Positions 1 through 64,000 of a stretch of DNA of 64,000 bases are shown here, in pieces (the stretch's first letter is position 1; each line of letters opens with the position of its first letter). Source of the DNA: Paludibacteraceae bacterium (GTDB lineage Bacteria > Bacteroidota > Bacteroidia > Bacteroidales > Paludibacteraceae); assembly GCA_031292565.1 (NCBI GenBank), contig JARLGW010000012.1:372001-436000 (forward strand), read 5' to 3'. The notes under the pieces were generated by a model that was not told the DNA's origin, did not search any database, and saw nothing but the letters and a program-made list of their open reading frames with translations. The position numbers and the translations under genes are program-made.

Positions 1-36
1 CTTTAGTTGAAGTTGTCATAATCTTTATTTTAGTTG

Positions 37-642
37 TTATTTTAATCCAAGTTGAGCTGCGTAAGTTGCATTATCCCAGAATAAGTATTCTTCAATCATT
101 ACCCCGTTTTTCCAGTGACCTACTGTACACATTGGTAATTTAAATGCTTTGCCGTTAGGTTGAATAAACTTACCGTTACCTATAGGCATTGGTTTGGTAA
201 ATGTGCCTTCAAATACCCCGATTACACTTGTCCATTCGCCATTAGCAGAACCGAAACGTACGGGGTGAACTTTAACCCGGGTGTCGGGAGCGTAAACAAA
301 CATTGCTTTCATATCCTCAATGTGTCGGTCAAGACCCACGGTAGAATGTCCGTCAGGCCAATTTACTTTGATGTCTTTGTCGTGGCTTTCGTGCATCCTA
401 ACCCATTCCTGATTGCTGAATACGGTGTAGTCCAAGGTATCAAAAGTGATTAAGTTTTTTTCCAGTGTTGCAGTGCCGGCTTCGTACGTTTTCAATATCT
501 TCTGCAAGGAATCTATTTTTGACTGCATTTCTTTTGAATACTGTTTCTTGCCGGAAGCACTGGCTCCGGTTGTAATTGTTACCAATAGTAGTGAGGTTAC
601 TAATACCTTCGTGAGTAATGTTGTTGCTTTCATAATTTTCAT
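37..642 (-). CDS. Secreted NTF2/SnoaL-like protein
   Basis: This 201-residue protein begins with a signal peptide (charged start, hydrophobic stretch to about residue 28, then ASASG). The rest looks like a single NTF2/SnoaL-type cone domain, a small fold used for ligand binding or minor enzymes. The family call rests on the pattern of aromatic-rich strands ending in EEYLFWDNATYAAQLGL, which is typical of SnoaL-like ester cyclase relatives. No catalytic residue can be assigned. It lies downstream of the AraC regulator in the same direction, with 164 bases between them, so it could be a target of that regulator. The substrate is unknown. Confidence 0.7.
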   Translation of the reverse strand: MKIMKATTLLTKVLVTSLLLVTITTGASASGKKQYSKEMQSKIDSLQKILKTYEAGTATLEKNLITFDTLDYTVFSNQEWVRMHESHDKDIKVNWPDGHSTVGLDRHIEDMKAMFVYAPDTRVKVHPVRFGSANGEWTSVIGVFEGTFTKPMPIGNGKFIQPNGKAFKLPMCTVGHWKNGVMIEEYLFWDNATYAAQLGLK

Positions 643-806
643 AATTTTTAAATAGTTATATAATCTTTGTTTTTACAAAGTTTTATATAAAACTATAACC
701 GACAGAATGGTTAAATGTTTATATAGTCTTTGTTTATTTGTTTGATACAAAGATATAAACCATAGCAAAGCAGGTGGTAACAGTAATCGGAAAAGGAGTG
801 GTACTT

Positions 807-1628
807 TTAGGAAATGATGGATTGGCTCATTTCGCGGAATTGGGACGGGGTGATGCTCATTTTGTTGTGAAACACACGGGTGAAGTAGGATTTTTCGTTA
901 TATCCCAGTTCGAATCCAATTTCGGATACCGATTTATTGGTGTGCAGCAACAGGCGTTTGGCTTCAATCAGTTTACGGGTTTCTATGATTTCGGATACGC
1001 TTTTTTGAAAGTTATTTTTACTTATAATGTTTAGATTCCGTTCGGACATATTCATTTTCTCGGCATAGAACGAAACGCCTTCATTTTGCTTGAAGTTTTC
1101 TTCCAAAATTTTCAGAAAACGGTTGAAGGTCTCTATTTGCGAAGCTCTTGCCACCGTTTCCACGGGCATATTATTTTTTCGTTCGGCTTCAATCATGGAT
1201 ATTAAGCCGGACAGCAAGTTACGCAGAGAGGCATAATCCACGGGTTCATGTTTATACCCGTCCTCAATTAGTTTGCACAGGTTGCTGTATTGGTTAATAC
1301 AGGAGGCGGACGACAATGGAATATTGGTGGAGGTGAAAAAATTGGAATAAAAACTTAGTTTGGAGTCGGGCATAAATTCAGGTTTGTAGTTGATAACCCA
1401 GCCTCTCAAATCTTCATGTGGAATAAGCTTGTGCATTTTTCCCATAGATATATAGCAAAAGAATGGAGCGTTAGCTTTTTCCTGCTCAAAATCGATAAAA
1501 TGCACTAACGATCCTCGTGTAACAATAATGAGTTCTTCAAAATCGTGGAGGTGAGCCTCGTAGTCCCGTGCTCTTATGTCCTTTACAAGATCTTCTGTTA
1601 ATTCAAATATGTGAAACAATTTATCCAT
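807..1628 (-). CDS. AraC-family transcriptional regulator
   Basis: The N-terminal half looks like a cupin-type sensor (EELIIVTRGSLVHFID). The C-terminal 100 residues are a double helix-turn-helix with the AraC signature (SVSEIGFELGYNEKSYFTRVFHNKMSITPSQFR). The track ORF starts at 1682, but I choose the ATG at 1628 (MDKLFHIFELTEDLV) because the extra 18 residues overlap a terminator and the promoter box. A TATCTTTG box ends only about 9 bases before this ATG, so the mRNA may be nearly leaderless. It probably controls an adjacent secreted-protein gene; the effector cannot be read from sequence. Confidence 0.9.
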   Translation of the reverse strand: MDKLFHIFELTEDLVKDIRARDYEAHLHDFEELIIVTRGSLVHFIDFEQEKANAPFFCYISMGKMHKLIPHEDLRGWVINYKPEFMPDSKLSFYSNFFTSTNIPLSSASCINQYSNLCKLIEDGYKHEPVDYASLRNLLSGLISMIEAERKNNMPVETVARASQIETFNRFLKILEENFKQNEGVSFYAEKMNMSERNLNIISKNNFQKSVSEIIETRKLIEAKRLLLHTNKSVSEIGFELGYNEKSYFTRVFHNKMSITPSQFREMSQSIIS

Positions 1629-1636
1629 GAATACTA

Positions 1637-1644
1637 CAAAGATA
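1637..1644 (-). promoter_or_regulatory. -7 box of the araC-like gene
   Basis: On the minus strand this reads TATCTTTG, matching the Bacteroidota TAnnTTTG element. It ends about 9 bases before the chosen ATG. No good TTTG box is seen at the expected upstream spacing. Confidence 0.45.
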
Positions 1645-1667
1645 GAAATATTTTGATTGGAAGAAGA

Positions 1668-1696
1668 ACAAAAAAGCCTCACAATAGGTGAGGCTT
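1668..1696 (-). terminator. Rho-independent terminator after the 202-aa secreted gene
   Basis: Nine-base perfect arms (AAGCCTCAC / GTGAGGCTT) are followed on the minus strand by a run of six T. It lies between the stop of the upstream minus-strand gene and the AraC start, so it separates the two transcription units. Confidence 0.8.
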
Positions 1697-1724
1697 GATT
1701 TTGTATTTATTGTTGCCGGAAAAA

Positions 1725-2333
1725 TTATTTTCCGTAAGCTTTAATGTCGTGAATGCGGAAGTTCTGCAATGCAGGGCCTTCTTTGGTGGCACCCATGGTA
1801 GGAGCAAATTTCAACGATACGTTGCTTTCGTTAATGGTAATGGTGTTGGTAAATCCGTATTGAGCATCAGCTCCTTCTGATTTGTTACCGATGTATTCGC
1901 CCACCTTTACCCAGTCGCCACCTTTTACTGATTTGTATAAAGCAAATCCACGTCCGTCGCCTGCAGCAGAAGCACTAACATCAATGGTTGAGATGTAAGC
2001 TTGTTCGCTAATAACCAATGAGCCGTCTTTTTTTGCCACTTCAACATAGCCGTTACTTACACCTGCTTTAGCCGGAGTCTTTTTTGTTTCACAGGTTGGA
2101 GTTACAGCAGCTTTGGTGAATTCAAATTTTACGTTATTTCCTTTATACGTTTTATCTACGGAGAAAGAGGCCTTGGAATCAATCTTTTTATAGTTGCAAA
2201 GGGTGTCGTTTTTCCATCCTTGCTCTTTAAATGATTGAAAATTTTCGTCGATAATGACAGGCCCTTGTGCAGCAAAAACGCTCAAACCAAAAGCGATAAA
2301 TGCAGTGCTGAATAGTACTTTAAGTGCTTTCAT
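1725..2333 (-). CDS. Secreted hypothetical protein
   Basis: The 202 residues start with a clear signal peptide (MKALKVLFSTAFIAFGLSVFAAQG). The mature part resembles a beta-sandwich: many short strands, few Cys, and a closing LQNFRIHDIKAYGK typical of jelly-roll or carbohydrate-binding-like extracellular domains. I cannot name a family. There is no lipobox and no obvious T9SS C-terminal sorting domain, so the product is probably periplasmic or exported. It is transcribed alone, with a TACATTTG box about 40 bases upstream and its own terminator. Confidence 0.7.
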   Translation of the reverse strand: MKALKVLFSTAFIAFGLSVFAAQGPVIIDENFQSFKEQGWKNDTLCNYKKIDSKASFSVDKTYKGNNVKFEFTKAAVTPTCETKKTPAKAGVSNGYVEVAKKDGSLVISEQAYISTIDVSASAAGDGRGFALYKSVKGGDWVKVGEYIGNKSEGADAQYGFTNTITINESNVSLKFAPTMGATKEGPALQNFRIHDIKAYGK

Positions 2334-2418
2334 AAAAATTTTAGGTTAAAAGTTAATAATTATTTCAGCAACAAATGTACAATAGTTGAGCCAAACTCTA
2401 AATTTTTTCACACAAAAA

Positions 2419-2955
2419 TTAAATTCGCTTGTGTCGTTTCACTCTTTTGGAGAATTTTACCTTTCTTTCCATCCGTGACAAAATAGTCATCTCATGGAAA
2501 GATTCTTTTCTGAAAATGAGGTTCGGCATGCTTACTCCTACGGCCAATGACATAAGAATGAAGATGGCTTTCAGTCCGTTACTAACGGTATCATCAAGAG
2601 CCGTGTCAAAATTATTTCCCGTTTCGCCCGTTAGTTTTATCATACCCAACATCAGTTTGTAGGTAAATATACCCGGCACCATAGGTATTACGCCCGGAAT
2701 GGAAAAAACAAGCGGGGGCGAATGTTTACTCTTGGAGGCCACCATACTTAAAAGGCCTACAACCGAAGCTCCGATAAAACAAGCGAGAATGATATTGATA
2801 TTCAGCCCGATAGCGATATTTTTCAGGCAAACACCTGTCAATCCTAGTAGGGCGATATATATTAATGTCCGGTTAGGGACGTTAAACAGTATTCCGAAGC
2901 CTAAGGCTGCACCTGCTCCAAAAATGCTTTTTTCAACAATGACAATCCAATCCAC
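2419..2955 (-). CDS. Threonine/serine exporter, C-terminal half (ThrE-C, DUF3815)
   Basis: A small polytopic membrane protein of 178 residues with about five hydrophobic segments. The motif VFSIPGVIPMVPGIFTYK is typical of the C-terminal ThrE_2/DUF3815 domain. In actinobacteria ThrE is one protein; here, as in many Bacteroidota, the two halves are separate genes in tandem and probably form one amino-acid exporter. The start is GTG (MDWIVIVEKS), 11 bases after the stop of the N-terminal partner. The last 25 residues are very basic (RMERKVKFSKRVKRHKRI), probably a cytoplasmic tail. Confidence 0.85.
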   Translation of the reverse strand: MDWIVIVEKSIFGAGAALGFGILFNVPNRTLIYIALLGLTGVCLKNIAIGLNINIILACFIGASVVGLLSMVASKSKHSPPLVFSIPGVIPMVPGIFTYKLMLGMIKLTGETGNNFDTALDDTVSNGLKAIFILMSLAVGVSMPNLIFRKESFHEMTILSRMERKVKFSKRVKRHKRI

Positions 2956-2966
2956 ACCAATTAAGC

Positions 2967-3740
2967 TTAAAATTTATAAATAGCAATAGAACACACTAAC
3001 CCAAGGGCAATCATAAAGGCAATGATAAGCCCGTGTACTATTCGCAGCATACCGTTTAAGATATTGCCGTCGAAAAGATCTGTAAAAGAGTTTATCAAGG
3101 GTACACCGGGAATCAGGAACAGTACCGAGGTGGCAAATGCTTTCTCCAGGTCACTGTTGGGGAACAGTTTGCAGAAAGATCCGGCAAACATGGCTGCCGT
3201 AAAGGCTGCAAAGAATACACACAGGTATATGTTGAAATGTCTTTTATGTGCTTCCTGCCTTACGAAAAGGCCTATAAACGAAGCCGCGAAGCAAATACAC
3301 ATGGCTAAAGGGTTGCCCCCGGCCAATCCGCAAAACGAAGCTCCGGCCAATGCAACCAGCAATAGCAGTACCAACCGTGGGTAATGCGGAATGGAGGTGA
3401 GCCTGTCTAGCTCCTTTTCTATTTGCTCAAAAGACCATCCCTGCTCTTTTACACTCCAACTCATCCGGCTGATACCGGACACTATTTTAAAATTCACACC
3501 CTGAGGGTCGGTGCGCTTCAAGCTGCTAAACGTGTGATCGTTGTCCTTATCACTCAGACTAAGGGTAAGGGCTCTGTGTGTAATAAACAAATCAGCATCG
3601 TAACCAAAGTTATTGGCAATCCGATCTATCGTCATACGGATGCGGGCGGTGCTCGCTCCATTGCTCATCAACATAGAACCTGTACGCAACAAAATCAACC
3701 CTAGAGCTTTTATCTCTTGTTCTTGTGGTGAATCACTCAT
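2967..3740 (-). CDS. Threonine/serine exporter, N-terminal half (ThrE-N, DUF1212)
   Basis: A 257-residue protein with a soluble N-terminal part followed by about five membrane segments. The stretch GSMLMSNGASTARIRMTIDRIANNFG is the conserved helix of the DUF1212/ThrE family, and FLIPGVPLINSFTDL is the loop motif of the membrane half. It should pair with the 178-aa DUF3815 protein just downstream to export Thr/Ser or other small metabolites. The two genes are adjacent and co-directional with no terminator between them, so co-transcription is expected. Confidence 0.88.
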   Translation of the reverse strand: MSDSPQEQEIKALGLILLRTGSMLMSNGASTARIRMTIDRIANNFGYDADLFITHRALTLSLSDKDNDHTFSSLKRTDPQGVNFKIVSGISRMSWSVKEQGWSFEQIEKELDRLTSIPHYPRLVLLLLVALAGASFCGLAGGNPLAMCICFAASFIGLFVRQEAHKRHFNIYLCVFFAAFTAAMFAGSFCKLFPNSDLEKAFATSVLFLIPGVPLINSFTDLFDGNILNGMLRIVHGLIIAFMIALGLVCSIAIYKF

Positions 3741-3863
3741 AAAATACGGTAATTTTTTACAAAATTATTTTAAAGTAACGAACAACTCAAACTATAACGC
3801 TGTAATTTATTCTTTATTAGGAATTGTTTTTTTATTTCATGCTGGTTCTCTACTACATTTTCT

Positions 3864-3894
3864 TTTGATAAATAATTTATTAAGCGTAATTTTG
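3864..3894 (+). promoter_or_regulatory. Promoter of ileS
   Basis: TTTG, a 19-base spacer, then TAATTTTG: a textbook Bacteroidota sigma-ABfr promoter (TTTG-N19-TAnnTTTG). Transcription would begin around 3901, giving a leader of roughly 28 bases before the ileS ATG. Confidence 0.7.
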
Positions 3895-3928
3895 TGCGCT
3901 TAAAAAGAGAAGAATTACCAATTAAGAT

Positions 3929-6900
3929 ATGAGTAAGAAATTTGCCGAGTATCAAGGATTTAACTTATCTGAAATCAACAAGGAGATATTGAACCGTTGG
4001 GATGAGAAAGATGTGTTTCATAAAAGTGTGAAAGAACGCGAGGGTGCTCCTTCGTTTGTTTTTTATGAAGGACCTCCTTCGGCTAACGGAATGCCGGGCA
4101 TTCACCACGTGATGGCTCGCAGCATCAAAGATATTTTCTGCCGCTACAAAACCATGAAAGGCTTCAAGGTAAACCGCAAAGCCGGGTGGGACACCCACGG
4201 GCTACCCGTGGAGCTGAACGTGGAAAAATCGCTAGGCATTACCAAAGAAGATATTGGTAAAAAGATTTCGGTGGACGAATATAATGCCACTTGCCGCAAG
4301 GAGGTGATGAAGTTTACCCGCGAGTGGGAAGACCTTACCCGCAAAATGGGCTACTGGGTGGATATGAACGACCCCTACGTTACTTACGACAATAAATATA
4401 TAGAATCTCTTTGGTGGCTACTTAAACAGCTTTACAACAAGGGCTATTTATACAAAGGCTACACCATTCAACCCTATTCGCCTGCCGCCGGCACGGGCTT
4501 GAGTTCGCACGAGCTAAACCAACCCGGTTGTTATCGCGACGTGAAAGATACCACCGTGGTGGGGCAATTCAAGGTAACGGCAAACCCTAAGAATCTCTCT
4601 TTTGGTTCTGCTTGGGGCGATGTGTATTTCCTGGCTTGGACTACCACGCCTTGGACGCTGTCGTCCAACACCGCGCTGTGTGTTGGCTCTAAAATTTTGT
4701 ATGTAGCTGTTCAAACCTACAACCCATATACCTCGGAACCTATCACGGCTATTTTGGCTAAGGATTTGGTTTCGGCTCACTTCAACCCGAAGGCGGCTGA
4801 TTTGGCTTTGTCCGATTACAAGGCGGGTGATAAACTCATCCCCTTTAAAATTGTAGCCGAATACAAGGGCTCTGACTTGGTGGGCATGGAATACGAGCAA
4901 CTTATCCCATGGATGAATCCCGGCGAGGGTGCATTCCGTGTTATCCCCGGCGATTATGTTACTACCGAGGATGGTACGGGTATTGTGCATATTGCACCTA
5001 CTTTTGGTGCGGATGATGCTCGTGTGGCTAAAGCTGCCGGAGTGCCACCGTTGCAATTGGTGGATAAGGTGGGTAACCTTCGCCCTGCCGTGGACTTAAC
5101 GGGTAAATATTACCTGCTTGAGGACTTGGACGCGAGTTATGTAAAAGCGAATGTAAATGTAGCCTTGTACAAGGAATATGCAGGCCGTTTCGTGAAAAAC
5201 GATTACGACCCAAAACTGACCGAAAAAGACGTTACGCTGGATATTGACATCTGCGTGATGCTAAAGCAACAGAACCGGGCGTTCAAAATAGAAAAGCATA
5301 CACATACCTATCCACACTGCTGGCGCACGGACAAACCCGTGTTATATTATCCGTTGGATAGCTGGTTTATCCGTTCCACTGCTGCGCGTGATAAGATGAT
5401 AGAACTGAACAACACCATCAACTGGAAACCTGCTTCCACCGGAACAGGCCGCTTTGGCAAATGGCTGGAGAACCTGAACGACTGGAACCTGTCGCGCTCC
5501 CGCTACTGGGGAACGCCGCTTCCTATCTGGCGAAGCGAGGATGGAGCAGAGGAACTCTGTGTCGGTTCGATGGAAGAGCTGATGGCTGAAATAGAAAAAT
5601 CGGTTGCAGCCGGATTTATGAAAGAGAATCCGTATAAGAAATTCAAGGTGGGCGATTATTCAAAAGAAAATTATGCCCCCGAAAATATAGACCTTCACCG
5701 TCCGTATGTGGATGGAATTATTTTGGTATCGGCTAGTGGTAAACCCATGAAACGTGAATTGGATTTGATCGACGTTTGGTTCGACTCCGGTTCCATGCCG
5801 TATGCCCAATTACACTATCCGTTTGAGAACAAAGAAAAACTGGATAGTGGGGCTAACTTCCCCGCCGACTTCATTTCCGAAGGGGTGGATCAAACCCGTG
5901 GCTGGTTCTTTACCCTGCATGCTATTAGCACGATGATAAAGGGAAGCGTGGCGTTTAAGAATGTTATCTCTACCGGATTGGTGTTGGATAAAAACGGCAA
6001 CAAGATGTCCAAACGCTTGGGCAATGGTGTTGATCCGTTTGGCTCCATCGAGAAATATGGTTCCGACCCTTTGCGCTGGTATATGATAACCAATGCATCG
6101 CCTTGGGACAATTTGAAATTTGATGTGGAAGGAATTGAAGAAGTGCGTCGTAAGTTCTTCGGCACATTGTATAATACCTATTCTTTCTTCTCACTTTACG
6201 CGAATGTGGATAAATTCGATTTTTCGCAAGCCGAAGTGCCGGTAGAAAAACGCCCTGAAATAGACCGTTGGATTATTTCCTTACTGAATACGCTTACCAG
6301 AGATGTGGATGCTGCGTATGCCGACTACGAACCTACGCGTGCAGGTCGTGCCATTTCCAATTTTGTAAATGATAATTTGAGTAACTGGTACGTGCGCCTC
6401 AACCGTAAACGTTTTTGGGGTGGCGATGTGGATGAAGATAAACTGGCAGCTTACCAAACGCTTTATACTTGCTTGGAAACGGTGTCGCGCTTGATGGCTC
6501 CTATCGCTCCATTCTATGCCGATAAGTTGTTCCTCGATTTGAACGCGGTTACAGGTAAAGACAAAAGCGAATCCGTCCATTTAGCCCTGTTCCCTGTTTG
6601 CAACGACAGCTTGGTGGACAAGGCGTTGGAAGAACGGATGCAATTGGCACAAGACATTTCGTCTATGACCCTTGCATTGCGTAAAAAGGTAAGCATCAAA
6701 GTGCGTCAGCCACTGCAAACCATTATGATTCCTGTGCTGGAAGCTAAACAACAGGAATATATAAATAAGGTAAAAGACATTATTCTAAGCGAGGTAAATG
6801 TAAAAGAGATCAACTTCGTGGACGATTCCGCCGGCATATTGGTAAAACGTATTAAACCCGATTTCAAGAAATTGGGGCCTAAATGCGGAAAGAATATGAA

Positions 6901-7363
6901 GCAGGTGGCTGCCGAAATTCAGGCTTTCACCCAGGAAAACATTGCCAGCTTTGAGAAAAACGGAACTTATACATTCAATATCAACGGTGAAAGTATCGAA
7001 ATAGCGGTGGACGACGTGGAAATCATGTCAGAAGATATTCCAGGCTGGTTGGTAACCAACAACGGCTACCTCACTATCGCCCTGGATATAACCATCACCC
7101 TCGAACTGCAAAAAGAAGGCTTGGCACGTGAGTTGGTTAACCGGATTCAGAACCTACGTAAATCCAGCGGATTTGAAATCACCGATCGTATTACGGTGCA
7201 AGTAAAACGCTCGGCAGAGATGGATGAGGCCATTACCGATTTCGGTTCGTATATAGCATCACAGGTGTTGGCCAACGAAATTCAGTTGGTGGATACTATT
7301 GATAATCCCACGGAATTAGACTTCGAGGATTTTGTAGTTCATTTATTTGTGAAGAAGGTGTAA
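3929..7363 (+). CDS. ileS: Isoleucine--tRNA ligase
   Basis: This enzyme charges tRNA-Ile with isoleucine. At 1144 residues it matches the long form seen in Bacteroidota. The class I signature appears as GPPSANGMPGIHH (HIGH region, about residue 50), the editing domain has TTTPWTLSSNTAL, the WFDSGSMP block precedes the catalytic core, and KMSKRLGN is the KMSKS loop. The C-terminal anticodon-binding region and extra domain (LARELVNRIQNLRKSSGF) are intact. No terminal zinc-binding cysteine cluster stands out, as expected for this subgroup. It is monocistronic or heads a unit with the DksA-like gene 142 bases downstream. Confidence 0.98.
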   Translation: MSKKFAEYQGFNLSEINKEILNRWDEKDVFHKSVKEREGAPSFVFYEGPPSANGMPGIHHVMARSIKDIFCRYKTMKGFKVNRKAGWDTHGLPVELNVEKSLGITKEDIGKKISVDEYNATCRKEVMKFTREWEDLTRKMGYWVDMNDPYVTYDNKYIESLWWLLKQLYNKGYLYKGYTIQPYSPAAGTGLSSHELNQPGCYRDVKDTTVVGQFKVTANPKNLSFGSAWGDVYFLAWTTTPWTLSSNTALCVGSKILYVAVQTYNPYTSEPITAILAKDLVSAHFNPKAADLALSDYKAGDKLIPFKIVAEYKGSDLVGMEYEQLIPWMNPGEGAFRVIPGDYVTTEDGTGIVHIAPTFGADDARVAKAAGVPPLQLVDKVGNLRPAVDLTGKYYLLEDLDASYVKANVNVALYKEYAGRFVKNDYDPKLTEKDVTLDIDICVMLKQQNRAFKIEKHTHTYPHCWRTDKPVLYYPLDSWFIRSTAARDKMIELNNTINWKPASTGTGRFGKWLENLNDWNLSRSRYWGTPLPIWRSEDGAEELCVGSMEELMAEIEKSVAAGFMKENPYKKFKVGDYSKENYAPENIDLHRPYVDGIILVSASGKPMKRELDLIDVWFDSGSMPYAQLHYPFENKEKLDSGANFPADFISEGVDQTRGWFFTLHAISTMIKGSVAFKNVISTGLVLDKNGNKMSKRLGNGVDPFGSIEKYGSDPLRWYMITNASPWDNLKFDVEGIEEVRRKFFGTLYNTYSFFSLYANVDKFDFSQAEVPVEKRPEIDRWIISLLNTLTRDVDAAYADYEPTRAGRAISNFVNDNLSNWYVRLNRKRFWGGDVDEDKLAAYQTLYTCLETVSRLMAPIAPFYADKLFLDLNAVTGKDKSESVHLALFPVCNDSLVDKALEERMQLAQDISSMTLALRKKVSIKVRQPLQTIMIPVLEAKQQEYINKVKDIILSEVNVKEINFVDDSAGILVKRIKPDFKKLGPKCGKNMKQVAAEIQAFTQENIASFEKNGTYTFNINGESIEIAVDDVEIMSEDIPGWLVTNNGYLTIALDITITLELQKEGLARELVNRIQNLRKSSGFEITDRITVQVKRSAEMDEAITDFGSYIASQVLANEIQLVDTIDNPTELDFEDFVVHLFVKKV

Positions 7364-7505
7364 ACTTTTCAGCGTAAAAAGTGTTTGTTTCATTGACAAG
7401 TATTATTTATAAACAAGTTTTTATACTTTATAAAAAATAGATTATATTCGCACACTCTAAATGAGTAAGATGGTACGAATTTATTTACATTAAAACACAA
7501 CAGCT

Positions 7506-7886
7506 ATGGCAGAAAAAATGAGATACACAGATGCTGAATTGGAAGAATTCAAGGCCATTATTTTAGACAAGCTTAAAATAGCGAATAGCGATTACGAATT
7601 GCTTAAAGCTACGCTAACCAATATGGATGGTAATGATACGGCAGATACTTCGCCCACGTTTAAAGTGTTGGAAGAAGGAGCGGCAACGTTAAGTAAAGAA
7701 GAAGCTGGCCGTTTAGCCCAACGTCAGATGAAGTTTATACAACATCTGCAAGCTGCTTTAGTGCGCATTGAGAATAAAACCTATGGAATTTGTCGTGAAA
7801 CCGGAAAATTGATTCCCGCCGAACGATTAAGAGCCGTACCTCATGCTACATTAAGCATTGAAGCAAAAGGTGCAGGCGTAAAGTAA
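7506..7886 (+). CDS. DksA/TraR-family regulator with degenerate zinc finger
   Basis: A 126-residue coiled-coil protein ending in the DksA-type tail YGICRETGKLIPAERLRAVPHATLSIEAK. DksA-like proteins enter the RNA polymerase secondary channel and modulate promoters with ppGpp. Only one of the four classic zinc-finger cysteines is present, a cysteine-poor form common in Bacteroidota, so zinc binding is unlikely. The helical stretch at residues 8-90 would form the hairpin. A strong terminator follows, so it is transcriptionally separated from lspA. Confidence 0.85.
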   Translation: MAEKMRYTDAELEEFKAIILDKLKIANSDYELLKATLTNMDGNDTADTSPTFKVLEEGAATLSKEEAGRLAQRQMKFIQHLQAALVRIENKTYGICRETGKLIPAERLRAVPHATLSIEAKGAGVK

Positions 7887-7910
7887 ATAACAAAACATAT
7901 TGCATATTTA

Positions 7911-7949
7911 TTCGACAACCAGGCGATGTGCTCGGTTGTCGAATTTTTT
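7911..7949 (+). terminator. Terminator of the dksA-like gene
   Basis: Perfect ten-base arms TTCGACAACC / GGTTGTCGAA with a 13-base loop, followed by six T. It covers the ATG the ORF track gives for lspA (7926), which argues for the later lspA start. Confidence 0.9.
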
Positions 7950-7967
7950 ATAATTAAAAATCTCTTT

Positions 7968-8585
7968 ATGTCGTCAAAGAATAAAACGATAGGACTTGTA
8001 GCTATAGTAATAGGTGTATTAATTATAGATCAAGCCTTGAAGATATGGGTTAAAACACATTTTGCTCTTGGCGAAAGCGTTTCCGTTACCGGTTGGTTTC
8101 AGCTCTTGTTTGTTGAAAATCCGGGCATGGCTTTCGGGATGGAGGTTGTAGGTAAATTATTCCTCACCCTTTTTCGTATCGTGGCCTCGGGAGCCATTAT
8201 TTACTATTTGACAAAGCTCATCAAGCAGCAATACCAATTTGGCTTTGTCGCTTGCATCGGCCTTATACTGGCAGGTGCCGTGGGCAATTTGATCGACAGT
8301 ATTTTTTACGGTCGCATCTTTTCGCACAGTTACGGGCAGCTTGCCACGCTTTTCCCCCACGGTGGAGGCTATGCCCCCTATTTCTACGGTAAAGTGGTGG
8401 ATATGTTTTACTTCCCGCTGATAAAAGACGGCATGGGTGAAACAATCTTTTTTAAGCCGGTATTTAATTTTGCCGATTCGGCTGTTACGGTGGGGGTTGC
8501 TTTAGTGCTTATATTTTATCGTAAAGAACTAAATAAAAGCTTGGAATCGAAATCTAAAAAGAATAATGAAAATGAAAAAGCATAA
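7968..8585 (+). CDS. lspA: Lipoprotein signal peptidase (signal peptidase II)
   Basis: This inner-membrane aspartic protease removes signal peptides from prolipoproteins. Visible motifs are the first membrane helix, ENPGMAFGM, GAVGNLIDSIFYGRI with the first catalytic Asp, and FNFADSAVTVGVALV with the second. I start at 7968 (MSSKNKTIG, 205 residues) because the earlier ATG lies inside the terminator hairpin. A loop of about 40 residues between the two catalytic motifs (FSHSYGQLATLFPHGGGYAPYF) is longer than in E. coli and typical of Bacteroidota. It overlaps the next gene by 14 bases. Confidence 0.96.
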   Translation: MSSKNKTIGLVAIVIGVLIIDQALKIWVKTHFALGESVSVTGWFQLLFVENPGMAFGMEVVGKLFLTLFRIVASGAIIYYLTKLIKQQYQFGFVACIGLILAGAVGNLIDSIFYGRIFSHSYGQLATLFPHGGGYAPYFYGKVVDMFYFPLIKDGMGETIFFKPVFNFADSAVTVGVALVLIFYRKELNKSLESKSKKNNENEKA

Positions 8586-8925
8586 TATAGGTATCGTATT
8601 TTTGTTAGGATTACTTATTTCTCTCACCGCGTTATCCTGTAAAAAATCTTCTCAGCCCAAGGATGTATTGCCCGAAGAAAAAATGACATCGGTAATGATC
8701 GATTTATATTTGTTCGATGGCAGTGCCAGTGTAAAGCAAATACCTGTGGGCGATTCCACACGGATACCTTATTATAATGCCATCTTGAAAAAACATGGCA
8801 TCACGTTGGCTCAATACGACAGCTCAATGGTATGGTATGCAAAGCATACGCCTATCCTTCAAAAAATGCATCAACGGGTGGTGGATAGCCTCACGGCTAG
8901 AAGCATGAAACTGGAAAAGAAGTAA
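8572..8925 (+). CDS. DUF4296 lipoprotein
   Basis: A lipoprotein of about 117 residues with a clear lipobox (LLISLTALSC followed by KK). The mature part is a short helical domain (DVLPEEKMTSVMIDLYLFDGSA ... YNAILKKHGITLAQYDSSMVWYAKH), matching the DUF4296 pattern of Bacteroidota. Function is unknown. It overlaps the end of lspA, whose product would process it, and its stop overlaps the next start in a TAATG, so the three genes are translationally coupled. An ATG six bases upstream (8566) is an equally possible start. Confidence 0.85.
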   Translation: MKKHNIGIVFLLGLLISLTALSCKKSSQPKDVLPEEKMTSVMIDLYLFDGSASVKQIPVGDSTRIPYYNAILKKHGITLAQYDSSMVWYAKHTPILQKMHQRVVDSLTARSMKLEKK

Positions 8926-9278
8926 TGCAACGCTTCGGGGCTCATTTTATTTATTGTAATCCCGGTTGCATTGTAGCCAAGGGAGTGATTGAAATAAATG
9001 AAAAAGGGATTGTTTCCCGCCTGTTTTCGTTGAACGACTTTCCCGAAGAGCTCCATACCACCGTTTTTTACAACGGTATATTGCTTCCTCCTCTTTTTGA
9101 AAACCTTGATTTAATGGATTTCCGGGGTCAGCTTGTTTTTTCCGTGTTGGATAAGTTGTATGATGCACATCCGTTTCCCCTGGAGGAAGGGATCATTGCC
9201 CAACTGTATTTGTTGGAAGGACTTGATTTGATCGAAAAAAGAATTTTGCCGGAAACTTCGCTGCTGAAATTATTTTAA
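8925..9278 (+). CDS. Small conserved hypothetical protein
   Basis: A 117-residue soluble protein beginning MQRFGAHFIYCNPGCIVAKGVIEINEKGIVSRLFSL. The opening strands look like the small beta domain preceding the barrel in amidohydrolase-like proteins, but no metal-binding HxH follows and the protein is far too short to be such an enzyme. It is coupled to the DUF4296 gene by a TAATG overlap. The C-terminus faces the 3' end of the RNA methyltransferase gene and overlaps it by nine bases. Function unknown. Confidence 0.65.
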   Translation: MQRFGAHFIYCNPGCIVAKGVIEINEKGIVSRLFSLNDFPEELHTTVFYNGILLPPLFENLDLMDFRGQLVFSVLDKLYDAHPFPLEEGIIAQLYLLEGLDLIEKRILPETSLLKLF

Positions 9279-10025
9279 ACTTCTCCTTCTGAATTCGGCA
9301 CACACGATGGCTGTGGCTACCGCCACGTTGAGCGATTCGGACGTACTTCTGTCAGCCGGATAATTAGGGATAAAGAGGCGTTTGTTTATTTGTTGTTCCA
9401 CTTCCGGGCTTATTCCGTTACCTTCATTTCCCATCACAATAATGCCCTTGTCGGGCAGGTTCTCCGCGTACATATTCTCTCCATCCAAAAAAGTACCGAA
9501 TATAGGGAAGCTGTTTTTTTGTTCTTGTAAAAATGAGGGTAAATCTACCTGAAATATTTTAACGCGGGCTATGGCTCCCATCGTGGCCTGCACCGTTTTC
9601 GGGTTATATACATCCGCACAATGGAGGGAGCAAAAGATGTTTTCTATGCCAAACCAATCCGCTATACGGATGATGGTACCCATGTTGCCGGGGTCTTGAA
9701 TGTCGTCCAGAGCTAATGATAGTGCTTTGTTTATCAGGTTGCTGTTCAACGTGTATGTTGGTTTTTCAAAAACGGCAAATACCTGCTGTGGTGTTTTTTG
9801 CAACGATATTTTTTTTAGTTCCGTTTCGCTAATATCTATAATGTTTGCACATGTGGGCTTGTTTGCAGATAGCCATTCGGAGGTAGCTACCAGTGTGGTG
9901 CAACGAAACGTGGGTAGTAACTCCGCCACCAGTTTGTTGCCCTCGGCTATAAAGAGCCCTTTTTCATCCCTTTGTTTTTTTTGTGACAGGGAGAGGAGGT
10001 CTTTTATTTTATTTTTACTTAACAT
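9270..10025 (-). CDS. RNA 2'-O-ribose methyltransferase, TrmH/SpoU family
   Basis: A 251-residue SPOUT methyltransferase. The N-terminal substrate-binding domain (KIKDLLSLSQKKQRDEKGLFIAEGNKLV) is followed by the knot domain with its three motifs: LDDIQDPGNMGTIIRIADWFGI, GIIVMGNEGNGISPEV and IPNYPADRSTSESLNVAVATAIV. Such enzymes methylate ribose in rRNA or tRNA with SAM; the target nucleotide cannot be assigned. It lies divergent to tamL, an arrangement often seen in Bacteroidota. Confidence 0.93.
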   Translation of the reverse strand: MLSKNKIKDLLSLSQKKQRDEKGLFIAEGNKLVAELLPTFRCTTLVATSEWLSANKPTCANIIDISETELKKISLQKTPQQVFAVFEKPTYTLNSNLINKALSLALDDIQDPGNMGTIIRIADWFGIENIFCSLHCADVYNPKTVQATMGAIARVKIFQVDLPSFLQEQKNSFPIFGTFLDGENMYAENLPDKGIIVMGNEGNGISPEVEQQINKRLFIPNYPADRSTSESLNVAVATAIVCAEFRRRSLK

Positions 10026-10172
10026 TTTGTGCTTGAATAGAATAAAGTGAGTTAATAAGATAATGGATAATGAAACTTATTTTTCGCCAAAGCTAAGAAA
10101 CAAATTGCGAAACAGCTATATTTGCATTTAAATAATTTAAGGTGTATAAGCCTTTTACCACGATAGAGTTGC

Positions 10173-12449
10173 ATGAGAATTAAGTTCGTTTTTGTTGGAT
10201 TCCTTTTTGCTTTGATGCTGATGTCTTGTCGCGTAACCAAATATGTGCCCGACGATCAGTATTTGCTCAATAGGGTGCATTTTAAATCCGATATTAAAGG
10301 CATTGGGTCGGATGAACTTAAGCCTTATTTAAGACAAAAGCCCAATCCAGGTATTTTTGGTAAATTCCGCTTGCAACTTAAAGTGTACAACTTGTCAGGC
10401 CGGGATTCTACCAAGAAAATAAACAGAATATTGCGCAAAATAGGGGAGCCCCCGGTTATATATAGCAATGACCTTACGGTTCAAACCCGCGACCAGATGC
10501 AAAAGTTTCTAGCCAACAAGGGCTATATTAATGCACAAGTTAAGGTTACTACTGCTTTGCGTAAGAAAAAGGCTAACTTGATTTATTCCGTCAAAGGAAA
10601 TGAGCCTTATTATATTCGTAACATACGTTACGATATTGATGACGACAGTATCCGTAGTTATATTTTTAGCGATACGATAGGTACTAGCATTAACCGTGGC
10701 AATCTGTTTGACGTGGATTTGTTGGAAACAGAACGGCAACGGTTGGTTAGCTTGCTCCGAAGGAATGGTTTTTATTACTTTAATAGAGACTATTTGTATG
10801 TTGAGGCTGATACCGCGTTGAACTCCAATCAGGTGGATATAACCTTGAAATCGCGTCCTATGCTTCAAACAAAAACCGATGGAACCATTGAGCGTGTTCC
10901 CCATCGGCGTATGAAAATAAATACGGTTTCGGTTTTACCGTGGTATAATCCACAGAAAAAGATGCTGGAGCAAATTAAGGACACTGTTTTTTACGGCGGA
11001 TATATTTTCTTTTACGATGAAAAAAGGCAATTGAAGCCATCCATGTTGGCTGAGAAAACCTTCATTGCACCCGGAGCCTATTATGATGAAAAGGATGTGG
11101 AGCGCACGTATGCTGCTTTAAACACCCTGGGTACCACTAAATATATCAATATTGTATTCCGCGAGGTAGGCGGCGATTTGTTGGATTGTTACATACTGAT
11201 TTCGCCTACAAAGGTTCAAAATTTCTCGGTGGAGGTGGAGGGTAACAATACGGATGGTGACATAGGTACCGCCGTTAATGGCACCTATCAGCATCGAAAT
11301 ATGTTTAAGGGTGCCGAGCAGCTCAGTATTAAAGCAAGAGCAGCTTATCAGCCGATGGGAGAGCTGTCCAACATGCTGTCCAACAATTCGATTGATTTAA
11401 GTACAGAGGCAACGCTTTCTTTTCCTAAATTTATGTTTCCGTTTCTTTCCAAAGAAGTGCGTCAACGGGTTCGGGCATCAACAGAATTGTCCGCGTCTTA
11501 TAATTATCAAACGAATCCGTGGTATGCCCGCACCATTCTTAATTCAGGATTGAAATATGTTTGGGTTACGGGTTCCCGAAACACCGAACGCTATACCATC
11601 ACCCCGGTAGAAATCAGTTATGTGTATTTGCCCCGGATCTCGGATGATTTTAAAACCAACTACCTAAACGCGTCTTCAATACTTAAATATAGTTATGAGA
11701 ACCACTTTATAATGAGTACCGGCTTTTCGTTTTCGCGTAACACGGGAAATCCATCAAAACCTCTTTTAAGTTATTTTTCTTATTGGGGAAGTGCAGAAAC
11801 AGGGGGTAATTTGTTGTCGGCAATATGTAGTTTAACCAATGCAAAGAAAGAAGACGGGGTATATAAAATAGGTAATATACAATATGCACAGTATGCAAAA
11901 GGTGAAATAGATTTCTCTGAAAATAAAATTATAGACACCCGGAATAAAATTGTTTACCATACCCATTTCGGCTTGGCTTATCCGTATGGAAATGCGGATG
12001 TGGTTCCATTTGAAAAGCGTTTTTACGCTGGGGGGGCAAATAGTGTGCGAGGATGGTCTATGTGGACGTTGGGTCCCGGCATTTACAAGAGCTCAACCAG
12101 TGGAACCGACTTTATGCAGGTGGGTGATGTTAAGTTGGATTTGAACGTGGAGTATCGGTTTAAGTTGTTCTGGGTGCTTGAGGGTGCCGCGTTCTTAGAC
12201 GGTGGTAACGTGTGGACTATTCGTTCGTACGACACGCAGGAGGGAGGGGTGTTCAAGTTCGATTCTTTCTACAATCAGCTTGCTTACGCTTATGGACTTG
12301 GGCTACGGTTTAATTTCTCATTCTTCCTTTTCCGCATAGATGCGGGGGTAAAACTTTATGACCCTTCGGAAACCGGAAGCGAGCGCTGGTGCTTCCCTGT
12401 AAATCATAACGACATAGCTTACCATTTTGCAATTGGATATCCATTTTAG
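10173..12449 (+). CDS. tamL: TamL-type BamA/TamA family outer-membrane lipoprotein
   Basis: The 758-residue protein has a lipobox near residue 19 (LMLMSC), POTRA-like repeats in the first half (e.g. YYIRNIRYDIDDDSIRSYIF) and an Omp85 barrel in the second. The RGW loop is present (FYAGGANSVRGWS), and the protein ends in a strand closing with F (YHFAIGYPF). A lipidated TamA relative is the Bacteroidota form called TamL, usually thought to act with a TamB protein in outer-membrane assembly or lipid transport. No tamB is in this window. It is monocistronic. Confidence 0.88.
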   Translation: MRIKFVFVGFLFALMLMSCRVTKYVPDDQYLLNRVHFKSDIKGIGSDELKPYLRQKPNPGIFGKFRLQLKVYNLSGRDSTKKINRILRKIGEPPVIYSNDLTVQTRDQMQKFLANKGYINAQVKVTTALRKKKANLIYSVKGNEPYYIRNIRYDIDDDSIRSYIFSDTIGTSINRGNLFDVDLLETERQRLVSLLRRNGFYYFNRDYLYVEADTALNSNQVDITLKSRPMLQTKTDGTIERVPHRRMKINTVSVLPWYNPQKKMLEQIKDTVFYGGYIFFYDEKRQLKPSMLAEKTFIAPGAYYDEKDVERTYAALNTLGTTKYINIVFREVGGDLLDCYILISPTKVQNFSVEVEGNNTDGDIGTAVNGTYQHRNMFKGAEQLSIKARAAYQPMGELSNMLSNNSIDLSTEATLSFPKFMFPFLSKEVRQRVRASTELSASYNYQTNPWYARTILNSGLKYVWVTGSRNTERYTITPVEISYVYLPRISDDFKTNYLNASSILKYSYENHFIMSTGFSFSRNTGNPSKPLLSYFSYWGSAETGGNLLSAICSLTNAKKEDGVYKIGNIQYAQYAKGEIDFSENKIIDTRNKIVYHTHFGLAYPYGNADVVPFEKRFYAGGANSVRGWSMWTLGPGIYKSSTSGTDFMQVGDVKLDLNVEYRFKLFWVLEGAAFLDGGNVWTIRSYDTQEGGVFKFDSFYNQLAYAYGLGLRFNFSFFLFRIDAGVKLYDPSETGSERWCFPVNHNDIAYHFAIGYPF

Positions 12450-12490
12450 TTAAAATTGGCTTTAGGTGATACAAGTTATATTTTTTTTGC

Positions 12491-12498
12491 TAAATTTG
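12491..12498 (+). promoter_or_regulatory. -7 box upstream of the ECF sigma gene
   Basis: TAAATTTG matches TAnnTTTG and would give a leader of about 80 bases. No convincing TTTG lies at the expected spacing, so this is a weaker call. Confidence 0.4.
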
Positions 12499-12585
12499 TG
12501 TAAGATTAAGCAATAAAACATAACCAACCTTAAATTGTATTGCCTATAGGACGACTCCTACTTTGAACCTTAAAAATCCAAAGTA

Positions 12586-13179
12586 ATGAAAAGCTACAAA
12601 TGCTTAGCCGATGAAGAATTGGTTAAATTGTACGCAGACGGAAGTAACGCTGCTTTTGAAGTCTTATTAAACAGATACAAAAGCAAAGTTTATTCTTATA
12701 TTTATTTCGTGGTACGAAATAGAGAAATCTGCGAAGACGTCTTCCAAGAAACTTTTATTAAAGCCATCACCACTATCAAGCAGGGTCGTTATGTTGAAAA
12801 CGGCAAATTCCTAGCTTGGATCAATCGAATCGCACATAATTTAATTATTGACTATTTTCGTCGTGAGCAAAATGAAAACACTTGCTCCAACGAAAGCAAT
12901 GGTTATGATTTATTCGACACTGTTCATTTAACCGATAATAGTGTTGAAGATGATTTGGTACGCGACCAGGTGATGAAAGATGTTGCCCGTTTGGTTAATT
13001 ACTTACCCAAAACGCAACAAGAAGTAATCAGATTGCGTTACTATGAAGACTTGAGTTTTAAAGAAATTGCCGAAAAAACAGGCGTAAGCATTAACACCGC
13101 TTTAGGTCGTATGCGTTACGCCGTGATGAATATGCGTCGTATAGCCGAGGAAAAAGATATTTTATTAGTGTTGAATTAA
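12586..13179 (+). CDS. ECF-type RNA polymerase sigma-70 factor
   Basis: The 197 residues contain sigma region 2 (NRYKSKVYSYIYFVVRNREICEDVFQETFIKAITTI) and region 4 (LPKTQQEVIRLRYYEDLSFKEIAEKTGVSINTALGRMRYAVMNM). There is no anti-sigma gene beside it and no SusCD pair, so it is not of the polysaccharide-locus type. Its sequence style resembles the conserved stand-alone sigma factors of Bacteroidota; SigP, the partner of PorX in Porphyromonas, is of this type. Since porX is in this window, orthology to SigP is possible but unproven. Confidence 0.92.
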   Translation: MKSYKCLADEELVKLYADGSNAAFEVLLNRYKSKVYSYIYFVVRNREICEDVFQETFIKAITTIKQGRYVENGKFLAWINRIAHNLIIDYFRREQNENTCSNESNGYDLFDTVHLTDNSVEDDLVRDQVMKDVARLVNYLPKTQQEVIRLRYYEDLSFKEIAEKTGVSINTALGRMRYAVMNMRRIAEEKDILLVLN

Positions 13180-13200
13180 GCCTATTAGTTTTAAGCTAAT

Positions 13201-13240
13201 AAAAAATGGAAAGCATTTATGTTGCTTTCCATTTTTTGTT
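13201..13240. terminator. Bidirectional terminator between the sigma gene and the activase gene
   Basis: AAAAAATGGAAAGC and GCTTTCCATTTTTT form a hairpin with A and T runs on both sides. It sits between convergent genes and can serve both. Confidence 0.9.
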
Positions 13241-13259
13241 TTTATAGGATAACGTTGAA

Positions 13260-16200
13260 TTATTTTTTCACATCGTTTTCTTTTTCCATCAGCATGAAAT
13301 GTAGGCGGTTGAGCACGTTTACCTGACTGGTGCCGTAATCGAAATCGAGAAACAACAGGTTAATGTCAGGATATTCTTTTTTGATTCGTTTCTCTATACC
13401 CTTGCCCACGATGTGGTTGGCAATACAGCCAAAAGGCTGAATACAAATAATATCTTTAATGCCCTGTTTGGCATAGCCTGCTATTTCGCCGGGAATGAGC
13501 CATCCCTCACCATATTGGTTCAATAGGTTCACCGTTTTGGATGCCAGTTCGGCTTCCTCTCTAGCTCCTTCTATCGGGCGGTAACGAACAAAATCAGTCA
13601 ACACCTTCTCGTATTTATTGATGTACGTGTTGATGGCAAATTCGCTCAATCGGCTTACCAGTTTCCATTGGCTTTTGTTTTGCATAAACTGGCTTTCCAG
13701 CACATCGTTGTTTACAAAGTTCTGCATTAGGAAGTTAGTGATAGGTGGTACTGCTACTTCTATACCCTGTTCTATCAGCCAGTTTACAATACCGTAATTA
13801 CCAAAGGAATTATACTTCACGTAAATCTCTCCGATAATACCAATGGTTTGCACCTCTCGGTCAGTACAAGGCACGGCATTAAACTCCGCAACGGCTTCTT
13901 TCAGCAGTTGCTTTAGCTGTTTATTTTTGCCTTCTTGCAAAAGGAATACCGATTTCTCCAGGTATTTTTCCTTCAAGGCTTCACTTTGTCCGGGCACTAG
14001 CTCTCGGCTGATGGTTGCATAATATAATCGCGACAAGGCATCGCTGAAAAAGATAGCATGTAGCACGGTGAACAACACCTTTTTATAATCGAAGTCAAAA
14101 CCCGGTTGCTCGTTGATAGTTCCCGCCCCGGTAGCAATGGCCACCACGGGGATGTCTTTATACCCGGCATTCACTAAGCTTCTTTTTATGAGCGAAATAT
14201 AATTGGTAGCACGGCATTGTCCTGCTGTTTGAGTGATGCCGATGGCTACGTCATTCAAATCATAGTTACCACTTTTCACGGCGGAAATCAAATCGCCCAC
14301 TATCAATAAAGCCGGGTAGCATACTTCATTGTTCATCACCTGAAGAGCCGTGTCCAACGTGTTTTTGTTCGGCTTAGGCAGGTTCACCAGTTTATAACCC
14401 ATTTTGGCAAATATCATGGGGATGTAGGGCGAATAGAAATCGCCAAACCAAGGTGCCAATATAGTTTTTTGTTTGTCGTCCACGGTAAACGGACGGGTGG
14501 TGACAAACTTTTTAGCGGCTGTTTCTATCGTGTGTTTCAGTTTGATTGATTCAACCAACGAACGCAAGCGCAGTTTGATCGACCCCGTGCTGGCAATTTC
14601 GTCAATGCGGATAAGGGTGTACGATTTGTTATGCCGTTTCAGCAAATCCTTCACCTCGTCCACGATGATGGCATCGGGGCCACAACCGAACGAATTCATT
14701 TGCACTAAATGAATGGGGGTGTCCTGCTTTGCCACCCACGAAGCTGCTTGTAGCACCCGGTTTGGGTACGACCATTGCGAAATGGTGAAATATTCGGATC
14801 GGAATGTGTTGCTATCGCTTTCCGAAGCAATTTCTTCATTAATCACACACACACCTAGATCGGAAAGAATATCCGATATTTTTTGATGTATCAGCGGGTC
14901 GGTGTGGTATGGATGCCCGGCCAACATGATGATAGGCGTTTGGTCTTTTTTTGCCTGATTGTAAATAGCTTGGTTTCTATCTACAATTTCTTTCTTAAAC
15001 CGGTTTTGAGCCGTCAATGCTTTTTCAAACGCGCCATCAACCGTTTTTTTAGTTACCCCCAATGAGGTAAGATATGCTACGCATGACTTTTTGAGCAATT
15101 TTTCATCCTTGAAATTGAAGGCGGGCGAATCTAGCGGAACTCCTGTTTTAATATTTTTCAGCACTTCGGAGTAGGCTGTTACAACAGGGCAATTGTAGCA
15201 GTTGTGTGCATTTTTAAATTCTTCTTTTTCAAATAAAATAAAGGGGTAAAAAATTCTGTCCACACCCTGCTCGGCCAAATCTACAACATGTCCGTTGGAA
15301 AGCTTGGCCGGGAAACAGATATTGTCGGACATAATGCTTCCGGCACCTTTTTCATAAAGCTTGGTTGTACTTTCGCCCGACAGTACCACTTCCAACCCCG
15401 ACTCTTGAAACAGGGTTTGCCAAAACGGAAAGTTCTCGTAAAGGCTTAATATACGGGGGATACCTATTCTAAGCGTACCCTTGCCCTCTTTCTCGGTTGG
15501 TTTAAACAGCAATTCGCGTTTGAACTCAAATATATTCTCACCCCGTTTTTGTTGTTCGGGGTTGTTGGTAAACACCTTCTCGCATTTATTGCCCGAATAG
15601 CATTTTTTGCCGTTGGCGAATTGGAACACGGTAATTTGGCAATTGTTGGTACACGCCTTGCAATACGAAAATTTCATATCGTAATTGCCCACGGATGTTA
15701 GATTCTCCAATCCGATAAACGTGGACGGCTTGTCTCCTTGTTTTGATTTGGCATATATGGCAGCGCCATAGGCACCCATCAGTTCGGGTTTGTCCGATGC
15801 GCTCACTTGCTTGCCCGAAAGCAATTCCAACGCGCGGAACACGGCCTTGTTTTTAAACGTACCGCCTTGCACCACAATGTTATTGCCAATCTCTTTCAGG
15901 TGTTCCAAATTAAGCACCTTGTACAAGCAGTTTTTCACTACTGAATAGGCCAGTCCGGCTGATAAATCTTCCACCGTGGCTCCATCCTTGATGGCTTGGC
16001 GCACTTTGGAATTCATAAACACCGTGCAACGTGAACCTAAATCGCAAGGAGCTGAAGAGTCGCAAGCCAGTTGCGAAAAATGCTGGGCGGTGAATCCCAG
16101 GTTTTTGGCAAAGCCTTCTATAAACGATCCGCAACCTGATGAGCAGGCTTCGTTAATTTCAATGTCGGTAATGGTATTATTTTGTGCAAAAATGGCTTTA

Positions 16201-17495
16201 ATGTCCTGTCCGCCAATATCGAGGATAAATGAAACGTTAGGGTCTATTTGTTTCGCGGCCAGGTAGTGGGCTATGGTTTCCACAATGCCGTAGTCCATGT
16301 TTAATGCAGCATGCAGCAAGTCCTCACCATAACCGGTTACGGCGGTGCCCAGCACCTGCAATTGGCATCCTTTTTCGTCCAGCTCTTTTTTGAACGCGAT
16401 CAAACCTTCCGTTACCGTTTTTAGCGGATTGCCCTGATTGTTGGCATAGAATGTATAAAGAATTTTATCTTCTTTGTCGGTAACCACAATTTTGGTGGTG
16501 GTAGAACCGGAATCAATTCCGATATAAGCCTCTTGTGTTTTATCATAGTCCTTTACCGGGATGTGGATTAGTCGGCGTTCGCTTTCCCATTTGGTAAAAG
16601 GCTGCGCGGCATGAAATAGTGGAGGCATGGATTTTTCCCCGGTTTCAGTTTTGCCGGAGTAATTGGTCAATTCCTCTATCAAGATATTGATTAGCTTGGC
16701 TTTGTTGTCCTCGCGCACAGACAGTGCTGCACCCAAAGCGGTAAACAATTGCGCGTTGTCCGGGATGGCATAATCCGTTTCGTTCAGCTTCAGCAATTTG
16801 ATAAAAGCTGTTCGGAGCGACGACATGTACGTCAACGGCCCTCCGCAGAACACCACCTGTGGGTTCAAGTCACAACCACGAGCCAAAGAGTTTACCGTTT
16901 GCAAAGCCACGGCATGAAAGATGGAGGCCGAAATATCGTTCCGGCTTATTTTGCGGGCAATCAGGTTCTGTACATCTGTTTTGGCAAAAACCCCGCAGCG
17001 GGAGGCTATAGGGTAAATAGTAGTGCTTTTCTGTGCCATGCTGTCCATATCGTCGATAGGGATGTTGAGCAAGCTTGCCATTTGGTCTATAAACGCACCT
17101 GTACCACCGGCACAGTTACCGTTCATCCGTATGTCGGGCGATTTTCCTTTTTGCAGCAATACCAGTTTGGCATCTTCGCCGCCGATGTCCACCAACGTTT
17201 TTGCTTCGGGGTAGAATGTTTGTAAGGATTTGGTTACGGCAATTACTTCCTGCACAAACTGAATGTTCAGTTGTTCGGTCATACCCATAGCACCCGAACC
17301 CGTCATACAAATATTAATTTCCACGTTCCCGATTTCGGCCATGAGTTCGGTAAGAATCTCGGTAATGGTTTCCACCAACCGGGTAAAATGGCGGCGGTAC
17401 GATTTGTATAAAATTCGGTTATTTGCATCTAAGGCCACTACCTTGGCTGTTGTCGATCCAATGTCTATCCCCAGACGTATGTGTTCGTTCTTCAT
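13260..17495 (-). CDS. Giant activator of 2-hydroxyacyl-CoA dehydratase type (tandem BadF/BcrAD ATPase plus DUF2229)
   Basis: This 1411-residue fusion has two ASKHA ATPase modules, one at the start (IRLGIDIGSTTAKVVALD) and one near residue 320 (AYIGIDSGSTTTKIVVTD). Each carries the Cys loop that holds the shared [4Fe-4S] cluster in activators such as HgdC (NCAGGTGAF and EACSSGCGSF). A Cys-rich element follows (YCKACTNNCQ ... KCYSGNKC), then a DUF2229 and dehydratase-like region. Homodimeric activators use ATP to drive one electron to a dehydratase; here the dimer seems fused into one chain. The natural client is unknown and no separate hgdAB-like genes are nearby. The TetR gene just upstream probably controls it. 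Confidence 0.9.
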   Translation of the reverse strand: MKNEHIRLGIDIGSTTAKVVALDANNRILYKSYRRHFTRLVETITEILTELMAEIGNVEINICMTGSGAMGMTEQLNIQFVQEVIAVTKSLQTFYPEAKTLVDIGGEDAKLVLLQKGKSPDIRMNGNCAGGTGAFIDQMASLLNIPIDDMDSMAQKSTTIYPIASRCGVFAKTDVQNLIARKISRNDISASIFHAVALQTVNSLARGCDLNPQVVFCGGPLTYMSSLRTAFIKLLKLNETDYAIPDNAQLFTALGAALSVREDNKAKLINILIEELTNYSGKTETGEKSMPPLFHAAQPFTKWESERRLIHIPVKDYDKTQEAYIGIDSGSTTTKIVVTDKEDKILYTFYANNQGNPLKTVTEGLIAFKKELDEKGCQLQVLGTAVTGYGEDLLHAALNMDYGIVETIAHYLAAKQIDPNVSFILDIGGQDIKAIFAQNNTITDIEINEACSSGCGSFIEGFAKNLGFTAQHFSQLACDSSAPCDLGSRCTVFMNSKVRQAIKDGATVEDLSAGLAYSVVKNCLYKVLNLEHLKEIGNNIVVQGGTFKNKAVFRALELLSGKQVSASDKPELMGAYGAAIYAKSKQGDKPSTFIGLENLTSVGNYDMKFSYCKACTNNCQITVFQFANGKKCYSGNKCEKVFTNNPEQQKRGENIFEFKRELLFKPTEKEGKGTLRIGIPRILSLYENFPFWQTLFQESGLEVVLSGESTTKLYEKGAGSIMSDNICFPAKLSNGHVVDLAEQGVDRIFYPFILFEKEEFKNAHNCYNCPVVTAYSEVLKNIKTGVPLDSPAFNFKDEKLLKKSCVAYLTSLGVTKKTVDGAFEKALTAQNRFKKEIVDRNQAIYNQAKKDQTPIIMLAGHPYHTDPLIHQKISDILSDLGVCVINEEIASESDSNTFRSEYFTISQWSYPNRVLQAASWVAKQDTPIHLVQMNSFGCGPDAIIVDEVKDLLKRHNKSYTLIRIDEIASTGSIKLRLRSLVESIKLKHTIETAAKKFVTTRPFTVDDKQKTILAPWFGDFYSPYIPMIFAKMGYKLVNLPKPNKNTLDTALQVMNNEVCYPALLIVGDLISAVKSGNYDLNDVAIGITQTAGQCRATNYISLIKRSLVNAGYKDIPVVAIATGAGTINEQPGFDFDYKKVLFTVLHAIFFSDALSRLYYATISRELVPGQSEALKEKYLEKSVFLLQEGKNKQLKQLLKEAVAEFNAVPCTDREVQTIGIIGEIYVKYNSFGNYGIVNWLIEQGIEVAVPPITNFLMQNFVNNDVLESQFMQNKSQWKLVSRLSEFAINTYINKYEKVLTDFVRYRPIEGAREEAELASKTVNLLNQYGEGWLIPGEIAGYAKQGIKDIICIQPFGCIANHIVGKGIEKRIKKEYPDINLLFLDFDYGTSQVNVLNRLHFMLMEKENDVKK

Positions 17496-17511
17496 GTATT
17501 AAAAAAATAAG

Positions 17512-18126
17512 TTATAGATATAGCCAGTTTGTTATAATTTCGGCAATTACCGTTCTTCGTTCAATAATAAACGAATCGAAATTGCTTCCATCGCTTTCCA
17601 GCACGTTTTCCAGTACTGGTTTACATATAAAAGGAAAAATGCAGAGTCCAGCCACGGTAACAACCAGTTGAGAGAGGTTAAATGGTCGCACTTTGCCGGC
17701 TTTTACTTCTTCTTCCATTTGTTTTTCAATGATGTCGAAGTTAATCGTGGTTGAATTTTTGAGAATAAAGCCTATTACTTTATCGGGGTTTCGGCGGATT
17801 TCCGATGCCATAAATCCCGGCAATTGATCGTTGTCGTGCAACAGGTCTAAATAGTTATAGGCAAATTCAATTATTTTTTCAACCAATGGAATGTCCTTAC
17901 TAATTGTTTGATTGATTTTGGGCATCATATTATCCATTGCCATCGATAATATTGACTCAAAAAGCGTATCTTTATTCCTGAAATAATAATGTAGCGAAGT
18001 TCTACTTATTCCGGCTTTACTGGCAATATCCTGCATGGTGGTATTAACCAGCCCCTTTTGCAGAAACACCAATTGAGCTGCTTCAAAAATCCTTTTCTCG
18101 GTATCAAATTCTTTTATAGAACTCAT
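17512..18126 (-). CDS. TetR-family transcriptional repressor
   Basis: The 204 residues start with a classic TetR helix-turn-helix (KRIFEAAQLVFLQKGLVNTTMQDIASKAGISRTSLHYYFRNKDTLFESI) followed by a helical ligand domain. It lies 16 bases upstream of the giant activase in the same direction, so the two are almost certainly one unit. A perfect seven-base inverted repeat in its promoter region (TTTGACA-TTCG-TGTCAAA) is a good candidate operator for autoregulation. The ligand is unknown; given the partner gene, a fatty-acyl or hydroxyacyl-CoA is a reasonable guess. Confidence 0.93.
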   Translation of the reverse strand: MSSIKEFDTEKRIFEAAQLVFLQKGLVNTTMQDIASKAGISRTSLHYYFRNKDTLFESILSMAMDNMMPKINQTISKDIPLVEKIIEFAYNYLDLLHDNDQLPGFMASEIRRNPDKVIGFILKNSTTINFDIIEKQMEEEVKAGKVRPFNLSQLVVTVAGLCIFPFICKPVLENVLESDGSNFDSFIIERRTVIAEIITNWLYL

Positions 18127-18150
18127 AGAATTTTTATGTTGACAGTGGTG

Positions 18151-18168
18151 TTTGACATTCGTGTCAAA
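18151..18168. promoter_or_regulatory. Probable TetR operator
   Basis: TTTGACA-TTCG-TGTCAAA, perfect seven-base arms, begins 25 bases upstream of the tetR start. A further GTTGACA half-site lies immediately on the gene side, making overlapping half-sites. Position and symmetry suit TetR autoregulation. Confidence 0.65.
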
Positions 18169-18256
18169 ATTAGTGAAAATTTTTCACATATGAAGTGCTT
18201 GGTTTTCAAATAGCGGTAAAATTTAACTAGAAATCATGGCTATGAAAAAATAATGT

Positions 18257-18264
18257 TATTTTTG
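18257..18264 (+). promoter_or_regulatory. -7 box of pyrH
   Basis: TATTTTTG matches TAnnTTTG, 25 bases before the pyrH ATG. No clear TTTG is found 19 bases upstream. Confidence 0.5.
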
Positions 18265-18289
18265 CTTTGCTTAAAAAATAAAATAAAAC

Positions 18290-19000
18290 ATGGTAAAGTT
18301 TAAACGTATCTTACTAAAGCTCAGTGGCGAATCGCTGATGGGCGAAAAACAATATGGCATAGATGAAACCCGCTTGGATGAATATGCCGATCAAATAAAG
18401 GAAATTGTAGGGCTTGGGGTGCAGGTAGGTATCGTGATAGGAGGTGGAAACATTTTTCGTGGCCTAAGTGGTGCTTCCAAAGGTTTTGACCGTGTGAAGG
18501 GCGACAAAATGGGCATGCTGGCTACCGTGATAAACAGTTTGGCACTCAGCTCGGCGTTGGAAAAGAAGGATATAAAAGCCCGAGTGCTTACCGCAATCCG
18601 CATGGAACCAATAGGCGAATTTTACAGCAAGCAGAAAGCCATCGAAAGCCTTGAAAAAGGCGAAGTAGCCATTTTCTCAGCCGGAACGGGTAACCCGTTT
18701 TTCACTACCGACACAGGTTCGTCTCTTCGGGCTATTGAAATAGAAGCCGATGTGATGCTAAAAGGTACCCGCGTGGATGGTATTTACACGGCTGACCCTG
18801 AAAAAGACCCTTCGGCTACCAAATTTGACGAAATTTCGTACGACGAAATTTACACCCGGGGGTTGAAGGTGATGGACTTAACGGCTACCACCATGTGTAA
18901 GGAAAACAACATGCCTATTTACGTGTTCGACATGGATACGGTAGGTAATTTGAAAAAAGTTATTTTAGGCGAAAACATCGGTACGTTGGTCAAGAATTAA
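18290..19000 (+). CDS. pyrH: UMP kinase
   Basis: This enzyme phosphorylates UMP to UDP with ATP in pyrimidine nucleotide synthesis. Its 236 residues are the normal length. Motifs of the amino-acid-kinase fold are clear: KRILLKLSGESLMG, GIVIGGGNIFRG, FSAGTGNPFFTTDTGSSLRAIEI and GTRVDGIYTADPEKD. It stands 57 bases upstream of frr, the usual bacterial order, although frr also has its own good promoter. Confidence 0.98.
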   Translation: MVKFKRILLKLSGESLMGEKQYGIDETRLDEYADQIKEIVGLGVQVGIVIGGGNIFRGLSGASKGFDRVKGDKMGMLATVINSLALSSALEKKDIKARVLTAIRMEPIGEFYSKQKAIESLEKGEVAIFSAGTGNPFFTTDTGSSLRAIEIEADVMLKGTRVDGIYTADPEKDPSATKFDEISYDEIYTRGLKVMDLTATTMCKENNMPIYVFDMDTVGNLKKVILGENIGTLVKN

Positions 19001-19006
19001 TAATAG

Positions 19007-19037
19007 CTTGTAATCCTATTAGATTTTTATATTTTTG
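19007..19037 (+). promoter_or_regulatory. Promoter of frr
   Basis: CTTG, a 19-base spacer, then TATTTTTG: close to the TTTG-N19-TAnnTTTG consensus. It lies in the short pyrH-frr gap, 20 bases before the frr ATG. Confidence 0.6.
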
Positions 19038-19057
19038 CATAAAATTTTGAAACATAT

Positions 19058-19618
19058 ATGGCAGAAATAATAGATTTTTTAAAGTCGGCGGAAGAAGATA
19101 TGGAAGGCTCCATTCTATTCCTTGAAGAAGCCCTGGCGCATATCCGTGCAGGAAAAGCAAATGTGCGTATTTTAGACGGTGTCAAGGTAGAATATTACGG
19201 TGGCATGGTGCCAATTAGCAACGTGTCAACCATCACTACGCCCGATGCTAGAACCATTAATATACAGGTGTGGGAAAAAAACATGTTGACCGAAGTGGAA
19301 AAAGCCATTATTAATTCCGAAGTAGGCATTATGCCGATGAATAACGGGGAAGTGCTTCGCTTGCAAATACCTGTTGTTACTGAGGAACGTCGTAGAGACT
19401 TGACGAAGCAAGTGCGCCACGAAGGCGAAGAAACCAAAATCAGTATTCGTAATGCCCGCCGTGATGCTATCGACGGATTGAAGAAGGAACTTAAAAACGG
19501 TATGCCGGAGGATGTGGAAAAAGATGGCGAGGCTTCTATGCAAAAACTGCATGATAAGTATATCAAGAAAATAGACGAGATGCTTGCCGAAAAAGAAAAG
19601 GAAATAATGACGGTGTAA
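19058..19618 (+). CDS. frr: Ribosome recycling factor
   Basis: This protein releases ribosomes from mRNA after termination together with EF-G. The 186 residues show the family features: AHIRAGKANVRILDGVKVEYYG near the N-terminus, the beta-rich domain II (IQVWEKNMLTEVEKAIINSEVGIMP), then the long helical hairpin with TEERRRDLTKQVRHEGEETKISIRNARRDA. It follows pyrH and ends at a strong terminator. Confidence 0.98.
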   Translation: MAEIIDFLKSAEEDMEGSILFLEEALAHIRAGKANVRILDGVKVEYYGGMVPISNVSTITTPDARTINIQVWEKNMLTEVEKAIINSEVGIMPMNNGEVLRLQIPVVTEERRRDLTKQVRHEGEETKISIRNARRDAIDGLKKELKNGMPEDVEKDGEASMQKLHDKYIKKIDEMLAEKEKEIMTV

Positions 19619-19640
19619 ATATCCCGGATAAAAATAATAT

Positions 19641-19671
19641 AAGCTCATCCCCCCGTGGATGGGCTTTTTTT
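19641..19671 (+). terminator. Terminator of frr
   Basis: AAGCTCATCC / GGATGGGCTT stem with a short C-rich loop, followed by seven T. Confidence 0.88.
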
Positions 19672-19687
19672 ATGCCTCGGCCACACC

Positions 19688-21124
19688 CTACATGATAGGG
19701 CTGAAAAGCCTTGACAGTGATTCTTTTACCCGCTGAATTTTAGGTCGTTTCATCCATTCCTCTTTTGTTACTTCGATAGAATGCTCCAAGTCGTTCATAA
19801 ATAGCTCTTTAAGCTTTTGAGCAGTTTCCTTTTCATAAATAAAGGCATTGATCTCAAAGTTTTGCTCGTAGCTCCTAAAGTCCATGTTGGCCGTACCTAT
19901 GGTGGAAATCATGTCGTCAACAACGATGGCTTTGCTGTGCAAAAATCCGTTCAAGTACCAATACACCCTTGCCCCGGCATTGAGCATGGTTTCAATGTAC
20001 GAACAGTTACTGGCTCGTGCCATAGAGGTGTCCGATCGGGTAGGGATGAGCAGTCGCACATCTACCCCTCTCATGGCAGCCGTTTGAATAGCCGAAAGAA
20101 TTTCGTCGGGAGGCATAAAGTAAGGCGTGTGTATATACACGTAATCTTGAGCAGTAGTCAGCGCGTAGTAAATACCGTGCATGATGCTTTGGAATTTTGT
20201 ATCCGGGCCACTGTCCACAATTTGAACCAGGTTTTTACCAAAAACCTCTTGTTTGGGGAAATATTTCTTTTTGGTAAGCATCACCCTATCTACGAAGTAC
20301 CAGTCGTTCAAGAACGCTTCCTGCAAGCCATACACGGTGCTTCCTTCAAAACGCACCATCGTGTCGCGCCAAAGCCCCAGGCTATCGCCGGTAAAGTAGC
20401 GGTTGGCCATGTTTACACCACCCGTGTATCCCACTTTGCCGTCCACCACCACTATTTTACGGTGGTTGCGGTAATTAATTTTGCTCAACACAAAGGGAAA
20501 TTTGGGCGGGAAAAAAGCATGAAAGTGGATGCCCGCTTCTTTCATGGATAAGAAGAATTTCTTTGTCAGGTCGAAGCATCCCCAGTAATCATAAATCACC
20601 CTCACCTGCACGCCGTGCGATGCCTTTTCAATTAATAGTTCGCGCAGTCGGTTGCCTATTTGGTCGTTTGCAATAATGTAAAACTCGATATGAATATGAT
20701 CTTTAGCTTTGGCTAGATCTGCAAAAATATTTTCAAAAGTTTCCTGAGGGTCGGCATAAATATCAATCTTGCTGTTGGCGTAAGCAATCGATTCGTTTTC
20801 GTTTTGGAATAGGCGTATCAGGTTGCTAATGTTGGTAGAGGTTTCCGATTTGTTGAGCAACTCAAGCTGCTGCAAGTCCTTGTATCTCGATTCCTGCTTA
20901 CGGATGCTAAGGGCATTAATCTTTTTCCGTTGTCTTAAATTTTGTCCGAAAATGAAATAGAAAAAAAGGCCGAGTACGGGTAAAAAAACGAGCACAATGA
21001 CCCACGATATAGACCGAATGGGATTCCGATTCTCCATTATCAATACGGTAATCGTAGATATCCAGGTGTATAAATAAAACACCAAGAGTAAAATAACCAC
21101 TATGTTACCTAGTACAAAATCCAT
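19688..21124 (-). CDS. cls: Cardiolipin synthase
   Basis: A 478-residue phospholipase-D superfamily enzyme that joins two phosphatidylglycerols into cardiolipin at the inner membrane. Two N-terminal membrane helices (VILLLVFYLYTWISTITVLIM and VIVLVFLPVLGLFFYFIFG) precede two HKD motifs: NHRKIVVVDGKVGYTGGVN and HSKAIVVDDMISTIGTANMD. All catalytic residues are present and the length is normal. It lies 15 bases after ribD in the same direction, so co-transcription is likely although the functions are unrelated. Confidence 0.96.
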   Translation of the reverse strand: MDFVLGNIVVILLLVFYLYTWISTITVLIMENRNPIRSISWVIVLVFLPVLGLFFYFIFGQNLRQRKKINALSIRKQESRYKDLQQLELLNKSETSTNISNLIRLFQNENESIAYANSKIDIYADPQETFENIFADLAKAKDHIHIEFYIIANDQIGNRLRELLIEKASHGVQVRVIYDYWGCFDLTKKFFLSMKEAGIHFHAFFPPKFPFVLSKINYRNHRKIVVVDGKVGYTGGVNMANRYFTGDSLGLWRDTMVRFEGSTVYGLQEAFLNDWYFVDRVMLTKKKYFPKQEVFGKNLVQIVDSGPDTKFQSIMHGIYYALTTAQDYVYIHTPYFMPPDEILSAIQTAAMRGVDVRLLIPTRSDTSMARASNCSYIETMLNAGARVYWYLNGFLHSKAIVVDDMISTIGTANMDFRSYEQNFEINAFIYEKETAQKLKELFMNDLEHSIEVTKEEWMKRPKIQRVKESLSRLFSPIM

Positions 21125-21139
21125 TGTGAAACCCCGTTT

Positions 21140-22192
21140 TTAAATTAATTCGTAATGAGCATAATTCAACACTTTATTTTGCCCGAAAGATTGCTCTTTT
21201 TTTAGAAATTTGGCAGGCATCTCTGGCGCAACAATTCCATTGCCTAATGTAATAGGCGCAATTTCAATAGTTGCCTCATCCCAAAGATCTTGATTAATAA
21301 AGCTCTGCAATAGTTTGGTGCCGCCTTCCACGATGAGCGAATTGATGTTGCGCAAGTACAATTCGTGTAGAAGCTGCGGAAGCACGTCTTTTGAAAAATC
21401 TAAACAGACAAATGTAACAAAAGGTTTGTTTTCTTTGCTTTTTTCAGTGAAAATTAATGTCTCGGCATGCCCGTCAAAAATCTTGTAGTCGTCCGTAATC
21501 TTGCCTTCGCGGTCGATGGCAATTCTCACCGGGTTTTTACCCGGCCACAAGCGGGCGGTAAGTTGTGGGTTGTCCATCAAAACCGTGGTGGTACCCACCA
21601 AAATAGCCGCCTCTTCGGTGCGCATTTTATGGTTTAGCTTTTGCGTTTCGGGGGTGGAGAATAGAACCGGAGGGGTGGTTCTCTCCGTTCGCAACCCGTC
21701 CACAAACCCGTCGGCCGATTGCGCCCATTTCAGCATAATAAAAGGCCGTTTCTTCTCGTGAAAGGTAAAGAAGCGTTTATTTAAAATCCGTCCTTCGTTT
21801 TTCAGCACATTCAAAGTTACATCAATGCCGGCATCCTGCATCATTTTAATGCCTCGGCCTGATACTTTAGGAAACGGATCGACATTGGCTATTACCACCC
21901 GTGGAATTTTTTTCTCGATAATCAATGCTGCACAGGGCGGCGTTTTGCCATAGTGGGAGCAAGGCTCCAGGTTCACGTACAGTGTGGATTGCGGCAGCAG
22001 CGATTGGTCTTTCACCGAATGGATGGCGTTAGGCTCCGCGTGAGGCTCGCCGTATCGTTGGTGGTAGCCTTCGCCTATAATTTGCCCGTTGTGCACGATG
22101 GTGGCTCCCACCATGGGGTTGGGGGCGGTGCTGCCCAAGCCCTGCTCTGCCAGCTTGAGGCAATGATGCATATATTTTTCGTCAGTAGTCAT
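21140..22192 (-). CDS. ribD: Bifunctional riboflavin biosynthesis deaminase/reductase
   Basis: This 350-residue enzyme performs two steps of riboflavin synthesis: deamination of the pyrimidine intermediate and reduction of its ribose. The deaminase domain carries the zinc motif HAEPNAI and PCSHYGKTPPC. The C-terminal reductase domain begins around residue 150 (RPFIMLKWAQSADGFVDG) and includes NSLIVEGGTKLLQSFI. It is divergent from prmC, with 76 bases between the starts. Confidence 0.97.
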   Translation of the reverse strand: MTTDEKYMHHCLKLAEQGLGSTAPNPMVGATIVHNGQIIGEGYHQRYGEPHAEPNAIHSVKDQSLLPQSTLYVNLEPCSHYGKTPPCAALIIEKKIPRVVIANVDPFPKVSGRGIKMMQDAGIDVTLNVLKNEGRILNKRFFTFHEKKRPFIMLKWAQSADGFVDGLRTERTTPPVLFSTPETQKLNHKMRTEEAAILVGTTTVLMDNPQLTARLWPGKNPVRIAIDREGKITDDYKIFDGHAETLIFTEKSKENKPFVTFVCLDFSKDVLPQLLHELYLRNINSLIVEGGTKLLQSFINQDLWDEATIEIAPITLGNGIVAPEMPAKFLKKEQSFGQNKVLNYAHYELI

Positions 22193-22268
22193 TTTTTAGA
22201 ATAGAAGGAGTTGAAGATAAAAATTTATCTTTGTAATCAAAAAAAACAATCAAAATTACCACAACGGT

Positions 22269-23114
22269 TTGGATACATTTCGTCAATATATAAACGAGGA
22301 GCTGAAAAATATATATTCGGAACAGGAAATTCGAGGATTTTATTTCCTTGTTATGGAATTTCTCACCGGTCAGTCTCGTGTGCATATTCTTGCTAACAAA
22401 AATAACCATTTATCCGAGACTCAAATCAACGATTTTGAAATAATTGTGTCGCGTCTGAAAAAACAGGAGCCGCTACAATATATTTTGGGTGAAGAAGTTT
22501 TTTGCGGGCTGAGGTTTAACGTGAACTCTGATGTGCTTATTCCCCGCCCCGAAACCGAGGAACTGGTGTTGTGGATCACGGAAGAATATAAAGATAGAGC
22601 CGGCCTTTCGGTGCTTGATATAGGAACCGGGAGCGGGTGCATCGCTCTAAGTTTGGCGAAAAAAATGGCCGATGCAGATGTGCGTGCCTACGATGTTTCG
22701 GCTCAAGCCCTAGATGTGGCTCGTGAGAATGGGAAACTGAATGGGGTGGAGATAAGTTTTGAACAGATAGACGTGCTTTCGGCCGATTTTTTAGCAATAG
22801 AGGGGCTGAACCTTGATATTATAGTGAGCAACCCTCCTTACGTGTGCGAACGCGAAAAGGCGCAGATGGAACAGAATGTACTTGGTTACGAACCGCCCGT
22901 GGCGTTGTTTGTGCCGGATAATGACCCGCTGGTTTTTTATCGTAGAATAGCTCTTTTTGCCCAAAAGAATTTGAGCGGAAACGGGGCGTTGTTTTTTGAA
23001 ATCAATCAAGCTTACGGGAAGGAAATGATAGCCATGCTCACGGAGCTTGGTTTCGCGGAGGTAACACTGCGCCAAGATATTTTTGGCAACGACCGGATGA
23101 TAAAAGCCATATAA
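22269..23114 (+). CDS. prmC: Release factor glutamine methyltransferase
   Basis: This enzyme methylates the Gln of the GGQ motif in release factors RF1 and RF2. The N-terminal helical domain is followed by the SAM site VLDIGTGSGCIALSLAKK and the catalytic SNPPYV motif. The 281-residue length is normal. The start is TTG (MDTFRQYINEEL), which aligns with the usual family start; no in-frame ATG precedes it. recX follows after two bases. Confidence 0.95.
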   Translation: MDTFRQYINEELKNIYSEQEIRGFYFLVMEFLTGQSRVHILANKNNHLSETQINDFEIIVSRLKKQEPLQYILGEEVFCGLRFNVNSDVLIPRPETEELVLWITEEYKDRAGLSVLDIGTGSGCIALSLAKKMADADVRAYDVSAQALDVARENGKLNGVEISFEQIDVLSADFLAIEGLNLDIIVSNPPYVCEREKAQMEQNVLGYEPPVALFVPDNDPLVFYRRIALFAQKNLSGNGALFFEINQAYGKEMIAMLTELGFAEVTLRQDIFGNDRMIKAI

Positions 23115-23116
23115 AC

Positions 23117-23581
23117 ATGGATAAGCATATTACATACGAACAGGGTTTGCACCGCACGGCTGCATTGTGTACCGCTTCGGAGAAATGCACGGCAGACATC
23201 CGCCAGAAGTTGCAGGATTGGGGTGCCGATGAGGCCGATACTGCCCGAATAATAGCCTATTTGATAAAGGAAAAGTTCCTGGACGATACCCGCTTTTGCC
23301 GGGCTTTCGTAAAGGATAAACTTCGTTTCAACAAGTGGGGGAAAATAAAGATAGCCTTTGCCTTGAAGCAAAAAAATATTGATGCTGCCATCGTGTCCGA
23401 TGCTTTTGATGGTATTGACGAGGACGATTACCTTGATGTTTTGAAAGAACTACTCACTGCCAAACAACGTGGACTGAAATATAAAGATGACTACGACCGC
23501 AAAGGTAAGCTGTATCGGTTTGCCCTAGGGCGTGGCTTTGAAATGGACGCGGTGAATAAGGTGTGGAAGATGCTTGTTTAA
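23117..23581 (+). CDS. recX: Regulatory protein RecX
   Basis: A 154-residue three-helix-repeat protein that modulates RecA filament growth. The motif AARLLARREHS of other species appears as HRTAALCTASEKCTADIRQKLQDWG, followed by IIAYLIKEKFLDDTRFCRAFVKDKLRFNKWGKIKI, the family core. Its TAA stop falls within a TTAA that forms one edge of the MITE-like palindrome just downstream, so the reading frame is intact and ends exactly at the element. recA is not in this window. Confidence 0.93.
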   Translation: MDKHITYEQGLHRTAALCTASEKCTADIRQKLQDWGADEADTARIIAYLIKEKFLDDTRFCRAFVKDKLRFNKWGKIKIAFALKQKNIDAAIVSDAFDGIDEDDYLDVLKELLTAKQRGLKYKDDYDRKGKLYRFALGRGFEMDAVNKVWKMLV

Positions 23582-23816
23582 CGTGAGTTCGATATAAGAT
23601 AAAATGGCATGAGTTTAACATACAGATAATTATTCTCCAGGGGAGATTAATTTCAATAGAAAAGATGCTTATATAACGAACCTATTCCCCATCGTGGATG
23701 AATATCTTTATCCCCGATGGGGAATAGGGCTATTTTCGTATAGCTTTTCTATTAAAATTTATTGCCTACGGCAAATTTCAATATTCTAAAGACAGTCTTA
23801 TTATATCGAACTCATG
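23582..23816. repeat. 235-bp MITE-like imperfect palindrome bounded by TTAA
   Basis: The ends are 15-base inverted repeats with one mismatch (CGTGAGTTCGATATA / TATATCGAACTCATG), each flanked by TTAA. Further in, AATAGAAAAG pairs with CTTTTCTATT. The centre is a perfect 14-base hairpin (CCTATTCCCCATCG / CGATGGGGAATAGG). There is no ORF. The structure and the TTAA flanks fit a non-autonomous miniature transposon, but a large hairpin RNA is an alternative. Confidence 0.65.
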
Positions 23817-23822
23817 TTAATT

Positions 23823-23864
23823 AAAAAAGGAAGCCTTCATTTAAAAATGAAGGCTTCCTTTTTT
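23823..23864. terminator. Terminator of ackA (bidirectional)
   Basis: AAAAAAGGAAGCCTTCATTT and AAATGAAGGCTTCCTTTTTT form a perfect long stem with T runs on both strands, 36 bases beyond the ackA stop. With the palindrome it fills the recX-ackA gap. Confidence 0.92.
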
Positions 23865-23899
23865 AAGAATATGTTTTATCGCTTCAAGAAGCGATTGTC

Positions 23900-25099
23900 T
23901 TATTTAGATACGATTTCCAAGGTATCGGATGCAATGGTCAATTCTTCGTCGGTAGGAATTACTACTACACGCACTTTGGAATTTTTGGTAGAGATTTCTA
24001 CTTCTTTTCCTCGCGATTTGGAATTGAGTGCTTCATCAATTTCTATGCCTAGGTAAGTTAACCCTTTGCATACTTCGCGGCGTACGTTGGTGTCGTTTTC
24101 ACCAATACCACCTGTAAATACAAGTACATCAACACCATTCAATGCGGCAGCATACGATCCGATGTATTTTTTTACTTGGTAGTTGAACATTTCAACTGAC
24201 AATTCGGCTCTTTGGTTTCCTGCTTCAATAGCGGCTTCCAAGTCGCGCATATCGCTTGATACGCCCGATATACCTAGCAATCCGCTTTCTTTGTTTACCA
24301 AATTAGCAAATGCTTTGGTTCCCATTTTTTCCTTATCCATAAGGAATGTAACCACACCCAAATCCAAATTACCGGCACGAGTACCCATCATCAAGCCTTC
24401 CACGGGAGTCATACCCATAGAGGTGTCGATAGACTTACCGTTTTCGATAGCGGTGATAGAACCACCGTTTCCAATGTGCGCGGTAATCATTTTTGTTTTG
24501 TTGTTGTCAACGCCTAAAAATTCAGCGGCACGTTTGGACACGTAGCGATGACTTGTTCCGTGGAAGCCGTAACGACGGATGCCGTATTTTTCATATAACT
24601 CGTAAGGGAGCGCGTACATGTAAGCATATTGAGGCATCGTTTGGTGGAACGCTGTATCAAACACACCTACTTGTGGTACTTTAGGTAAAATCTTGCTTAT
24701 CGCGTCGATACCCTTCAGGTTGGCAGGGTTGTGTAGCGGAGCAATGTCGATACACTCTACAATCATGTCAATTACTTCTTTGTTAATCAACACAGAGCTG
24801 TTGAATTTTTCTCCACCATGCACCACGCGGTGACCCACGGCGTTGATCTCGTCCAACGATTTGATGCAGCCATATTTGGCATCTGTCAAAGTGCTAAGTA
24901 TAAATTCAATACCCACGGTATGTTCAGGTATATCTTTGTCTAATTGAACTTTTTCTCCATTAGGCATTGTGAATTTTAAGAAAGAACCTTTCAACCCCAC
25001 TTTTTCAATTCCACCTTGAGCCATCACCTCTTTGCTAGTCATATCAAACAACTTGTATTTGATAGAAGAGCTTCCACAATTTAATACTAAAATTTTCAT
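23900..25099 (-). CDS. ackA: Acetate kinase
   Basis: This enzyme makes ATP from acetyl phosphate, releasing acetate, the last step of acetogenic fermentation. The 399 residues are the expected length. Motifs: VLNCGSSSIKYKLF at the start, GHRVVHGG, RRYGFHGTSHRYV and AHIGNGGSI. It lies 37 bases downstream of pta on the same strand, forming the usual Pta-AckA pair. Confidence 0.98.
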   Translation of the reverse strand: MKILVLNCGSSSIKYKLFDMTSKEVMAQGGIEKVGLKGSFLKFTMPNGEKVQLDKDIPEHTVGIEFILSTLTDAKYGCIKSLDEINAVGHRVVHGGEKFNSSVLINKEVIDMIVECIDIAPLHNPANLKGIDAISKILPKVPQVGVFDTAFHQTMPQYAYMYALPYELYEKYGIRRYGFHGTSHRYVSKRAAEFLGVDNNKTKMITAHIGNGGSITAIENGKSIDTSMGMTPVEGLMMGTRAGNLDLGVVTFLMDKEKMGTKAFANLVNKESGLLGISGVSSDMRDLEAAIEAGNQRAELSVEMFNYQVKKYIGSYAAALNGVDVLVFTGGIGENDTNVRREVCKGLTYLGIEIDEALNSKSRGKEVEISTKNSKVRVVVIPTDEELTIASDTLEIVSK

Positions 25100-25136
25100 C
25101 TTGGTTTGTTGGTTATTTTTTCAAAATTATTGATTA

Positions 25137-26144
25137 TTATTTTTTAGCACCAATTGCTTGATTTGCCGTGATAGCAATTAATTTTACGATGTCGTCAACC
25201 GAACAACCGCGAGAAAGGTCGTTAATTGGTGCAGCCATACCTTGTAAAATAGGGCCTACTGCTTCAGCTTTAGCAAAACGTTGTACTAATTTGTACCCGA
25301 TGTTTCCGGCTTGCAAGTCGGGGAATACCAATACATTGGCATGTCCAGCAATAGCACTACCCGGAGCTTTGCTTTGACCCACGGCAGGAACCAAGGCTGC
25401 ATCAGCTTGTAGTTCGCCGTCGATTTGCATATCAGGAGCCATTTCTTTGGCTAATTTGGTAGCTTCCACTACTTTGTCAACAAATTCGTGGCTAGCCGAA
25501 CCTTTAGATGAGAAGCTCAACATGGCGATACGAGGTTCAAAGCCTGCAATGCTGCGAGTGGTTTGGCCTGTACATACTGCTATTTGAGCCAATTCGGCTG
25601 CTGTAGGGTTAGGCGAAACGGCACAGTCGGCAAACACCAATAATCCGTTTTCACCATATTCTGGAGTGTTGGTAAACATTAAGAATGCACCCGAAACCAC
25701 GCTGATACCGGGAAGGGTTTTCACGATTTGAAATGCAGGACGAAGCACATTGCCTGTTGCATTCATAGCTCCGGCCACTTCGCCGTCGGCATCACCGTTT
25801 TTAATTAACAAGCAACCAAGATACAATGGGTTTTGAGCCAATTTGGTAGCTTCTTCAATTGTCATGCCTTTGCTTTTGCGTAAATCGAAAAGCAAGTTGG
25901 TGTAGGTTGACATTTTAGCATCCGTTGCCGGGTCAAGTATTTGAGCCTTTGCAATGTTTTTCAATCCAAAAGAAGCAGCTTTTGCTTCAATTTCAGCCTT
26001 ATGGCCAATTAAAATAACGTTTGCAATACCTTCAGCCAACACAATGTCGGCAGCTTTCAATGTTCTTTCTTCCAAACCTTCGGGAAGCACAATCCGTTGC
26101 AGATTACCTTTTGCTTTGGCAATCATTCCTGCTAATAAATCCAT
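25137..26144 (-). CDS. pta: Phosphate acetyltransferase
   Basis: This enzyme converts acetyl-CoA and phosphate to acetyl phosphate for AckA. At 335 residues it is the short form, lacking the N-terminal regulatory domain of the enteric enzyme. Recognisable segments are RIVLPEGLEERTLKAADIVL, DGEVAGAMNATGNVLRPAFQIVKT and NVLVFPDLQAGNIGYKLVQR. The transcript should begin near 26260, giving a leader of more than 100 bases with a perfect ten-base stem-loop. Confidence 0.97.
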   Translation of the reverse strand: MDLLAGMIAKAKGNLQRIVLPEGLEERTLKAADIVLAEGIANVILIGHKAEIEAKAASFGLKNIAKAQILDPATDAKMSTYTNLLFDLRKSKGMTIEEATKLAQNPLYLGCLLIKNGDADGEVAGAMNATGNVLRPAFQIVKTLPGISVVSGAFLMFTNTPEYGENGLLVFADCAVSPNPTAAELAQIAVCTGQTTRSIAGFEPRIAMLSFSSKGSASHEFVDKVVEATKLAKEMAPDMQIDGELQADAALVPAVGQSKAPGSAIAGHANVLVFPDLQAGNIGYKLVQRFAKAEAVGPILQGMAAPINDLSRGCSVDDIVKLIAITANQAIGAKK

Positions 26145-26476
26145 ATTGAAAAATTTTATTTAGTTGATAGTATAAATTCTCAATAAAAACACATCAAGTT
26201 GTCATCTTCAGATTACAATTTGATTCTGAAGATGGTATCTGTGAGTTACAAAAGCACAAGAGGCGCAAATGTACAAAATAGCTGTGTTAAAATGCACATA
26301 AAAAGGCATAAATATCTTCTTTTTTCTTGAAAATCAAAAAACAGGATGGATTTATTCTCTTTTTAATTGCTTTATAGTGTAATTGTATATTTCCAAAAAA
26401 AGCTTATGGGAGTTTAACACCATTTTTTGTAACGGTTTAATTATATTTGCAGTGTAAAATCAAAAAACATTAAATT
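26145..26476. promoter_or_regulatory. pta-proC divergent intergenic region
   Basis: Holds two outward promoter boxes: TACATTTG on the minus strand (26266-26273) for pta and TATATTTG on the plus strand (26442-26449) for proC. Between the pta promoter and start lies a perfect ten-base inverted repeat CATCTTCAGA / TCTGAAGATG (26203-26234), which has no T run and therefore looks like a leader stem-loop or an operator. I see no gene here. Confidence 0.55.
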
Positions 26477-27253
26477 ATGCAAATAGCAATTATTGGTGCC
26501 GGCAACATTGGTGGTGCCGTGGCAAGTGGTTTGCTTCGAAGCAAATCAATAGGACCGAGCGATTTATTGGTGGCCGACATTGAGCAATCAAACCTGGACG
26601 CGATAAAAAAAATAGATAGTAAAGTAACTGTTTCAAACAAAAATAAAGAAGTTGCGGCAAAAGCCGATATTATTATTTTGGCCGTGAAACCCTGGTTGGT
26701 TCAACCCGTTTTGTCCGATTTATCAGGTGTCATCAGCCCGGATAAAGTATTGGTTTGCATTGCAGCCGGTATTGATTTTGAATTTCTTTCACATATTATT
26801 GATGGCCAAATATCCATGTTCAGGGTGATGCCCAACACGGCCATTTCGTTAAACGAAAGCATGACCTTAATTTCATCGCAAAACGCTACCAAGGCACAGG
26901 AAGAATATGTATTAAACCTGTTTGCTCAATTAGGAAAATCGGTGTTGATACCCGAAAGCATGATGGGGCCAGCCACTTCAGTAGCATCCTGTGGTATAGC
27001 TTACGCCTTGCGCTATTTGCGTGCAGCCGTGGAAGGTGCCGTAGAGCTTGGGTTTAGAGCCGATGTGGCCACCGAAATTGTAGCCCAAACCATGAAAGGT
27101 GCGGTAGAGTTGGTGCTTCAAAACGGATCGCACCCCGAAGTGGAAATAGATAAGGTTACCACCCCGGGTGGTTGGACTATTAAAGGGCTTAACGAAATGG
27201 AGGCTCACGGATTTACAAATGCAGTAATTAAAGGATTGAAAGCCAATAATTAA
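26477..27253 (+). CDS. proC: Pyrroline-5-carboxylate reductase
   Basis: This NADPH enzyme makes proline from pyrroline-5-carboxylate. The 258 residues open with the Rossmann motif IAIIGAGNIGGAVASGLL and include FRVMPNTAISLNESMTLIS. The C-terminal dimer domain carries VTTPGGWTIKGLNEMEAHGF. The next gene, an XRE-cupin regulator, starts four bases after the stop, so the three genes proC, regulator and acyl-CoA synthetase form one tight unit. Confidence 0.96.
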   Translation: MQIAIIGAGNIGGAVASGLLRSKSIGPSDLLVADIEQSNLDAIKKIDSKVTVSNKNKEVAAKADIIILAVKPWLVQPVLSDLSGVISPDKVLVCIAAGIDFEFLSHIIDGQISMFRVMPNTAISLNESMTLISSQNATKAQEEYVLNLFAQLGKSVLIPESMMGPATSVASCGIAYALRYLRAAVEGAVELGFRADVATEIVAQTMKGAVELVLQNGSHPEVEIDKVTTPGGWTIKGLNEMEAHGFTNAVIKGLKANN

Positions 27254-27257
27254 AAAT

Positions 27258-27812
27258 ATGGACGATCAAATAAAACAAATTGCAGAACGACTGAAAGGCT
27301 TGCGCGACGCATTGGATTTATCCGTGCAAGATATGGCCAAGCAGTTCGACATTCCCGTGTCGGAATATGAGCAATATGAAAGTGGAAATTCTGATATTCC
27401 CATGAGTTTTTTATGTGCGCTCGCCAAACAATACAATATAGAGTTAACCTCTTTAATTTCGGGAGGAGATCCTCACATGTCTTCTTATTTTGTTACCAGA
27501 AAAGGAAAAGGCATTTCGGTGGAGCGGGTGAAGGAATATAAATATCAGGCCTTGGCCAGTGGATTTAAAAATTCAAAAGCGGAACCTTTTTTGGTTACCG
27601 TGGAGCCAAAGCCGGAGCCTTTCAGCATGCACCTCAACACGCATCCTACACAAGAATTCAATTTGGTGCTGTCGGGCAGACTGATGCTCCATTTTGCCGG
27701 AAAAGAATTGATTCTGGAGACGGGCGACAGCATTTATTTTGATGCCCGGAAACCTCATGGAATGAAAGCGTTGGATGGAAAGCCCGTTCAATTTTTAGCA
27801 ATTATCTTGTAA
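27258..27812 (+). CDS. XRE-cupin transcriptional regulator
   Basis: A 184-residue protein with an N-terminal helix-turn-helix (LRDALDLSVQDMAKQFDIPVSEYEQYESGNSDIPM) and a C-terminal cupin barrel (HPTQEFNLVLSGRLMLHFAGKELILETGDSIYFDARKPHGMKAL). The cupin probably senses a small molecule. It directly precedes an acyl-CoA synthetase with nine bases between them, a pairing seen repeatedly in Bacteroidota, so it likely regulates carboxylic-acid activation. Confidence 0.92.
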   Translation: MDDQIKQIAERLKGLRDALDLSVQDMAKQFDIPVSEYEQYESGNSDIPMSFLCALAKQYNIELTSLISGGDPHMSSYFVTRKGKGISVERVKEYKYQALASGFKNSKAEPFLVTVEPKPEPFSMHLNTHPTQEFNLVLSGRLMLHFAGKELILETGDSIYFDARKPHGMKALDGKPVQFLAIIL

Positions 27813-27821
27813 CATAGACCT

Positions 27822-29474
27822 ATGGTAGAAAAATATTTAAGAAAAACACATTTTGATTCTTACGAAGATTTCAAAAATAACTATCAAGTTAACGTTCCTG
27901 AAAATTTCAATTTTGCATACGATGTTGTAGATGATTGGGCTCAAAAAGAACCTAATAAAAGAGCCCTTTGCTGGACAAACGATAAAGGCGAGCATATTGA
28001 TTTTTCTTTTGCCGATATAAAAAAATATAGTGATCAAACAGCTTCTTATTTCCAATCATTAGGCATTGGCAAAGGCGACATGGTGATGCTTATTTTGAAG
28101 CGGAGATACGAATTTTGGTTTTCCATCATCGCTTTGCACAAAATAGGTGCGGTGGCTATCCCTGCAACCAATTTGCTTACCGAGAAAGATATTATTTACC
28201 GATGCAATGCCGCTACTATTAAAGCCATTGTGGCAGTGGGCGAACAGGTAGTGATAGACCACGTGAATAAAGCTCTGCCCGATAGCCCTTCGGTAAAAAA
28301 TGTTATTTCGGTAGGTGAAATTGTTCCCGAAAGCTGGGGCGACTTTCACGCAGGCATTAAGGCCGCCAAACCATTTGTTCGACCTGAAAACGTGAACACG
28401 AACGACGACATTTCGTTGCTCTATTTTACTTCCGGTACCACGGGCAACCCCAAGATGGTGATACATGATTACAACTACCCGTTGGGGCATATCGTTACAG
28501 GCAGCTACTGGCACAACCTACATGAAGACAGCTTGCACCTTACCGTGGCCGATACCGGATGGGGAAAAGCCGTGTGGGGAAAACTATACGGGCAATGGAT
28601 AGCCGGAGCTAGCGTGTTTGTGTACGACCACGAAAAATTTACGCCGGCTGATATGTTGCTCATGATAGAGAGATACAAAATCACTTCATTTTGTGCACCA
28701 CCCACCGTTTTCCGTTTTATGATTCGAGAGGATTTAACTCAATATGATCTTTCATCGTTGAAATACTGTACCATTGCCGGGGAGGCATTAAACCCTTCGG
28801 TGTACAAGCAATTTTATGAGTTGACGGGCATTAAGCTGCGTGAAGGTTTCGGACAAACCGAAACCACGCTTACCGTGCTTACCACTCCGTGGATAGAACC
28901 CAAACCTGGTTCAATGGGTATCCCCAGTCCGCAATACGATGTAGATCTGCTTCGTGCCGATGGCACTCCGGCTGAGGATGGCGAACATGGCGAAATTGTG
29001 GTGCGTACGGATAAAGGGAAGCCCCTTGGTTTGTTTATGGGCTATTATCGAGATGAGGAGCTAACAAAGACTGCATACCATGATAATATATATTACACGG
29101 GCGATGTGGCTTGGCGTGATGAGGACGGGTACTATTGGTTTGTAGGCAGAAACGACGATGTAATAAAAAGTTCAGGCTATCGTATCGGCCCGTTTGAAGT
29201 GGAAAGTGCTTTGATGACGCATCCTGCTGTGGTAGAATGTGCAATTACCGGGGTACCCGACGAAATCCGTGGGCAGGTGGTAAAAGCAACCATCGTGCTA
29301 TCAAAAGAATACAAGGATAAAGCCGGTGATGACCTGAAAAAAGAAATTCAGAACTTTGTAAAAAAGGTAACTGCACCTTATAAATACCCTCGTGTGATAG
29401 ATTTTGTAGAAGAATTGCCTAAAACAATTAGTGGCAAAATACGTCGGGTAGAAATCCGGGAAAAAGACAACTAA
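27822..29474 (+). CDS. AMP-forming acyl-CoA synthetase (acetyl/medium-chain type)
   Basis: This 550-residue ANL-family enzyme activates a carboxylic acid to its CoA thioester with ATP. The P-loop [16 protein letters not shown], the motif GFGQTETT, the hinge region [38 protein letters not shown] and the catalytic Lys in [10 protein letters not shown] are all intact. The N-terminus matches the acetyl-CoA synthetase-like/ACSM group, so acetate, propionate or a medium-chain or aromatic acid are possible substrates. It is the last gene of the proC unit and is followed by a hairpin terminator. Confidence 0.92.
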
Positions 29475-29581
29475 CCTCGTAGTGAATTTCTTTGTTTGAG
29501 AACTTATATTTTAATATAAATATCACCCTTTCGGGTGACAGGGTATCTCATTTATATTAAATATTTTTGTATTATCCATCA

Positions 29582-29615
29582 ATAAAAGCCTTTCAGAGAA
29601 AGGCTTTATTATATT
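29582..29615 (+). terminator. Terminator of the acyl-CoA synthetase unit
   Basis: AAAGCCTTT / AAAGGCTTT stem with a CAGAG loop, then an AT-rich tail. A second hairpin, TCACCCTTTCGGGTGA, lies 45 bases upstream. The tail also contains TATATTTG (29610-29617), the likely -7 box of the next gene. Confidence 0.7.
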
Positions 29616-29641
29616 TGTCTTTTTATTAAAAAATTAAAGGA

Positions 29642-30085
29642 ATGAAAAGGAAATTACTTCTCTTAGTGCAAATGTTGTTCTTTGTTTACTTTGCTTATGG
29701 GCAAAGCTTGAGTCACCAAGCAATATCTTCGTCCGGCAACAGTAGCTCAACTTTATCCTGGACAGTTGGTCAAATAGCTGGAGAAACTTTAACCGCTGGT
29801 AGCAATACCCTCATGCAAGGTTTTCAACAAGCTACTTATGTTATTTCATCTAATGTTGAAAACACAAAACAAACCGTTAATTTTTATCCTAATCCCACAC
29901 ATGGTTTAATTAAGATTCATTCAAACGATAATTCTTCACAATCAATAGAAGTGTATGATTTGTCGGGCAAGTTATTGGATAAAAGAACAGTGAAAGGAGA
30001 AACCCAACTTGATTTAAGGGGTTATAATATGTCAGTTTTTATCATTAAAATAGGCACGGAAACATTTAAAGTAATCAAACAATAA
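29642..30085 (+). CDS. Small T9SS cargo protein with C-terminal sorting domain
   Basis: A 147-residue exported protein. The signal peptide ends around FAYGQ. It is followed by a short repeat-like segment ending in LMQGFQQ, and then a type A T9SS sorting domain (VNFYPNPTHGLIKIHSNDNSSQSIEVYDLSGKLLDKRTVKG ... FIIKIGTETFKVIKQ). The sorting domain takes up about half the protein, so the mature cargo is only about 50 residues. It should be carried across the outer membrane by the T9SS. The next gene follows after 11 bases. Confidence 0.9.
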   Translation: MKRKLLLLVQMLFFVYFAYGQSLSHQAISSSGNSSSTLSWTVGQIAGETLTAGSNTLMQGFQQATYVISSNVENTKQTVNFYPNPTHGLIKIHSNDNSSQSIEVYDLSGKLLDKRTVKGETQLDLRGYNMSVFIIKIGTETFKVIKQ

Positions 30086-30096
30086 ATTTTATTTAT

Positions 30097-30975
30097 ATGA
30101 AACGGAATATAATTACACTCGGTTTTTTATTTTATTTTATTTTATCATTTGCGCAAGTTCCTCAATCTTTCAATTATCAGGCTGCGGTAAGGGATAACAG
30201 TGGAAATATAATAGCAAATAAACAGGTTGCTATTAGAGTTTCAATTCTTGATGGTAGTGCTACCGGTACATCTGTTTACACAGAGACTTTTACCCCAACC
30301 ACCAACCAATATGGTATTATTAATTTGGCAATTGGTACAGGAACAACCTCTAATAGTTTTAGTGCCATTAGTTGGTCCAAAGGACAGTTTTTCTTGAAAA
30401 TAGAGTTGGATCCCGCGGGAGGCACCTCCTACACAACGATGGGTACAACTCAACTACTTTCTGTCCCTTTTGCTTTGCATGCAGCAACCAGTGCCACAGA
30501 CTTACATTACCCTGATGGAATGATTAATGCTGTAAGTGTTACGCAATCAATTAGTACAACTCCCTTTACAGTACCCGCAGGAAAGAATTTCTATCTTCAA
30601 GCGGCACAACAAGGATTGAAAATAAATAATGATTCAGTACGCGCTGAATATCCTCCGTTTATGATTGTAGGTGCAAATAAAGTAATAACGGGTCTTGAAA
30701 GCGGAAGTTTTATTTCCGGGTTTTATGTGGATGCCACTGTAACACCTGTATCTACGGCTTTAAACAACACTTCATATACTGTTCCAACAGGGAAAACATT
30801 GGTATTGCTCAATATTTATGATTCTGCATCAGCAACCTATTCTGCATCAACATTTAAAATTGACGGCGTAAATATTAATCCAAATGGTAATTCCTCCTGG
30901 AGTTATAATCCTTTAATATTAACCTCAGGTCATGTTATATCAGGAAAAGGATATATTAATGGTTATTTGAAATAA
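30097..30975 (+). CDS. Exported surface-type protein of unknown function
   Basis: A 292-residue protein with a signal peptide (FILSFA followed by QVPQSFNYQAAVRDNSGNII). The first 120 residues belong to a module common in Bacteroidota exported proteins, in which a fibronectin-like strand set ends in TTQLLSVPFALHAATSA. The C-terminal half is beta-rich with no named domain. It lacks the T9SS sorting domain that its upstream neighbour carries. The two genes are likely co-transcribed. Function is unknown. Confidence 0.75.
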   Translation: MKRNIITLGFLFYFILSFAQVPQSFNYQAAVRDNSGNIIANKQVAIRVSILDGSATGTSVYTETFTPTTNQYGIINLAIGTGTTSNSFSAISWSKGQFFLKIELDPAGGTSYTTMGTTQLLSVPFALHAATSATDLHYPDGMINAVSVTQSISTTPFTVPAGKNFYLQAAQQGLKINNDSVRAEYPPFMIVGANKVITGLESGSFISGFYVDATVTPVSTALNNTSYTVPTGKTLVLLNIYDSASATYSASTFKIDGVNINPNGNSSWSYNPLILTSGHVISGKGYINGYLK

Positions 30976-31111
30976 CCCACTGTATGAATTGCAATTTCAC
31001 CGAAAGTCGAAATTTTGATTTTGAGTATTAACGGATGGCAAAGCGCAGCAAAAATAGTTTCAATACGTTTTTCAATACTCTTTTATGCGTTAATTAATTG
31101 AACTCAGTTTG

Positions 31112-31765
31112 ATGGAAATACATAATTTATCGGAAAATAATTCGTTGCTGAATAACTTTTTAAAAGAGATTCGTGACGTGAAAATTCAAAAAGACCCCTT
31201 GCGTTTTCGTCGAAATATGGAACGGATAGGGGAGGTGATGGCTTACGAAATAAGTAAGACATTAGCCTATGAAAAAGAAGAAGTAACCACCCCGTTGGGT
31301 ATTGCCCCAACTCATGTAGTTTCCGATCAAATTGTGCTTTCCACCGTTTTTCGCGCGGGTTTACCTTTTCATCAAGGCTTTTTGAATTACTTTGATAAAG
31401 CGGAAAATGCTTTTGTGTCGGCCTACCGACGGTATAAAGAAGATGCCTTGAACTTTGAAGTGCTGGTTGAATATATTGCAGCCCCATCCATCGAGGGGAA
31501 AACCCTTATCATTGTAGATCCGATGCTTGCCAGTGGTAGCTCGATGGAATTGGCTTATAAGGCGTTGCTGCAAAAAGGCAACCCGAAGCATATTCATGTA
31601 GCATCCGTTATTGCCAGCAAAGCGGGGGTAGATTATGTAAAAGAACATTTCTCGGACAACACTACCGTGTGGGTAGGTGCTATCGACCCAACGCTCAACG
31701 AGCATTCCTATATAGTTCCCGGTTTGGGCGATGCCGGCGATTTGGCTTTTGGATGTAAAATATAA
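31112..31765 (+). CDS. upp: Uracil phosphoribosyltransferase
   Basis: This salvage enzyme converts uracil and PRPP to UMP. The PRPP motif is LIIVDPMLASGSSM, and the C-terminal uracil-binding segment IVPGLGDAGDLAFGCK is intact. The track ORF starts at a TTG one codon earlier; I choose the ATG (MEIHNLSENNS), giving 217 residues. The VanZ-like gene starts 13 bases after the stop. Confidence 0.96.
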   Translation: MEIHNLSENNSLLNNFLKEIRDVKIQKDPLRFRRNMERIGEVMAYEISKTLAYEKEEVTTPLGIAPTHVVSDQIVLSTVFRAGLPFHQGFLNYFDKAENAFVSAYRRYKEDALNFEVLVEYIAAPSIEGKTLIIVDPMLASGSSMELAYKALLQKGNPKHIHVASVIASKAGVDYVKEHFSDNTTVWVGAIDPTLNEHSYIVPGLGDAGDLAFGCKI

Positions 31766-31778
31766 AACTGAGATTCTT

Positions 31779-32165
31779 ATGATCCTTCTTAAATATTGGA
31801 AATCGATACTGGTTTCGTGCGTTGTTTTTTATATCTCGGTTATCCCTATACCTCCGGTTAAAATGGTTGACCATATTCCCTATTTCGATAAGATGGTTCA
31901 TTTTGGCATGTATTTTACCCTTGCCTCCTCTCTGTTTCTCGATTTTATCAGTACCTCGCTCTCTTTATCCTGGATAAAAAAGGTAGCTCTTATTGTTATA
32001 ATCCCTTCTCTTTATGGCGGGCTGATTGAAATTCTGCAAGGAGCCTATTTCCCTCCACGAAGTGCCGAATGGAGTGATTTTTTTGCCGATTGTTTCGGGT
32101 CGTTAGTTGCCTATCTTATTTGCAACAAATGGCTGCTTCTTAAGCTGCAACGCGATTCTGCATGA
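31779..32165 (+). CDS. VanZ-like membrane protein
   Basis: A small membrane protein of about 128 residues with four predicted helices. The motif VDHIPYFDKMVHFGMYFTLASSL and the later GGLIEILQGAYFPPRSAEWSDFFADCFGSLVAYLI match the VanZ-like family, named after a teicoplanin-resistance accessory protein but mostly of unknown function. I choose the ATG at 31779, since the earlier ORF start lies inside upp. Its end overlaps dprA by four bases (ATGA). Confidence 0.85.
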   Translation: MILLKYWKSILVSCVVFYISVIPIPPVKMVDHIPYFDKMVHFGMYFTLASSLFLDFISTSLSLSWIKKVALIVIIPSLYGGLIEILQGAYFPPRSAEWSDFFADCFGSLVAYLICNKWLLLKLQRDSA

Positions 32166-33274
32166 TAGGCAGTACCCTTCAATACGAAATAGGGGTTACC
32201 CTAATTAAAGGTATTGGACCCGTGTTGGCAAAGAACCTGATTGCTTATTTAGGCAGTGCCGAAGCCGTGTTTAAAGAAACGCAGGCTAACCTGGCTAAAA
32301 TACCCGAAATAGGCCCCGTGCTATCCCGACAGATTGTGGATCAGCAGGTGCTTAAACGAGCGGAAAAAGAAATAGCATTCATCCAAAAGAATAATATTCA
32401 AACCTATTTTTATACAGATAAGGGCTATCCCTATCGGCTGAAGGAATGTACCGATGCTCCAGTGATACTCTACTCCAAAGGAAATGCGGATTTAAACGTA
32501 CTCCGTTTGGTTGGCGTGGTGGGCACTCGTAAGGTAACTGAGTATGGTAAAGATTTGTGCAATTCTTTTATAAACGATTTGGCGGCACTATCGCCCGGCA
32601 CTACGATTGTAAGTGGATTAGCCTACGGAGTTGACATTTGTGCACACAAAGCTGCCATAAATGCAAGCTTGCCCACTATTGGCGTAGGGCATGGGTTGGA
32701 TCGCATCTATCCGTTAAGCCACCGACCTACGGCTGTAAAGATGCTGGAACAGGGTGGCCTACTAACCGAATATCTTACCGAAACAAATCCCGACCGACCT
32801 AATTTTGTACAGCGCAACCGTATCGTGGCAGGTATGTGTGATGCCCTATTGGTAGTAGAGTCGGGCGAAAAAGGTGGTTCACTTATCACGGCCAACATGG
32901 CACAGTCCTACAACCGGGATGTATTTGCTTTTCCTGGCAGGGTAGGCGATGAGCATTCCATCGGGTGCAATGCTTTGATAAAAACCAATAAGGCGGGGTT
33001 GATAGAATCGGCTTCCGATTTTATCAATGCCATGGGTTGGGAATCCGTTGCTCACAAGAAACAGGCGGTACAGCCCAGCTTATTTTTTACTGATCTCAGC
33101 GAAGAAGAGCAACAGGTGGTGGATTGTTTACGCGAAGAGGCCGGCTTGCAATTAAATCAATTGGCTATTAACATGGGTATTGCTGTGAGTAAAGCGTCAG
33201 CGATGTTACTCGAAATGGAATTTAAAGGAATAGTAAAATGCCTTCCGGGAAGTTTGTACAAGCTAAGGGTATAA
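32162..33274 (+). CDS. dprA: DNA-processing protein DprA
   Basis: DprA loads RecA on incoming single-stranded DNA in natural transformation. The 370 residues have an N-terminal SAM-like helical domain (LIKGIGPVLAKNLIAYLGS), a Rossmann core (LVGVVGTRKVTEYGK, TIVSGLAYGVDICAHKAAI, FPGRVGDEHSIGCNALIKTNKAGLI), and a C-terminal winged-helix domain (LNQLAINMGIAVSKASAMLLEMEFKGIV). All are intact. It overlaps the VanZ-like gene by four bases. Confidence 0.96.
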   Translation: MIGSTLQYEIGVTLIKGIGPVLAKNLIAYLGSAEAVFKETQANLAKIPEIGPVLSRQIVDQQVLKRAEKEIAFIQKNNIQTYFYTDKGYPYRLKECTDAPVILYSKGNADLNVLRLVGVVGTRKVTEYGKDLCNSFINDLAALSPGTTIVSGLAYGVDICAHKAAINASLPTIGVGHGLDRIYPLSHRPTAVKMLEQGGLLTEYLTETNPDRPNFVQRNRIVAGMCDALLVVESGEKGGSLITANMAQSYNRDVFAFPGRVGDEHSIGCNALIKTNKAGLIESASDFINAMGWESVAHKKQAVQPSLFFTDLSEEEQQVVDCLREEAGLQLNQLAINMGIAVSKASAMLLEMEFKGIVKCLPGSLYKLRV

Positions 33275-33324
33275 ATTAGCCATAAGCCAACTATAATTCT
33301 CATCTAAATTTTAAGCGAAGTTGT

Positions 33325-33397
33325 ATAAAACAACAAAGCGAGCTAACCACGCTTGGCTGCTCGCTTTATAACCTTAAATCTAATACTATGAAAAACA
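33325..33397 (-). ncRNA. Candidate standalone small RNA between dprA and argC
   Basis: A TATCTTTG box on the minus strand (33403-33410) predicts transcription from about 33396. About 30 bases on comes a perfect nine-base hairpin AAAGCGAGC / GCTCGCTTT (33335-33367), followed on the minus strand by GTTGTTTTATA. Promoter and terminator are both on the minus strand, and no minus-strand gene follows before dprA, so this is not a leader. The 5' block GTGTTTTTCATAGTATTAG reminds me of recurrent Bacteroidota intergenic sequences, which I could not check. The dprA-argC gap holds nothing else I recognise. Confidence 0.5.
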
Positions 33398-33402
33398 CAG
33401 TG

Positions 33403-33410
33403 CAAAGATA
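33403..33410 (-). promoter_or_regulatory. -7 box of the candidate small RNA
   Basis: TATCTTTG read on the minus strand matches TAnnTTTG. The expected -33 position has only a TTTT-rich stretch. Confidence 0.5.
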
Positions 33411-33568
33411 ACGGGTTTTATGTTTTAAAACACTCTTATTTGGTTAACGATAGTTAATTCGATGTTTTATAACATACTTTCACAGTTACAACCGTTAGGT
33501 TTTATTAAAACAACTGATCGATAGTAAGTTGCATGAATTCCACTTTAATGCTAATTCTTAATTCCGTG

Positions 33569-34537
33569 TTAAAATGCGGAAGGTTTCAATTTCAGCCCGG
33601 TAGTTTCGTCCAACCCAAACAACAAATTCATGTTTTGCACCGCTTGACCGGCTGCTCCTTTTAATAAATTATCTATCATGGAAATGATGAATAGTTTATT
33701 CCCGTGTTTTTCTACATGTACCAAGCCTTTATTCGTATTTACCACCTGTTTCAAATCAATATTGCTATCCGAAACAAAAGTAAAAGCTGCATCGGCATAA
33801 AAATCCTTGTACAGTTTTGTAGCCTCATCCAAGCTTAAATCGCAATCGGTGTAAGCCGAAACAAATATTCCACGGGCAAAATTACCTCTCACGGGAATAA
33901 AGTTGATAGCTGCCTTGAAATCGGGTTGTAATTGTTTCACTGATTGTGTAACTTCACCTAGGTGCTGGTGCTCAAAAGCCTTATAAACCGAAATGTTATC
34001 ATTCCGCCAGCTAAAATGCGAGGTACTCGATGGCTTCTGTCCGGCTCCGGTAGAACCCGTTATCCCGTTTACATGCACTTCCGAGGTTAGCAAGCCTGCT
34101 TTTGCCAAGGGTAGTATAGCCAACTGAATAGCCGTGGCAAAACAGCCGGGGTTAGCCACCCGTTGAGCCTTTTGTATGCGAGTCTTGTTTAGTTCGGGCA
34201 GCCCGTACACGAAACTGTGTTCGGGGTTTTCCTGCCGATAGTCGGTAGATAAGTCCACGATCTTTAACCCTTCGGGAACAACGTTGCTGTCCAAAAACTT
34301 TTTCGTGTCACCATGAGCTGTGCAGAAGAACAGCACATCAATGTCCTCAAAAGGAAGCTTATCGGTGAACACCAAATCCGTTTCACCAATCAGTCCCGTG
34401 TGTACCGAGGTTATTTTATTCCCGGCGTTGCTATTGCTATTCACAAATGTGATTTCCACGCTAGGATGGTTAATCAGCAAGCGTAGCAATTCGCCGGCTG
34501 TATATCCTGCACCTCCTATAATTCCTACTTTTATCAT
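33569..34537 (-). CDS. argC: N-acetyl-gamma-glutamyl-phosphate reductase
   Basis: This NADPH enzyme performs the third step of arginine synthesis. The 322 residues begin with the Rossmann motif VGIIGGAGYTAGELLRLL. The catalytic Cys is in ANPGCFATAIQ, and HLGEVTQSV plus FIPVRGNFARGIF follow the family pattern. No other arg gene is adjacent: it is followed by a noncoding gap and preceded by trmD, so this argC is isolated from its usual partners. Confidence 0.96.
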   Translation of the reverse strand: MIKVGIIGGAGYTAGELLRLLINHPSVEITFVNSNSNAGNKITSVHTGLIGETDLVFTDKLPFEDIDVLFFCTAHGDTKKFLDSNVVPEGLKIVDLSTDYRQENPEHSFVYGLPELNKTRIQKAQRVANPGCFATAIQLAILPLAKAGLLTSEVHVNGITGSTGAGQKPSSTSHFSWRNDNISVYKAFEHQHLGEVTQSVKQLQPDFKAAINFIPVRGNFARGIFVSAYTDCDLSLDEATKLYKDFYADAAFTFVSDSNIDLKQVVNTNKGLVHVEKHGNKLFIISMIDNLLKGAAGQAVQNMNLLFGLDETTGLKLKPSAF

Positions 34538-34552
34538 AGCATTTTACTTTTA

Positions 34553-35227
34553 TTATTCCAATATATCAGGTCTTAATCGTTTTGTTCGCTCTATGGCTTG
34601 ATCCAATTCCCATTCCCTAATTTTGCGTTCGTGCCCGGACAATAGTATATCCGGCACCTTCCAACCCTTGTATTCTGCCGGGCGGGTATATACGGGAGGA
34701 GCCAGCAGGTTGTCCTGAAAGCTGTCCGATAGAGCCGATTGCTCGTCGCCAATAGCACCGGGTATCACCCTTACCACGGCATCGGTTATCATAGCTGCCG
34801 GAAGCTCTCCACCGGTTAGCACAAAATCGCCGATGGATATTTCCTTGGTAATCAAATGTTCCCGTATGCGGTAATCCACTCCTTTATAATGTCCGCAAAG
34901 AATAATCAAGTTCTTTTTGAGCGAGAGGTTGTTGGCCATTTTCTGGTCGAACTTTTCGCCATCGGGCGAGGTATAAATTATTTCATCATATTCCCGTTCG
35001 GCTTTCAGCTTACTTATCACTAGGTCGATAGGCTCAATCTGCATCACCATGCCGGCACCGCCTCCAAAAGCGTAATCGTCCACCCTGTTTTGTTTGTTCG
35101 TGGAGTAATCGCGCAGGTGGTGGATATGGATTTCCGCCAAACCCTTGTCTTGCGCCCGCTTCACGATGGAGTGAGATAAAGACCCTTCAATCAGCTCCGG
35201 CAGAACAGTAATAATGTCTATACGCAT
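34553..35227 (-). CDS. trmD: tRNA (guanine-N1)-methyltransferase
   Basis: TrmD methylates G37 next to the anticodon, which prevents +1 frameshifting. The 224-residue SPOUT protein starts [25 protein letters not shown] and contains the knot motifs [39 protein letters not shown] and [30 protein letters not shown]. The track ORF begins 12 codons earlier; the internal ATG fits the family start. A TATCTTTG box with operator-like repeats lies upstream. argC follows after 15 bases. Confidence 0.97.
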
Positions 35228-35247
35228 ACGTTTGGATTTTTCAACTA

Positions 35248-35297
35248 CAAAGATAATCTTCAATTAGCTAATATGCTAATTAGCAAATTGGCTAATT
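35248..35297 (-). promoter_or_regulatory. trmD promoter with operator-like GCTAATT repeats
   Basis: On the minus strand TATCTTTG (35248-35255) lies about 20 bases before the trmD ATG. Just upstream, over the expected -33 region, are AATTAGCTAAT, the perfect palindrome GCTAATTAGC, and a further GCTAATT, three repeats in 36 bases. Confidence 0.45.
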
Positions 35298-35338
35298 AAA
35301 TGTCTTTTCTCTTTGTTCTAATATCTTTGCTCTTAAAT

Positions 35339-36085
35339 TTACGCAATCTTCATTGTCATTTTCACATCCGCTTTGGGGCGGTCGTTCTGAGTGGTTTCCA
35401 CGGCGGCTATTTTGTCAATAATGTCCAAGCCTTCTATCACCTCGCCAAACACGGTGTATTCGTTGTCCAAGAATGGAGTTCCACCCACCGTGGTATAAGC
35501 CTCGCGTTGTTCGGCGGTAAACGGTACTCCTTTTTTGCCTGCAAATTCGGCTTCCAACACGGCCACCATCTCATCACGCAAAGCATCCAGCCCGGCCTGA
35601 TCTCTAGCCATACGAAACGCTTTTACTTCGGCTGCTTTTTCGCTCACCAGCTCCTCGAAGCGTTTTTGTTTAGCTCCGTTTAAAGCCGCCTTTTCCATTT
35701 TATCTAGTTCGGCATCAGAGTGAACCTTACCTTGCACCAAATAAAACTGACAGCCCGATGAGGCTTTCTTGGGGTTCATCTGGTCGCCCTGACGAGCGGC
35801 AGATAAGGCTCCTTTTTTATGAAAATATTGTGGGTACACAAATTCGGCGGGGATGGTGTAGCCCACGTCTCCCGCACCAAGGTTTTTCCCGGCGGGAGCA
35901 TTTTTGCTATCCGGGTCGCCACCCTGAATCATAAAATCCTGAATCACCCGATGAAAAAGCAGGTCGTTGTAAAAACCCTTTTCTACCAGTTTGATAAAGT
36001 TATCGCGGTGTTGAGGCGTTTCGTTGTAAAGTTTGAATTTTATTTCTCCAAAGGAGGTTGATAGTGAGATAATTGTTTCGCTCAT
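35339..36085 (-). CDS. Cyclophilin-type peptidyl-prolyl isomerase with internal insertion
   Basis: This folding enzyme isomerises peptidyl-proline bonds. The 248 residues contain a normal cyclophilin split in two: LFHRVIQDFMIQGGDPDSKN and SSGCQFYLVQGK, then about 75 charged, helical residues rich in Ala, Glu and Lys (from around residue 118), then TVGGTPFLDNEYTVFGEVIEGLDIIDKIA. The insertion sits between core strands and could be a coiled arm. There is no signal peptide, so it is probably cytoplasmic. The upstream fic gene ends 13 bases before its start. Confidence 0.93.
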   Translation of the reverse strand: MSETIISLSTSFGEIKFKLYNETPQHRDNFIKLVEKGFYNDLLFHRVIQDFMIQGGDPDSKNAPAGKNLGAGDVGYTIPAEFVYPQYFHKKGALSAARQGDQMNPKKASSGCQFYLVQGKVHSDAELDKMEKAALNGAKQKRFEELVSEKAAEVKAFRMARDQAGLDALRDEMVAVLEAEFAGKKGVPFTAEQREAYTTVGGTPFLDNEYTVFGEVIEGLDIIDKIAAVETTQNDRPKADVKMTMKIA

Positions 36086-36098
36086 AATATGTTATTTG

Positions 36099-37058
36099 TT
36101 AGTTAATATAATGATAGGTAGTGGTTCGTCCGTCTCCCTTTTTTAGCAAGATGTTGTCTGTTGTGGCTTGTTTCAAATCCCTACTGGCTGTTGCCGTGGA
36201 AATTCCTTTAAAATGCCGCAGGTAATCCGAACGGCTAAATGCCTTCTGTCCGATGTAGGTTTTAAATAATTCTATTCTGTCCGTGGTTGTTACATGTATG
36301 TTTTGCCCTTGTAGCAACTCATCCAAACTGGCATCTATGATCCCTAATAAGAATTCGATAAAAGGTGTGGAGCTGCCCAAGCTATCGGCTTTTCCCAACA
36401 CTTCGTAATAGCTCGCCTGATTCTTTTTTATCAACGATTCTATGGGCAAAAATTCAAACACGGGGTTCACCGTGCGTAATATAACCGTTTGCCAGAGCCT
36501 TCCCATCCGCCCGTTGCCATCCGTGAACGGGTGGATAAATTCAAATTCGTAATGAAACACGCAACTTTTTATCAGCAGGATGTCTGGGTCGTTTTCTAAA
36601 TAATCGAACAAATCATGGAGTAATGGCGATAGCATTTCACTTGGAGGAGCCAAATGAGTAATAGCTTCGCCACGGGCTATGCCCACGGCTGTGGTGCGCA
36701 GCTTTCCGGCTTTGCCTACCAACCCGTGCATCAACGTTTGATGTGCTTGAAGCAAGGCGTCCAGTCGGAATGGGTTGTATTCCCCAATTCGTTCGTAAGC
36801 CGCGATGGCATTTTTCACTTCCAGTATATCTTTTTCGGGAGCAAGCACGTGCTTATTTTCCAACACCGCCGTTACTTGTTCTATGGTAAGCGTGTTACCT
36901 TCTATTTCCAGCGATGATTGTATGGTGCGCACGCGGTTCTTCTTTCGCAGTTCGGTGGGAGCCTTATGCAAAAATGCGGATTTAACCTCCCCCAGTTTCT
37001 CTGAAATAGAGGAGGTTAGCGATAATATTTGCGGGGTGATTTGATAAGGCGGCTTCAT
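36099..37058 (-). CDS. Fic-family AMPylase-type protein, canonical active site
   Basis: The 319 residues hold a class II Fic arrangement: an N-terminal inhibitory helix with SLEIEGN (S49, E53, G54), the Fic core with the full motif HPFTDGNGR at residues 176-184, and a C-terminal winged helix (YLRHFKGISTATASRDLKQATTDNILLKKGDGRTTTYHYI). Fic enzymes usually transfer AMP to a target hydroxyl; the N-terminal Glu blocks ATP binding until relieved. The target is unknown. It lies upstream of the cyclophilin gene in the same direction. Confidence 0.93.
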   Translation of the reverse strand: MKPPYQITPQILSLTSSISEKLGEVKSAFLHKAPTELRKKNRVRTIQSSLEIEGNTLTIEQVTAVLENKHVLAPEKDILEVKNAIAAYERIGEYNPFRLDALLQAHQTLMHGLVGKAGKLRTTAVGIARGEAITHLAPPSEMLSPLLHDLFDYLENDPDILLIKSCVFHYEFEFIHPFTDGNGRMGRLWQTVILRTVNPVFEFLPIESLIKKNQASYYEVLGKADSLGSSTPFIEFLLGIIDASLDELLQGQNIHVTTTDRIELFKTYIGQKAFSRSDYLRHFKGISTATASRDLKQATTDNILLKKGDGRTTTYHYIN

Positions 37059-37477
37059 CGGCTGATAGTATCATTTGATAGCATCAAAGGTACGGATAGT
37101 TTTCCGATTAGAAAAATCGGAGCGCAAAGTTACACATCCTTAGCCGGATTGGCAAGGAGAAATTTACAGCTTGAGTTCAGTCACAGGGTGCGGCATCCTC
37201 GTTTAGGTAGTGGAGGGTATAGATATTATCAGAGAGAGCAGCCTGAAAGGCTACTTTAGTTCAGCCCAAGGCAAGCGAAGCGACACCTTGGGTTACATGT
37301 CAATGAGTATTTTTGCAGGCTGTAAGCCTAGGTTAACAGTTATATTAAGTTGTCCTTACAGGACGCTGGGTTTTGGCTTGTCTATTTCCCAAGGTGTTGC
37401 CTTGGGCTGAAATAAATTGGGCTTTCAGCCTGAAAACATATTTTATGTGAATTGAAAAATCTATTTTGACGAAAAAA
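37059..37477. repeat. Cluster of small palindromes between fic and the nuclease-like gene
   Basis: No gene. It carries at least six short inverted repeats: AGCCTGAAAGGCT (37240), CCCAAGGC...ACCTTGGG (37263-37294), AGGCTGTAAGCCT (37317), GTCCTTACAGGAC (37352), CCCAAGGTGTTGCCTTGGG (37388) and GGCTTTCAGCC (37420). Such AGCCCAAGG- and GCCTGAAAGGC-type units resemble REP-like noncoding repeats of environmental Bacteroidota. The track ORFs at 37029 and 37210 are artefacts of these repeats. Confidence 0.65.
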
Positions 37478-38698
37478 TTATCTTTTATCAAAATGAAAAG
37501 CCATAATTTCGACCTGAACTTCTTTGTTTTTGTCTTGAGGTAAATGAAAAATATAAGAAAAGGAGGATTCACCTCTAGCTTTTAAGGTTCGAATATAATA
37601 AGGATGATTTAGAGTTTCTGATTTGATAACATCAAGAACATTTGTAAAATCGACATTATCGACGAAGAGAATAACTGCTACTTTCGAATCTCGCCAAGTT
37701 AAGTATCTATCAAAAAGTTGTGAGATTGCTTTTATATATTCTGACTGTCCATGCCAAAATTTACATTCAGCTATAAATAAATTGGTTCCGTCTTCTGCGT
37801 ATTTAAGAATTATATCAGCTTTTCCACTTCGATTAAATGTTTCACCAGTGGCTGTAGTTCCTTCGTATCTAGTTTCTAATATAAATAGAAATTGATCTCT
37901 GATCCCTTCCTCATCTTTACCAATATATAATGCAGGTTTTTTCTCCATGCTTTTCCCTGAATTATAAATAACGGTTAATATATCATTATACATTTCTTGA
38001 CTCATAGATGGTACAGAATTAAATTCTTTACCTTTTGAAATTTGAGGTTGAGAAATTATTTTTTTCTTTAATACGGGTGCTGAAAAGATTGCTTCTGTAT
38101 CTGAATTTGTTTTTACATTTATTGCTGCAAAAAAATCATTTTCACTTTTATATTTATTTTTTTCCTGTAAAAACATTGAACGAACAGTATTTTCAAAAGA
38201 AGAATTAAAGTTCGCAATATTTTTATTAAGATTATCAATATTGGCAAATGCACTTGAGTAACACTGAGATTTAATTTGTTTAAATTCTTCCGGATCTTGT
38301 TTGTATATTTTAAATGTAAAAGAAACTCTATTTGAACTATTATCTATTTCAAGAGGATAAGAAGTTAATGTGTAAGGATTAGATTGAACTCTAAACAAAA
38401 TTGCAGATCCACTAAATTGATATGTTATAGTAAAAATGTATACATCGCTAATATAATACCGACCAAACATATCTTTTCGTTCCTCCTTGCTAGTAATGGG
38501 ATCTGAAATCAATTCTGATTCATTGATAACTTTTAAAGGTTCAAGGTTGTATTTATTAATTAAATAATCAAGATATTCATTTTCATCAACTTTTAGAATA
38601 TAATCTTTACTTTTTGATAGTATTTCTTGTTTTATAGTATTATACCATATCTCAGGAAATTCCAGCCCTCTTATTTCGCTAAATGATTCTACTCTCAT
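37478..38698 (-). CDS. PD-(D/E)XK nuclease-like protein of unknown function
   Basis: A 406-residue protein that I cannot place in a named family. The last third has a nuclease-type core: Glu at about 264 (GKDEEGIRDQF), then SGKADIILKY with D295, then LFIAECKFWHG giving E311 and K313, then ISQLFDRYLTW with a Q-x-x-x-Y-like motif. This is the E-D-ExK layout of restriction-endonuclease-like enzymes. The N-terminal 250 residues have no recognisable domain. Codon use is much more AT-rich than in its neighbours, suggesting transfer. No methylase is adjacent, so it would be an orphan nuclease, perhaps defensive. Confidence 0.72.
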   Translation of the reverse strand: MRVESFSEIRGLEFPEIWYNTIKQEILSKSKDYILKVDENEYLDYLINKYNLEPLKVINESELISDPITSKEERKDMFGRYYISDVYIFTITYQFSGSAILFRVQSNPYTLTSYPLEIDNSSNRVSFTFKIYKQDPEEFKQIKSQCYSSAFANIDNLNKNIANFNSSFENTVRSMFLQEKNKYKSENDFFAAINVKTNSDTEAIFSAPVLKKKIISQPQISKGKEFNSVPSMSQEMYNDILTVIYNSGKSMEKKPALYIGKDEEGIRDQFLFILETRYEGTTATGETFNRSGKADIILKYAEDGTNLFIAECKFWHGQSEYIKAISQLFDRYLTWRDSKVAVILFVDNVDFTNVLDVIKSETLNHPYYIRTLKARGESSFSYIFHLPQDKNKEVQVEIMAFHFDKR

Positions 38699-38823
38699 GT
38701 TTTCTAATGTATTTGATATTTTATATTATTGTGAATGTCTGTGTGAGGCAAATGTTTTATATCTTCTTCAAATATAAATACTCCTATCTAAACTTAATGC
38801 AATTTATCTATTTAATTTTCTTT

Positions 38824-38856
38824 CAGACCTTCCATATCTTGAAGATATGGAAGGTC
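38824..38856. repeat. 33-base palindrome upstream of the degenerate fic gene
   Basis: AGACCTTCCATATCTT-G-AAGATATGGAAGGTCT, with perfect 16-base arms. It shares the (A)ACCTT-CCA outer bases with the palindrome on the other side of the gene. It has no strong T run on the plus strand, so a repeat is as likely as a terminator. Confidence 0.7.
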
Positions 38857-38919
38857 TTATGAAATTTGTCATTTTTCCGACAAACAAATTCTTCCCCAAG
38901 TCTTTATTTTTGGACAATT

Positions 38920-39927
38920 ATGGGAAGAAGAAAAATTGTTATCACCCCCGAATTTACGATTACGAGCAACATGGTGAATCTGTTGGCTGAAATTACCAAA
39001 ATGCTTACACGGTTGGAATACCTGCCGCGGATGGATTTGCCCCTGCGTCGCACGATGCGCCTACAAACCATTCAAGGCATGCTCGCTATAGATGGCATCG
39101 GGATGCCGATGGAACTCATAGCGGCTATCCGAGACAATAAACACGACATACTTACACCCCTGGATATTGAGGTGCGGAATGCCATCAAGGTTTACCGGGA
39201 GGCGGATGCCGCACGATGGAATTTGTTTTCGGTATCAACGATGAATTATATCCACAAAATGCTTATGCCCGGTGGCATGAGCGAATATACCAAAGGCATG
39301 ATATGCGGTGTGGGCATTGACACGGATGGAATAGTTACCAGAAGAAACCTGCCGGCGGATAAAATTTCGGATTTGATAGCCAACCTCTTGGAGTCGTTGA
39401 AAGATACCATGGTGCATCCGCTTATTGCCGTGCCCGCGTTTCACTACGAGTTAGAGCATATACACCCGTTTGCACTTGGCAATAGCCGTGTGGGCTGGCT
39501 GTGGCAAATGCTTTTGCTGAAAAGCTGGAACAAGCTATTTGCCTACTTCCCCGTGGAACAAATGATTTATAAAGATCGAGAACATTACGTGTCGATGACG
39601 AATTATAGCACCGAAACAGGCGATTGCGCACACTACATAGAGTTTATGCTCCATGAAATTCTCGACACCATGAACCAGGTAATTTTCACCCTGGAAACTA
39701 CCCAAGAAACTACCCGAAAAGTTACCCAAGAAACTACCCTGAAAACTACCCGAGAAAAGATACTTGAGGTGCTAAAAAACAGGCCTAAAACGAGTAAAAA
39801 TGAACTAGCCTGTTTATTAGACTGCTCGCCCGACCTGATAAAATATCACATGCAAAAACTTATTAATGATGGGGTTATAGCCAGGGTAGGCTCTACCAAG
39901 GGTGGCCGATGGGAAGTGTGCCAATAG
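38920..39927 (+). CDS. Degenerate Fic-fold protein with DNA-binding tail
   Basis: A 335-residue Fic homologue whose motif reads HPFALGNSR (182-190): the acidic residue is Leu and a Gly is Ser. The region matching the inhibitory helix of the other Fic reads QGMLAIDGIG instead of QSSLEIEGN, so the Glu is Asp and the Ser is Met. AMP transfer is therefore doubtful. The C-terminus has a four-residue ETTx repeat and a winged helix (TSKNELACLLDCSPDLIKYHMQKLINDGVIARVG). I start at the ATG at 38920 (MGRRKIVITPEF), not the upstream track start. It could act as a regulator or a pseudo-enzyme. Confidence 0.85.
   Translation: MGRRKIVITPEFTITSNMVNLLAEITKMLTRLEYLPRMDLPLRRTMRLQTIQGMLAIDGIGMPMELIAAIRDNKHDILTPLDIEVRNAIKVYREADAARWNLFSVSTMNYIHKMLMPGGMSEYTKGMICGVGIDTDGIVTRRNLPADKISDLIANLLESLKDTMVHPLIAVPAFHYELEHIHPFALGNSRVGWLWQMLLLKSWNKLFAYFPVEQMIYKDREHYVSMTNYSTETGDCAHYIEFMLHEILDTMNQVIFTLETTQETTRKVTQETTLKTTREKILEVLKNRPKTSKNELACLLDCSPDLIKYHMQKLINDGVIARVGSTKGGRWEVCQ
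39694..39757 (+). repeat. In-frame 12-base tandem repeat inside the degenerate fic gene
   Basis: About five copies of GAAACTACCCRA-type units encode ETTQ-ETTR-KVTQ-ETTL-KTTR. The period is a multiple of three, so copy-number change would alter linker length without shifting the frame. Confidence 0.8.
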
Positions 39928-39992
39928 CGGTTGGCATTTTGGGGTTTACCGAAACAGGAAAAGTATCCTATAAAAAACTTGTCTTTTCAATG

Positions 39993-40023
39993 AACCTTTC
40001 CAAGTATTCAAAACTTGGAAGGG
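39993..40023. repeat. Palindrome downstream of the degenerate fic gene
   Basis: AACCTTTCCAAGT-ATTCAAA-ACTTGGAAGGGTT, near-perfect arms. With the 38824 palindrome it brackets the fic gene. The CCTTCCAAGT...ACTTGGAAGG type is reminiscent of dispersed Bacteroidota palindromes. Confidence 0.65.
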
Positions 40024-40088
40024 TTACACGAGAACGAATCCGTTTGATATATAATTTATTCCATTTACCAGAGTTCGGGGCAAATCCG

Positions 40089-40096
40089 TATCTTTG
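40089..40096 (+). promoter_or_regulatory. -7 box of the M16 peptidase gene
   Basis: TATCTTTG, 19 bases before the ATG; no matching -33 box is evident. Confidence 0.4.
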
Positions 40097-40115
40097 TGGT
40101 CTAAATTTGTAATTC

Positions 40116-41336
40116 ATGTTTTACCAAACACATACACTGCCAAACGGCATCCGTTTGGTGCACAAACCGGATGATTCACCCGTGGCTTATTGTGGAATGG
40201 CCATCAACACGGGTACGCGCGATGAGGCTGAAAACGAGCAGGGTATGGCTCACTTTATTGAGCACATGCTGTTTAAAGGAACCCGGAAGCGCAGGGCTTC
40301 GCATATTATCAACCGCCTGGAGGATGTGGGCGGGGAGCTCAATGCCTATACCAACAAGGAGGAAACATTTGTTTACTCCATCATACTGAAAGAGGATTTT
40401 GAGCGGGCAATGGAGCTTACGGCCGACATCGTGTTCAACTCCGTGTTCCCCGAAAATGAGATTGCGAAAGAGGTGGATGTAATACTGGACGAGATACAGT
40501 CGTACAACGACAGTCCGTCCGAACTGATATTTGATGATTTTGAAGAATTGATATTTGCCAATAGCCCTATTGGTCGTAATATCCTAGGCAAGGCCGATTT
40601 GCTGAAAAACTATACTCGTGAAGATGCCGCACGCTTTATTGCCAACAATTACCACACGGACGAGATGGTGTTCTTCTCCCTTGGCAAATTGGATTTTAAA
40701 AAGCTGGTGCTTTGGGCTGAAAAATATTTGGGTGGCTACCCGGCTTCGCTTCGCCCCTACAAGCGTGAAGTGCCCGAACTGTACGTGCCACAGGTGGTAA
40801 CCACGCACAAAGATACACATCAAATACACTTGATGATGGGTAATAGAGCTTACCCGCTGAATCACCCCGACCGATTGGGGCTGTATTTGCTCAACAATAT
40901 AATAGGGGGGCCGGGTATGAATAGCTTGCTCAACCTATCGTTGCGCGAACGAAACGGCTTGGCATACAATATAGAGTCCAGCTACTCCGGTTACACCGAT
41001 ACGGGCGTTTTTAGTATTTACCTGGGTTCCGACCCCAAGAACAAGGAGAAGTGTGTGAAGCTAATCTATCAGGAGCTAAAAAAGCTCAGAGAAGTAAAGC
41101 TCCCGGATGTGAAGCTGGCGAAATTTAAAAAACAGATGATGGGGCAACTCGCCATCTCGTCGGAAAACAAGGAGAGTATGGCATTAAACCTAGGCAAAAG
41201 CTTTTTGCATTTCAACTATATGGAGAGCTCAGAAGAGATACAGAAACGATTGGCCGATATTGATGCTGCTAAGATACAAGCTATTGCCAACGAGGTGCTG
41301 GATGAAAAACAAATGACAAGCCTGCTTTTCTTTTAA
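40116..41336 (+). CDS. M16-family zinc peptidase
   Basis: A 406-residue insulinase-type metallopeptidase. The inverted zinc motif HFIEHMLFKGT is intact, and the third ligand is in KEVDVILDEI. The second domain (RDRLGLYLLNNIIGGPGMNSLLNLSLRERNGLAYNIESSYSGY) carries the RNGLAY substrate-binding segment. No signal peptide is seen, so it is cytoplasmic or processed oddly. Length fits the single-repeat bacterial PqqL/MPP-like proteins. The O-methyltransferase gene follows after 11 bases. Confidence 0.93.
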   Translation: MFYQTHTLPNGIRLVHKPDDSPVAYCGMAINTGTRDEAENEQGMAHFIEHMLFKGTRKRRASHIINRLEDVGGELNAYTNKEETFVYSIILKEDFERAMELTADIVFNSVFPENEIAKEVDVILDEIQSYNDSPSELIFDDFEELIFANSPIGRNILGKADLLKNYTREDAARFIANNYHTDEMVFFSLGKLDFKKLVLWAEKYLGGYPASLRPYKREVPELYVPQVVTTHKDTHQIHLMMGNRAYPLNHPDRLGLYLLNNIIGGPGMNSLLNLSLRERNGLAYNIESSYSGYTDTGVFSIYLGSDPKNKEKCVKLIYQELKKLREVKLPDVKLAKFKKQMMGQLAISSENKESMALNLGKSFLHFNYMESSEEIQKRLADIDAAKIQAIANEVLDEKQMTSLLFF

Positions 41337-41347
41337 AATAATGATGT

Positions 41348-41983
41348 ATGGAAGATTCTCTTTATCAATATATATTAGATCATTCGGACAAGGAGCCGGA
41401 GTTGCTACAGAAGCTAGATAGGCAGACTCATGTAACCACCATTAATCCACGTATGCTATCAGGCCACCTGCAAGGGCGCATACTGAAAATGATAACCCAA
41501 ATGGTGGGTGCTAAAACGGTGTTGGAGTTGGGCACGTTTACCGGGTATTCTGCCCTGTGCTTTGCCGAGGGACTGCCGGATGATGGCATTGTGCACACCA
41601 TTGATGACAACGACGAGCTAGAGGAATTTGCACAAGGCTTTTTCGCACAATCCGAGCACGGGTATAAAATAGTGCAACACATCGGCAAGGCATTGGAGGT
41701 TATCCCTACCATTGAGGCGCGGTTTGATTTGGTTTTTTTGGATGCTGATAAGCGGGAGTATTTGGAGTATTACCAAGCGGTATTTGACAAGGTGCACACG
41801 GGTGGATATATCCTGGCCGACAACACGCTGTGGGATGGCAAGGTGGTGCAACCCGTGGCGCACAACGACAAGCAAACCATCGCGGTGCTGGAATTTAATG
41901 ACTTCGTGGCCAACGACCCTCGCGTGGAAACGGTGATTTTGCCCTTGCGCGACGGCTTGACGCTGATACGAAAAAATAGTTAA
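41348..41983 (+). CDS. SAM-dependent O-methyltransferase (class I, COMT-like)
   Basis: A 211-residue enzyme of the catechol O-methyltransferase-like family. Motifs are GAKTVLELGTFTGYSALCFAEGLPDDG for SAM, then FDLVFLDADKREYLEYYQAVF and YILADNTLWDGKV, the metal-binding Asp/Asn set. Possible substrates are catechols or modified tRNA bases; none can be assigned. It is probably co-transcribed with the M16 peptidase gene. Confidence 0.92.
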   Translation: MEDSLYQYILDHSDKEPELLQKLDRQTHVTTINPRMLSGHLQGRILKMITQMVGAKTVLELGTFTGYSALCFAEGLPDDGIVHTIDDNDELEEFAQGFFAQSEHGYKIVQHIGKALEVIPTIEARFDLVFLDADKREYLEYYQAVFDKVHTGGYILADNTLWDGKVVQPVAHNDKQTIAVLEFNDFVANDPRVETVILPLRDGLTLIRKNS

Positions 41984-41986
41984 AGG

Positions 41987-42100
41987 TAGCCCCTAAATCC
42001 CCTGAAGGGGACTTTGGGTTAGCCCAAACTGTTTGTATTTTCGGGTTGCCTCCTTTAAGGAAAGCGAAGGTCATGACTAACGGGAATAATTAGGGGTTGT
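41987..42100. repeat. Repeat-like element with outer and inner inverted repeats
   Basis: GTAGCCCCTAA at one end is mirrored by TTAGGGGTTG at the other, enclosing the hairpin TCCCCTGAAGGGGA and a GGGTTAGCCC unit. There is no ORF. It looks like a dispersed Bacteroidota intergenic repeat; copy number cannot be judged from one copy. Confidence 0.5.
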
Positions 42101-42169
42101 GTAATTTAAGACATAAAGAATACCATTTTATGAAGTGTTAATCTATAAATTATTTTATTTTTGCATAAG

Positions 42170-42592
42170 ATGAAGAAATACATTTACGAACTTAAACTAA
42201 AGGTACGCGACTACGAGTGCGACTTGCAAGGTATTGTAAATAATTCGGTGTATCAGAATTATTTAGAGCATACCCGCCATGAATTTATGTTGGCAAATAA
42301 TGTGAGTTTTGCCGATTTGCACAACCGTGGTATTGATGCTGTGGTGGCACGGGTTAACATTGAATACAAGAATTCGCTTCGTCCCGGAGATGAGTTTTTG
42401 TCCTGTTTGTATGTAAGAAAAGAAGGTATTAAATACACGTTCTATCAAGATATTTATCGGTTGCCGGATGAAAAAATTTGCATCAAGGCAAAGATTGATT
42501 CGGTGGCTGTAGTGAATGGCAAGCTAGGCCATTGCTTGGAATTGGATGAATTTGCCGCTGAGTCGGAAGATATGTTGAACAATCAAAATTGA
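42170..42592 (+). CDS. Acyl-CoA thioesterase (4HBT/YbgC-like hot-dog fold)
   Basis: A 140-residue single hot-dog protein. The motif RDYECDLQGIVNNSVYQNYLEHTRHEFM is the 4-hydroxybenzoyl-CoA thioesterase/YbgC pattern, except that Asn takes the place of Tyr/His after IV. It probably hydrolyses acyl-CoA or acyl-ACP. The track ORF begins at a TTG; I use the ATG (MKKYIYELKLK). A TATTTTTG box lies just upstream. The MIP18-type gene follows after seven bases. Confidence 0.88.
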   Translation: MKKYIYELKLKVRDYECDLQGIVNNSVYQNYLEHTRHEFMLANNVSFADLHNRGIDAVVARVNIEYKNSLRPGDEFLSCLYVRKEGIKYTFYQDIYRLPDEKICIKAKIDSVAVVNGKLGHCLELDEFAAESEDMLNNQN

Positions 42593-42599
42593 AAAAATT

Positions 42600-42914
42600 A
42601 TGAGCGATTTCCTGGAATTGGAAGAGAAAGTGGTGAAGATGCTGAAAACGGTATTCGACCCCGAAATCCCGGTAAATATATACGACTTGGGATTGATATA
42701 TAAATTGGAAATAGATGATGCCGGAGTGGCTAACATAGATATGACCTTGACTGCACCCAATTGCCCTGCAGCCGACTTCATCGTGGAAGACGTGCGCTTT
42801 AGAGTGGAAAGCGTGGAGGGTGTAAACGGCGTGAAAATTAATCTCGTATTTGAGCCAAGTTGGAATCGGGATATGATGAGTGAGGAAGCTAAATTAGAAC
42901 TTGGATTTTTATAG
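42600..42914 (+). CDS. MIP18/DUF59-family iron-sulfur assembly protein (SufT-like)
   Basis: A 104-residue protein with VFDPEIPVNIYDLGLIYKLEI and the Cys segment MTLTAPNCPAADFIVEDV, both hallmarks of the DUF59 family that helps mature Fe-S proteins. It is a free-standing domain, the form annotated SufT in Bacteroidota. No suf genes are beside it. It sits between a thioesterase gene and lpxH, all co-directional within about 15 bases of each other. Confidence 0.9.
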   Translation: MSDFLELEEKVVKMLKTVFDPEIPVNIYDLGLIYKLEIDDAGVANIDMTLTAPNCPAADFIVEDVRFRVESVEGVNGVKINLVFEPSWNRDMMSEEAKLELGFL

Positions 42915-42929
42915 TTTACCTAATTTTGA

Positions 42930-43673
42930 ATGAAGAAGACCTATTTTCTTTCCGATGCACATTTGGGTGCGTTGGTTATTAAAGACCAGCGAGCGCATGA
43001 AATGCGTCTAGTTAATTTTTTGGATAGCATTAAGCACGACGCCGAGGCTGTCTATTTACTGGGCGACATGTTCGACTTTTGGTACGAGTATAAACTCGTG
43101 GTACCCAAGGGTCATGTACGTTTTTTAGGAAAATTGGCCGAACTGGTGGACATGGGTATCGACGTGCATTTTTTTATTGGCAACCACGATATTTGGACCT
43201 TTGGTTATCTGGAAAAAGAAATAGGCTTGAAGGTGCACCGCGAACCAGAAGAGATAAACATACACGGGAAAAACTTTTTTCTAGCGCATGGCGATGGGCT
43301 TTATGATAAGAGCTTAGGCTTCAAGATTATCCGTTGGATTTTCCACAATCGTGCCTTGCAGGTATGGTACACGTGGGTTCCGCCTCGCATTGGGTTGGCG
43401 TTTGGCTACTTGTGGTCAAAAAATAATCGCATAAACGATGTTGAAAAAGACTACAGTTATATGGGGGAGGATAAGGAGCATTTAGTGCTGTTTGCTAAAG
43501 AATACTCCGAAACTCATCCGGTGGATTATTTTCTGTTTGGGCATAGACATATCCTGCTCGACCTGCAACTTAAAAACAAGAGCCGGGTAGTAATTATCGG
43601 CGATTGGTTCGAGCATTTCTCCTATGCCGTGTTTGATGGCAACGAGCTTACTTTGGAGCAGCTGGAAGCTTAG
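42930..43673 (+). CDS. lpxH: UDP-2,3-diacylglucosamine diphosphatase
   Basis: This calcineurin-like phosphoesterase makes lipid X in lipid A synthesis at the inner membrane. All metal motifs are seen: YFLSDAHLGA, YLLGDMFDFWYEY, FFIGNHDIWTF, FLAHGDGLYD and FLFGHRHI. The 247 residues are the normal length. Lipid A production agrees with a Gram-negative envelope. Confidence 0.94.
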   Translation: MKKTYFLSDAHLGALVIKDQRAHEMRLVNFLDSIKHDAEAVYLLGDMFDFWYEYKLVVPKGHVRFLGKLAELVDMGIDVHFFIGNHDIWTFGYLEKEIGLKVHREPEEINIHGKNFFLAHGDGLYDKSLGFKIIRWIFHNRALQVWYTWVPPRIGLAFGYLWSKNNRINDVEKDYSYMGEDKEHLVLFAKEYSETHPVDYFLFGHRHILLDLQLKNKSRVVIIGDWFEHFSYAVFDGNELTLEQLEA

Positions 43674-43677
43674 AGAT

Positions 43678-44058
43678 TCAATTCATCATTGCCAATGCTC
43701 CGCCGGTAATAAAAGCGGCCACCCACCACACGAAAGCATAACGGGAGTAAAGATGTAAGCCTTTTTTCACAGGTGTTGTTCCCCCGTTTTTTATCCTGAA
43801 CTGCCACAGGGAAATGCAATCAATTAGCATGGCCAGTAAGGCGGAATAACCAATTAACCCGTGTAAAGTAATCAGCCCCTTGGATGAACCGGCTACCATA
43901 AACAGGGTGGCTGTAATATCGGCCAACACGCCGAAGGAGATAAATGTGAGTACGGGAATGCTAACAACCCGTTTACGTTGTTCTAAAAAAACACCTAGCG
44001 CGTAACTTAGTAATGCCACGGCTACTACTTGTGAACCAATAATGAGGTATGTATTCAT
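43678..44058 (-). CDS. Four-helix membrane protein of unknown function
   Basis: A 126-residue protein with four hydrophobic helices and short loops, ending in AFITGGALAMMN. It resembles small conserved families such as TIGR03987, but I am not certain. There is no signal peptide or motif to suggest a reaction. It overlaps the YjbR-like gene by four bases, so it is co-translated with it, and the YraN gene lies just upstream in the same unit. Confidence 0.7.
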   Translation of the reverse strand: MNTYLIIGSQVVAVALLSYALGVFLEQRKRVVSIPVLTFISFGVLADITATLFMVAGSSKGLITLHGLIGYSALLAMLIDCISLWQFRIKNGGTTPVKKGLHLYSRYAFVWWVAAFITGGALAMMN

Positions 44059-44408
44059 TGATTATTTAAATTTTCTTTTATTTTTCCGGTCAAAGAGTTG
44101 TACACTAGATTGTAGGAGTGGTCAATCCATTCCTTTACCTGCTTTTCGCTTACACTATCGTCCATCAGTACCTGATTCCAATGCTTCTTGTTGAAGTGAT
44201 GAGCTGGTTGCACGGCAGAGTATTGCTCCCGCAGTTCGATAACCAGTTCGGGGTCGCATTTCAGTGCAATGCGAGGTTCAGCATCCAAGGGAATCACGGC
44301 AAATATTTTGCCGCCTACTTTTAGCACAAGGGTTACGTCGTCGAACGGGAATTCTTCCGTCGCGTATTTCTTTGAGAGGCAATATTCCCGTAATGTTTCC
44401 TGATTCAT
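44055..44408 (-). CDS. MmcQ/YjbR family protein
   Basis: A 117-residue protein with the YjbR-type fold: EEFPFDDVTLVLKVGGKIFAVIPL, then RIALKCDPELVIELREQYSAVQPAHHFNKKHWNQVLMD and a C-terminal helix pair. The family has a DNA-binding-like double-wing fold, but its role is unknown. It starts two bases after the end of yraN and overlaps the membrane-protein gene downstream. Confidence 0.9.
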   Translation of the reverse strand: MNQETLREYCLSKKYATEEFPFDDVTLVLKVGGKIFAVIPLDAEPRIALKCDPELVIELREQYSAVQPAHHFNKKHWNQVLMDDSVSEKQVKEWIDHSYNLVYNSLTGKIKENLNNQ

Positions 44409-44410
44409 AT

Positions 44411-44779
44411 TTAATTTATTGGTGCCATAAAAGCATCCTCAATGTGTTCTATTTTATAGCCTCCGCTTTTTGTTGTTAAAGCAGCCACTACATCAAAGCG
44501 GGTTTCCATTTGGATGTCGAATTGCATAATATAATCGTGAGTGGCTTGCACAATACGACGAATTTTAGCATTGGTAATGGCATCTTTCGGATGCTCAAAA
44601 TATTCTGAGGAGCGCGATTTTACTTCTACCACCACCAGCATACCGTCTTTCTCGGCCACAATATCCAATTCATTTTTTTCTGAGAACCAATTGGTGTGGC
44701 GGATGTGGTATCCTTTTGCTTGCAAATACTCACGAGCTTTTCGTTCGCCTTCTTTGCCCAAATCATTATGCTCAGCCAT
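44411..44779 (-). CDS. YraN/UPF0102 family endonuclease-like protein
   Basis: A 122-residue protein with the UPF0102 signature: LGKEGERKAREYLQAKGYHIRHTNWFSEKNELDIVAEKDGMLVVVEVKSRSS. The D and ExK residues of a Holliday-junction-resolvase-like fold are intact. Biochemical function is unknown. It heads a three-gene minus-strand unit with the YjbR-like and membrane-protein genes. Confidence 0.93.
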   Translation of the reverse strand: MAEHNDLGKEGERKAREYLQAKGYHIRHTNWFSEKNELDIVAEKDGMLVVVEVKSRSSEYFEHPKDAITNAKIRRIVQATHDYIMQFDIQMETRFDVVAALTTKSGGYKIEHIEDAFMAPIN

Positions 44780-44942
44780 TTTAACCTTTTTGCGTTCAAA
44801 AGTAGAAACTTTATTTTAACTTCTCCTATTTCTTAGGCTTTAATGTCATTTTCATTTATATAAATTTAGTACATTTACAACTTGAAAATTACGTAGGCAA
44901 ATAGAGAAAATCTTTATTTTTGAAAGAAGAAATATTTGTTTG

Positions 44943-45155
44943 ATGAAGAAAAAAACAACAAAAGAACCAATAAAACAACGAACGACTTCCACCCGCAAAA
45001 ATCGTGTAGCGTTTATGCTTAACGATGAGGAGATGAAAGCGTTGAATCGTTTTATTACAACGTATAAGGTAAAAAACAAATCCCGTTTTGTAAGGGAAAC
45101 TCTTATGACCGTCATTTTAAAAAAATTTGAGGAGGATCATCCTACCCTTTTTTAA
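44943..45155 (+). CDS. Small ribbon-helix-helix-like protein
   Basis: A 70-residue basic protein. After a Lys/Thr-rich arm comes NRVAFMLNDEEMKALNRFITTYKVKNKSRFVRETLMTVILKKFEE, which has the strand-helix-helix layout of RHH DNA-binding proteins. No toxin or relaxase gene accompanies it, so a chromosomal regulator is more likely than an antitoxin. The ATG at 44943 is preferred over the TTG one codon earlier. The LolD-type gene starts 45 bases downstream and may share its transcript. Confidence 0.75.
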   Translation: MKKKTTKEPIKQRTTSTRKNRVAFMLNDEEMKALNRFITTYKVKNKSRFVRETLMTVILKKFEEDHPTLF

Positions 45156-45200
45156 AGGCAGGTGGAGCTATGTTGTTTTTATTAATCTTAAAGTAGAATT

Positions 45201-45857
45201 ATGATTGAAGTAATAAATATTACCAAAAGTTTTGGTGATTTGAAGGTGTTAAAAGAAGTTAGCCTGAAAGTAGATAAGGGTGAAATAGTATCGATAGTAG
45301 GCCCCAGTGGTGCAGGTAAAACCACCTTACTTCAAATTATCGGGGCGTTGGATAAAGCCGATAGTGGTTCTGTTGTAATTAGCGGAACTGAAATTAGCAA
45401 ATTGAAGGAAAAAGCATTGGCCTCTTTTCGGAACAAAGAAATTGGCTTTATTTTTCAGTTTCATCAGTTACTACCCGAATTTACCGCGTTGGAAAACGTG
45501 ATGATTCCTGCCCTGATAGCAAAAACATCGCCCAAGGAAGCAGAGAAAAAGGCGAAAGAATTACTCGATTTCTTAAAGCTGTCCGACCGTTTCGAGCACA
45601 AGCCTAATCAGCTTTCGGGTGGCGAACGCCAACGGGTTGCCGCTGCTCGTGCCATTATTAATAGTCCGTCGGTAATTCTTGCCGATGAGCCATCGGGAAG
45701 TTTGGATACTAAAAATAAAGAAGAATTGCACCGCCTTTTTTTTGATCTTCGCGACCAATTGGGGCAAACCATTATTATCGTTACTCACGATAAGCACTTA
45801 GCGTCTATTTCCGACAGAATTATAGAGATGCAGGATGGGATGATTATTCCTAACTAA
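45201..45857 (+). CDS. lolD: ABC transporter ATP-binding protein, LolD/MacB type
   Basis: A 218-residue ATPase with Walker A ([18 protein letters not shown]), a Q-loop ([24 protein letters not shown]), signature ([14 protein letters not shown]) and Walker B ([12 protein letters not shown]). Sequence and length match the LolD subfamily, which powers lipoprotein release from the inner membrane with LolCE. The permease genes are not adjacent, so lolD is chosen over macB by similarity only. Gene order links it with the small RHH protein. Confidence 0.9.
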
Positions 45858-45866
45858 AAAGCAGAA

Positions 45867-47369
45867 TTATAACATAGAGAGAATTTCTTCCGCTAATTTT
45901 CGGTCATTTTGGAGCCGAGGTACTTTGTTTTGGCCCCCCAGTTTGCCTTTTTGCTTCAGCCATTCGTAGAAAATACCTTCTTTTACAGGGGTTATCTCCA
46001 GCTGTAACATGGTGAGATTTTTATATCTTTTTGCTTCGTAATCGGAGTTTATGCTTTGCAGGTTTTTATCCAGCAATTCGGCAAACTCTTCAATATTAGC
46101 AGGCTGTTTTTCAAATTCAATGAGCCATTGATGGCTTCCTTTGCTTTTGCACGACATAAACACGGGTGCTACGGTATATTCTTTTACCAACGCTCCAGTT
46201 TCGGTACACGCTTTGGATAAGGCTTTTTCTGCATTGTCGGCAATAAGCTCTTCACCAAAGGCATTGATAAAATATTTGGTTCTGCCCGTAATTTTTATCT
46301 TGTAAGGATATTTGGAGGTAAAGGTAACTGTATCGCCAATCAAGTACCGCCACAATCCGCTTGAGTTAGAAATAACCAATGCGTAGTTTGTACCCAGTTC
46401 CACTTCTTCAATGGTATATGTGTTGGGAAATGGTTTCCCTATTTCCTCCAGCGGCATAAATTCGTAGAAGGTTTGATAATCGAGCATCAGTAGCATAGAC
46501 GAGTCCGAAAGGTCATCTTGAATAGCAAAAAAACCTTCGGAGGCGTTGTATGCTTCCATGTATTTCATGTTGGGCGACGGGATGAGCTGTTTGTATTGTT
46601 CCCGGTAGGGATCAAAACTAATGCCTCCATGAATAAAAAGTTCAAGGTTCGGCCACACATCAAGGAGTGAGGTTTTCCCCGTTTTTTCCAACACTTTTTT
46701 TAGCAACGTAAGTACCCATGCCGGAGCACCCGACAGGCATGTTATATCTTCGTGAATCGTGCTGTTTATAATAGCTTCGAGCTTGGCTTCCCATTCTTTC
46801 ATTAAAATAATATCCCGGCTTGGTGCTCTAAACATATCTACCACAATGGGAATGTTTTTTAGCATAATGGCCGAAATGTCGCCTTCTATAAGATTGGCAT
46901 CATTTTTCACCAAACTTCCGCCTAGCACAAGCATTTTCCCTCTGAATACTTGAGTGCTAGGGTTTCTGTCCAAGTAAATGGCACTGGTGTCTCGCCCACC
47001 TCGGTAATGATTTTTCCATAGCATTTCTCTTGTTACGGGGATGAATTTGCTTTTAGACCCGGTGGTGCCCGACGATTTGGCAAACCAGGATATTTTTCCC
47101 GGCCAAAGCAAATTAGGTTCACCTGTTCGTATGCGGGTAATGAAAGGTTCGATGTCTTCGTATGTACATACGGGAACGCTTTCCTGGAAGGCTTTTACGG
47201 AATGGATGTCTTTGTAGCCGTGGCTTCTTCCCCAAAGGGTTTCTTCGGCAGATTCGATTAAATCGAAAAGAACCTCTTCTTGAACATGACCAGGACTGGA
47301 AGCATAGAGTTGAATTTTTCTCAACCTATGCTTCAAGCCATGTTTGATAAGGGGTTGAAGTGTGTACAT
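45867..47369 (-). CDS. GH3-family acyl-amide synthetase-like protein
   Basis: A 500-residue relative of plant GH3 proteins, which adenylate carboxylic acids and join them to amino acids. The ATP motif is KSSGTTGSKSKFIPVT, with YNASEGFFAIQDD and LVISNSSGLWRYLIGDTVTFTS further along, and the C-terminal lid includes KGKLGGQNKVPRL. Bacterial members are widespread in Bacteroidota, but their substrates are largely unknown. It lies 39 bases downstream of an alpha-oxoamine synthase gene on the same strand, which hints at a lipid-related role. Confidence 0.9.
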   Translation of the reverse strand: MYTLQPLIKHGLKHRLRKIQLYASSPGHVQEEVLFDLIESAEETLWGRSHGYKDIHSVKAFQESVPVCTYEDIEPFITRIRTGEPNLLWPGKISWFAKSSGTTGSKSKFIPVTREMLWKNHYRGGRDTSAIYLDRNPSTQVFRGKMLVLGGSLVKNDANLIEGDISAIMLKNIPIVVDMFRAPSRDIILMKEWEAKLEAIINSTIHEDITCLSGAPAWVLTLLKKVLEKTGKTSLLDVWPNLELFIHGGISFDPYREQYKQLIPSPNMKYMEAYNASEGFFAIQDDLSDSSMLLMLDYQTFYEFMPLEEIGKPFPNTYTIEEVELGTNYALVISNSSGLWRYLIGDTVTFTSKYPYKIKITGRTKYFINAFGEELIADNAEKALSKACTETGALVKEYTVAPVFMSCKSKGSHQWLIEFEKQPANIEEFAELLDKNLQSINSDYEAKRYKNLTMLQLEITPVKEGIFYEWLKQKGKLGGQNKVPRLQNDRKLAEEILSML

Positions 47370-47408
47370 TAGTTTTTAACTAACATTAAACACGAAATTT
47401 GTAGCATA

Positions 47409-48596
47409 TTAAATGATGCCTAACAGTTTGGCATTCTTAGTTATCTTCTCTACAGCTTCGTCTATTTGGGCAATGGTATGCGTTGCCATCAAGGAGAAAC
47501 GGATTAACGTGTCTTCGGAGCGAACAGCCGGTGAAACAACAGGGTTTACAAATACACCATCTTCCATCAACATGTGGGTCAATTGGAATGTTTTAGCATT
47601 ATCTCTTACATATAACGGGATAATTGGAGTAGAAGTGTGTCCGATTTCAAAACCGGCATTTCTAAAGGCTTCCAGTGAATGTTTGGTTATTTTCCACAAG
47701 TTTTCTTGTCTCCAGGATTCTTCTTCCATCACATCCAATGCCGCTAATACACTGGCTGTAGATGCCGGGGTGATACTCGCACTGAAGATAAGAGTTCTAG
47801 AGGTATGCTTTAAGTAATTGATGATGTCATTGTCTGCTGCAATAAATCCGCCGATACTGGCTAATGATTTACTGAAAGTACCCATAATAAGGTCAATGTC
47901 ATCAGTCAACCCGAAATGGTTGCAAAGACCTTTTCCTTTATCTCCAAAAACGCCTAAAGAATGGGCTTCATCAATCATGAGAGATGCGTTATATTTTTTA
48001 GCTAAAGCTACCATTTCGGGCAACTTGGCTACATCTCCTTCCATGCTGAACACTGCATCCGAAACAATAAGTTTTATTCTATCGGGATCGCATTTTTTAA
48101 GCATTTTCTCCAACGAATCCATGTCGTTGTGCTTGTATTTTATCTGTTTGGAGAAGGAAAGTCTTTTTCCTTCAATAATAGAAGCATGGTCAAATTCATC
48201 GTATAGCAAAAAATCGTCTTTGCCTGTTAAGCAAGGGATAACGCCGGAGTTAACGGTAAACCCGGTTGCATATACAAGAGCTCCTTCTTTGTGGACTAAT
48301 TTTGCCAAACGATTCTCCAGCTCCAGATGAATATCCAGCGTTCCGTTTAAAAAACGTGATCCGGCACATCCTGTTCCATATTTTTCAATGGCTTTAATGG
48401 CTGCTTCTTTGATTTTGGGGTGATTGGTCAAACCCAAGTAACTATTTGACCCAAACATAAGAACGGGTTTCCCGTCTATTTGCACAACAGTGTCTTGATC
48501 TGATTCTATGGCTCTAAAATATGGATATAAACCCAATGCCATAACTTTCTGTGGTTCTTTATACTGTGCAAGTTTTTCTCTTAAAAGGCTCTCCAT
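47409..48596 (-). CDS. spt: Serine palmitoyltransferase-like alpha-oxoamine synthase
   Basis: A PLP enzyme of about 395 residues that condenses an amino acid with an acyl-CoA. Visible features are SNSYLGL, GSGCAGSRF-type GTGCAGSRFLNGT, DEAHSLGVFG and the PLP lysine in GTFSKSLASIGGF. It resembles Bacteroidota serine palmitoyltransferase, the first enzyme of sphingolipid synthesis. The cysteate-using enzyme of sulfonolipid producers and KBL or BioF are close paralogues that sequence alone does not exclude. I choose the ATG at 48596 (MESLLREKLAQYK); the 15 upstream track codons are unlikely. Confidence 0.87.
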   Translation of the reverse strand: MESLLREKLAQYKEPQKVMALGLYPYFRAIESDQDTVVQIDGKPVLMFGSNSYLGLTNHPKIKEAAIKAIEKYGTGCAGSRFLNGTLDIHLELENRLAKLVHKEGALVYATGFTVNSGVIPCLTGKDDFLLYDEFDHASIIEGKRLSFSKQIKYKHNDMDSLEKMLKKCDPDRIKLIVSDAVFSMEGDVAKLPEMVALAKKYNASLMIDEAHSLGVFGDKGKGLCNHFGLTDDIDLIMGTFSKSLASIGGFIAADNDIINYLKHTSRTLIFSASITPASTASVLAALDVMEEESWRQENLWKITKHSLEAFRNAGFEIGHTSTPIIPLYVRDNAKTFQLTHMLMEDGVFVNPVVSPAVRSEDTLIRFSLMATHTIAQIDEAVEKITKNAKLLGII

Positions 48597-48829
48597 AAGA
48601 ACAATGATTTTATGTTGAAAAGACGGGCAAAAGTATAACATATTTGCTTAACTTGTTTATTTTTGGGCAAAAAACATAATGTTGATTTTGTTTTCGTTGT
48701 AATAAATTCGCAACAAATAATTGATTTATAAAAGTTTAAAACAATTCTCTTTAACAAAGACATTTAAGATCAATAATTCTCGTTGTTTATAAAAATAAAA
48801 TATACTTTTACTTTATTAAATTACACACT

Positions 48830-49717
48830 ATGCTTTTGATAAAAGGAGCTTTTGCTAAAGAACCGTTTTGGATTAAGATTTTTCTTTTCTTTTTTCTTTC
48901 CGTGTTTGGGCTATTAATCGGCGGCCTATTATGCTATGTTTTATTTCAAAAATCGCAAGGAATTGATGCCTTGAGGTGGTCTCAATTTATTATTTCCCTT
49001 GCTAGTTTTTGCCTGCCGGCCTTCATTTCGGCTTTAATATTTCAAAGGTCGTTGCTAACCTTTTTACGGGCAGATAAATATCCTTCATTTATTTTTATTT
49101 TTCTTGCCATTTTTGCGATGATTTTGTTTCAACCTGTTATTAATCTTATTTCGTCTTGGAATCAGCAGCTTCAGCTTCCCGCTTTCATGTCCGGCCTATA
49201 TAAAGCCATGCAATCAATGGAAGCCTCTGCTAATGATTTAACCCGGCAATTTTTGGCTCAACAAAAAACAAAGGATCTGTTCGTAAATATATTTTTTCTG
49301 GCTTTAATTCCGGCTATAACCGAAGAGCTCTTTTTTAGAGGAACGTTACTGCGACTGCTGGAAGAAAAAATGAGTGTGAATTGGAGCATTTGGATCGTAG
49401 CCATCATATTTAGTACCTATCACATGCAGTTTTTTGGTTTTGTGCCACGTATTCTATTAGGTGCATTGCTTGGCTATATCGTAGTTTGGAGCCATTCGCT
49501 CTACCTGGGTATGTTCGCTCATTTTATTAATAATGCAGGGTTTATTCTTTTTAGCTATTTGTCGGCAAACCATTATATTGCTTTTGATGTAGAAACCCTA
49601 GGTGTTAGTTGCAACCAATGGTGGATCACAGTTTCCACTTTCCTTGTGGCTTCCCTGCTCATTTTCTTTATGTATAAAGAATTTAAAAGCGGAAAAGGGC
49701 AAAGCAATCCCTCATAA
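48830..49717 (+). CDS. CPBP-family intramembrane metalloprotease
   Basis: A 295-residue polytopic membrane protein of the CAAX-protease/bacteriocin-processing family. The motifs are intact: AITEELFFRGTLLRLLEE with the EExxR glutamates, FSTYHMQFFGFVPR with HxxxF, and MFAHFINNAGFI with the final His/Asn. Substrates in Bacteroidota are unknown. It stands alone, 131 bases ahead of porW. Confidence 0.92.
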   Translation: MLLIKGAFAKEPFWIKIFLFFFLSVFGLLIGGLLCYVLFQKSQGIDALRWSQFIISLASFCLPAFISALIFQRSLLTFLRADKYPSFIFIFLAIFAMILFQPVINLISSWNQQLQLPAFMSGLYKAMQSMEASANDLTRQFLAQQKTKDLFVNIFFLALIPAITEELFFRGTLLRLLEEKMSVNWSIWIVAIIFSTYHMQFFGFVPRILLGALLGYIVVWSHSLYLGMFAHFINNAGFILFSYLSANHYIAFDVETLGVSCNQWWITVSTFLVASLLIFFMYKEFKSGKGQSNPS

Positions 49718-49848
49718 AATGGCTTAATTCATATTTATTATGGGTTAATTACGAAATTTCACTAAATACATAAATTTGCAGGCACAAAAAAAGTGTATTT
49801 TTGTCATATCATTAAATTGAAAACTTTTATCTTGTCAAAATTCAAGGT

Positions 49849-52800
49849 TTGAAGAAAATAATACGTAACATATCTTTTCTATTCGTGTTTGTATGTTTGT
49901 TTTTAGCCTGTTCTACTAATAAGAACACGTGGCTATCAAGAAATTACCAAGCAATGACTACTCGTTATAATGTTTATTTCAATGGAAATGAAAGTTATAA
50001 GGAGGGTATGACTAATATTTTCAAATCAAATGTTGATGATTATACAAAAGTATTGCCCCTGTACCCTATTAGTAATCCGGGCAGTGCTGCAGCGGCCACT
50101 ATGCAAATGGAGCGAGCCATAGAAAAAGCAAAAAAAGCAATCAAGCTGCACTCTATCCGAAAAAAACCACAAAAAGACCCTAAGAGGATAAAAGACCCTA
50201 AATATCAGGCATTTCTTAAACAGGAGGAATATAATGAGCAAATAGACGAGGCTTGGATTTTGTTTGGTAAAGCCCAGTTTCATAAAGCAAATTTTTTGCC
50301 TGCCGTTGGTACTTTTACTTATATAACCCGTCATTTCTTTTGGAATAAGGGTGCCGTTGCTGAAGCCCGTATTTGGCTTGCACGCAGTTATGCCGAAATG
50401 GGTTGGTATTATGATGCTGACGAAGCACTGAATCAAGCGAATAAAGAACAAGTTCCGGCCAAGTTGAGCGGACTCTTTGCCGCCGCTAAATCCGATTTGT
50501 TGCTAAAACAACGACAATATAAAGAAACCATCCCTTTTCTACTTATCGCGGTTGAGAATGAGCAGGATAAAAAACAGCGTACCCGATTCTATTTTGTACT
50601 CGCGCAACTTTACCGGATGCAGCATGAAAACGAAAAGGCAACGTTTTATTATTCAAGGGTAATAAAAGCCAGTCCGCCGTTCGAGATGACATTCAACGCT
50701 CGTCTAAACAGGGCGGAGGCCGATGGTAAAAACACTGAGAAATCAGTGAAAACGCTAAAAAAGATGCTTAAAAATACCCAATATGCTAAATATCAGGGTA
50801 AGATATATTACACAATCGGGCAGGTATATCAAGGGCAGAATCAAATACCGATGGCTATTACAAATTATAAGTTAGCCATAGAAAAAAGCAAGAACGATGC
50901 ACCTACCAAATTGCAAGCGTTGGTTACCTTGGCTGATTTGCATTACAGCCAGAGTAAATATTTGCTTGCCCAACCATATTATAATGAAGCGGCATCGGAA
51001 ATGCACGTGTCTGACCCCGATTATGAAAGAGTGTCAAAGCGCAGCCAGATGTTGGGCGAGCTTGCACAGCAACAGGAAATTGTCGTTTTGCAGGATAGCT
51101 TGCAGGCATTGAGTCGGTTGACTGAAAAAGAAAGAATAGCAAAGGTTGAAGCTTTGATAAAAAAGCTACAGGATGATGATGCTGCCATGAAAAAGAAACT
51201 GGCTGAAGAAACGGAAGCTCAAAACAACCAGTTTGCAAGCGATTCGGCCTCGGCTCAAACAAACGCCTTGATTAATAAGAACCAAGGCAATTGGTATTTT
51301 TACAACAAAGCCTTGATACCGTCGGGGAAAACTGATTTCATTCGGAAATGGGGTTCCCGGAAATTGGAAGACAACTGGCGACGAAAAGATAAAGCGGTTG
51401 TAACCACGGAGGAGGAAACTCAATATGCCGAAAATGACAGCACAACTAAAAATTCAGCACAAAAGGATAAAAAAGGCTCAGATGCCAAAGCTGATTCGTC
51501 GGGTATAAACACGAACGTGCAACAGTATTTGAAGCAAGTGCCTTCAACAGAGAACCAAATAAAGGCATCCAACGAGCAAATAGCCGCCGCGCTGTATAAA
51601 ATGGGTATGATTTACATGGAAGGTTTGGAAGATATGCCTTTGGCTATTCAAACTTTTGAAGAGTTGGAACGCCGATTCCCAACGGATAAGCGATTGCCTG
51701 ATGCTTACTACTCGCTTTATCAGATGAATATGAAGGCTAAAGATTCGGTTCAGGCTGATATATATCGGAACAGGCTAATAGCTAAATTCCCCGAATCCAC
51801 TTATGCCAAAGCATTGTCGCAACCTGATTTCGTTCAAAAAATGATTCAGATGAATCTGGTGCAAGATTCATTATACCAAGGAAGTTACATTGCATACACT
51901 AAAAGCGATTATCCAACCGTTTTTAGCAATTATAAAAATGTAAAGGAAAAATATCCATTATCGCCCTTAATTCCTAAATTCATGTTTATCAATGCTCTGA
52001 GCGAAGGTAAAACAGGAAATCAAGAGCAGTTCAGAAACGGGTTGAAGCAGCTTATCACCGAGTACCCTAAAAGTGATGTAAGTGCTATGGCTAAAGATAT
52101 TTTGGCTCTCGCTATGCAAGGCCGTGAGGTTCAGGCGGGAAGCTCTTTTGGTTCCATACTGCATTTGAGAGATTCGTTGAATACCCGTTCGGCTACCGGA
52201 GGTGCCGATTCGTTGAAATTCTCCCCGGATAAGAGAGACCGACATCTTATTGTTATTGTTGCTCCGAAAGAAGTAGATATGAACAAGCTCCAGTTTGATG
52301 TGGCTAGTTATAACTTCACTGGTTTCTTGGTGAAAAACTTTGATTTGGACATAGAAAAATATAAAACAAACACCAATTTGCTGGTAATTTCAGCTCTCGA
52401 TGATTTGGATGAAGCCCAATGGTATCAACAAGGTTTGGTAAACAATCAGGATATTCGGTTGTTCTTAAAGACAAAGGATTGTTATTCGTTTGTAATTTCC
52501 GAAGTTAATTATCAGTTGATAAAGAAAGGGTTGACTATCGACAGCTATCTTGATTTTTACAATACCAAGATAGCACCGCCCGTGAAACAGGAAAAGAACA
52601 CGAAAGCCGATACTACGCAAGCATCGTCGATGTTCCGTCAGCCAAAGATTGATAGTGTGTCAGCGACTGGCTCTGTGGCTCAAGCAAACAATGGCATGGC
52701 AGGCAAAGATTCTGTATCTCAAACCCAGGCCGGAAATAGCTTGAAGCAAGATACCGTGGTGGCGAAACCCGATGCACCTAAGTTTAAGATTGATATGATG

Positions 52801-53151
52801 GATCCTCATGCCTATGCCATCGTGGTGCTGAAAGGAAGTTTCGATTTCAAGAAATTGAAAAAAGCCTTGGACGCGTATAACGCGAAAAATTACGTGATGG
52901 CAAACCTGAGAATATCGCAGATCACTGTGGGGCAACAGCAAATAATAGTTGTGGGGATGCTTTCGGATGCAAATACAGCCAAGTCCTATTTATTTGGTAT
53001 AATTAGGGAGCGGGAATTATTTGATGATAATTTAAAAAATACTGAATATCGAAACGTAATTATCACGAATAGAAATTTGCAGGAATTGGTTAAAACAAAA
53101 GGAGTTTCCGAATATTTGGATTTTAACCGGAACACGTATATGAAACAATAA
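49849..53151 (+). CDS. porW: T9SS lipoprotein PorW/SprE
   Basis: An 1100-residue TPR lipoprotein with the lipobox LFLACST. The N-terminus NTWLSRNYQAMTTRYNVYFNGNESYKEG is characteristic of PorW/SprE, an essential T9SS component thought to link periplasmic and outer-membrane parts. TPR-type helices cover roughly residues 120-420 and 560-780; two C-terminal ferredoxin-like repeats (HLIVIVAPKEVDMNKLQFDVASYNF and YAIVVLKGSFDFKKLKKALDAYN) follow, joined by a low-complexity linker. The start is TTG. It lies 22 bases upstream of porX, so two T9SS genes are in one unit. Confidence 0.88.
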   Translation: MKKIIRNISFLFVFVCLFLACSTNKNTWLSRNYQAMTTRYNVYFNGNESYKEGMTNIFKSNVDDYTKVLPLYPISNPGSAAAATMQMERAIEKAKKAIKLHSIRKKPQKDPKRIKDPKYQAFLKQEEYNEQIDEAWILFGKAQFHKANFLPAVGTFTYITRHFFWNKGAVAEARIWLARSYAEMGWYYDADEALNQANKEQVPAKLSGLFAAAKSDLLLKQRQYKETIPFLLIAVENEQDKKQRTRFYFVLAQLYRMQHENEKATFYYSRVIKASPPFEMTFNARLNRAEADGKNTEKSVKTLKKMLKNTQYAKYQGKIYYTIGQVYQGQNQIPMAITNYKLAIEKSKNDAPTKLQALVTLADLHYSQSKYLLAQPYYNEAASEMHVSDPDYERVSKRSQMLGELAQQQEIVVLQDSLQALSRLTEKERIAKVEALIKKLQDDDAAMKKKLAEETEAQNNQFASDSASAQTNALINKNQGNWYFYNKALIPSGKTDFIRKWGSRKLEDNWRRKDKAVVTTEEETQYAENDSTTKNSAQKDKKGSDAKADSSGINTNVQQYLKQVPSTENQIKASNEQIAAALYKMGMIYMEGLEDMPLAIQTFEELERRFPTDKRLPDAYYSLYQMNMKAKDSVQADIYRNRLIAKFPESTYAKALSQPDFVQKMIQMNLVQDSLYQGSYIAYTKSDYPTVFSNYKNVKEKYPLSPLIPKFMFINALSEGKTGNQEQFRNGLKQLITEYPKSDVSAMAKDILALAMQGREVQAGSSFGSILHLRDSLNTRSATGGADSLKFSPDKRDRHLIVIVAPKEVDMNKLQFDVASYNFTGFLVKNFDLDIEKYKTNTNLLVISALDDLDEAQWYQQGLVNNQDIRLFLKTKDCYSFVISEVNYQLIKKGLTIDSYLDFYNTKIAPPVKQEKNTKADTTQASSMFRQPKIDSVSATGSVAQANNGMAGKDSVSQTQAGNSLKQDTVVAKPDAPKFKIDMMDPHAYAIVVLKGSFDFKKLKKALDAYNAKNYVMANLRISQITVGQQQIIVVGMLSDANTAKSYLFGIIRERELFDDNLKNTEYRNVIITNRNLQELVKTKGVSEYLDFNRNTYMKQ

Positions 53152-53173
53152 TTTTTTAAAATAGTACGGATAG

Positions 53174-54718
53174 ATGAAAATACTTTGGACCGATGATGAA
53201 ATCGACTTGCTTCGCCCCTATCTCATTTTCTTGGAAGAAAAAGGGTATGAGGTACTTACGGCAAACAATGGACAGGATGCTATAGATCTTTGCCGTGAAA
53301 ATAATTTCGACATTATTTTTTTGGATGAAAACATGCCGGGGCTAAGCGGATTGCAAACCCTCTCGCAAATAAAAGAGATAAATAGCGGCATCCCGGTGGT
53401 GATGATAACCAAAAACGAAGAAGAAAACATTATGGATATGGCTATCGGAAGCAAAATAGCCGATTACTTAATAAAGCCCGTCAATCCAAATCAAATTCTA
53501 CTTACGTTAAAGAAACACATCCATAAAAAAGAAATAATAACAGAACAAACCACAACAAATTACCGCTCGGAGTTCAACCAGATTGGGATGCAGATAAACG
53601 ATTGCGTTACTTATGCCGATTGGACTGTTCTATACAAGAAACTTCTATATTGGGAGTTGGAGCTTGATGCATCCAATAATGAGATGAAGGAATTGCTTCA
53701 AATGCAAAAGGTGGAGGCTAACAGCGCATTCACTAAATTTATTAAAAAAAGATATACATCATGGTTTGAAGATCCCGATTCAAAACCCATGATGAGCCCC
53801 GATTTCTTTAAGAAAAAGGTTTTCCCATTAATAGATAATGGCGAAAAGGTATTCGTTGTGGTAATAGATAACTTTCGCTACGACCAATGGATGGCCATTA
53901 AGGAGTTGCTAAACGAATATTATATTTTTACCGAAGAAGAATCTTATTACAGCATTTTGCCCACAGCCACTCAATATGCCCGCAATGCTATTTTTAGTGG
54001 ACTTATGCCCCTTCAAATCCAGCAAATGTATCCCAACTTATGGGTGGATGAAGAAGCAGAAGAGGGCAAAAACATGCACGAAGAAGCCCTTATGCAAACA
54101 CAGCTTGATAGGTTTCGTAAAAAATACACGTTCTCTTATCATAAAATAAACGACTCTCAATCAGGCGAAAAGCTTATTGAGAAGATTCCTACACTGATAA
54201 ACAATACGTTCAACGTGTGTGTGCTCAATTTCATAGATATGCTTTCGCATGCAAAAACCGAATCGAAAATGATGCGAGAGTTGGTTCAGGATGAGTCCGC
54301 CTATCGTTCATTAACCCTCTCGTGGTTCAAGCACTCCTCCACGTTGGATTTATTTCGGGTTTTATCTGAAAACAAAATCAAAGTGATACTCACCACCGAT
54401 CATGGCACTATAAAGGTAGATAACCCCATAAAAGTGGTGGGCGATAAGGGCACGAATGTAAATTTAAGATACAAGGTGGGTAAAAACCTGGGATATAATA
54501 AAAAAGAGGTGTTTGAAATAGCACAAGCCGCCAAGGTGGGGTTGCCAAATCCGAATTTAAGCTCGGTTTACATTTTCGCCTCGAACGACGATTTCTTTGC
54601 ATATCCCAATAACTATAACCATTACGTAAGTTATTACAAGAATACATTTCAGCACGGCGGCATTTCATTGGAGGAAATGATCATCCCGTGCGTTGTTATG
54701 GAACCAAAAGAATCTTAG
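53174..54718 (+). CDS. porX: T9SS response regulator PorX (receiver plus PglZ domain)
   Basis: A 514-residue protein with an N-terminal receiver (LWTDDEIDLL, phospho-acceptor D51 in IIFLDENMPG, Lys in DYLIKPVNP) and a C-terminal PglZ/alkaline-phosphatase-like domain (VVIDNFRYDQW and ILTTDHGTIK with metal-binding residues). PorX works with the kinase PorY and the sigma factor SigP to control T9SS genes in Porphyromonas. The PglZ domain has been described as a phosphodiesterase. No porY is in this window. Its stop codon overlaps that of the convergent cdaA. Confidence 0.93.
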   Translation: MKILWTDDEIDLLRPYLIFLEEKGYEVLTANNGQDAIDLCRENNFDIIFLDENMPGLSGLQTLSQIKEINSGIPVVMITKNEEENIMDMAIGSKIADYLIKPVNPNQILLTLKKHIHKKEIITEQTTTNYRSEFNQIGMQINDCVTYADWTVLYKKLLYWELELDASNNEMKELLQMQKVEANSAFTKFIKKRYTSWFEDPDSKPMMSPDFFKKKVFPLIDNGEKVFVVVIDNFRYDQWMAIKELLNEYYIFTEEESYYSILPTATQYARNAIFSGLMPLQIQQMYPNLWVDEEAEEGKNMHEEALMQTQLDRFRKKYTFSYHKINDSQSGEKLIEKIPTLINNTFNVCVLNFIDMLSHAKTESKMMRELVQDESAYRSLTLSWFKHSSTLDLFRVLSENKIKVILTTDHGTIKVDNPIKVVGDKGTNVNLRYKVGKNLGYNKKEVFEIAQAAKVGLPNPNLSSVYIFASNDDFFAYPNNYNHYVSYYKNTFQHGGISLEEMIIPCVVMEPKES

Positions 54719-55491
54719 TTTTCAAAATGTTCTTTGGAAAGTAACCGTTCCAGTTGTTCGGCGGAAACGTCAACCGTAAGTCGTCCATTTTGGGCAATAG
54801 AAATACGTCCCGTTTCTTCCGACACAACAATGGCAGTAGCGTCAGTTCTTTCAGTTACTCCCAGCGCGGCTCTATGTCTTAGTCCTAGTCGTTTGGATAT
54901 ATTCTGGTTTTGCGAAACAGGTAAGATGCATCCCACGGCCATGATCTTTTTATCCGAAATAATCATGGCACCATCGTGCAACGGACTGTTTTTGAAAAAT
55001 AAATTTTCAATCAGGCGGGAGTTAATGTTCGCTTTAACAACTTCGCCCGTTGTGAAAAAATCGCTCAGCGTTGCGTTTTTTTCAATAACAATAAGAGCCC
55101 CGCATTTATTTCTTGACATATTACGGCAGGCAAGAACCAATTGCATGATGGCAAAATTTTCCAATTCGGGCATGATTCCCGATTTTCTGTAGACCCATTT
55201 TATAAATCGCCAGTTCTGTTTGCTTCCTACTAAGGAAAAGAATCGTCTGATTTCGTTTTGGAAAATAACAATTAAAGCAATAACTCCGACACTCATTATT
55301 TTGTCGAAGATAGCACCCAGTAATTCCATTTTCAAAACGAAAGAGATAATAAACCAGCAGATAACAAACGCTATTATTCCGAAGAAAATATTGACGGCAT
55401 TGGTTCCTTTTAGCAATAAAAAAGTTTGGTACATTAAAAATGTTACCAATAAAATATCAATAATGTCTTTTAGACCGAATTCAAGTCCCAT
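54715..55491 (-). CDS. cdaA: Diadenylate cyclase
   Basis: This membrane enzyme makes c-di-AMP from two ATP. The 258 residues have three N-terminal membrane helices (FLMYQTFLLLKGTNAVNIFFGIIAFVICW and following), then the DAC domain with the hallmark DGA (NSPLHDGAMIIS) and RHR (GLRHRAALGVTERTDAT) motifs. This is the CdaA type. The folP gene that often accompanies it in Bacteroidota is not present here. It converges on porX, with overlapping stop codons (CTTAG). Confidence 0.95.
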   Translation of the reverse strand: MGLEFGLKDIIDILLVTFLMYQTFLLLKGTNAVNIFFGIIAFVICWFIISFVLKMELLGAIFDKIMSVGVIALIVIFQNEIRRFFSLVGSKQNWRFIKWVYRKSGIMPELENFAIMQLVLACRNMSRNKCGALIVIEKNATLSDFFTTGEVVKANINSRLIENLFFKNSPLHDGAMIISDKKIMAVGCILPVSQNQNISKRLGLRHRAALGVTERTDATAIVVSEETGRISIAQNGRLTVDVSAEQLERLLSKEHFEN

Positions 55492-55811
55492 ATATATTAT
55501 GTCTGTTAAAGTGACGGATTTTTTATAAAGAAAAGAAATTGGTTCGATAAATTCAACGTAAAGATAAATAAATCACCGTTTAAATATTCTTTTTTAATTT
55601 TTCAAAAGATTTATTTACTAATGTAAAAAAGGGTTTTGTAAAAAAAATGATAAAAAAGGCATCTTTTTTTTTACAAAAATAGAAAATTATATACCTTTAT
55701 GCCCTCAAAAGAAGAGGTAAAGATATTTTTTTAAAGAAAATTTATTTAACAAGACAATAACATTTGATATATTCAGTTATATTTGTATCGAATTAAACAG
55801 CCATTATTGCT
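55492..55811. promoter_or_regulatory. cdaA-gldJ divergent intergenic region
   Basis: Strongly AT-rich and without a gene. It contains a long imperfect AT stem (55634-55678; TTTTGTAAAAAAAATGAT / ATCTTTTTTTTTACAAAA) and a TATATTTG box (55778-55785) that fits the promoter of the GldJ-type gene, with a leader of about 20 bases. Confidence 0.5.
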
Positions 55812-57362
55812 ATGAAACTTAATCTAATTTCTAAAACAGCAGTCTTTTTTTCCTTATTATTAGCGGTATCATCGTGTGGGAAAAAAGAAGTCTCAAATGT
55901 TACCGGGTGGGCGTATAATGACAAGAAAACTGGTGGTTTCGAAGTAAACTCCAACTACCAACAACAAACACCTCCAGGTATGGTATTTATTGAAGGTGGA
56001 ACTTTCACTATGGGTCGTACTCAGGAAGACATTCCCGGCGATTGGAATAACGTGCCTCGTCGTGTAACGGTAACTTCTTTCTACATGGATCAATGTGAAG
56101 TTAGTAACCTTAACTGGAACGAATATCTGCACTGGATGAGATTAGTTATGCACAACTATCCAGAGTTGATTAAAAAAGCAACCCCTGATACATTAGTTTG
56201 GCGTAGCGAGTTGGCATACAACGAACCTTATGTTGAATATTATTTCACTCATGTGGCTTATAACAATTATCCTGTTGTAGGTGTTAGTTGGGAACAAGCA
56301 AGTGACTTCTGCGTTTGGCGTACCGACCGTGTGAACGAGTTAGTCATGGCTCAAAACGGACTTATCACGATGCCCGATTTTGAAGGAATGAAAGACAACG
56401 AAGACGGTGAAGAAATTAAAAACAACATGGTGTTCAACACCAAGAAATATATGTTGAGTTCTGAATATAACCCAGAAGAAGGAAAACATCCAAAACAAAA
56501 TCTTTTCGGTGAAAACAGAAAAACAAATATGTCCGACGGGCTACTATTTCCAGAATACAGACTCCCAACAGAAGCAGAATGGGAATATGCAGCTTATGGC
56601 GTTGTAGCTAAAGAAGGCGAAGAAAACTCAGGAGAAAAGAGATCATTCCCTTGGCCGGGACACCAAATGCGTAACCCACAAAAAGCATTCAGAGGCCAAA
56701 TGCAAGCTAACTACGTTAGAGGCCGAGGTGATATGATGGGTATGGGTGGTAAGTTAAATGATGGTGCAACTATTACCAATACAGTAACATCTTATTGGCC
56801 AAATGACTTTGGTTTATATAATATGGCTGGAAACGTTAACGAATGGGTAATGGATGTTTACCGTGCACTTTCAAGCGAACAAGTAGAAGAATACAACTCA
56901 TTCCGTGGTAACGAATATAAAGCACCAGTATTTAACGAAAATACACAAGAAGGCAAAAAAGTAATGGTTCCTGTTATCGACAGCCTTGGTCGTGTAAAAT
57001 TTGTTATCCCTGTAGAAAAATCAGATTCAACAATGGGCAAGTTTGTTAAATACGATGTAAGAAACTACGGTGATGGTGATGCTCGCTCAGGAAAAAATCC
57101 TGACAATTGGAAAACCCCAATGGATCCAGATGCTTCATCTCGTCAGATGTATGATCCAGATGCAACAGCCGATGGCTTGTTATCATCTAAGATTACAAAC
57201 AAAACAAGAGTTTACAAAGGTGGATCTTGGAAAGACCGTGCATTTTGGTTGAACCCATCAACACGTAGATACCTTGAACAAACCAAATCTACCAGCGACA
57301 TTGGCTTCCGTTGTGCAATGAGTAGAGTTGGTGGTCAATCAGCAAACGATGGAAAAAAGTAA
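55812..57362 (+). CDS. gldJ: T9SS/gliding lipoprotein of the GldJ/GldK (SUMF1-like) family
   Basis: A 516-residue lipoprotein (lipobox LLAVSSC) with a formylglycine-generating-enzyme-like fold: GMVFIEGGTFTMGRTQEDI, FYMDQCEVSNLNWNEYLHWM, RLPTEAEWEYAA, NMAGNVNEWVMDVYR and YKGGSWKDRAFWLNPSTRRY...IGFRCAM. GldK forms the T9SS ring with GldN; GldJ is its paralogue. No gldLMN follow; asnS follows instead, after a strong terminator. That isolation and the QEDI/VRNYGDGD segments favour GldJ, though GldK is not excluded. Confidence 0.78.
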   Translation: MKLNLISKTAVFFSLLLAVSSCGKKEVSNVTGWAYNDKKTGGFEVNSNYQQQTPPGMVFIEGGTFTMGRTQEDIPGDWNNVPRRVTVTSFYMDQCEVSNLNWNEYLHWMRLVMHNYPELIKKATPDTLVWRSELAYNEPYVEYYFTHVAYNNYPVVGVSWEQASDFCVWRTDRVNELVMAQNGLITMPDFEGMKDNEDGEEIKNNMVFNTKKYMLSSEYNPEEGKHPKQNLFGENRKTNMSDGLLFPEYRLPTEAEWEYAAYGVVAKEGEENSGEKRSFPWPGHQMRNPQKAFRGQMQANYVRGRGDMMGMGGKLNDGATITNTVTSYWPNDFGLYNMAGNVNEWVMDVYRALSSEQVEEYNSFRGNEYKAPVFNENTQEGKKVMVPVIDSLGRVKFVIPVEKSDSTMGKFVKYDVRNYGDGDARSGKNPDNWKTPMDPDASSRQMYDPDATADGLLSSKITNKTRVYKGGSWKDRAFWLNPSTRRYLEQTKSTSDIGFRCAMSRVGGQSANDGKK

Positions 57363-57383
57363 CAAATAACGTAAATATAAATG

Positions 57384-57417
57384 AAGCACTTGTCAGTTGT
57401 TGGCAAGTGCTTTTTTT
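57384..57417 (+). terminator. Terminator of the GldJ-type gene
   Basis: AAGCACTTGTC / GGCAAGTGCTT hairpin followed by seven T. Confidence 0.9.
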
Positions 57418-57470
57418 CTATAAACCTTGATAGCTTTTTTAGAATTTTTATTAATCATTGATGTAAGAGT

Positions 57471-58877
57471 ATGGAACAAATCAAAAGAACAAAAATTGTT
57501 GATTTATTAAAACTTGATCCCGCTGGAGAGATTGTTAATGTTAAAGGATGGGTACGTTCTAAAAGAGGAAATAAAAATGTAAGTTTCATTGCATTAAATG
57601 ATGGTTCTACAATAAAAAATATCCAAATTGTAGTTGATTCCGCTTCTTTTGATGAGAGTGTATTGAAACCTATAACAACCGGAGCTTGTATTAGTGTGAA
57701 TGGAGCGTTAGTGGCTTCGCAAGGACAAGGGCAAACAATGGAAATAAATGCTTCAGAAATACAACTTTATGGTGAAGCCGATCCTAATGTGTATCCTTTG
57801 CAGAAGAAAGGTCATTCGTTGGAGTTCTTGCGCGAAATAGCACATCTTCGACCACGAACTAATACCTTTAGTGCCGTGTTGAGAGTAAGGCATGCAATGG
57901 CTTATGCCATACATAAATATTTTAATGATAGAGGTTTTTTCTACCTGCATACCCCTATTGTTACTGCTTCCGATTGTGAAGGAGCCGGAGAAATGTTTCA
58001 AGTCACTACACTTGATTTGAATGCTATTCCGAAAACGACTGAAGGTGGAGTGGACTTTGCAAATGATTTTTTCGGGAAAGCTACCAGCCTTACCGTTTCA
58101 GGTCAGCTTGAGGGAGAACTTGGAGCTATGGCTTTAGGTGCCATTTATACATTCGGGCCAACTTTTAGGGCAGAGAATTCCAACACACCAAGGCATTTGG
58201 CTGAATTTTGGATGATTGAGCCGGAGGTTGCTTTTAACGAGATTGTAGAGAACATGGATTTGGCTGAAGATTTCTTGAAATATCTGATTCAATACGCGTT
58301 GGATAACTGTCAGGATGATTTAGCCTTCTTGAATGAAATGTGGGACAAAGAATTGTTGGAACGGCTAGATTTTGTAGTTAAAAATAAATTCATCAGGTTG
58401 CCTTATACCGAAGGAATTAAAATTTTGGAAGAGGCTATTGCTGGTGGACACAAATTTGAGTTCCCTGTATCCTGGGGTATTGATTTGCAGTCGGAACATG
58501 AACGTTATTTAGTGGAGAAACATTTTAAATGTCCGGTAATTTTAACTGATTATCCGAAGGAAATTAAAGCGTTTTACATGAAGCAAAATGATGATGGTAA
58601 GACCGTTAGAGCAATGGACGTGCTATTTCCTAAAATAGGTGAGATTATTGGAGGTTCGCAAAGGGAAGAGGATTACGATAAATTGAAAACGAGAATAGAA
58701 GAAATGGGCATCCCGATGAAAGATATGTGGTGGTACTTAGATACCCGACGTTTTGGGTCAGCTCCACATTCCGGCTTTGGATTAGGGTTTGAACGGTTAC
58801 TTCTATTTGTTACCGGGATGGGTAATATCAGAGATGTAATTCCGTTTCCTAGAACGCCGAACAATGCAGAATATTAA
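57471..58877 (+). CDS. asnS: Asparagine--tRNA ligase
   Basis: This class II synthetase charges tRNA-Asn. The 468 residues have an N-terminal OB fold ([25 protein letters not shown]) and the catalytic core with FTHLHTP-like [45 protein letters not shown], and motif 3 [29 protein letters not shown]. The RAENS-N rather than RAEDS sequence supports Asn over Asp. It has its own terminator. Confidence 0.97.
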
Positions 58878-58881
58878 AACT

Positions 58882-58912
58882 AAAGCCTCAATAATTATAT
58901 TGAGGCTTTTTT
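58882..58912 (+). terminator. Terminator of asnS
   Basis: AAAGCCTCAAT / ATTGAGGCTTT hairpin with an AATTAT loop and six T. Confidence 0.9.
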
Positions 58913-58984
58913 ATGTGTACAAAATGTATATTTATGCAAAATAGATTTATATATAGCATGTATTTGTAAAAATATGCAATACCT

Positions 58985-59015
58985 ATTGCATAAACGGTAA
59001 TTTTTATTAATTTTG
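58985..59015 (+). promoter_or_regulatory. Promoter of korAB
   Basis: ATTG, a 19-base spacer, then TAATTTTG: near consensus. The predicted start lies about ten bases before the korA ATG. Confidence 0.6.
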
Positions 59016-59031
59016 TGCTCGCAAAAACAAA

Positions 59032-60897
59032 ATGGATATGATTGATACGAATAAGATTGAAGAGAGAGAGCATGTGGTTGTAAAGTTTTCCGGTGATTCC
59101 GGTGATGGGATGCAATTAACGGGGACTCTTTTCTCAAATTTGTCGGCTATATTAGGGAACGAGATATCTACTTTTCCCGATTATCCTTCTGAAATAAGAG
59201 CTCCACAAGGAACGTTGGGTGGAGTGTCTGGTTTTCAAGTGCATGTAGGATCAAGTAGAGTGTACACTCCCGGTGATGATGCCGATGTTATGGTGGTAAT
59301 GAATCCGGCGGCTTTAAAGGTTAATGCAAAAGGAATAAAAAAAGGTGGGATAATTATTTTTGATGTTGATTCATTCCAACCTTCGGACATCCAAAAGGCT
59401 GGTTTTACCACTGAGAATCCATTTAAAGAACTTAAGCTTTCGGAAACGATACAATTAGTGCCAACGCCGTTAACGTCTATGACCAAGGCTAGTTTGGAAG
59501 GTTTTGGTTTAGATTTTAAAGCGGTTCTTCGTAGTAAGAATATGTTTGCTTTAGGGTTAATTTGTTTTTTGTTCGACAGATCCGTCGATCAGGCAATTCA
59601 TTTTCTTGAAGAGAAATTCAAGAAAAAGGAAACCATTTTGAAGGCTAACGTTAAGGTGCTTGTTGACGGATACAATTATGCACAGAATATAGATGCTTCG
59701 ATTGCTAAATTTCAGGTTAAGAAATCACATAGCATTGAAAAAGGAAAATATACCATTATAAGTGGTAACAAATCTGCCGCATGGGGATTGATTGCCGCTT
59801 CTCAAAAATCGGAATTACCCTTGTTTTTAGGTAGTTACCCTATTACTCCAGCCACGGATATTTTACACGAACTGGCCTTGAGAAAAGATTTGGGCGTGAT
59901 AACACTTCAAGCGGAGGACGAAATTGCCGGTGTATGTACTGCTATTGGTGCTTCTTTTGCCGGTAATTTGGCTGCAACATGTACTTCCGGCCCCGGTTTG
60001 GCATTAAAATCAGAAGCTATCGGGCTTGCCGTTATGGCTGAACTGCCATTGGTGGTTATAGATGTTATGCGTAGTGGTCCATCTACCGGGATGCCAACCA
60101 AAACAGAGCAAACCGATTTGTTGCAAGCTCTTTATGGCCGAAATGGTGAGAGTCCTGCCGTTGTTATGGCTGCCAGCACACCCGATAATTGTTTTCAATA
60201 TGCATATATGGCTTGTAAGATTGCGTTGGAACACATGACTCCTGTTATTTTGCTTTCGGATGCTTTTATCGGAAATGGATCTTCTTTATGGAAGTTGCCT
60301 AAGCTGGCCGAGCTGCCCGAAATAAAACCAAACTATGTGAAACCTGAAATGAAGGGTGAAGCAAAAGTTACTACCCGCGACGAGATTTCAAAGGTTCGTT
60401 ATTGGTCGGTTCCGGGCATGGAGGGTTTTGCTCATCGCAACGGCGGCCTTGAAAAAGAATATGTGAAAGGTGGTATTGCTACTGACCCGAAGAACCATCA
60501 AAAAATGGTGGATGCCAGACAAGCAAAAGTGAACAACATCGCCAATTATATTCCAGACGTGAAGGTGGAAGGTGCCGTGGATGCTGATTTGTTAGTAATA
60601 GGCTGGGGTGGAACTCACGGACACTTGATTTCGGCTATCAATTCTTTGAAAAAGGAGGGAAAAAAAGTGGCTTTGGCTCATTTTAATTATATCAATCCGC
60701 TTCCTAAAAACACGGAAGAGGTTATTAGAAAATATAAGAAGGTAATTGTTTGTGAACTTAACAATGGGCAATTTGCATCTTTTCTTCGTTCAAAGGTTAC
60801 GGGTGTTGACTTTGAGCAATATAGTAAAGTGGAAGGCCAACCTTTTACGGTGTTAGAACTAAAAGAACGATTTAATAAAATTTTGGAGGCTTTATAG
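59032..60897 (+). CDS. korA: 2-oxoglutarate:ferredoxin oxidoreductase, alpha (gamma-alpha fused) subunit
   Basis: With KorB this enzyme oxidises 2-oxoglutarate to succinyl-CoA, or runs in reverse, using ferredoxin. In this 621-residue chain the gamma domain comes first (VVKFSGDSGDGMQLTGTLFSNLSAILGNEISTFPDYPSEIRAPQGT) and the alpha part begins near residue 245 (GNKSAAWGLIAASQKSELPLFLGSYPITPATDILHEL). The catalytic-region segment VIDVMRSGPSTGMPTKTEQTDL is intact. korB starts two bases after its stop. Confidence 0.95.
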   Translation: MDMIDTNKIEEREHVVVKFSGDSGDGMQLTGTLFSNLSAILGNEISTFPDYPSEIRAPQGTLGGVSGFQVHVGSSRVYTPGDDADVMVVMNPAALKVNAKGIKKGGIIIFDVDSFQPSDIQKAGFTTENPFKELKLSETIQLVPTPLTSMTKASLEGFGLDFKAVLRSKNMFALGLICFLFDRSVDQAIHFLEEKFKKKETILKANVKVLVDGYNYAQNIDASIAKFQVKKSHSIEKGKYTIISGNKSAAWGLIAASQKSELPLFLGSYPITPATDILHELALRKDLGVITLQAEDEIAGVCTAIGASFAGNLAATCTSGPGLALKSEAIGLAVMAELPLVVIDVMRSGPSTGMPTKTEQTDLLQALYGRNGESPAVVMAASTPDNCFQYAYMACKIALEHMTPVILLSDAFIGNGSSLWKLPKLAELPEIKPNYVKPEMKGEAKVTTRDEISKVRYWSVPGMEGFAHRNGGLEKEYVKGGIATDPKNHQKMVDARQAKVNNIANYIPDVKVEGAVDADLLVIGWGGTHGHLISAINSLKKEGKKVALAHFNYINPLPKNTEEVIRKYKKVIVCELNNGQFASFLRSKVTGVDFEQYSKVEGQPFTVLELKERFNKILEAL

Positions 60898-60899
60898 TA

Positions 60900-61910
60900 A
60901 TGGCTGAATTAAAATATGTAGCAAAGGATTTTAAAAGTGATCAGTACGTGCGTTGGTGTCCCGGTTGTGGAGATCATGGTGCAATAAATTCACTTCAAAA
61001 AGCAATGGCTGAGGTTGGTGTTGCTCCTGACAAAACAGCTGTTATTTCAGGTATTGGATGTTCTTCGCGTTTACCTTATTACATGGGTACTTACGGGTTT
61101 CACACTATACATGGGCGTGGAGCAGCCGTTGCCACGGGTGTAAAAGTAGCCAATCCTGACCTTACCGTTTGGCAAATTACGGGCGATGGCGATTGTTTGG
61201 CTATTGGCGGAAATCATTTTATTCATAGCGTGCGTCGTAATATAGATTTGAACGTGCTGTTGTTTAATAATGAAATTTATGGTTTAACCAAGGGTCAATA
61301 TTCACCAACTACGGTAAAAGGTTTTGTTACAAAAAGTTCACCATTTGGCACTGTGGAACGACCATTCCGTCCGGGTGAATTAACACTTGGTGCGCGAGGT
61401 ACTTTCTTCGCTAGATGTTTGGATGTTGACATCAAAAATTCGGTGGATGCTATGGTGGCGGCTGCCAAACACAAAGGCACATCAGTGGTAGAAGTGTTGG
61501 TGAATTGTGTTATTTTCAATGACGGTGCTCATGATTGGATTGCATCGAAAGAGAACCGCTTGGAACGAACAATCCTGCTAAAACATGGAGAGCCAATGCT
61601 TTTCGGAAAAGATAACGATAAGGGTTTGGTGTTGGATGGTTTTACCTTAAAAACAATAAAACTGGGAGAGAATGGTATTACGGAGAAAGATATTTTAGTG
61701 CATGATGCTGCATGTAAAGATTATACGTTGCATAATTTGCTTGTAAATATGGAAGGCCCTGATATGCCTATTGCCATGGGCGTTATCCGTTGTGTGGACG
61801 AAGAAACGTATGATGATGCCGTTCATAATCAAATAGAACAGATTCAAGCTAAACGGAAGATAAAAACTTTTGATGAATTACTTTCCAGCTGCGAAACTTG
61901 GGAAATGTGA
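60900..61910 (+). CDS. korB: 2-oxoglutarate:ferredoxin oxidoreductase, beta subunit
   Basis: The 336-residue beta subunit binds thiamine diphosphate and an iron-sulfur cluster. Conserved features are RWCPGCGDHGAI with two cluster Cys, ISGIGCSSRLPYYM with another, and the TPP motif GDGDCLAIGGNHFIHSVRRNIDLNVLLFNNEIYGLTKGQ. No separate delta-type ferredoxin subunit gene is present, which is normal for the Kor form. A terminator follows. Confidence 0.96.
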   Translation: MAELKYVAKDFKSDQYVRWCPGCGDHGAINSLQKAMAEVGVAPDKTAVISGIGCSSRLPYYMGTYGFHTIHGRGAAVATGVKVANPDLTVWQITGDGDCLAIGGNHFIHSVRRNIDLNVLLFNNEIYGLTKGQYSPTTVKGFVTKSSPFGTVERPFRPGELTLGARGTFFARCLDVDIKNSVDAMVAAAKHKGTSVVEVLVNCVIFNDGAHDWIASKENRLERTILLKHGEPMLFGKDNDKGLVLDGFTLKTIKLGENGITEKDILVHDAACKDYTLHNLLVNMEGPDMPIAMGVIRCVDEETYDDAVHNQIEQIQAKRKIKTFDELLSSCETWEM

Positions 61911-61932
61911 TTTTGATCTGAAACAAAAATAG

Positions 61933-61975
61933 AAAAGGCTGTTCTTCACAAATGAAGACAGCCTTTCGTGTTTTT
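61933..61975 (+). terminator. Terminator of korAB
   Basis: AAAAGGCTGTTCTTCA / TGAAGACAGCCTTT hairpin (one bulge) followed by CGTGTTTTT. It overlaps the 3' end of the convergent SDR gene. Confidence 0.8.
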
Positions 61976-62741
61976 AGATATTCATTCCTCCCGAAACTTC
62001 TATTGTTTGAGCGTTAACCCAACCAGCTTCATCAGAGCAAAGAAATGCAACTACGCCCCCTATATCTTCCGGTTGACCAACTCGAGGTATGGCCGTAACA
62101 CTTTTCATATATTCTTGTGCTTGCACGTTTGTTTTCAGGCTGGCATTCCCAAAGTCGGTTGCTATGGCACCCGGAGCAATGGCATTAACCGTAATAAATC
62201 TGCTGCCTAATTCTTTTGCCAAGTATTTGGTAAGCGTTTCAATAGCACCTTTCAGTGAGGCATACACTGAGAATCCGGGTAATGTAAAACGAGCTAACCC
62301 TGACGATAGATTTATAATTCGACCTCCATCGTTGAGCAAGGGTAATGCCTTTTGTGTTAAAAAATAAACACCTTTAAAATGTATGTTTGTTAACGTGTCA
62401 AACTGTTCTTCTGTGGTTTGAGCAAAAGGAGCAGTAATGCCAATACCTGCATTGTTAATCAAAAAATCAAAGCTTTCTGTATCAAATTTGCTTTTAAGTT
62501 CAGCTTTTATTTGTGCAAAAAACGAGTCGAAGCTCTGAATGTTGCCAGTATCTAATTGAAGAGCCACGGCTGTAGCTCCTAATTTGTTAATTTCTGATAC
62601 AACGGCTTCTGCTTCCTCTTTTTTGCTGTGGTAGGTTAGTATTACATCAATATTTCTTTTCGCTAGGCTAATAGCCATGTCTTTCCCTAGTCCGCGGCTG
62701 CCGCCTGTAACCAAGGCTATTTTTCTTTTTCTCATAATCAA
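61974..62741 (-). CDS. Short-chain dehydrogenase/reductase
   Basis: A 255-residue SDR oxidoreductase of the FabG-like class. The NAD(P) motif is VTGGSRGLGKDM, then NNAGIGITAPF, the catalytic Ser in INLSSGLARFT and Tyr/Lys in YASLKGAIETLTKYLAKEL. The His or basic residue after the Gly motif suggests NADP, but this is not firm. The substrate is unknown; its position next to korAB gives no clue. It is a single gene convergent with korB. Confidence 0.93.
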   Translation of the reverse strand: MIMRKRKIALVTGGSRGLGKDMAISLAKRNIDVILTYHSKKEEAEAVVSEINKLGATAVALQLDTGNIQSFDSFFAQIKAELKSKFDTESFDFLINNAGIGITAPFAQTTEEQFDTLTNIHFKGVYFLTQKALPLLNDGGRIINLSSGLARFTLPGFSVYASLKGAIETLTKYLAKELGSRFITVNAIAPGAIATDFGNASLKTNVQAQEYMKSVTAIPRVGQPEDIGGVVAFLCSDEAGWVNAQTIEVSGGMNI

Positions 62742-63087
62742 ATTTTATTAAGTAATATTTATAATGCATTTTCAAAACAGATATTTATGTAAATGTACAA
62801 ATATTTCATTTGAAGAAAGCATTAATAGGTTAAGATATTGTGCTTTATAAAGTATTAACAATAGACCTATTTTGAGAAAGGAGTGGGGTGAGAAAACGAA
62901 AAGATTAGTTAAAGAAAATGGATATTAATTTGGCTTGAGATAATATTTAGTGCTGTAGGAGAGGAGGGCTGTTTGTTGGATAAAAGGAGATAGATGTTTA
63001 ACCGGAAAAACTACCGGGTAAAGAAATTTTTAGGAAATATTCTTTGCCTCTTGTTTTTCTAACGTATGTTGAAGATGTGATTGTTTT
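62742..63087. other. Gene-free gap between the SDR gene and the FN3-carrier-like gene
   Basis: I see no ORF of useful length on either strand, no strong hairpin and no repeat. The sequence after the short gene's stop does not restore its frame in any way I can recognise. Confidence 0.6.
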
Positions 63088-63426
63088 TTAAAGAAATTCT
63101 GCTGTTTCGGGATGAAACCCGCTGCTTATTATTATATTCTTTTTGCCATTAGCAGTTTCTTCTACATAGTAAGCTAGCATTTTGAATAATTCGTCAATTG
63201 CCTGCTCTTGTTTGCTTAAAAGATTTGTTTGTTGACTCGATCTTTCTTCTGCATTTAAATATGCAGTTTCCAAAGCTTCCACACCTGTTGCTAAATCTAC
63301 AAGGGGAACATCAGGTAGGGGAAAAGATGTATTTCTCGACATTTGTATTATAATGTATCGATAAAATACAATTTTTTTAGGAGGTGGGTAGCTAATAAAA
63401 TTTAATGCTACTTTATTCATAGTCAT
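63088..63426 (-). CDS. Truncated FN3-carrier-like hypothetical protein
   Basis: A 112-residue protein. NTSFPLPDVPLVDLATGVEALETAYLNAE ... KQEQAIDELFKMLAYYVEETANGKKNIIISSGF resembles the conserved helical N-terminal domain found in Bacteroidota proteins that continue into a fibronectin type III domain. Here the chain stops a few residues later (HPETAEFL), so the FN3 part is missing. It may be a real short form or a decayed gene. The start is MTMNK or MNK two codons later. The surroundings hold no other complete gene, consistent with a variable region. Confidence 0.6.
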   Translation of the reverse strand: MTMNKVALNFISYPPPKKIVFYRYIIIQMSRNTSFPLPDVPLVDLATGVEALETAYLNAEERSSQQTNLLSKQEQAIDELFKMLAYYVEETANGKKNIIISSGFHPETAEFL

Positions 63427-63811
63427 ATCTTTTTATTTTTTTAATTGACTTTCTTTATTATACTCTCAGAAAGAACTCAATCCATTAACTGTAAAGAAAT
63501 TAAATAAATACTTTTTCTATTTGTTGATGTTTATAAATATCACGTTAATATAAATTTTCACAGTGAGTTGATAAAAAAACATAATTAATCGTAATTACTA
63601 TTTAAAACACAATTTAGTATGTAATTGTTTGTTTTTTTTAAAACGAAGTGAACTAATTTGTTGTCAGTCAAAATTTTATAAAACTATTTCCTTTTGTTGT
63701 TAGGCTTGTCCTAATTAGCCAAAGCCCCACCCTTTCTTACTTACAGAAGAAGTAGAGAAAGGGCATGGCCAGGCTACCAACCTTAAAAATATCTTGAACA
63801 CAAAGTCATAA
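63427..63811. other. AT-rich gap before the window edge
   Basis: No ORF. It contains a small palindrome TTAGGCTTGTCCTAA (about 63701) and an imperfect inverted repeat GCCCCACCCTTTCT / AGAAAGGGCATGGC (about 63724-63769), possibly a terminator or element end for the minus-strand partial gene. Confidence 0.4.
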
Positions 63812-64000
63812 TTAACATATATTTTCCTTGAAAAATTGTTTTACCCATATTGAGTTAATGGTGCTATCAACAATTTGTTTTAATAAACAGTATTTGAAAA
63901 TTTCAATCTCCATTTTTGATAATTCTGTTTTGGCTAAAGCATTCATTTCCAATTCATCTTTCTTTTGATATATCAAGAATTCGAACATGGCTTTGGATAT
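63812..64000 (-). CDS. Partial hypothetical protein (C-terminus), cut by window edge
   Basis: An open frame enters from the right edge without a start and runs 62 codons to a TAA at 63812. The peptide (SKAMFEFLIYQKKDELEMNALAKTELSKMEIEIFKYCLLK... ending IWVKQFFKENIC) is helical and has no recognised motif. It is absent from the ORF track because its start is outside. The 62 stop-free codons in AT-rich sequence, with normal amino-acid composition, support a real gene end. Confidence 0.55.
   Translation of the reverse strand: MSKAMFEFLIYQKKDELEMNALAKTELSKMEIEIFKYCLLKQIVDSTINSIWVKQFFKENIC

Follow-up and report, generated by a model that had tools for sequence, protein, structure and literature searches.

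We identified, on the minus strand between dprA and argC of a Paludibacter-like bacterium, a gene that very probably encodes a small RNA of the FopS family acting by pairing with start codons; its promoter bears palindromes of the Crp/Cur type, and its seed finds a perfect complement at the start of xylE, which encodes the xylose transporter. The family is already known (PMC11697453) and the gene described here is a further copy of it; what appears to be new is the occurrence of the Crp/Cur motif in the FopS promoters of this lineage and, likewise, the perfect seed match at the xylE start.

A scan against Rfam of the window (the whole stretch of 64,000 nucleotides that was analysed) returned a sole match above a family cut-off, to RF04319 (BTncRNA_FopS), which scores 60.6 bits against a gathering score of 56 and covers positions 1–71 of the 71-position model. 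The FopS RNAs ("family of paralogous sRNAs") were described in 2025 in B. thetaiotaomicron as 14 copies of about 65–70 nt (FopS-01 to FopS-14) that are bound by the RRM protein RbpB and whose extended R1′ seed pairs with the translation-initiation region, repressing the translation of SusC-like mRNAs; their promoters were reported to be canonical, with induction by bile salts, and their conservation was described within the Bacteroidaceae (PMC11697453). The first-pass annotation of this locus had proposed a standalone small RNA with its own promoter box, a transcript of about 70 nt and a nine-base hairpin with a tail, placed in the gap between convergent dprA and argC, and had guessed at a dispersed RNA family of the Bacteroidota. 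The box, the hairpin with its tail and the convergent genes are present as it described them, with a candidate transcript of 75 nt (Table 1), and its view that the RNA is not a leader agrees with the lack of a minus-strand gene downstream. The full-length FopS score and the dedicated −7 box bear out a standalone gene, while the Rfam scan that it suggested gives the guessed family a name, and the second copy and the spread in relatives, taken up below, attest its dispersal.

Table 1. Elements of the FopS locus and its flanking genes, with positions in the window.
Feature	Position	Strand	Evidence
FopS sRNA gene, 75 nt (5′ single-stranded seed and intrinsic terminator)	33324..33398	-	RF04319; identical 29-mer in second copy
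R1′ seed block GTGTTTTTCATAGTATTAGATTTAAGGTT, 29 nt	33370..33398	-	identical in both congeneric orthologs (G002, G003)
Rho-independent terminator hairpin, 16 pairs and one bulge	33333..33369	-	fold; 3 compensatory pairs vs G002/G003
U-rich 3′ tail	33324..33332	-	sequence
−7 box TAnnTTTG (TATCTTTG), putative sigma-ABfr promoter	33403..33410	-	consensus per PMC7366714
Proximal Crp/Cur-type palindrome GTGTTTTAAAACAT, 11/12, 9 nt upstream of −7 box, replacing −33 element	33420..33433	-	consensus TATGTTnTAnAACATA, PMC3878776
Distal Crp/Cur-type palindrome ATGTTATAAAACAT, 12/12, 51 nt upstream of −7 box	33462..33475	-	motif match
dprA, convergent neighbour	32162..33274	+	TIGR00732
argC, upstream same-strand neighbour, 170 nt away	33569..34537	-	TIGR01850

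The nine-base arms (AAAGCGAGC and GCTCGCTTT) lie within a longer stem, after which comes GTTGTTTTATA. A 77-nt version of the RNA folds at −26.0 kcal/mol (z −4.75, with none of 200 shuffles as low) and the 75-nt version at −22.9 kcal/mol (z −4.1 against shuffles); in the latter fold the R1′ seed is mostly unpaired, its last 6–7 nt being able to pair with the U-tail. The antisense of the seed includes a start-codon-like stretch (..ATACTATGAAAAA). For the host genome (G000) FopS RNAs of 66 and 75 nt are predicted, with a predicted 5′ start of GUGUUUUUC. A generic sigma-70 scan was uninformative for Bacteroidota; the −7 box of the window gene is perfect, and at −33 there is no TTTG, a palindrome being found instead.

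The window gene parallels the B. thetaiotaomicron FopS RNAs in having a 5′ R1′ seed of 29 nt followed by a terminator hairpin, a predicted length of 65–75 nt, more than one copy per genome, a −7 box, an RRM gene in the same genome (a single one, RRM_1 and RbpB-like, at C3:5306-5515) and predicted pairing with the start codons of sugar-uptake genes. It differs from them in its Paludibacter-like host, which lies outside the Bacteroidaceae, in its two copies as against 12–15, in the Crp/Cur palindrome that replaces the −33 TTTG, and in its best predicted target, which is the inner-membrane transporter gene xylE rather than a SusC gene.

The palindromes came to light in an alignment of ortholog promoters, upstream of the −7 box where the −33 TTTG is expected; both of those at the window gene had been overlooked in the first-pass annotation. 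Their motif, ATGTTnTAnAACAT, is identical at all 12 specified bases to the consensus TATGTTnTAnAACATA published for the Crp-family regulator BT4338 of Bacteroides on the basis of comparative genomics, a study in which xylRBAE is among the predicted targets (PMC3878776); searching the literature for the literal sequence of the palindrome gave no match, the motif appearing in that paper. BT4338 now goes by the name Cur and is the master regulator for the utilisation of carbohydrates (PMC10294740, PMC10994844), and the Cur-activated MasB offers a precedent for an sRNA in its regulon (PMC10994844). From related genomes we collected 83 distinct promoters of FopS genes, each with a TAnnTTTG box; the members of this set are not independent, and its palindrome-bearing groups span many genera. 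Of these 83, 33 match ATGTTnTAnAACAT at 11 or more of the 12 positions, where dinucleotide shuffles give 0.13 on average, and 22 match it perfectly, against 0.02 expected. The host genome has five exact palindromes, two of which are at its two FopS genes, with no match to a reversed-pattern control; at the window gene it is the distal site that is exact, and the copy on contig C6 has a perfect proximal site.

The spacing of these sites sets them apart from palindromes elsewhere. Distances from the palindrome to the −7 box in FopS promoters fall mainly into three groups (8–12, 41–43 and 51–52 nt), whereas non-FopS palindromes in the sequences that we examined peak at a distance of 33 (nine sites, including those of galK and of xylRBAE in the host genome), at which no FopS palindrome of at least 10/12 occurs among the promoters examined. 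FopS genes share with the known Crp/Cur regulon its operator consensus, and the regulon has the xylRBAE operon as a member, but FopS genes are not among the members given in PMC3878776 and PMC10994844. On these sequence grounds, we regard it as an evenly balanced proposition that FopS transcription in this organism is controlled by Cur (of the BT4338 type) through the promoter palindromes. We take the same middle position on the broader proposal that the Crp/Cur regulon directly includes the FopS sRNAs found outside Bacteroides, such that Cur would govern both sugar operons (here xylRBAE) and, by way of operators placed at distinctive positions in the promoters, the sRNAs that silence the same uptake genes (here xylE), as a Bacteroidota counterpart of CRP and Spot 42. 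An operator overlapping the −33 region would as a rule be repressive, and since the proximal palindrome stands where the −33 element is expected, we lean slightly toward the view that active Cur represses FopS from this site; the distal sites, at 41–52 nt, could serve in activation instead.

Exact palindromes of the host genome are also found away from FopS genes: one (L239, C3:56306) is near a gene for an LrgB-like membrane protein, another (L240, C5:267171) lies close to guaB and to a gene whose function is unknown, and a third (L241, C11:195557) is upstream of a SUMF1-like gene, as it is in the congener G003 (L252), all of these genes having been named by eye. At L242, L258 and neighbouring loci (in G004 and G009) palindromes lie upstream of genes for small secreted proteins of about 120 aa that begin with MKKIL, the locus in G004 having two of them 165 nt apart.

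The host genome supplies a candidate target. When searched at up to three mismatches, the seed complement TAACCTTAAATCTAATACTA occurs in it at the two FopS genes and at one further, exact site, a perfect 20-nt complement that lies directly upstream of the xylE ATG and ends at the start codon. The gene is assigned as the D-xylose transporter XylE by NCBIfam NF007484 and adjoins xylA (TIGR02630) on its upstream side, in an operon xylR(NrtR-like)-xylB-xylA-xylE (xylR and xylB named from sequence and gene order) that has a Cur-like site of its own, matching at 11/12 and at distance 33. The FopS–xylE duplex is predicted at −33.0 kcal/mol, as compared with −10.9 ± 3.1 for the ORF starts in the window, and none of 300 shuffled seeds did as well. 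A short-period repeat of TTTGTTC/TTTACTC units occupies part of the xylA–xylE gap (L003:1511-1630), just upstream of the FopS-complementary site.

The xylE match is peculiar to this organism. No 20-nt complement precedes xylE in 18 other genomes with a XylE relative, even where the protein is 77–82% identical (G025, G036, G026, G003), and the N-termini of the closest relatives align; apart from the xylE site, all seed matches at up to one mismatch in 61 genomes are FopS genes themselves. It follows from this absence that the untranslated region acquired the complement recently, either through selection or by way of a FopS fragment. The start of xylE is also the weak third match of the FopS model in this genome (C5:490215, 34.1 bits, below the cut-off), in reverse orientation. 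We considered and rejected the notion that the site is a degenerate antisense FopS gene, as neither a promoter box nor a convincing hairpin is present there.

These same observations feed the strongest competing explanation, namely that FopS is a genuine gene whose palindromes either represent a conserved part of the promoter or serve some regulator other than Cur, and that the xylE match is a functionless chance relic of an inserted FopS fragment. It is consistent with the assignment of Cur by consensus identity, with the species-specific nature of the xylE site and with the weak alignment of the FopS model there in the absence of a convincing hairpin. Against it, the agreement with the published Crp motif extends to every specified base, and in these genomes the motif also precedes galK and xylRBAE; furthermore, the match ends exactly at the xylE start codon, and the host genome offers no other non-FopS site within three mismatches. 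We treat this explanation as possible but on the doubtful side, and consider xylE, as far as the sequence can tell, to be probably a real target of FopS.

Other candidate targets are less distinctive. The seed pairs modestly with two SusC genes (−19.0 kcal/mol for L040 and −11.1 for L039), and among genome-wide target searches, which were pattern searches, the one for an 18-nt complement at up to three mismatches gave 10 non-FopS sites against 8 for the control, that is, no genome-wide excess. Four of those 10 sites have plausible start codons (of genes for an Lrp/AsnC-type regulator, two small membrane proteins and a lipoprotein) and good duplex energies with the FopS seed; we regard them as weak leads.

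The host genome of this system comprises 2.78 Mb in 15 contigs, and the nearest named DprA proteins, at 63–66%, are mostly from Paludibacter sp. and other Bacteroidales MAGs. Two genes in it score above the FopS cut-off, the second (C6:31311-31376) at 70.0 bits with an identical 29-mer; this 29-nt block occurs at exactly two sites in the genome, with none further at up to three mismatches and no control matches. In a phylogenetically uneven sample of relatives, the 20-nt core of the 5′ block was present in 61 of 120 related genomes as against one control match (the first-pass annotation had proposed a search with the 30-base block); FopS genes were found in 44 of 61 related genomes, usually in 1–5 copies, and in 25 of the 30 genomes of the named loci, again mostly from Paludibacter and other Bacteroidales MAGs. 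Judged by these sequence matches, the range of FopS extends past the Bacteroidaceae to Paludibacter-like bacteria and other families of the order.

Tandem clusters of 2–4 FopS copies a few hundred nt apart were seen in some relatives (L026, at G035:C4:192014-192809; L017; L020), which suggests local duplication. We also found exact FopS seed blocks in 17 viral contigs from IMG/VR (L192–L208), most of them with their own TAnnTTTG box and one (L194) with a Crp/Cur palindrome upstream of FopS. In L192 (IMGVR_UViG_3300001598_000289; 3819-3922) the seed block begins 2 nt 3′ of the end of a tRNA-Arg(TCT) on the same strand, lacks a TAnnTTTG box of its own and is followed by a hairpin and a T-run; the FopS RNA is here possibly released by tRNA 3′ processing. 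Another of these contigs, L193, resembles it, but ARAGORN finds no tRNA there.

Gene order and conservation bear on what kind of RNA the window gene makes. The congeners G002 and G003 retain the arrangement dprA-FopS-argC-trmD (with one extra ORF inserted in G003), and FopS adjoins dprA with other downstream genes in G005, in G047 from another family and in a Paludibacteraceae MAG from yak rumen (L102); it is absent from beside dprA in G001 and G004. The position of FopS on the argC strand, 170 nt after that gene, would allow for a 3′-UTR-derived sRNA processed from an argC/trmD mRNA, as B. thetaiotaomicron FopS-14 is from its parent mRNA; given that FopS here comes with a TAnnTTTG box and palindromes of its own, and that an argC neighbour is not common to other FopS loci, we consider such an origin very unlikely.

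The 29-nt block does not vary among the three congeneric orthologs and the stem is altered through three compensatory pairs, which, as read from these sequences, is the pattern expected of a terminator joined to a functional seed. The first-pass annotation had asked after covariation in the stem, which is thereby seen, and had named as its refutation a 5′ block lost from relatives while the hairpin persists; the two congeners present the opposite, an unchanging block and a diverging hairpin. The suggestion that the hairpin is a mere terminator, possibly bidirectional, of dprA and/or argC, with an incidental 5′ block, draws on its start about 60 nt past the dprA stop codon, on the lack of any other terminator found in the dprA–FopS gap and on the plus-strand reading of the hairpin followed by TTTATAACC. 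We rejected it as highly unlikely on the grounds that conservation is greater in the seed than in the stem; moreover, an identical 5′ block recurs elsewhere in the genome, at an unrelated locus with different flanking genes, and the full-length FopS score, dedicated −7 box and palindromes likewise speak against it. That the RNA is GibS (RF04182), which shares the R1 seed at its 5′ end and whose model gives 36.5 bits at the same start, is hardly conceivable, being rejected on score against a gathering threshold of 115 bits, with an aligned 3′ part that is unrelated, a terminator straight after the seed and neither the R2 element nor the long 3′ part of GibS.

The hairpin of the FopS gene may, for its part, double as the dprA terminator. 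No separate dprA terminator was found in 33275-33369; readthrough from dprA across the hairpin would yield an mRNA with a perfect FopS antisense, and such an mRNA could act as a FopS sponge.

In the mechanism that we propose, the FopS RNAs of 66–75 nt would pair by their 5′ end with translation-initiation regions and block translation, as in B. thetaiotaomicron, and the RRM protein would counter this block, as the work in that organism leads one to expect. With xylE as the outstanding predicted target, the circuit would run from Cur to FopS and from FopS, by repression, to xylE: active Cur would switch the xyl operon on and FopS off; when Cur is inactive, FopS would be made and silence the residual xylE mRNA, the net result being a feed-forward loop. 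In E. coli, CRP represses spf, and its product Spot 42 represses genes for non-preferred sugars, forming feed-forward loops (PMC3295665). By analogy, we infer that the Cur/FopS/xylE circuit would work like that of CRP and Spot 42, with a putative Crp-family regulator placed over an sRNA that represses the uptake and catabolism of non-preferred sugars. The two RNAs have no sequence relation, and the Rfam scan of the window gave no Spot 42 match; FopS further differs in being multicopy and RbpB-associated, and its control by Cur is here a prediction, which could take either sign.

Among the post-transcriptional brakes on glycan uptake known from gut Bacteroidota, FopS is the principal one. PMC11697453 describes its upstream regulator as unknown; the Crp/Cur operator in its promoters proposes one on sequence grounds. 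The xylE site, in turn, is a strong candidate for a FopS target outside the SusC class. If the proposal is true, the transcriptional and RNA layers of carbon-source choice would be joined in one feed-forward circuit of the CRP/Spot 42 kind.
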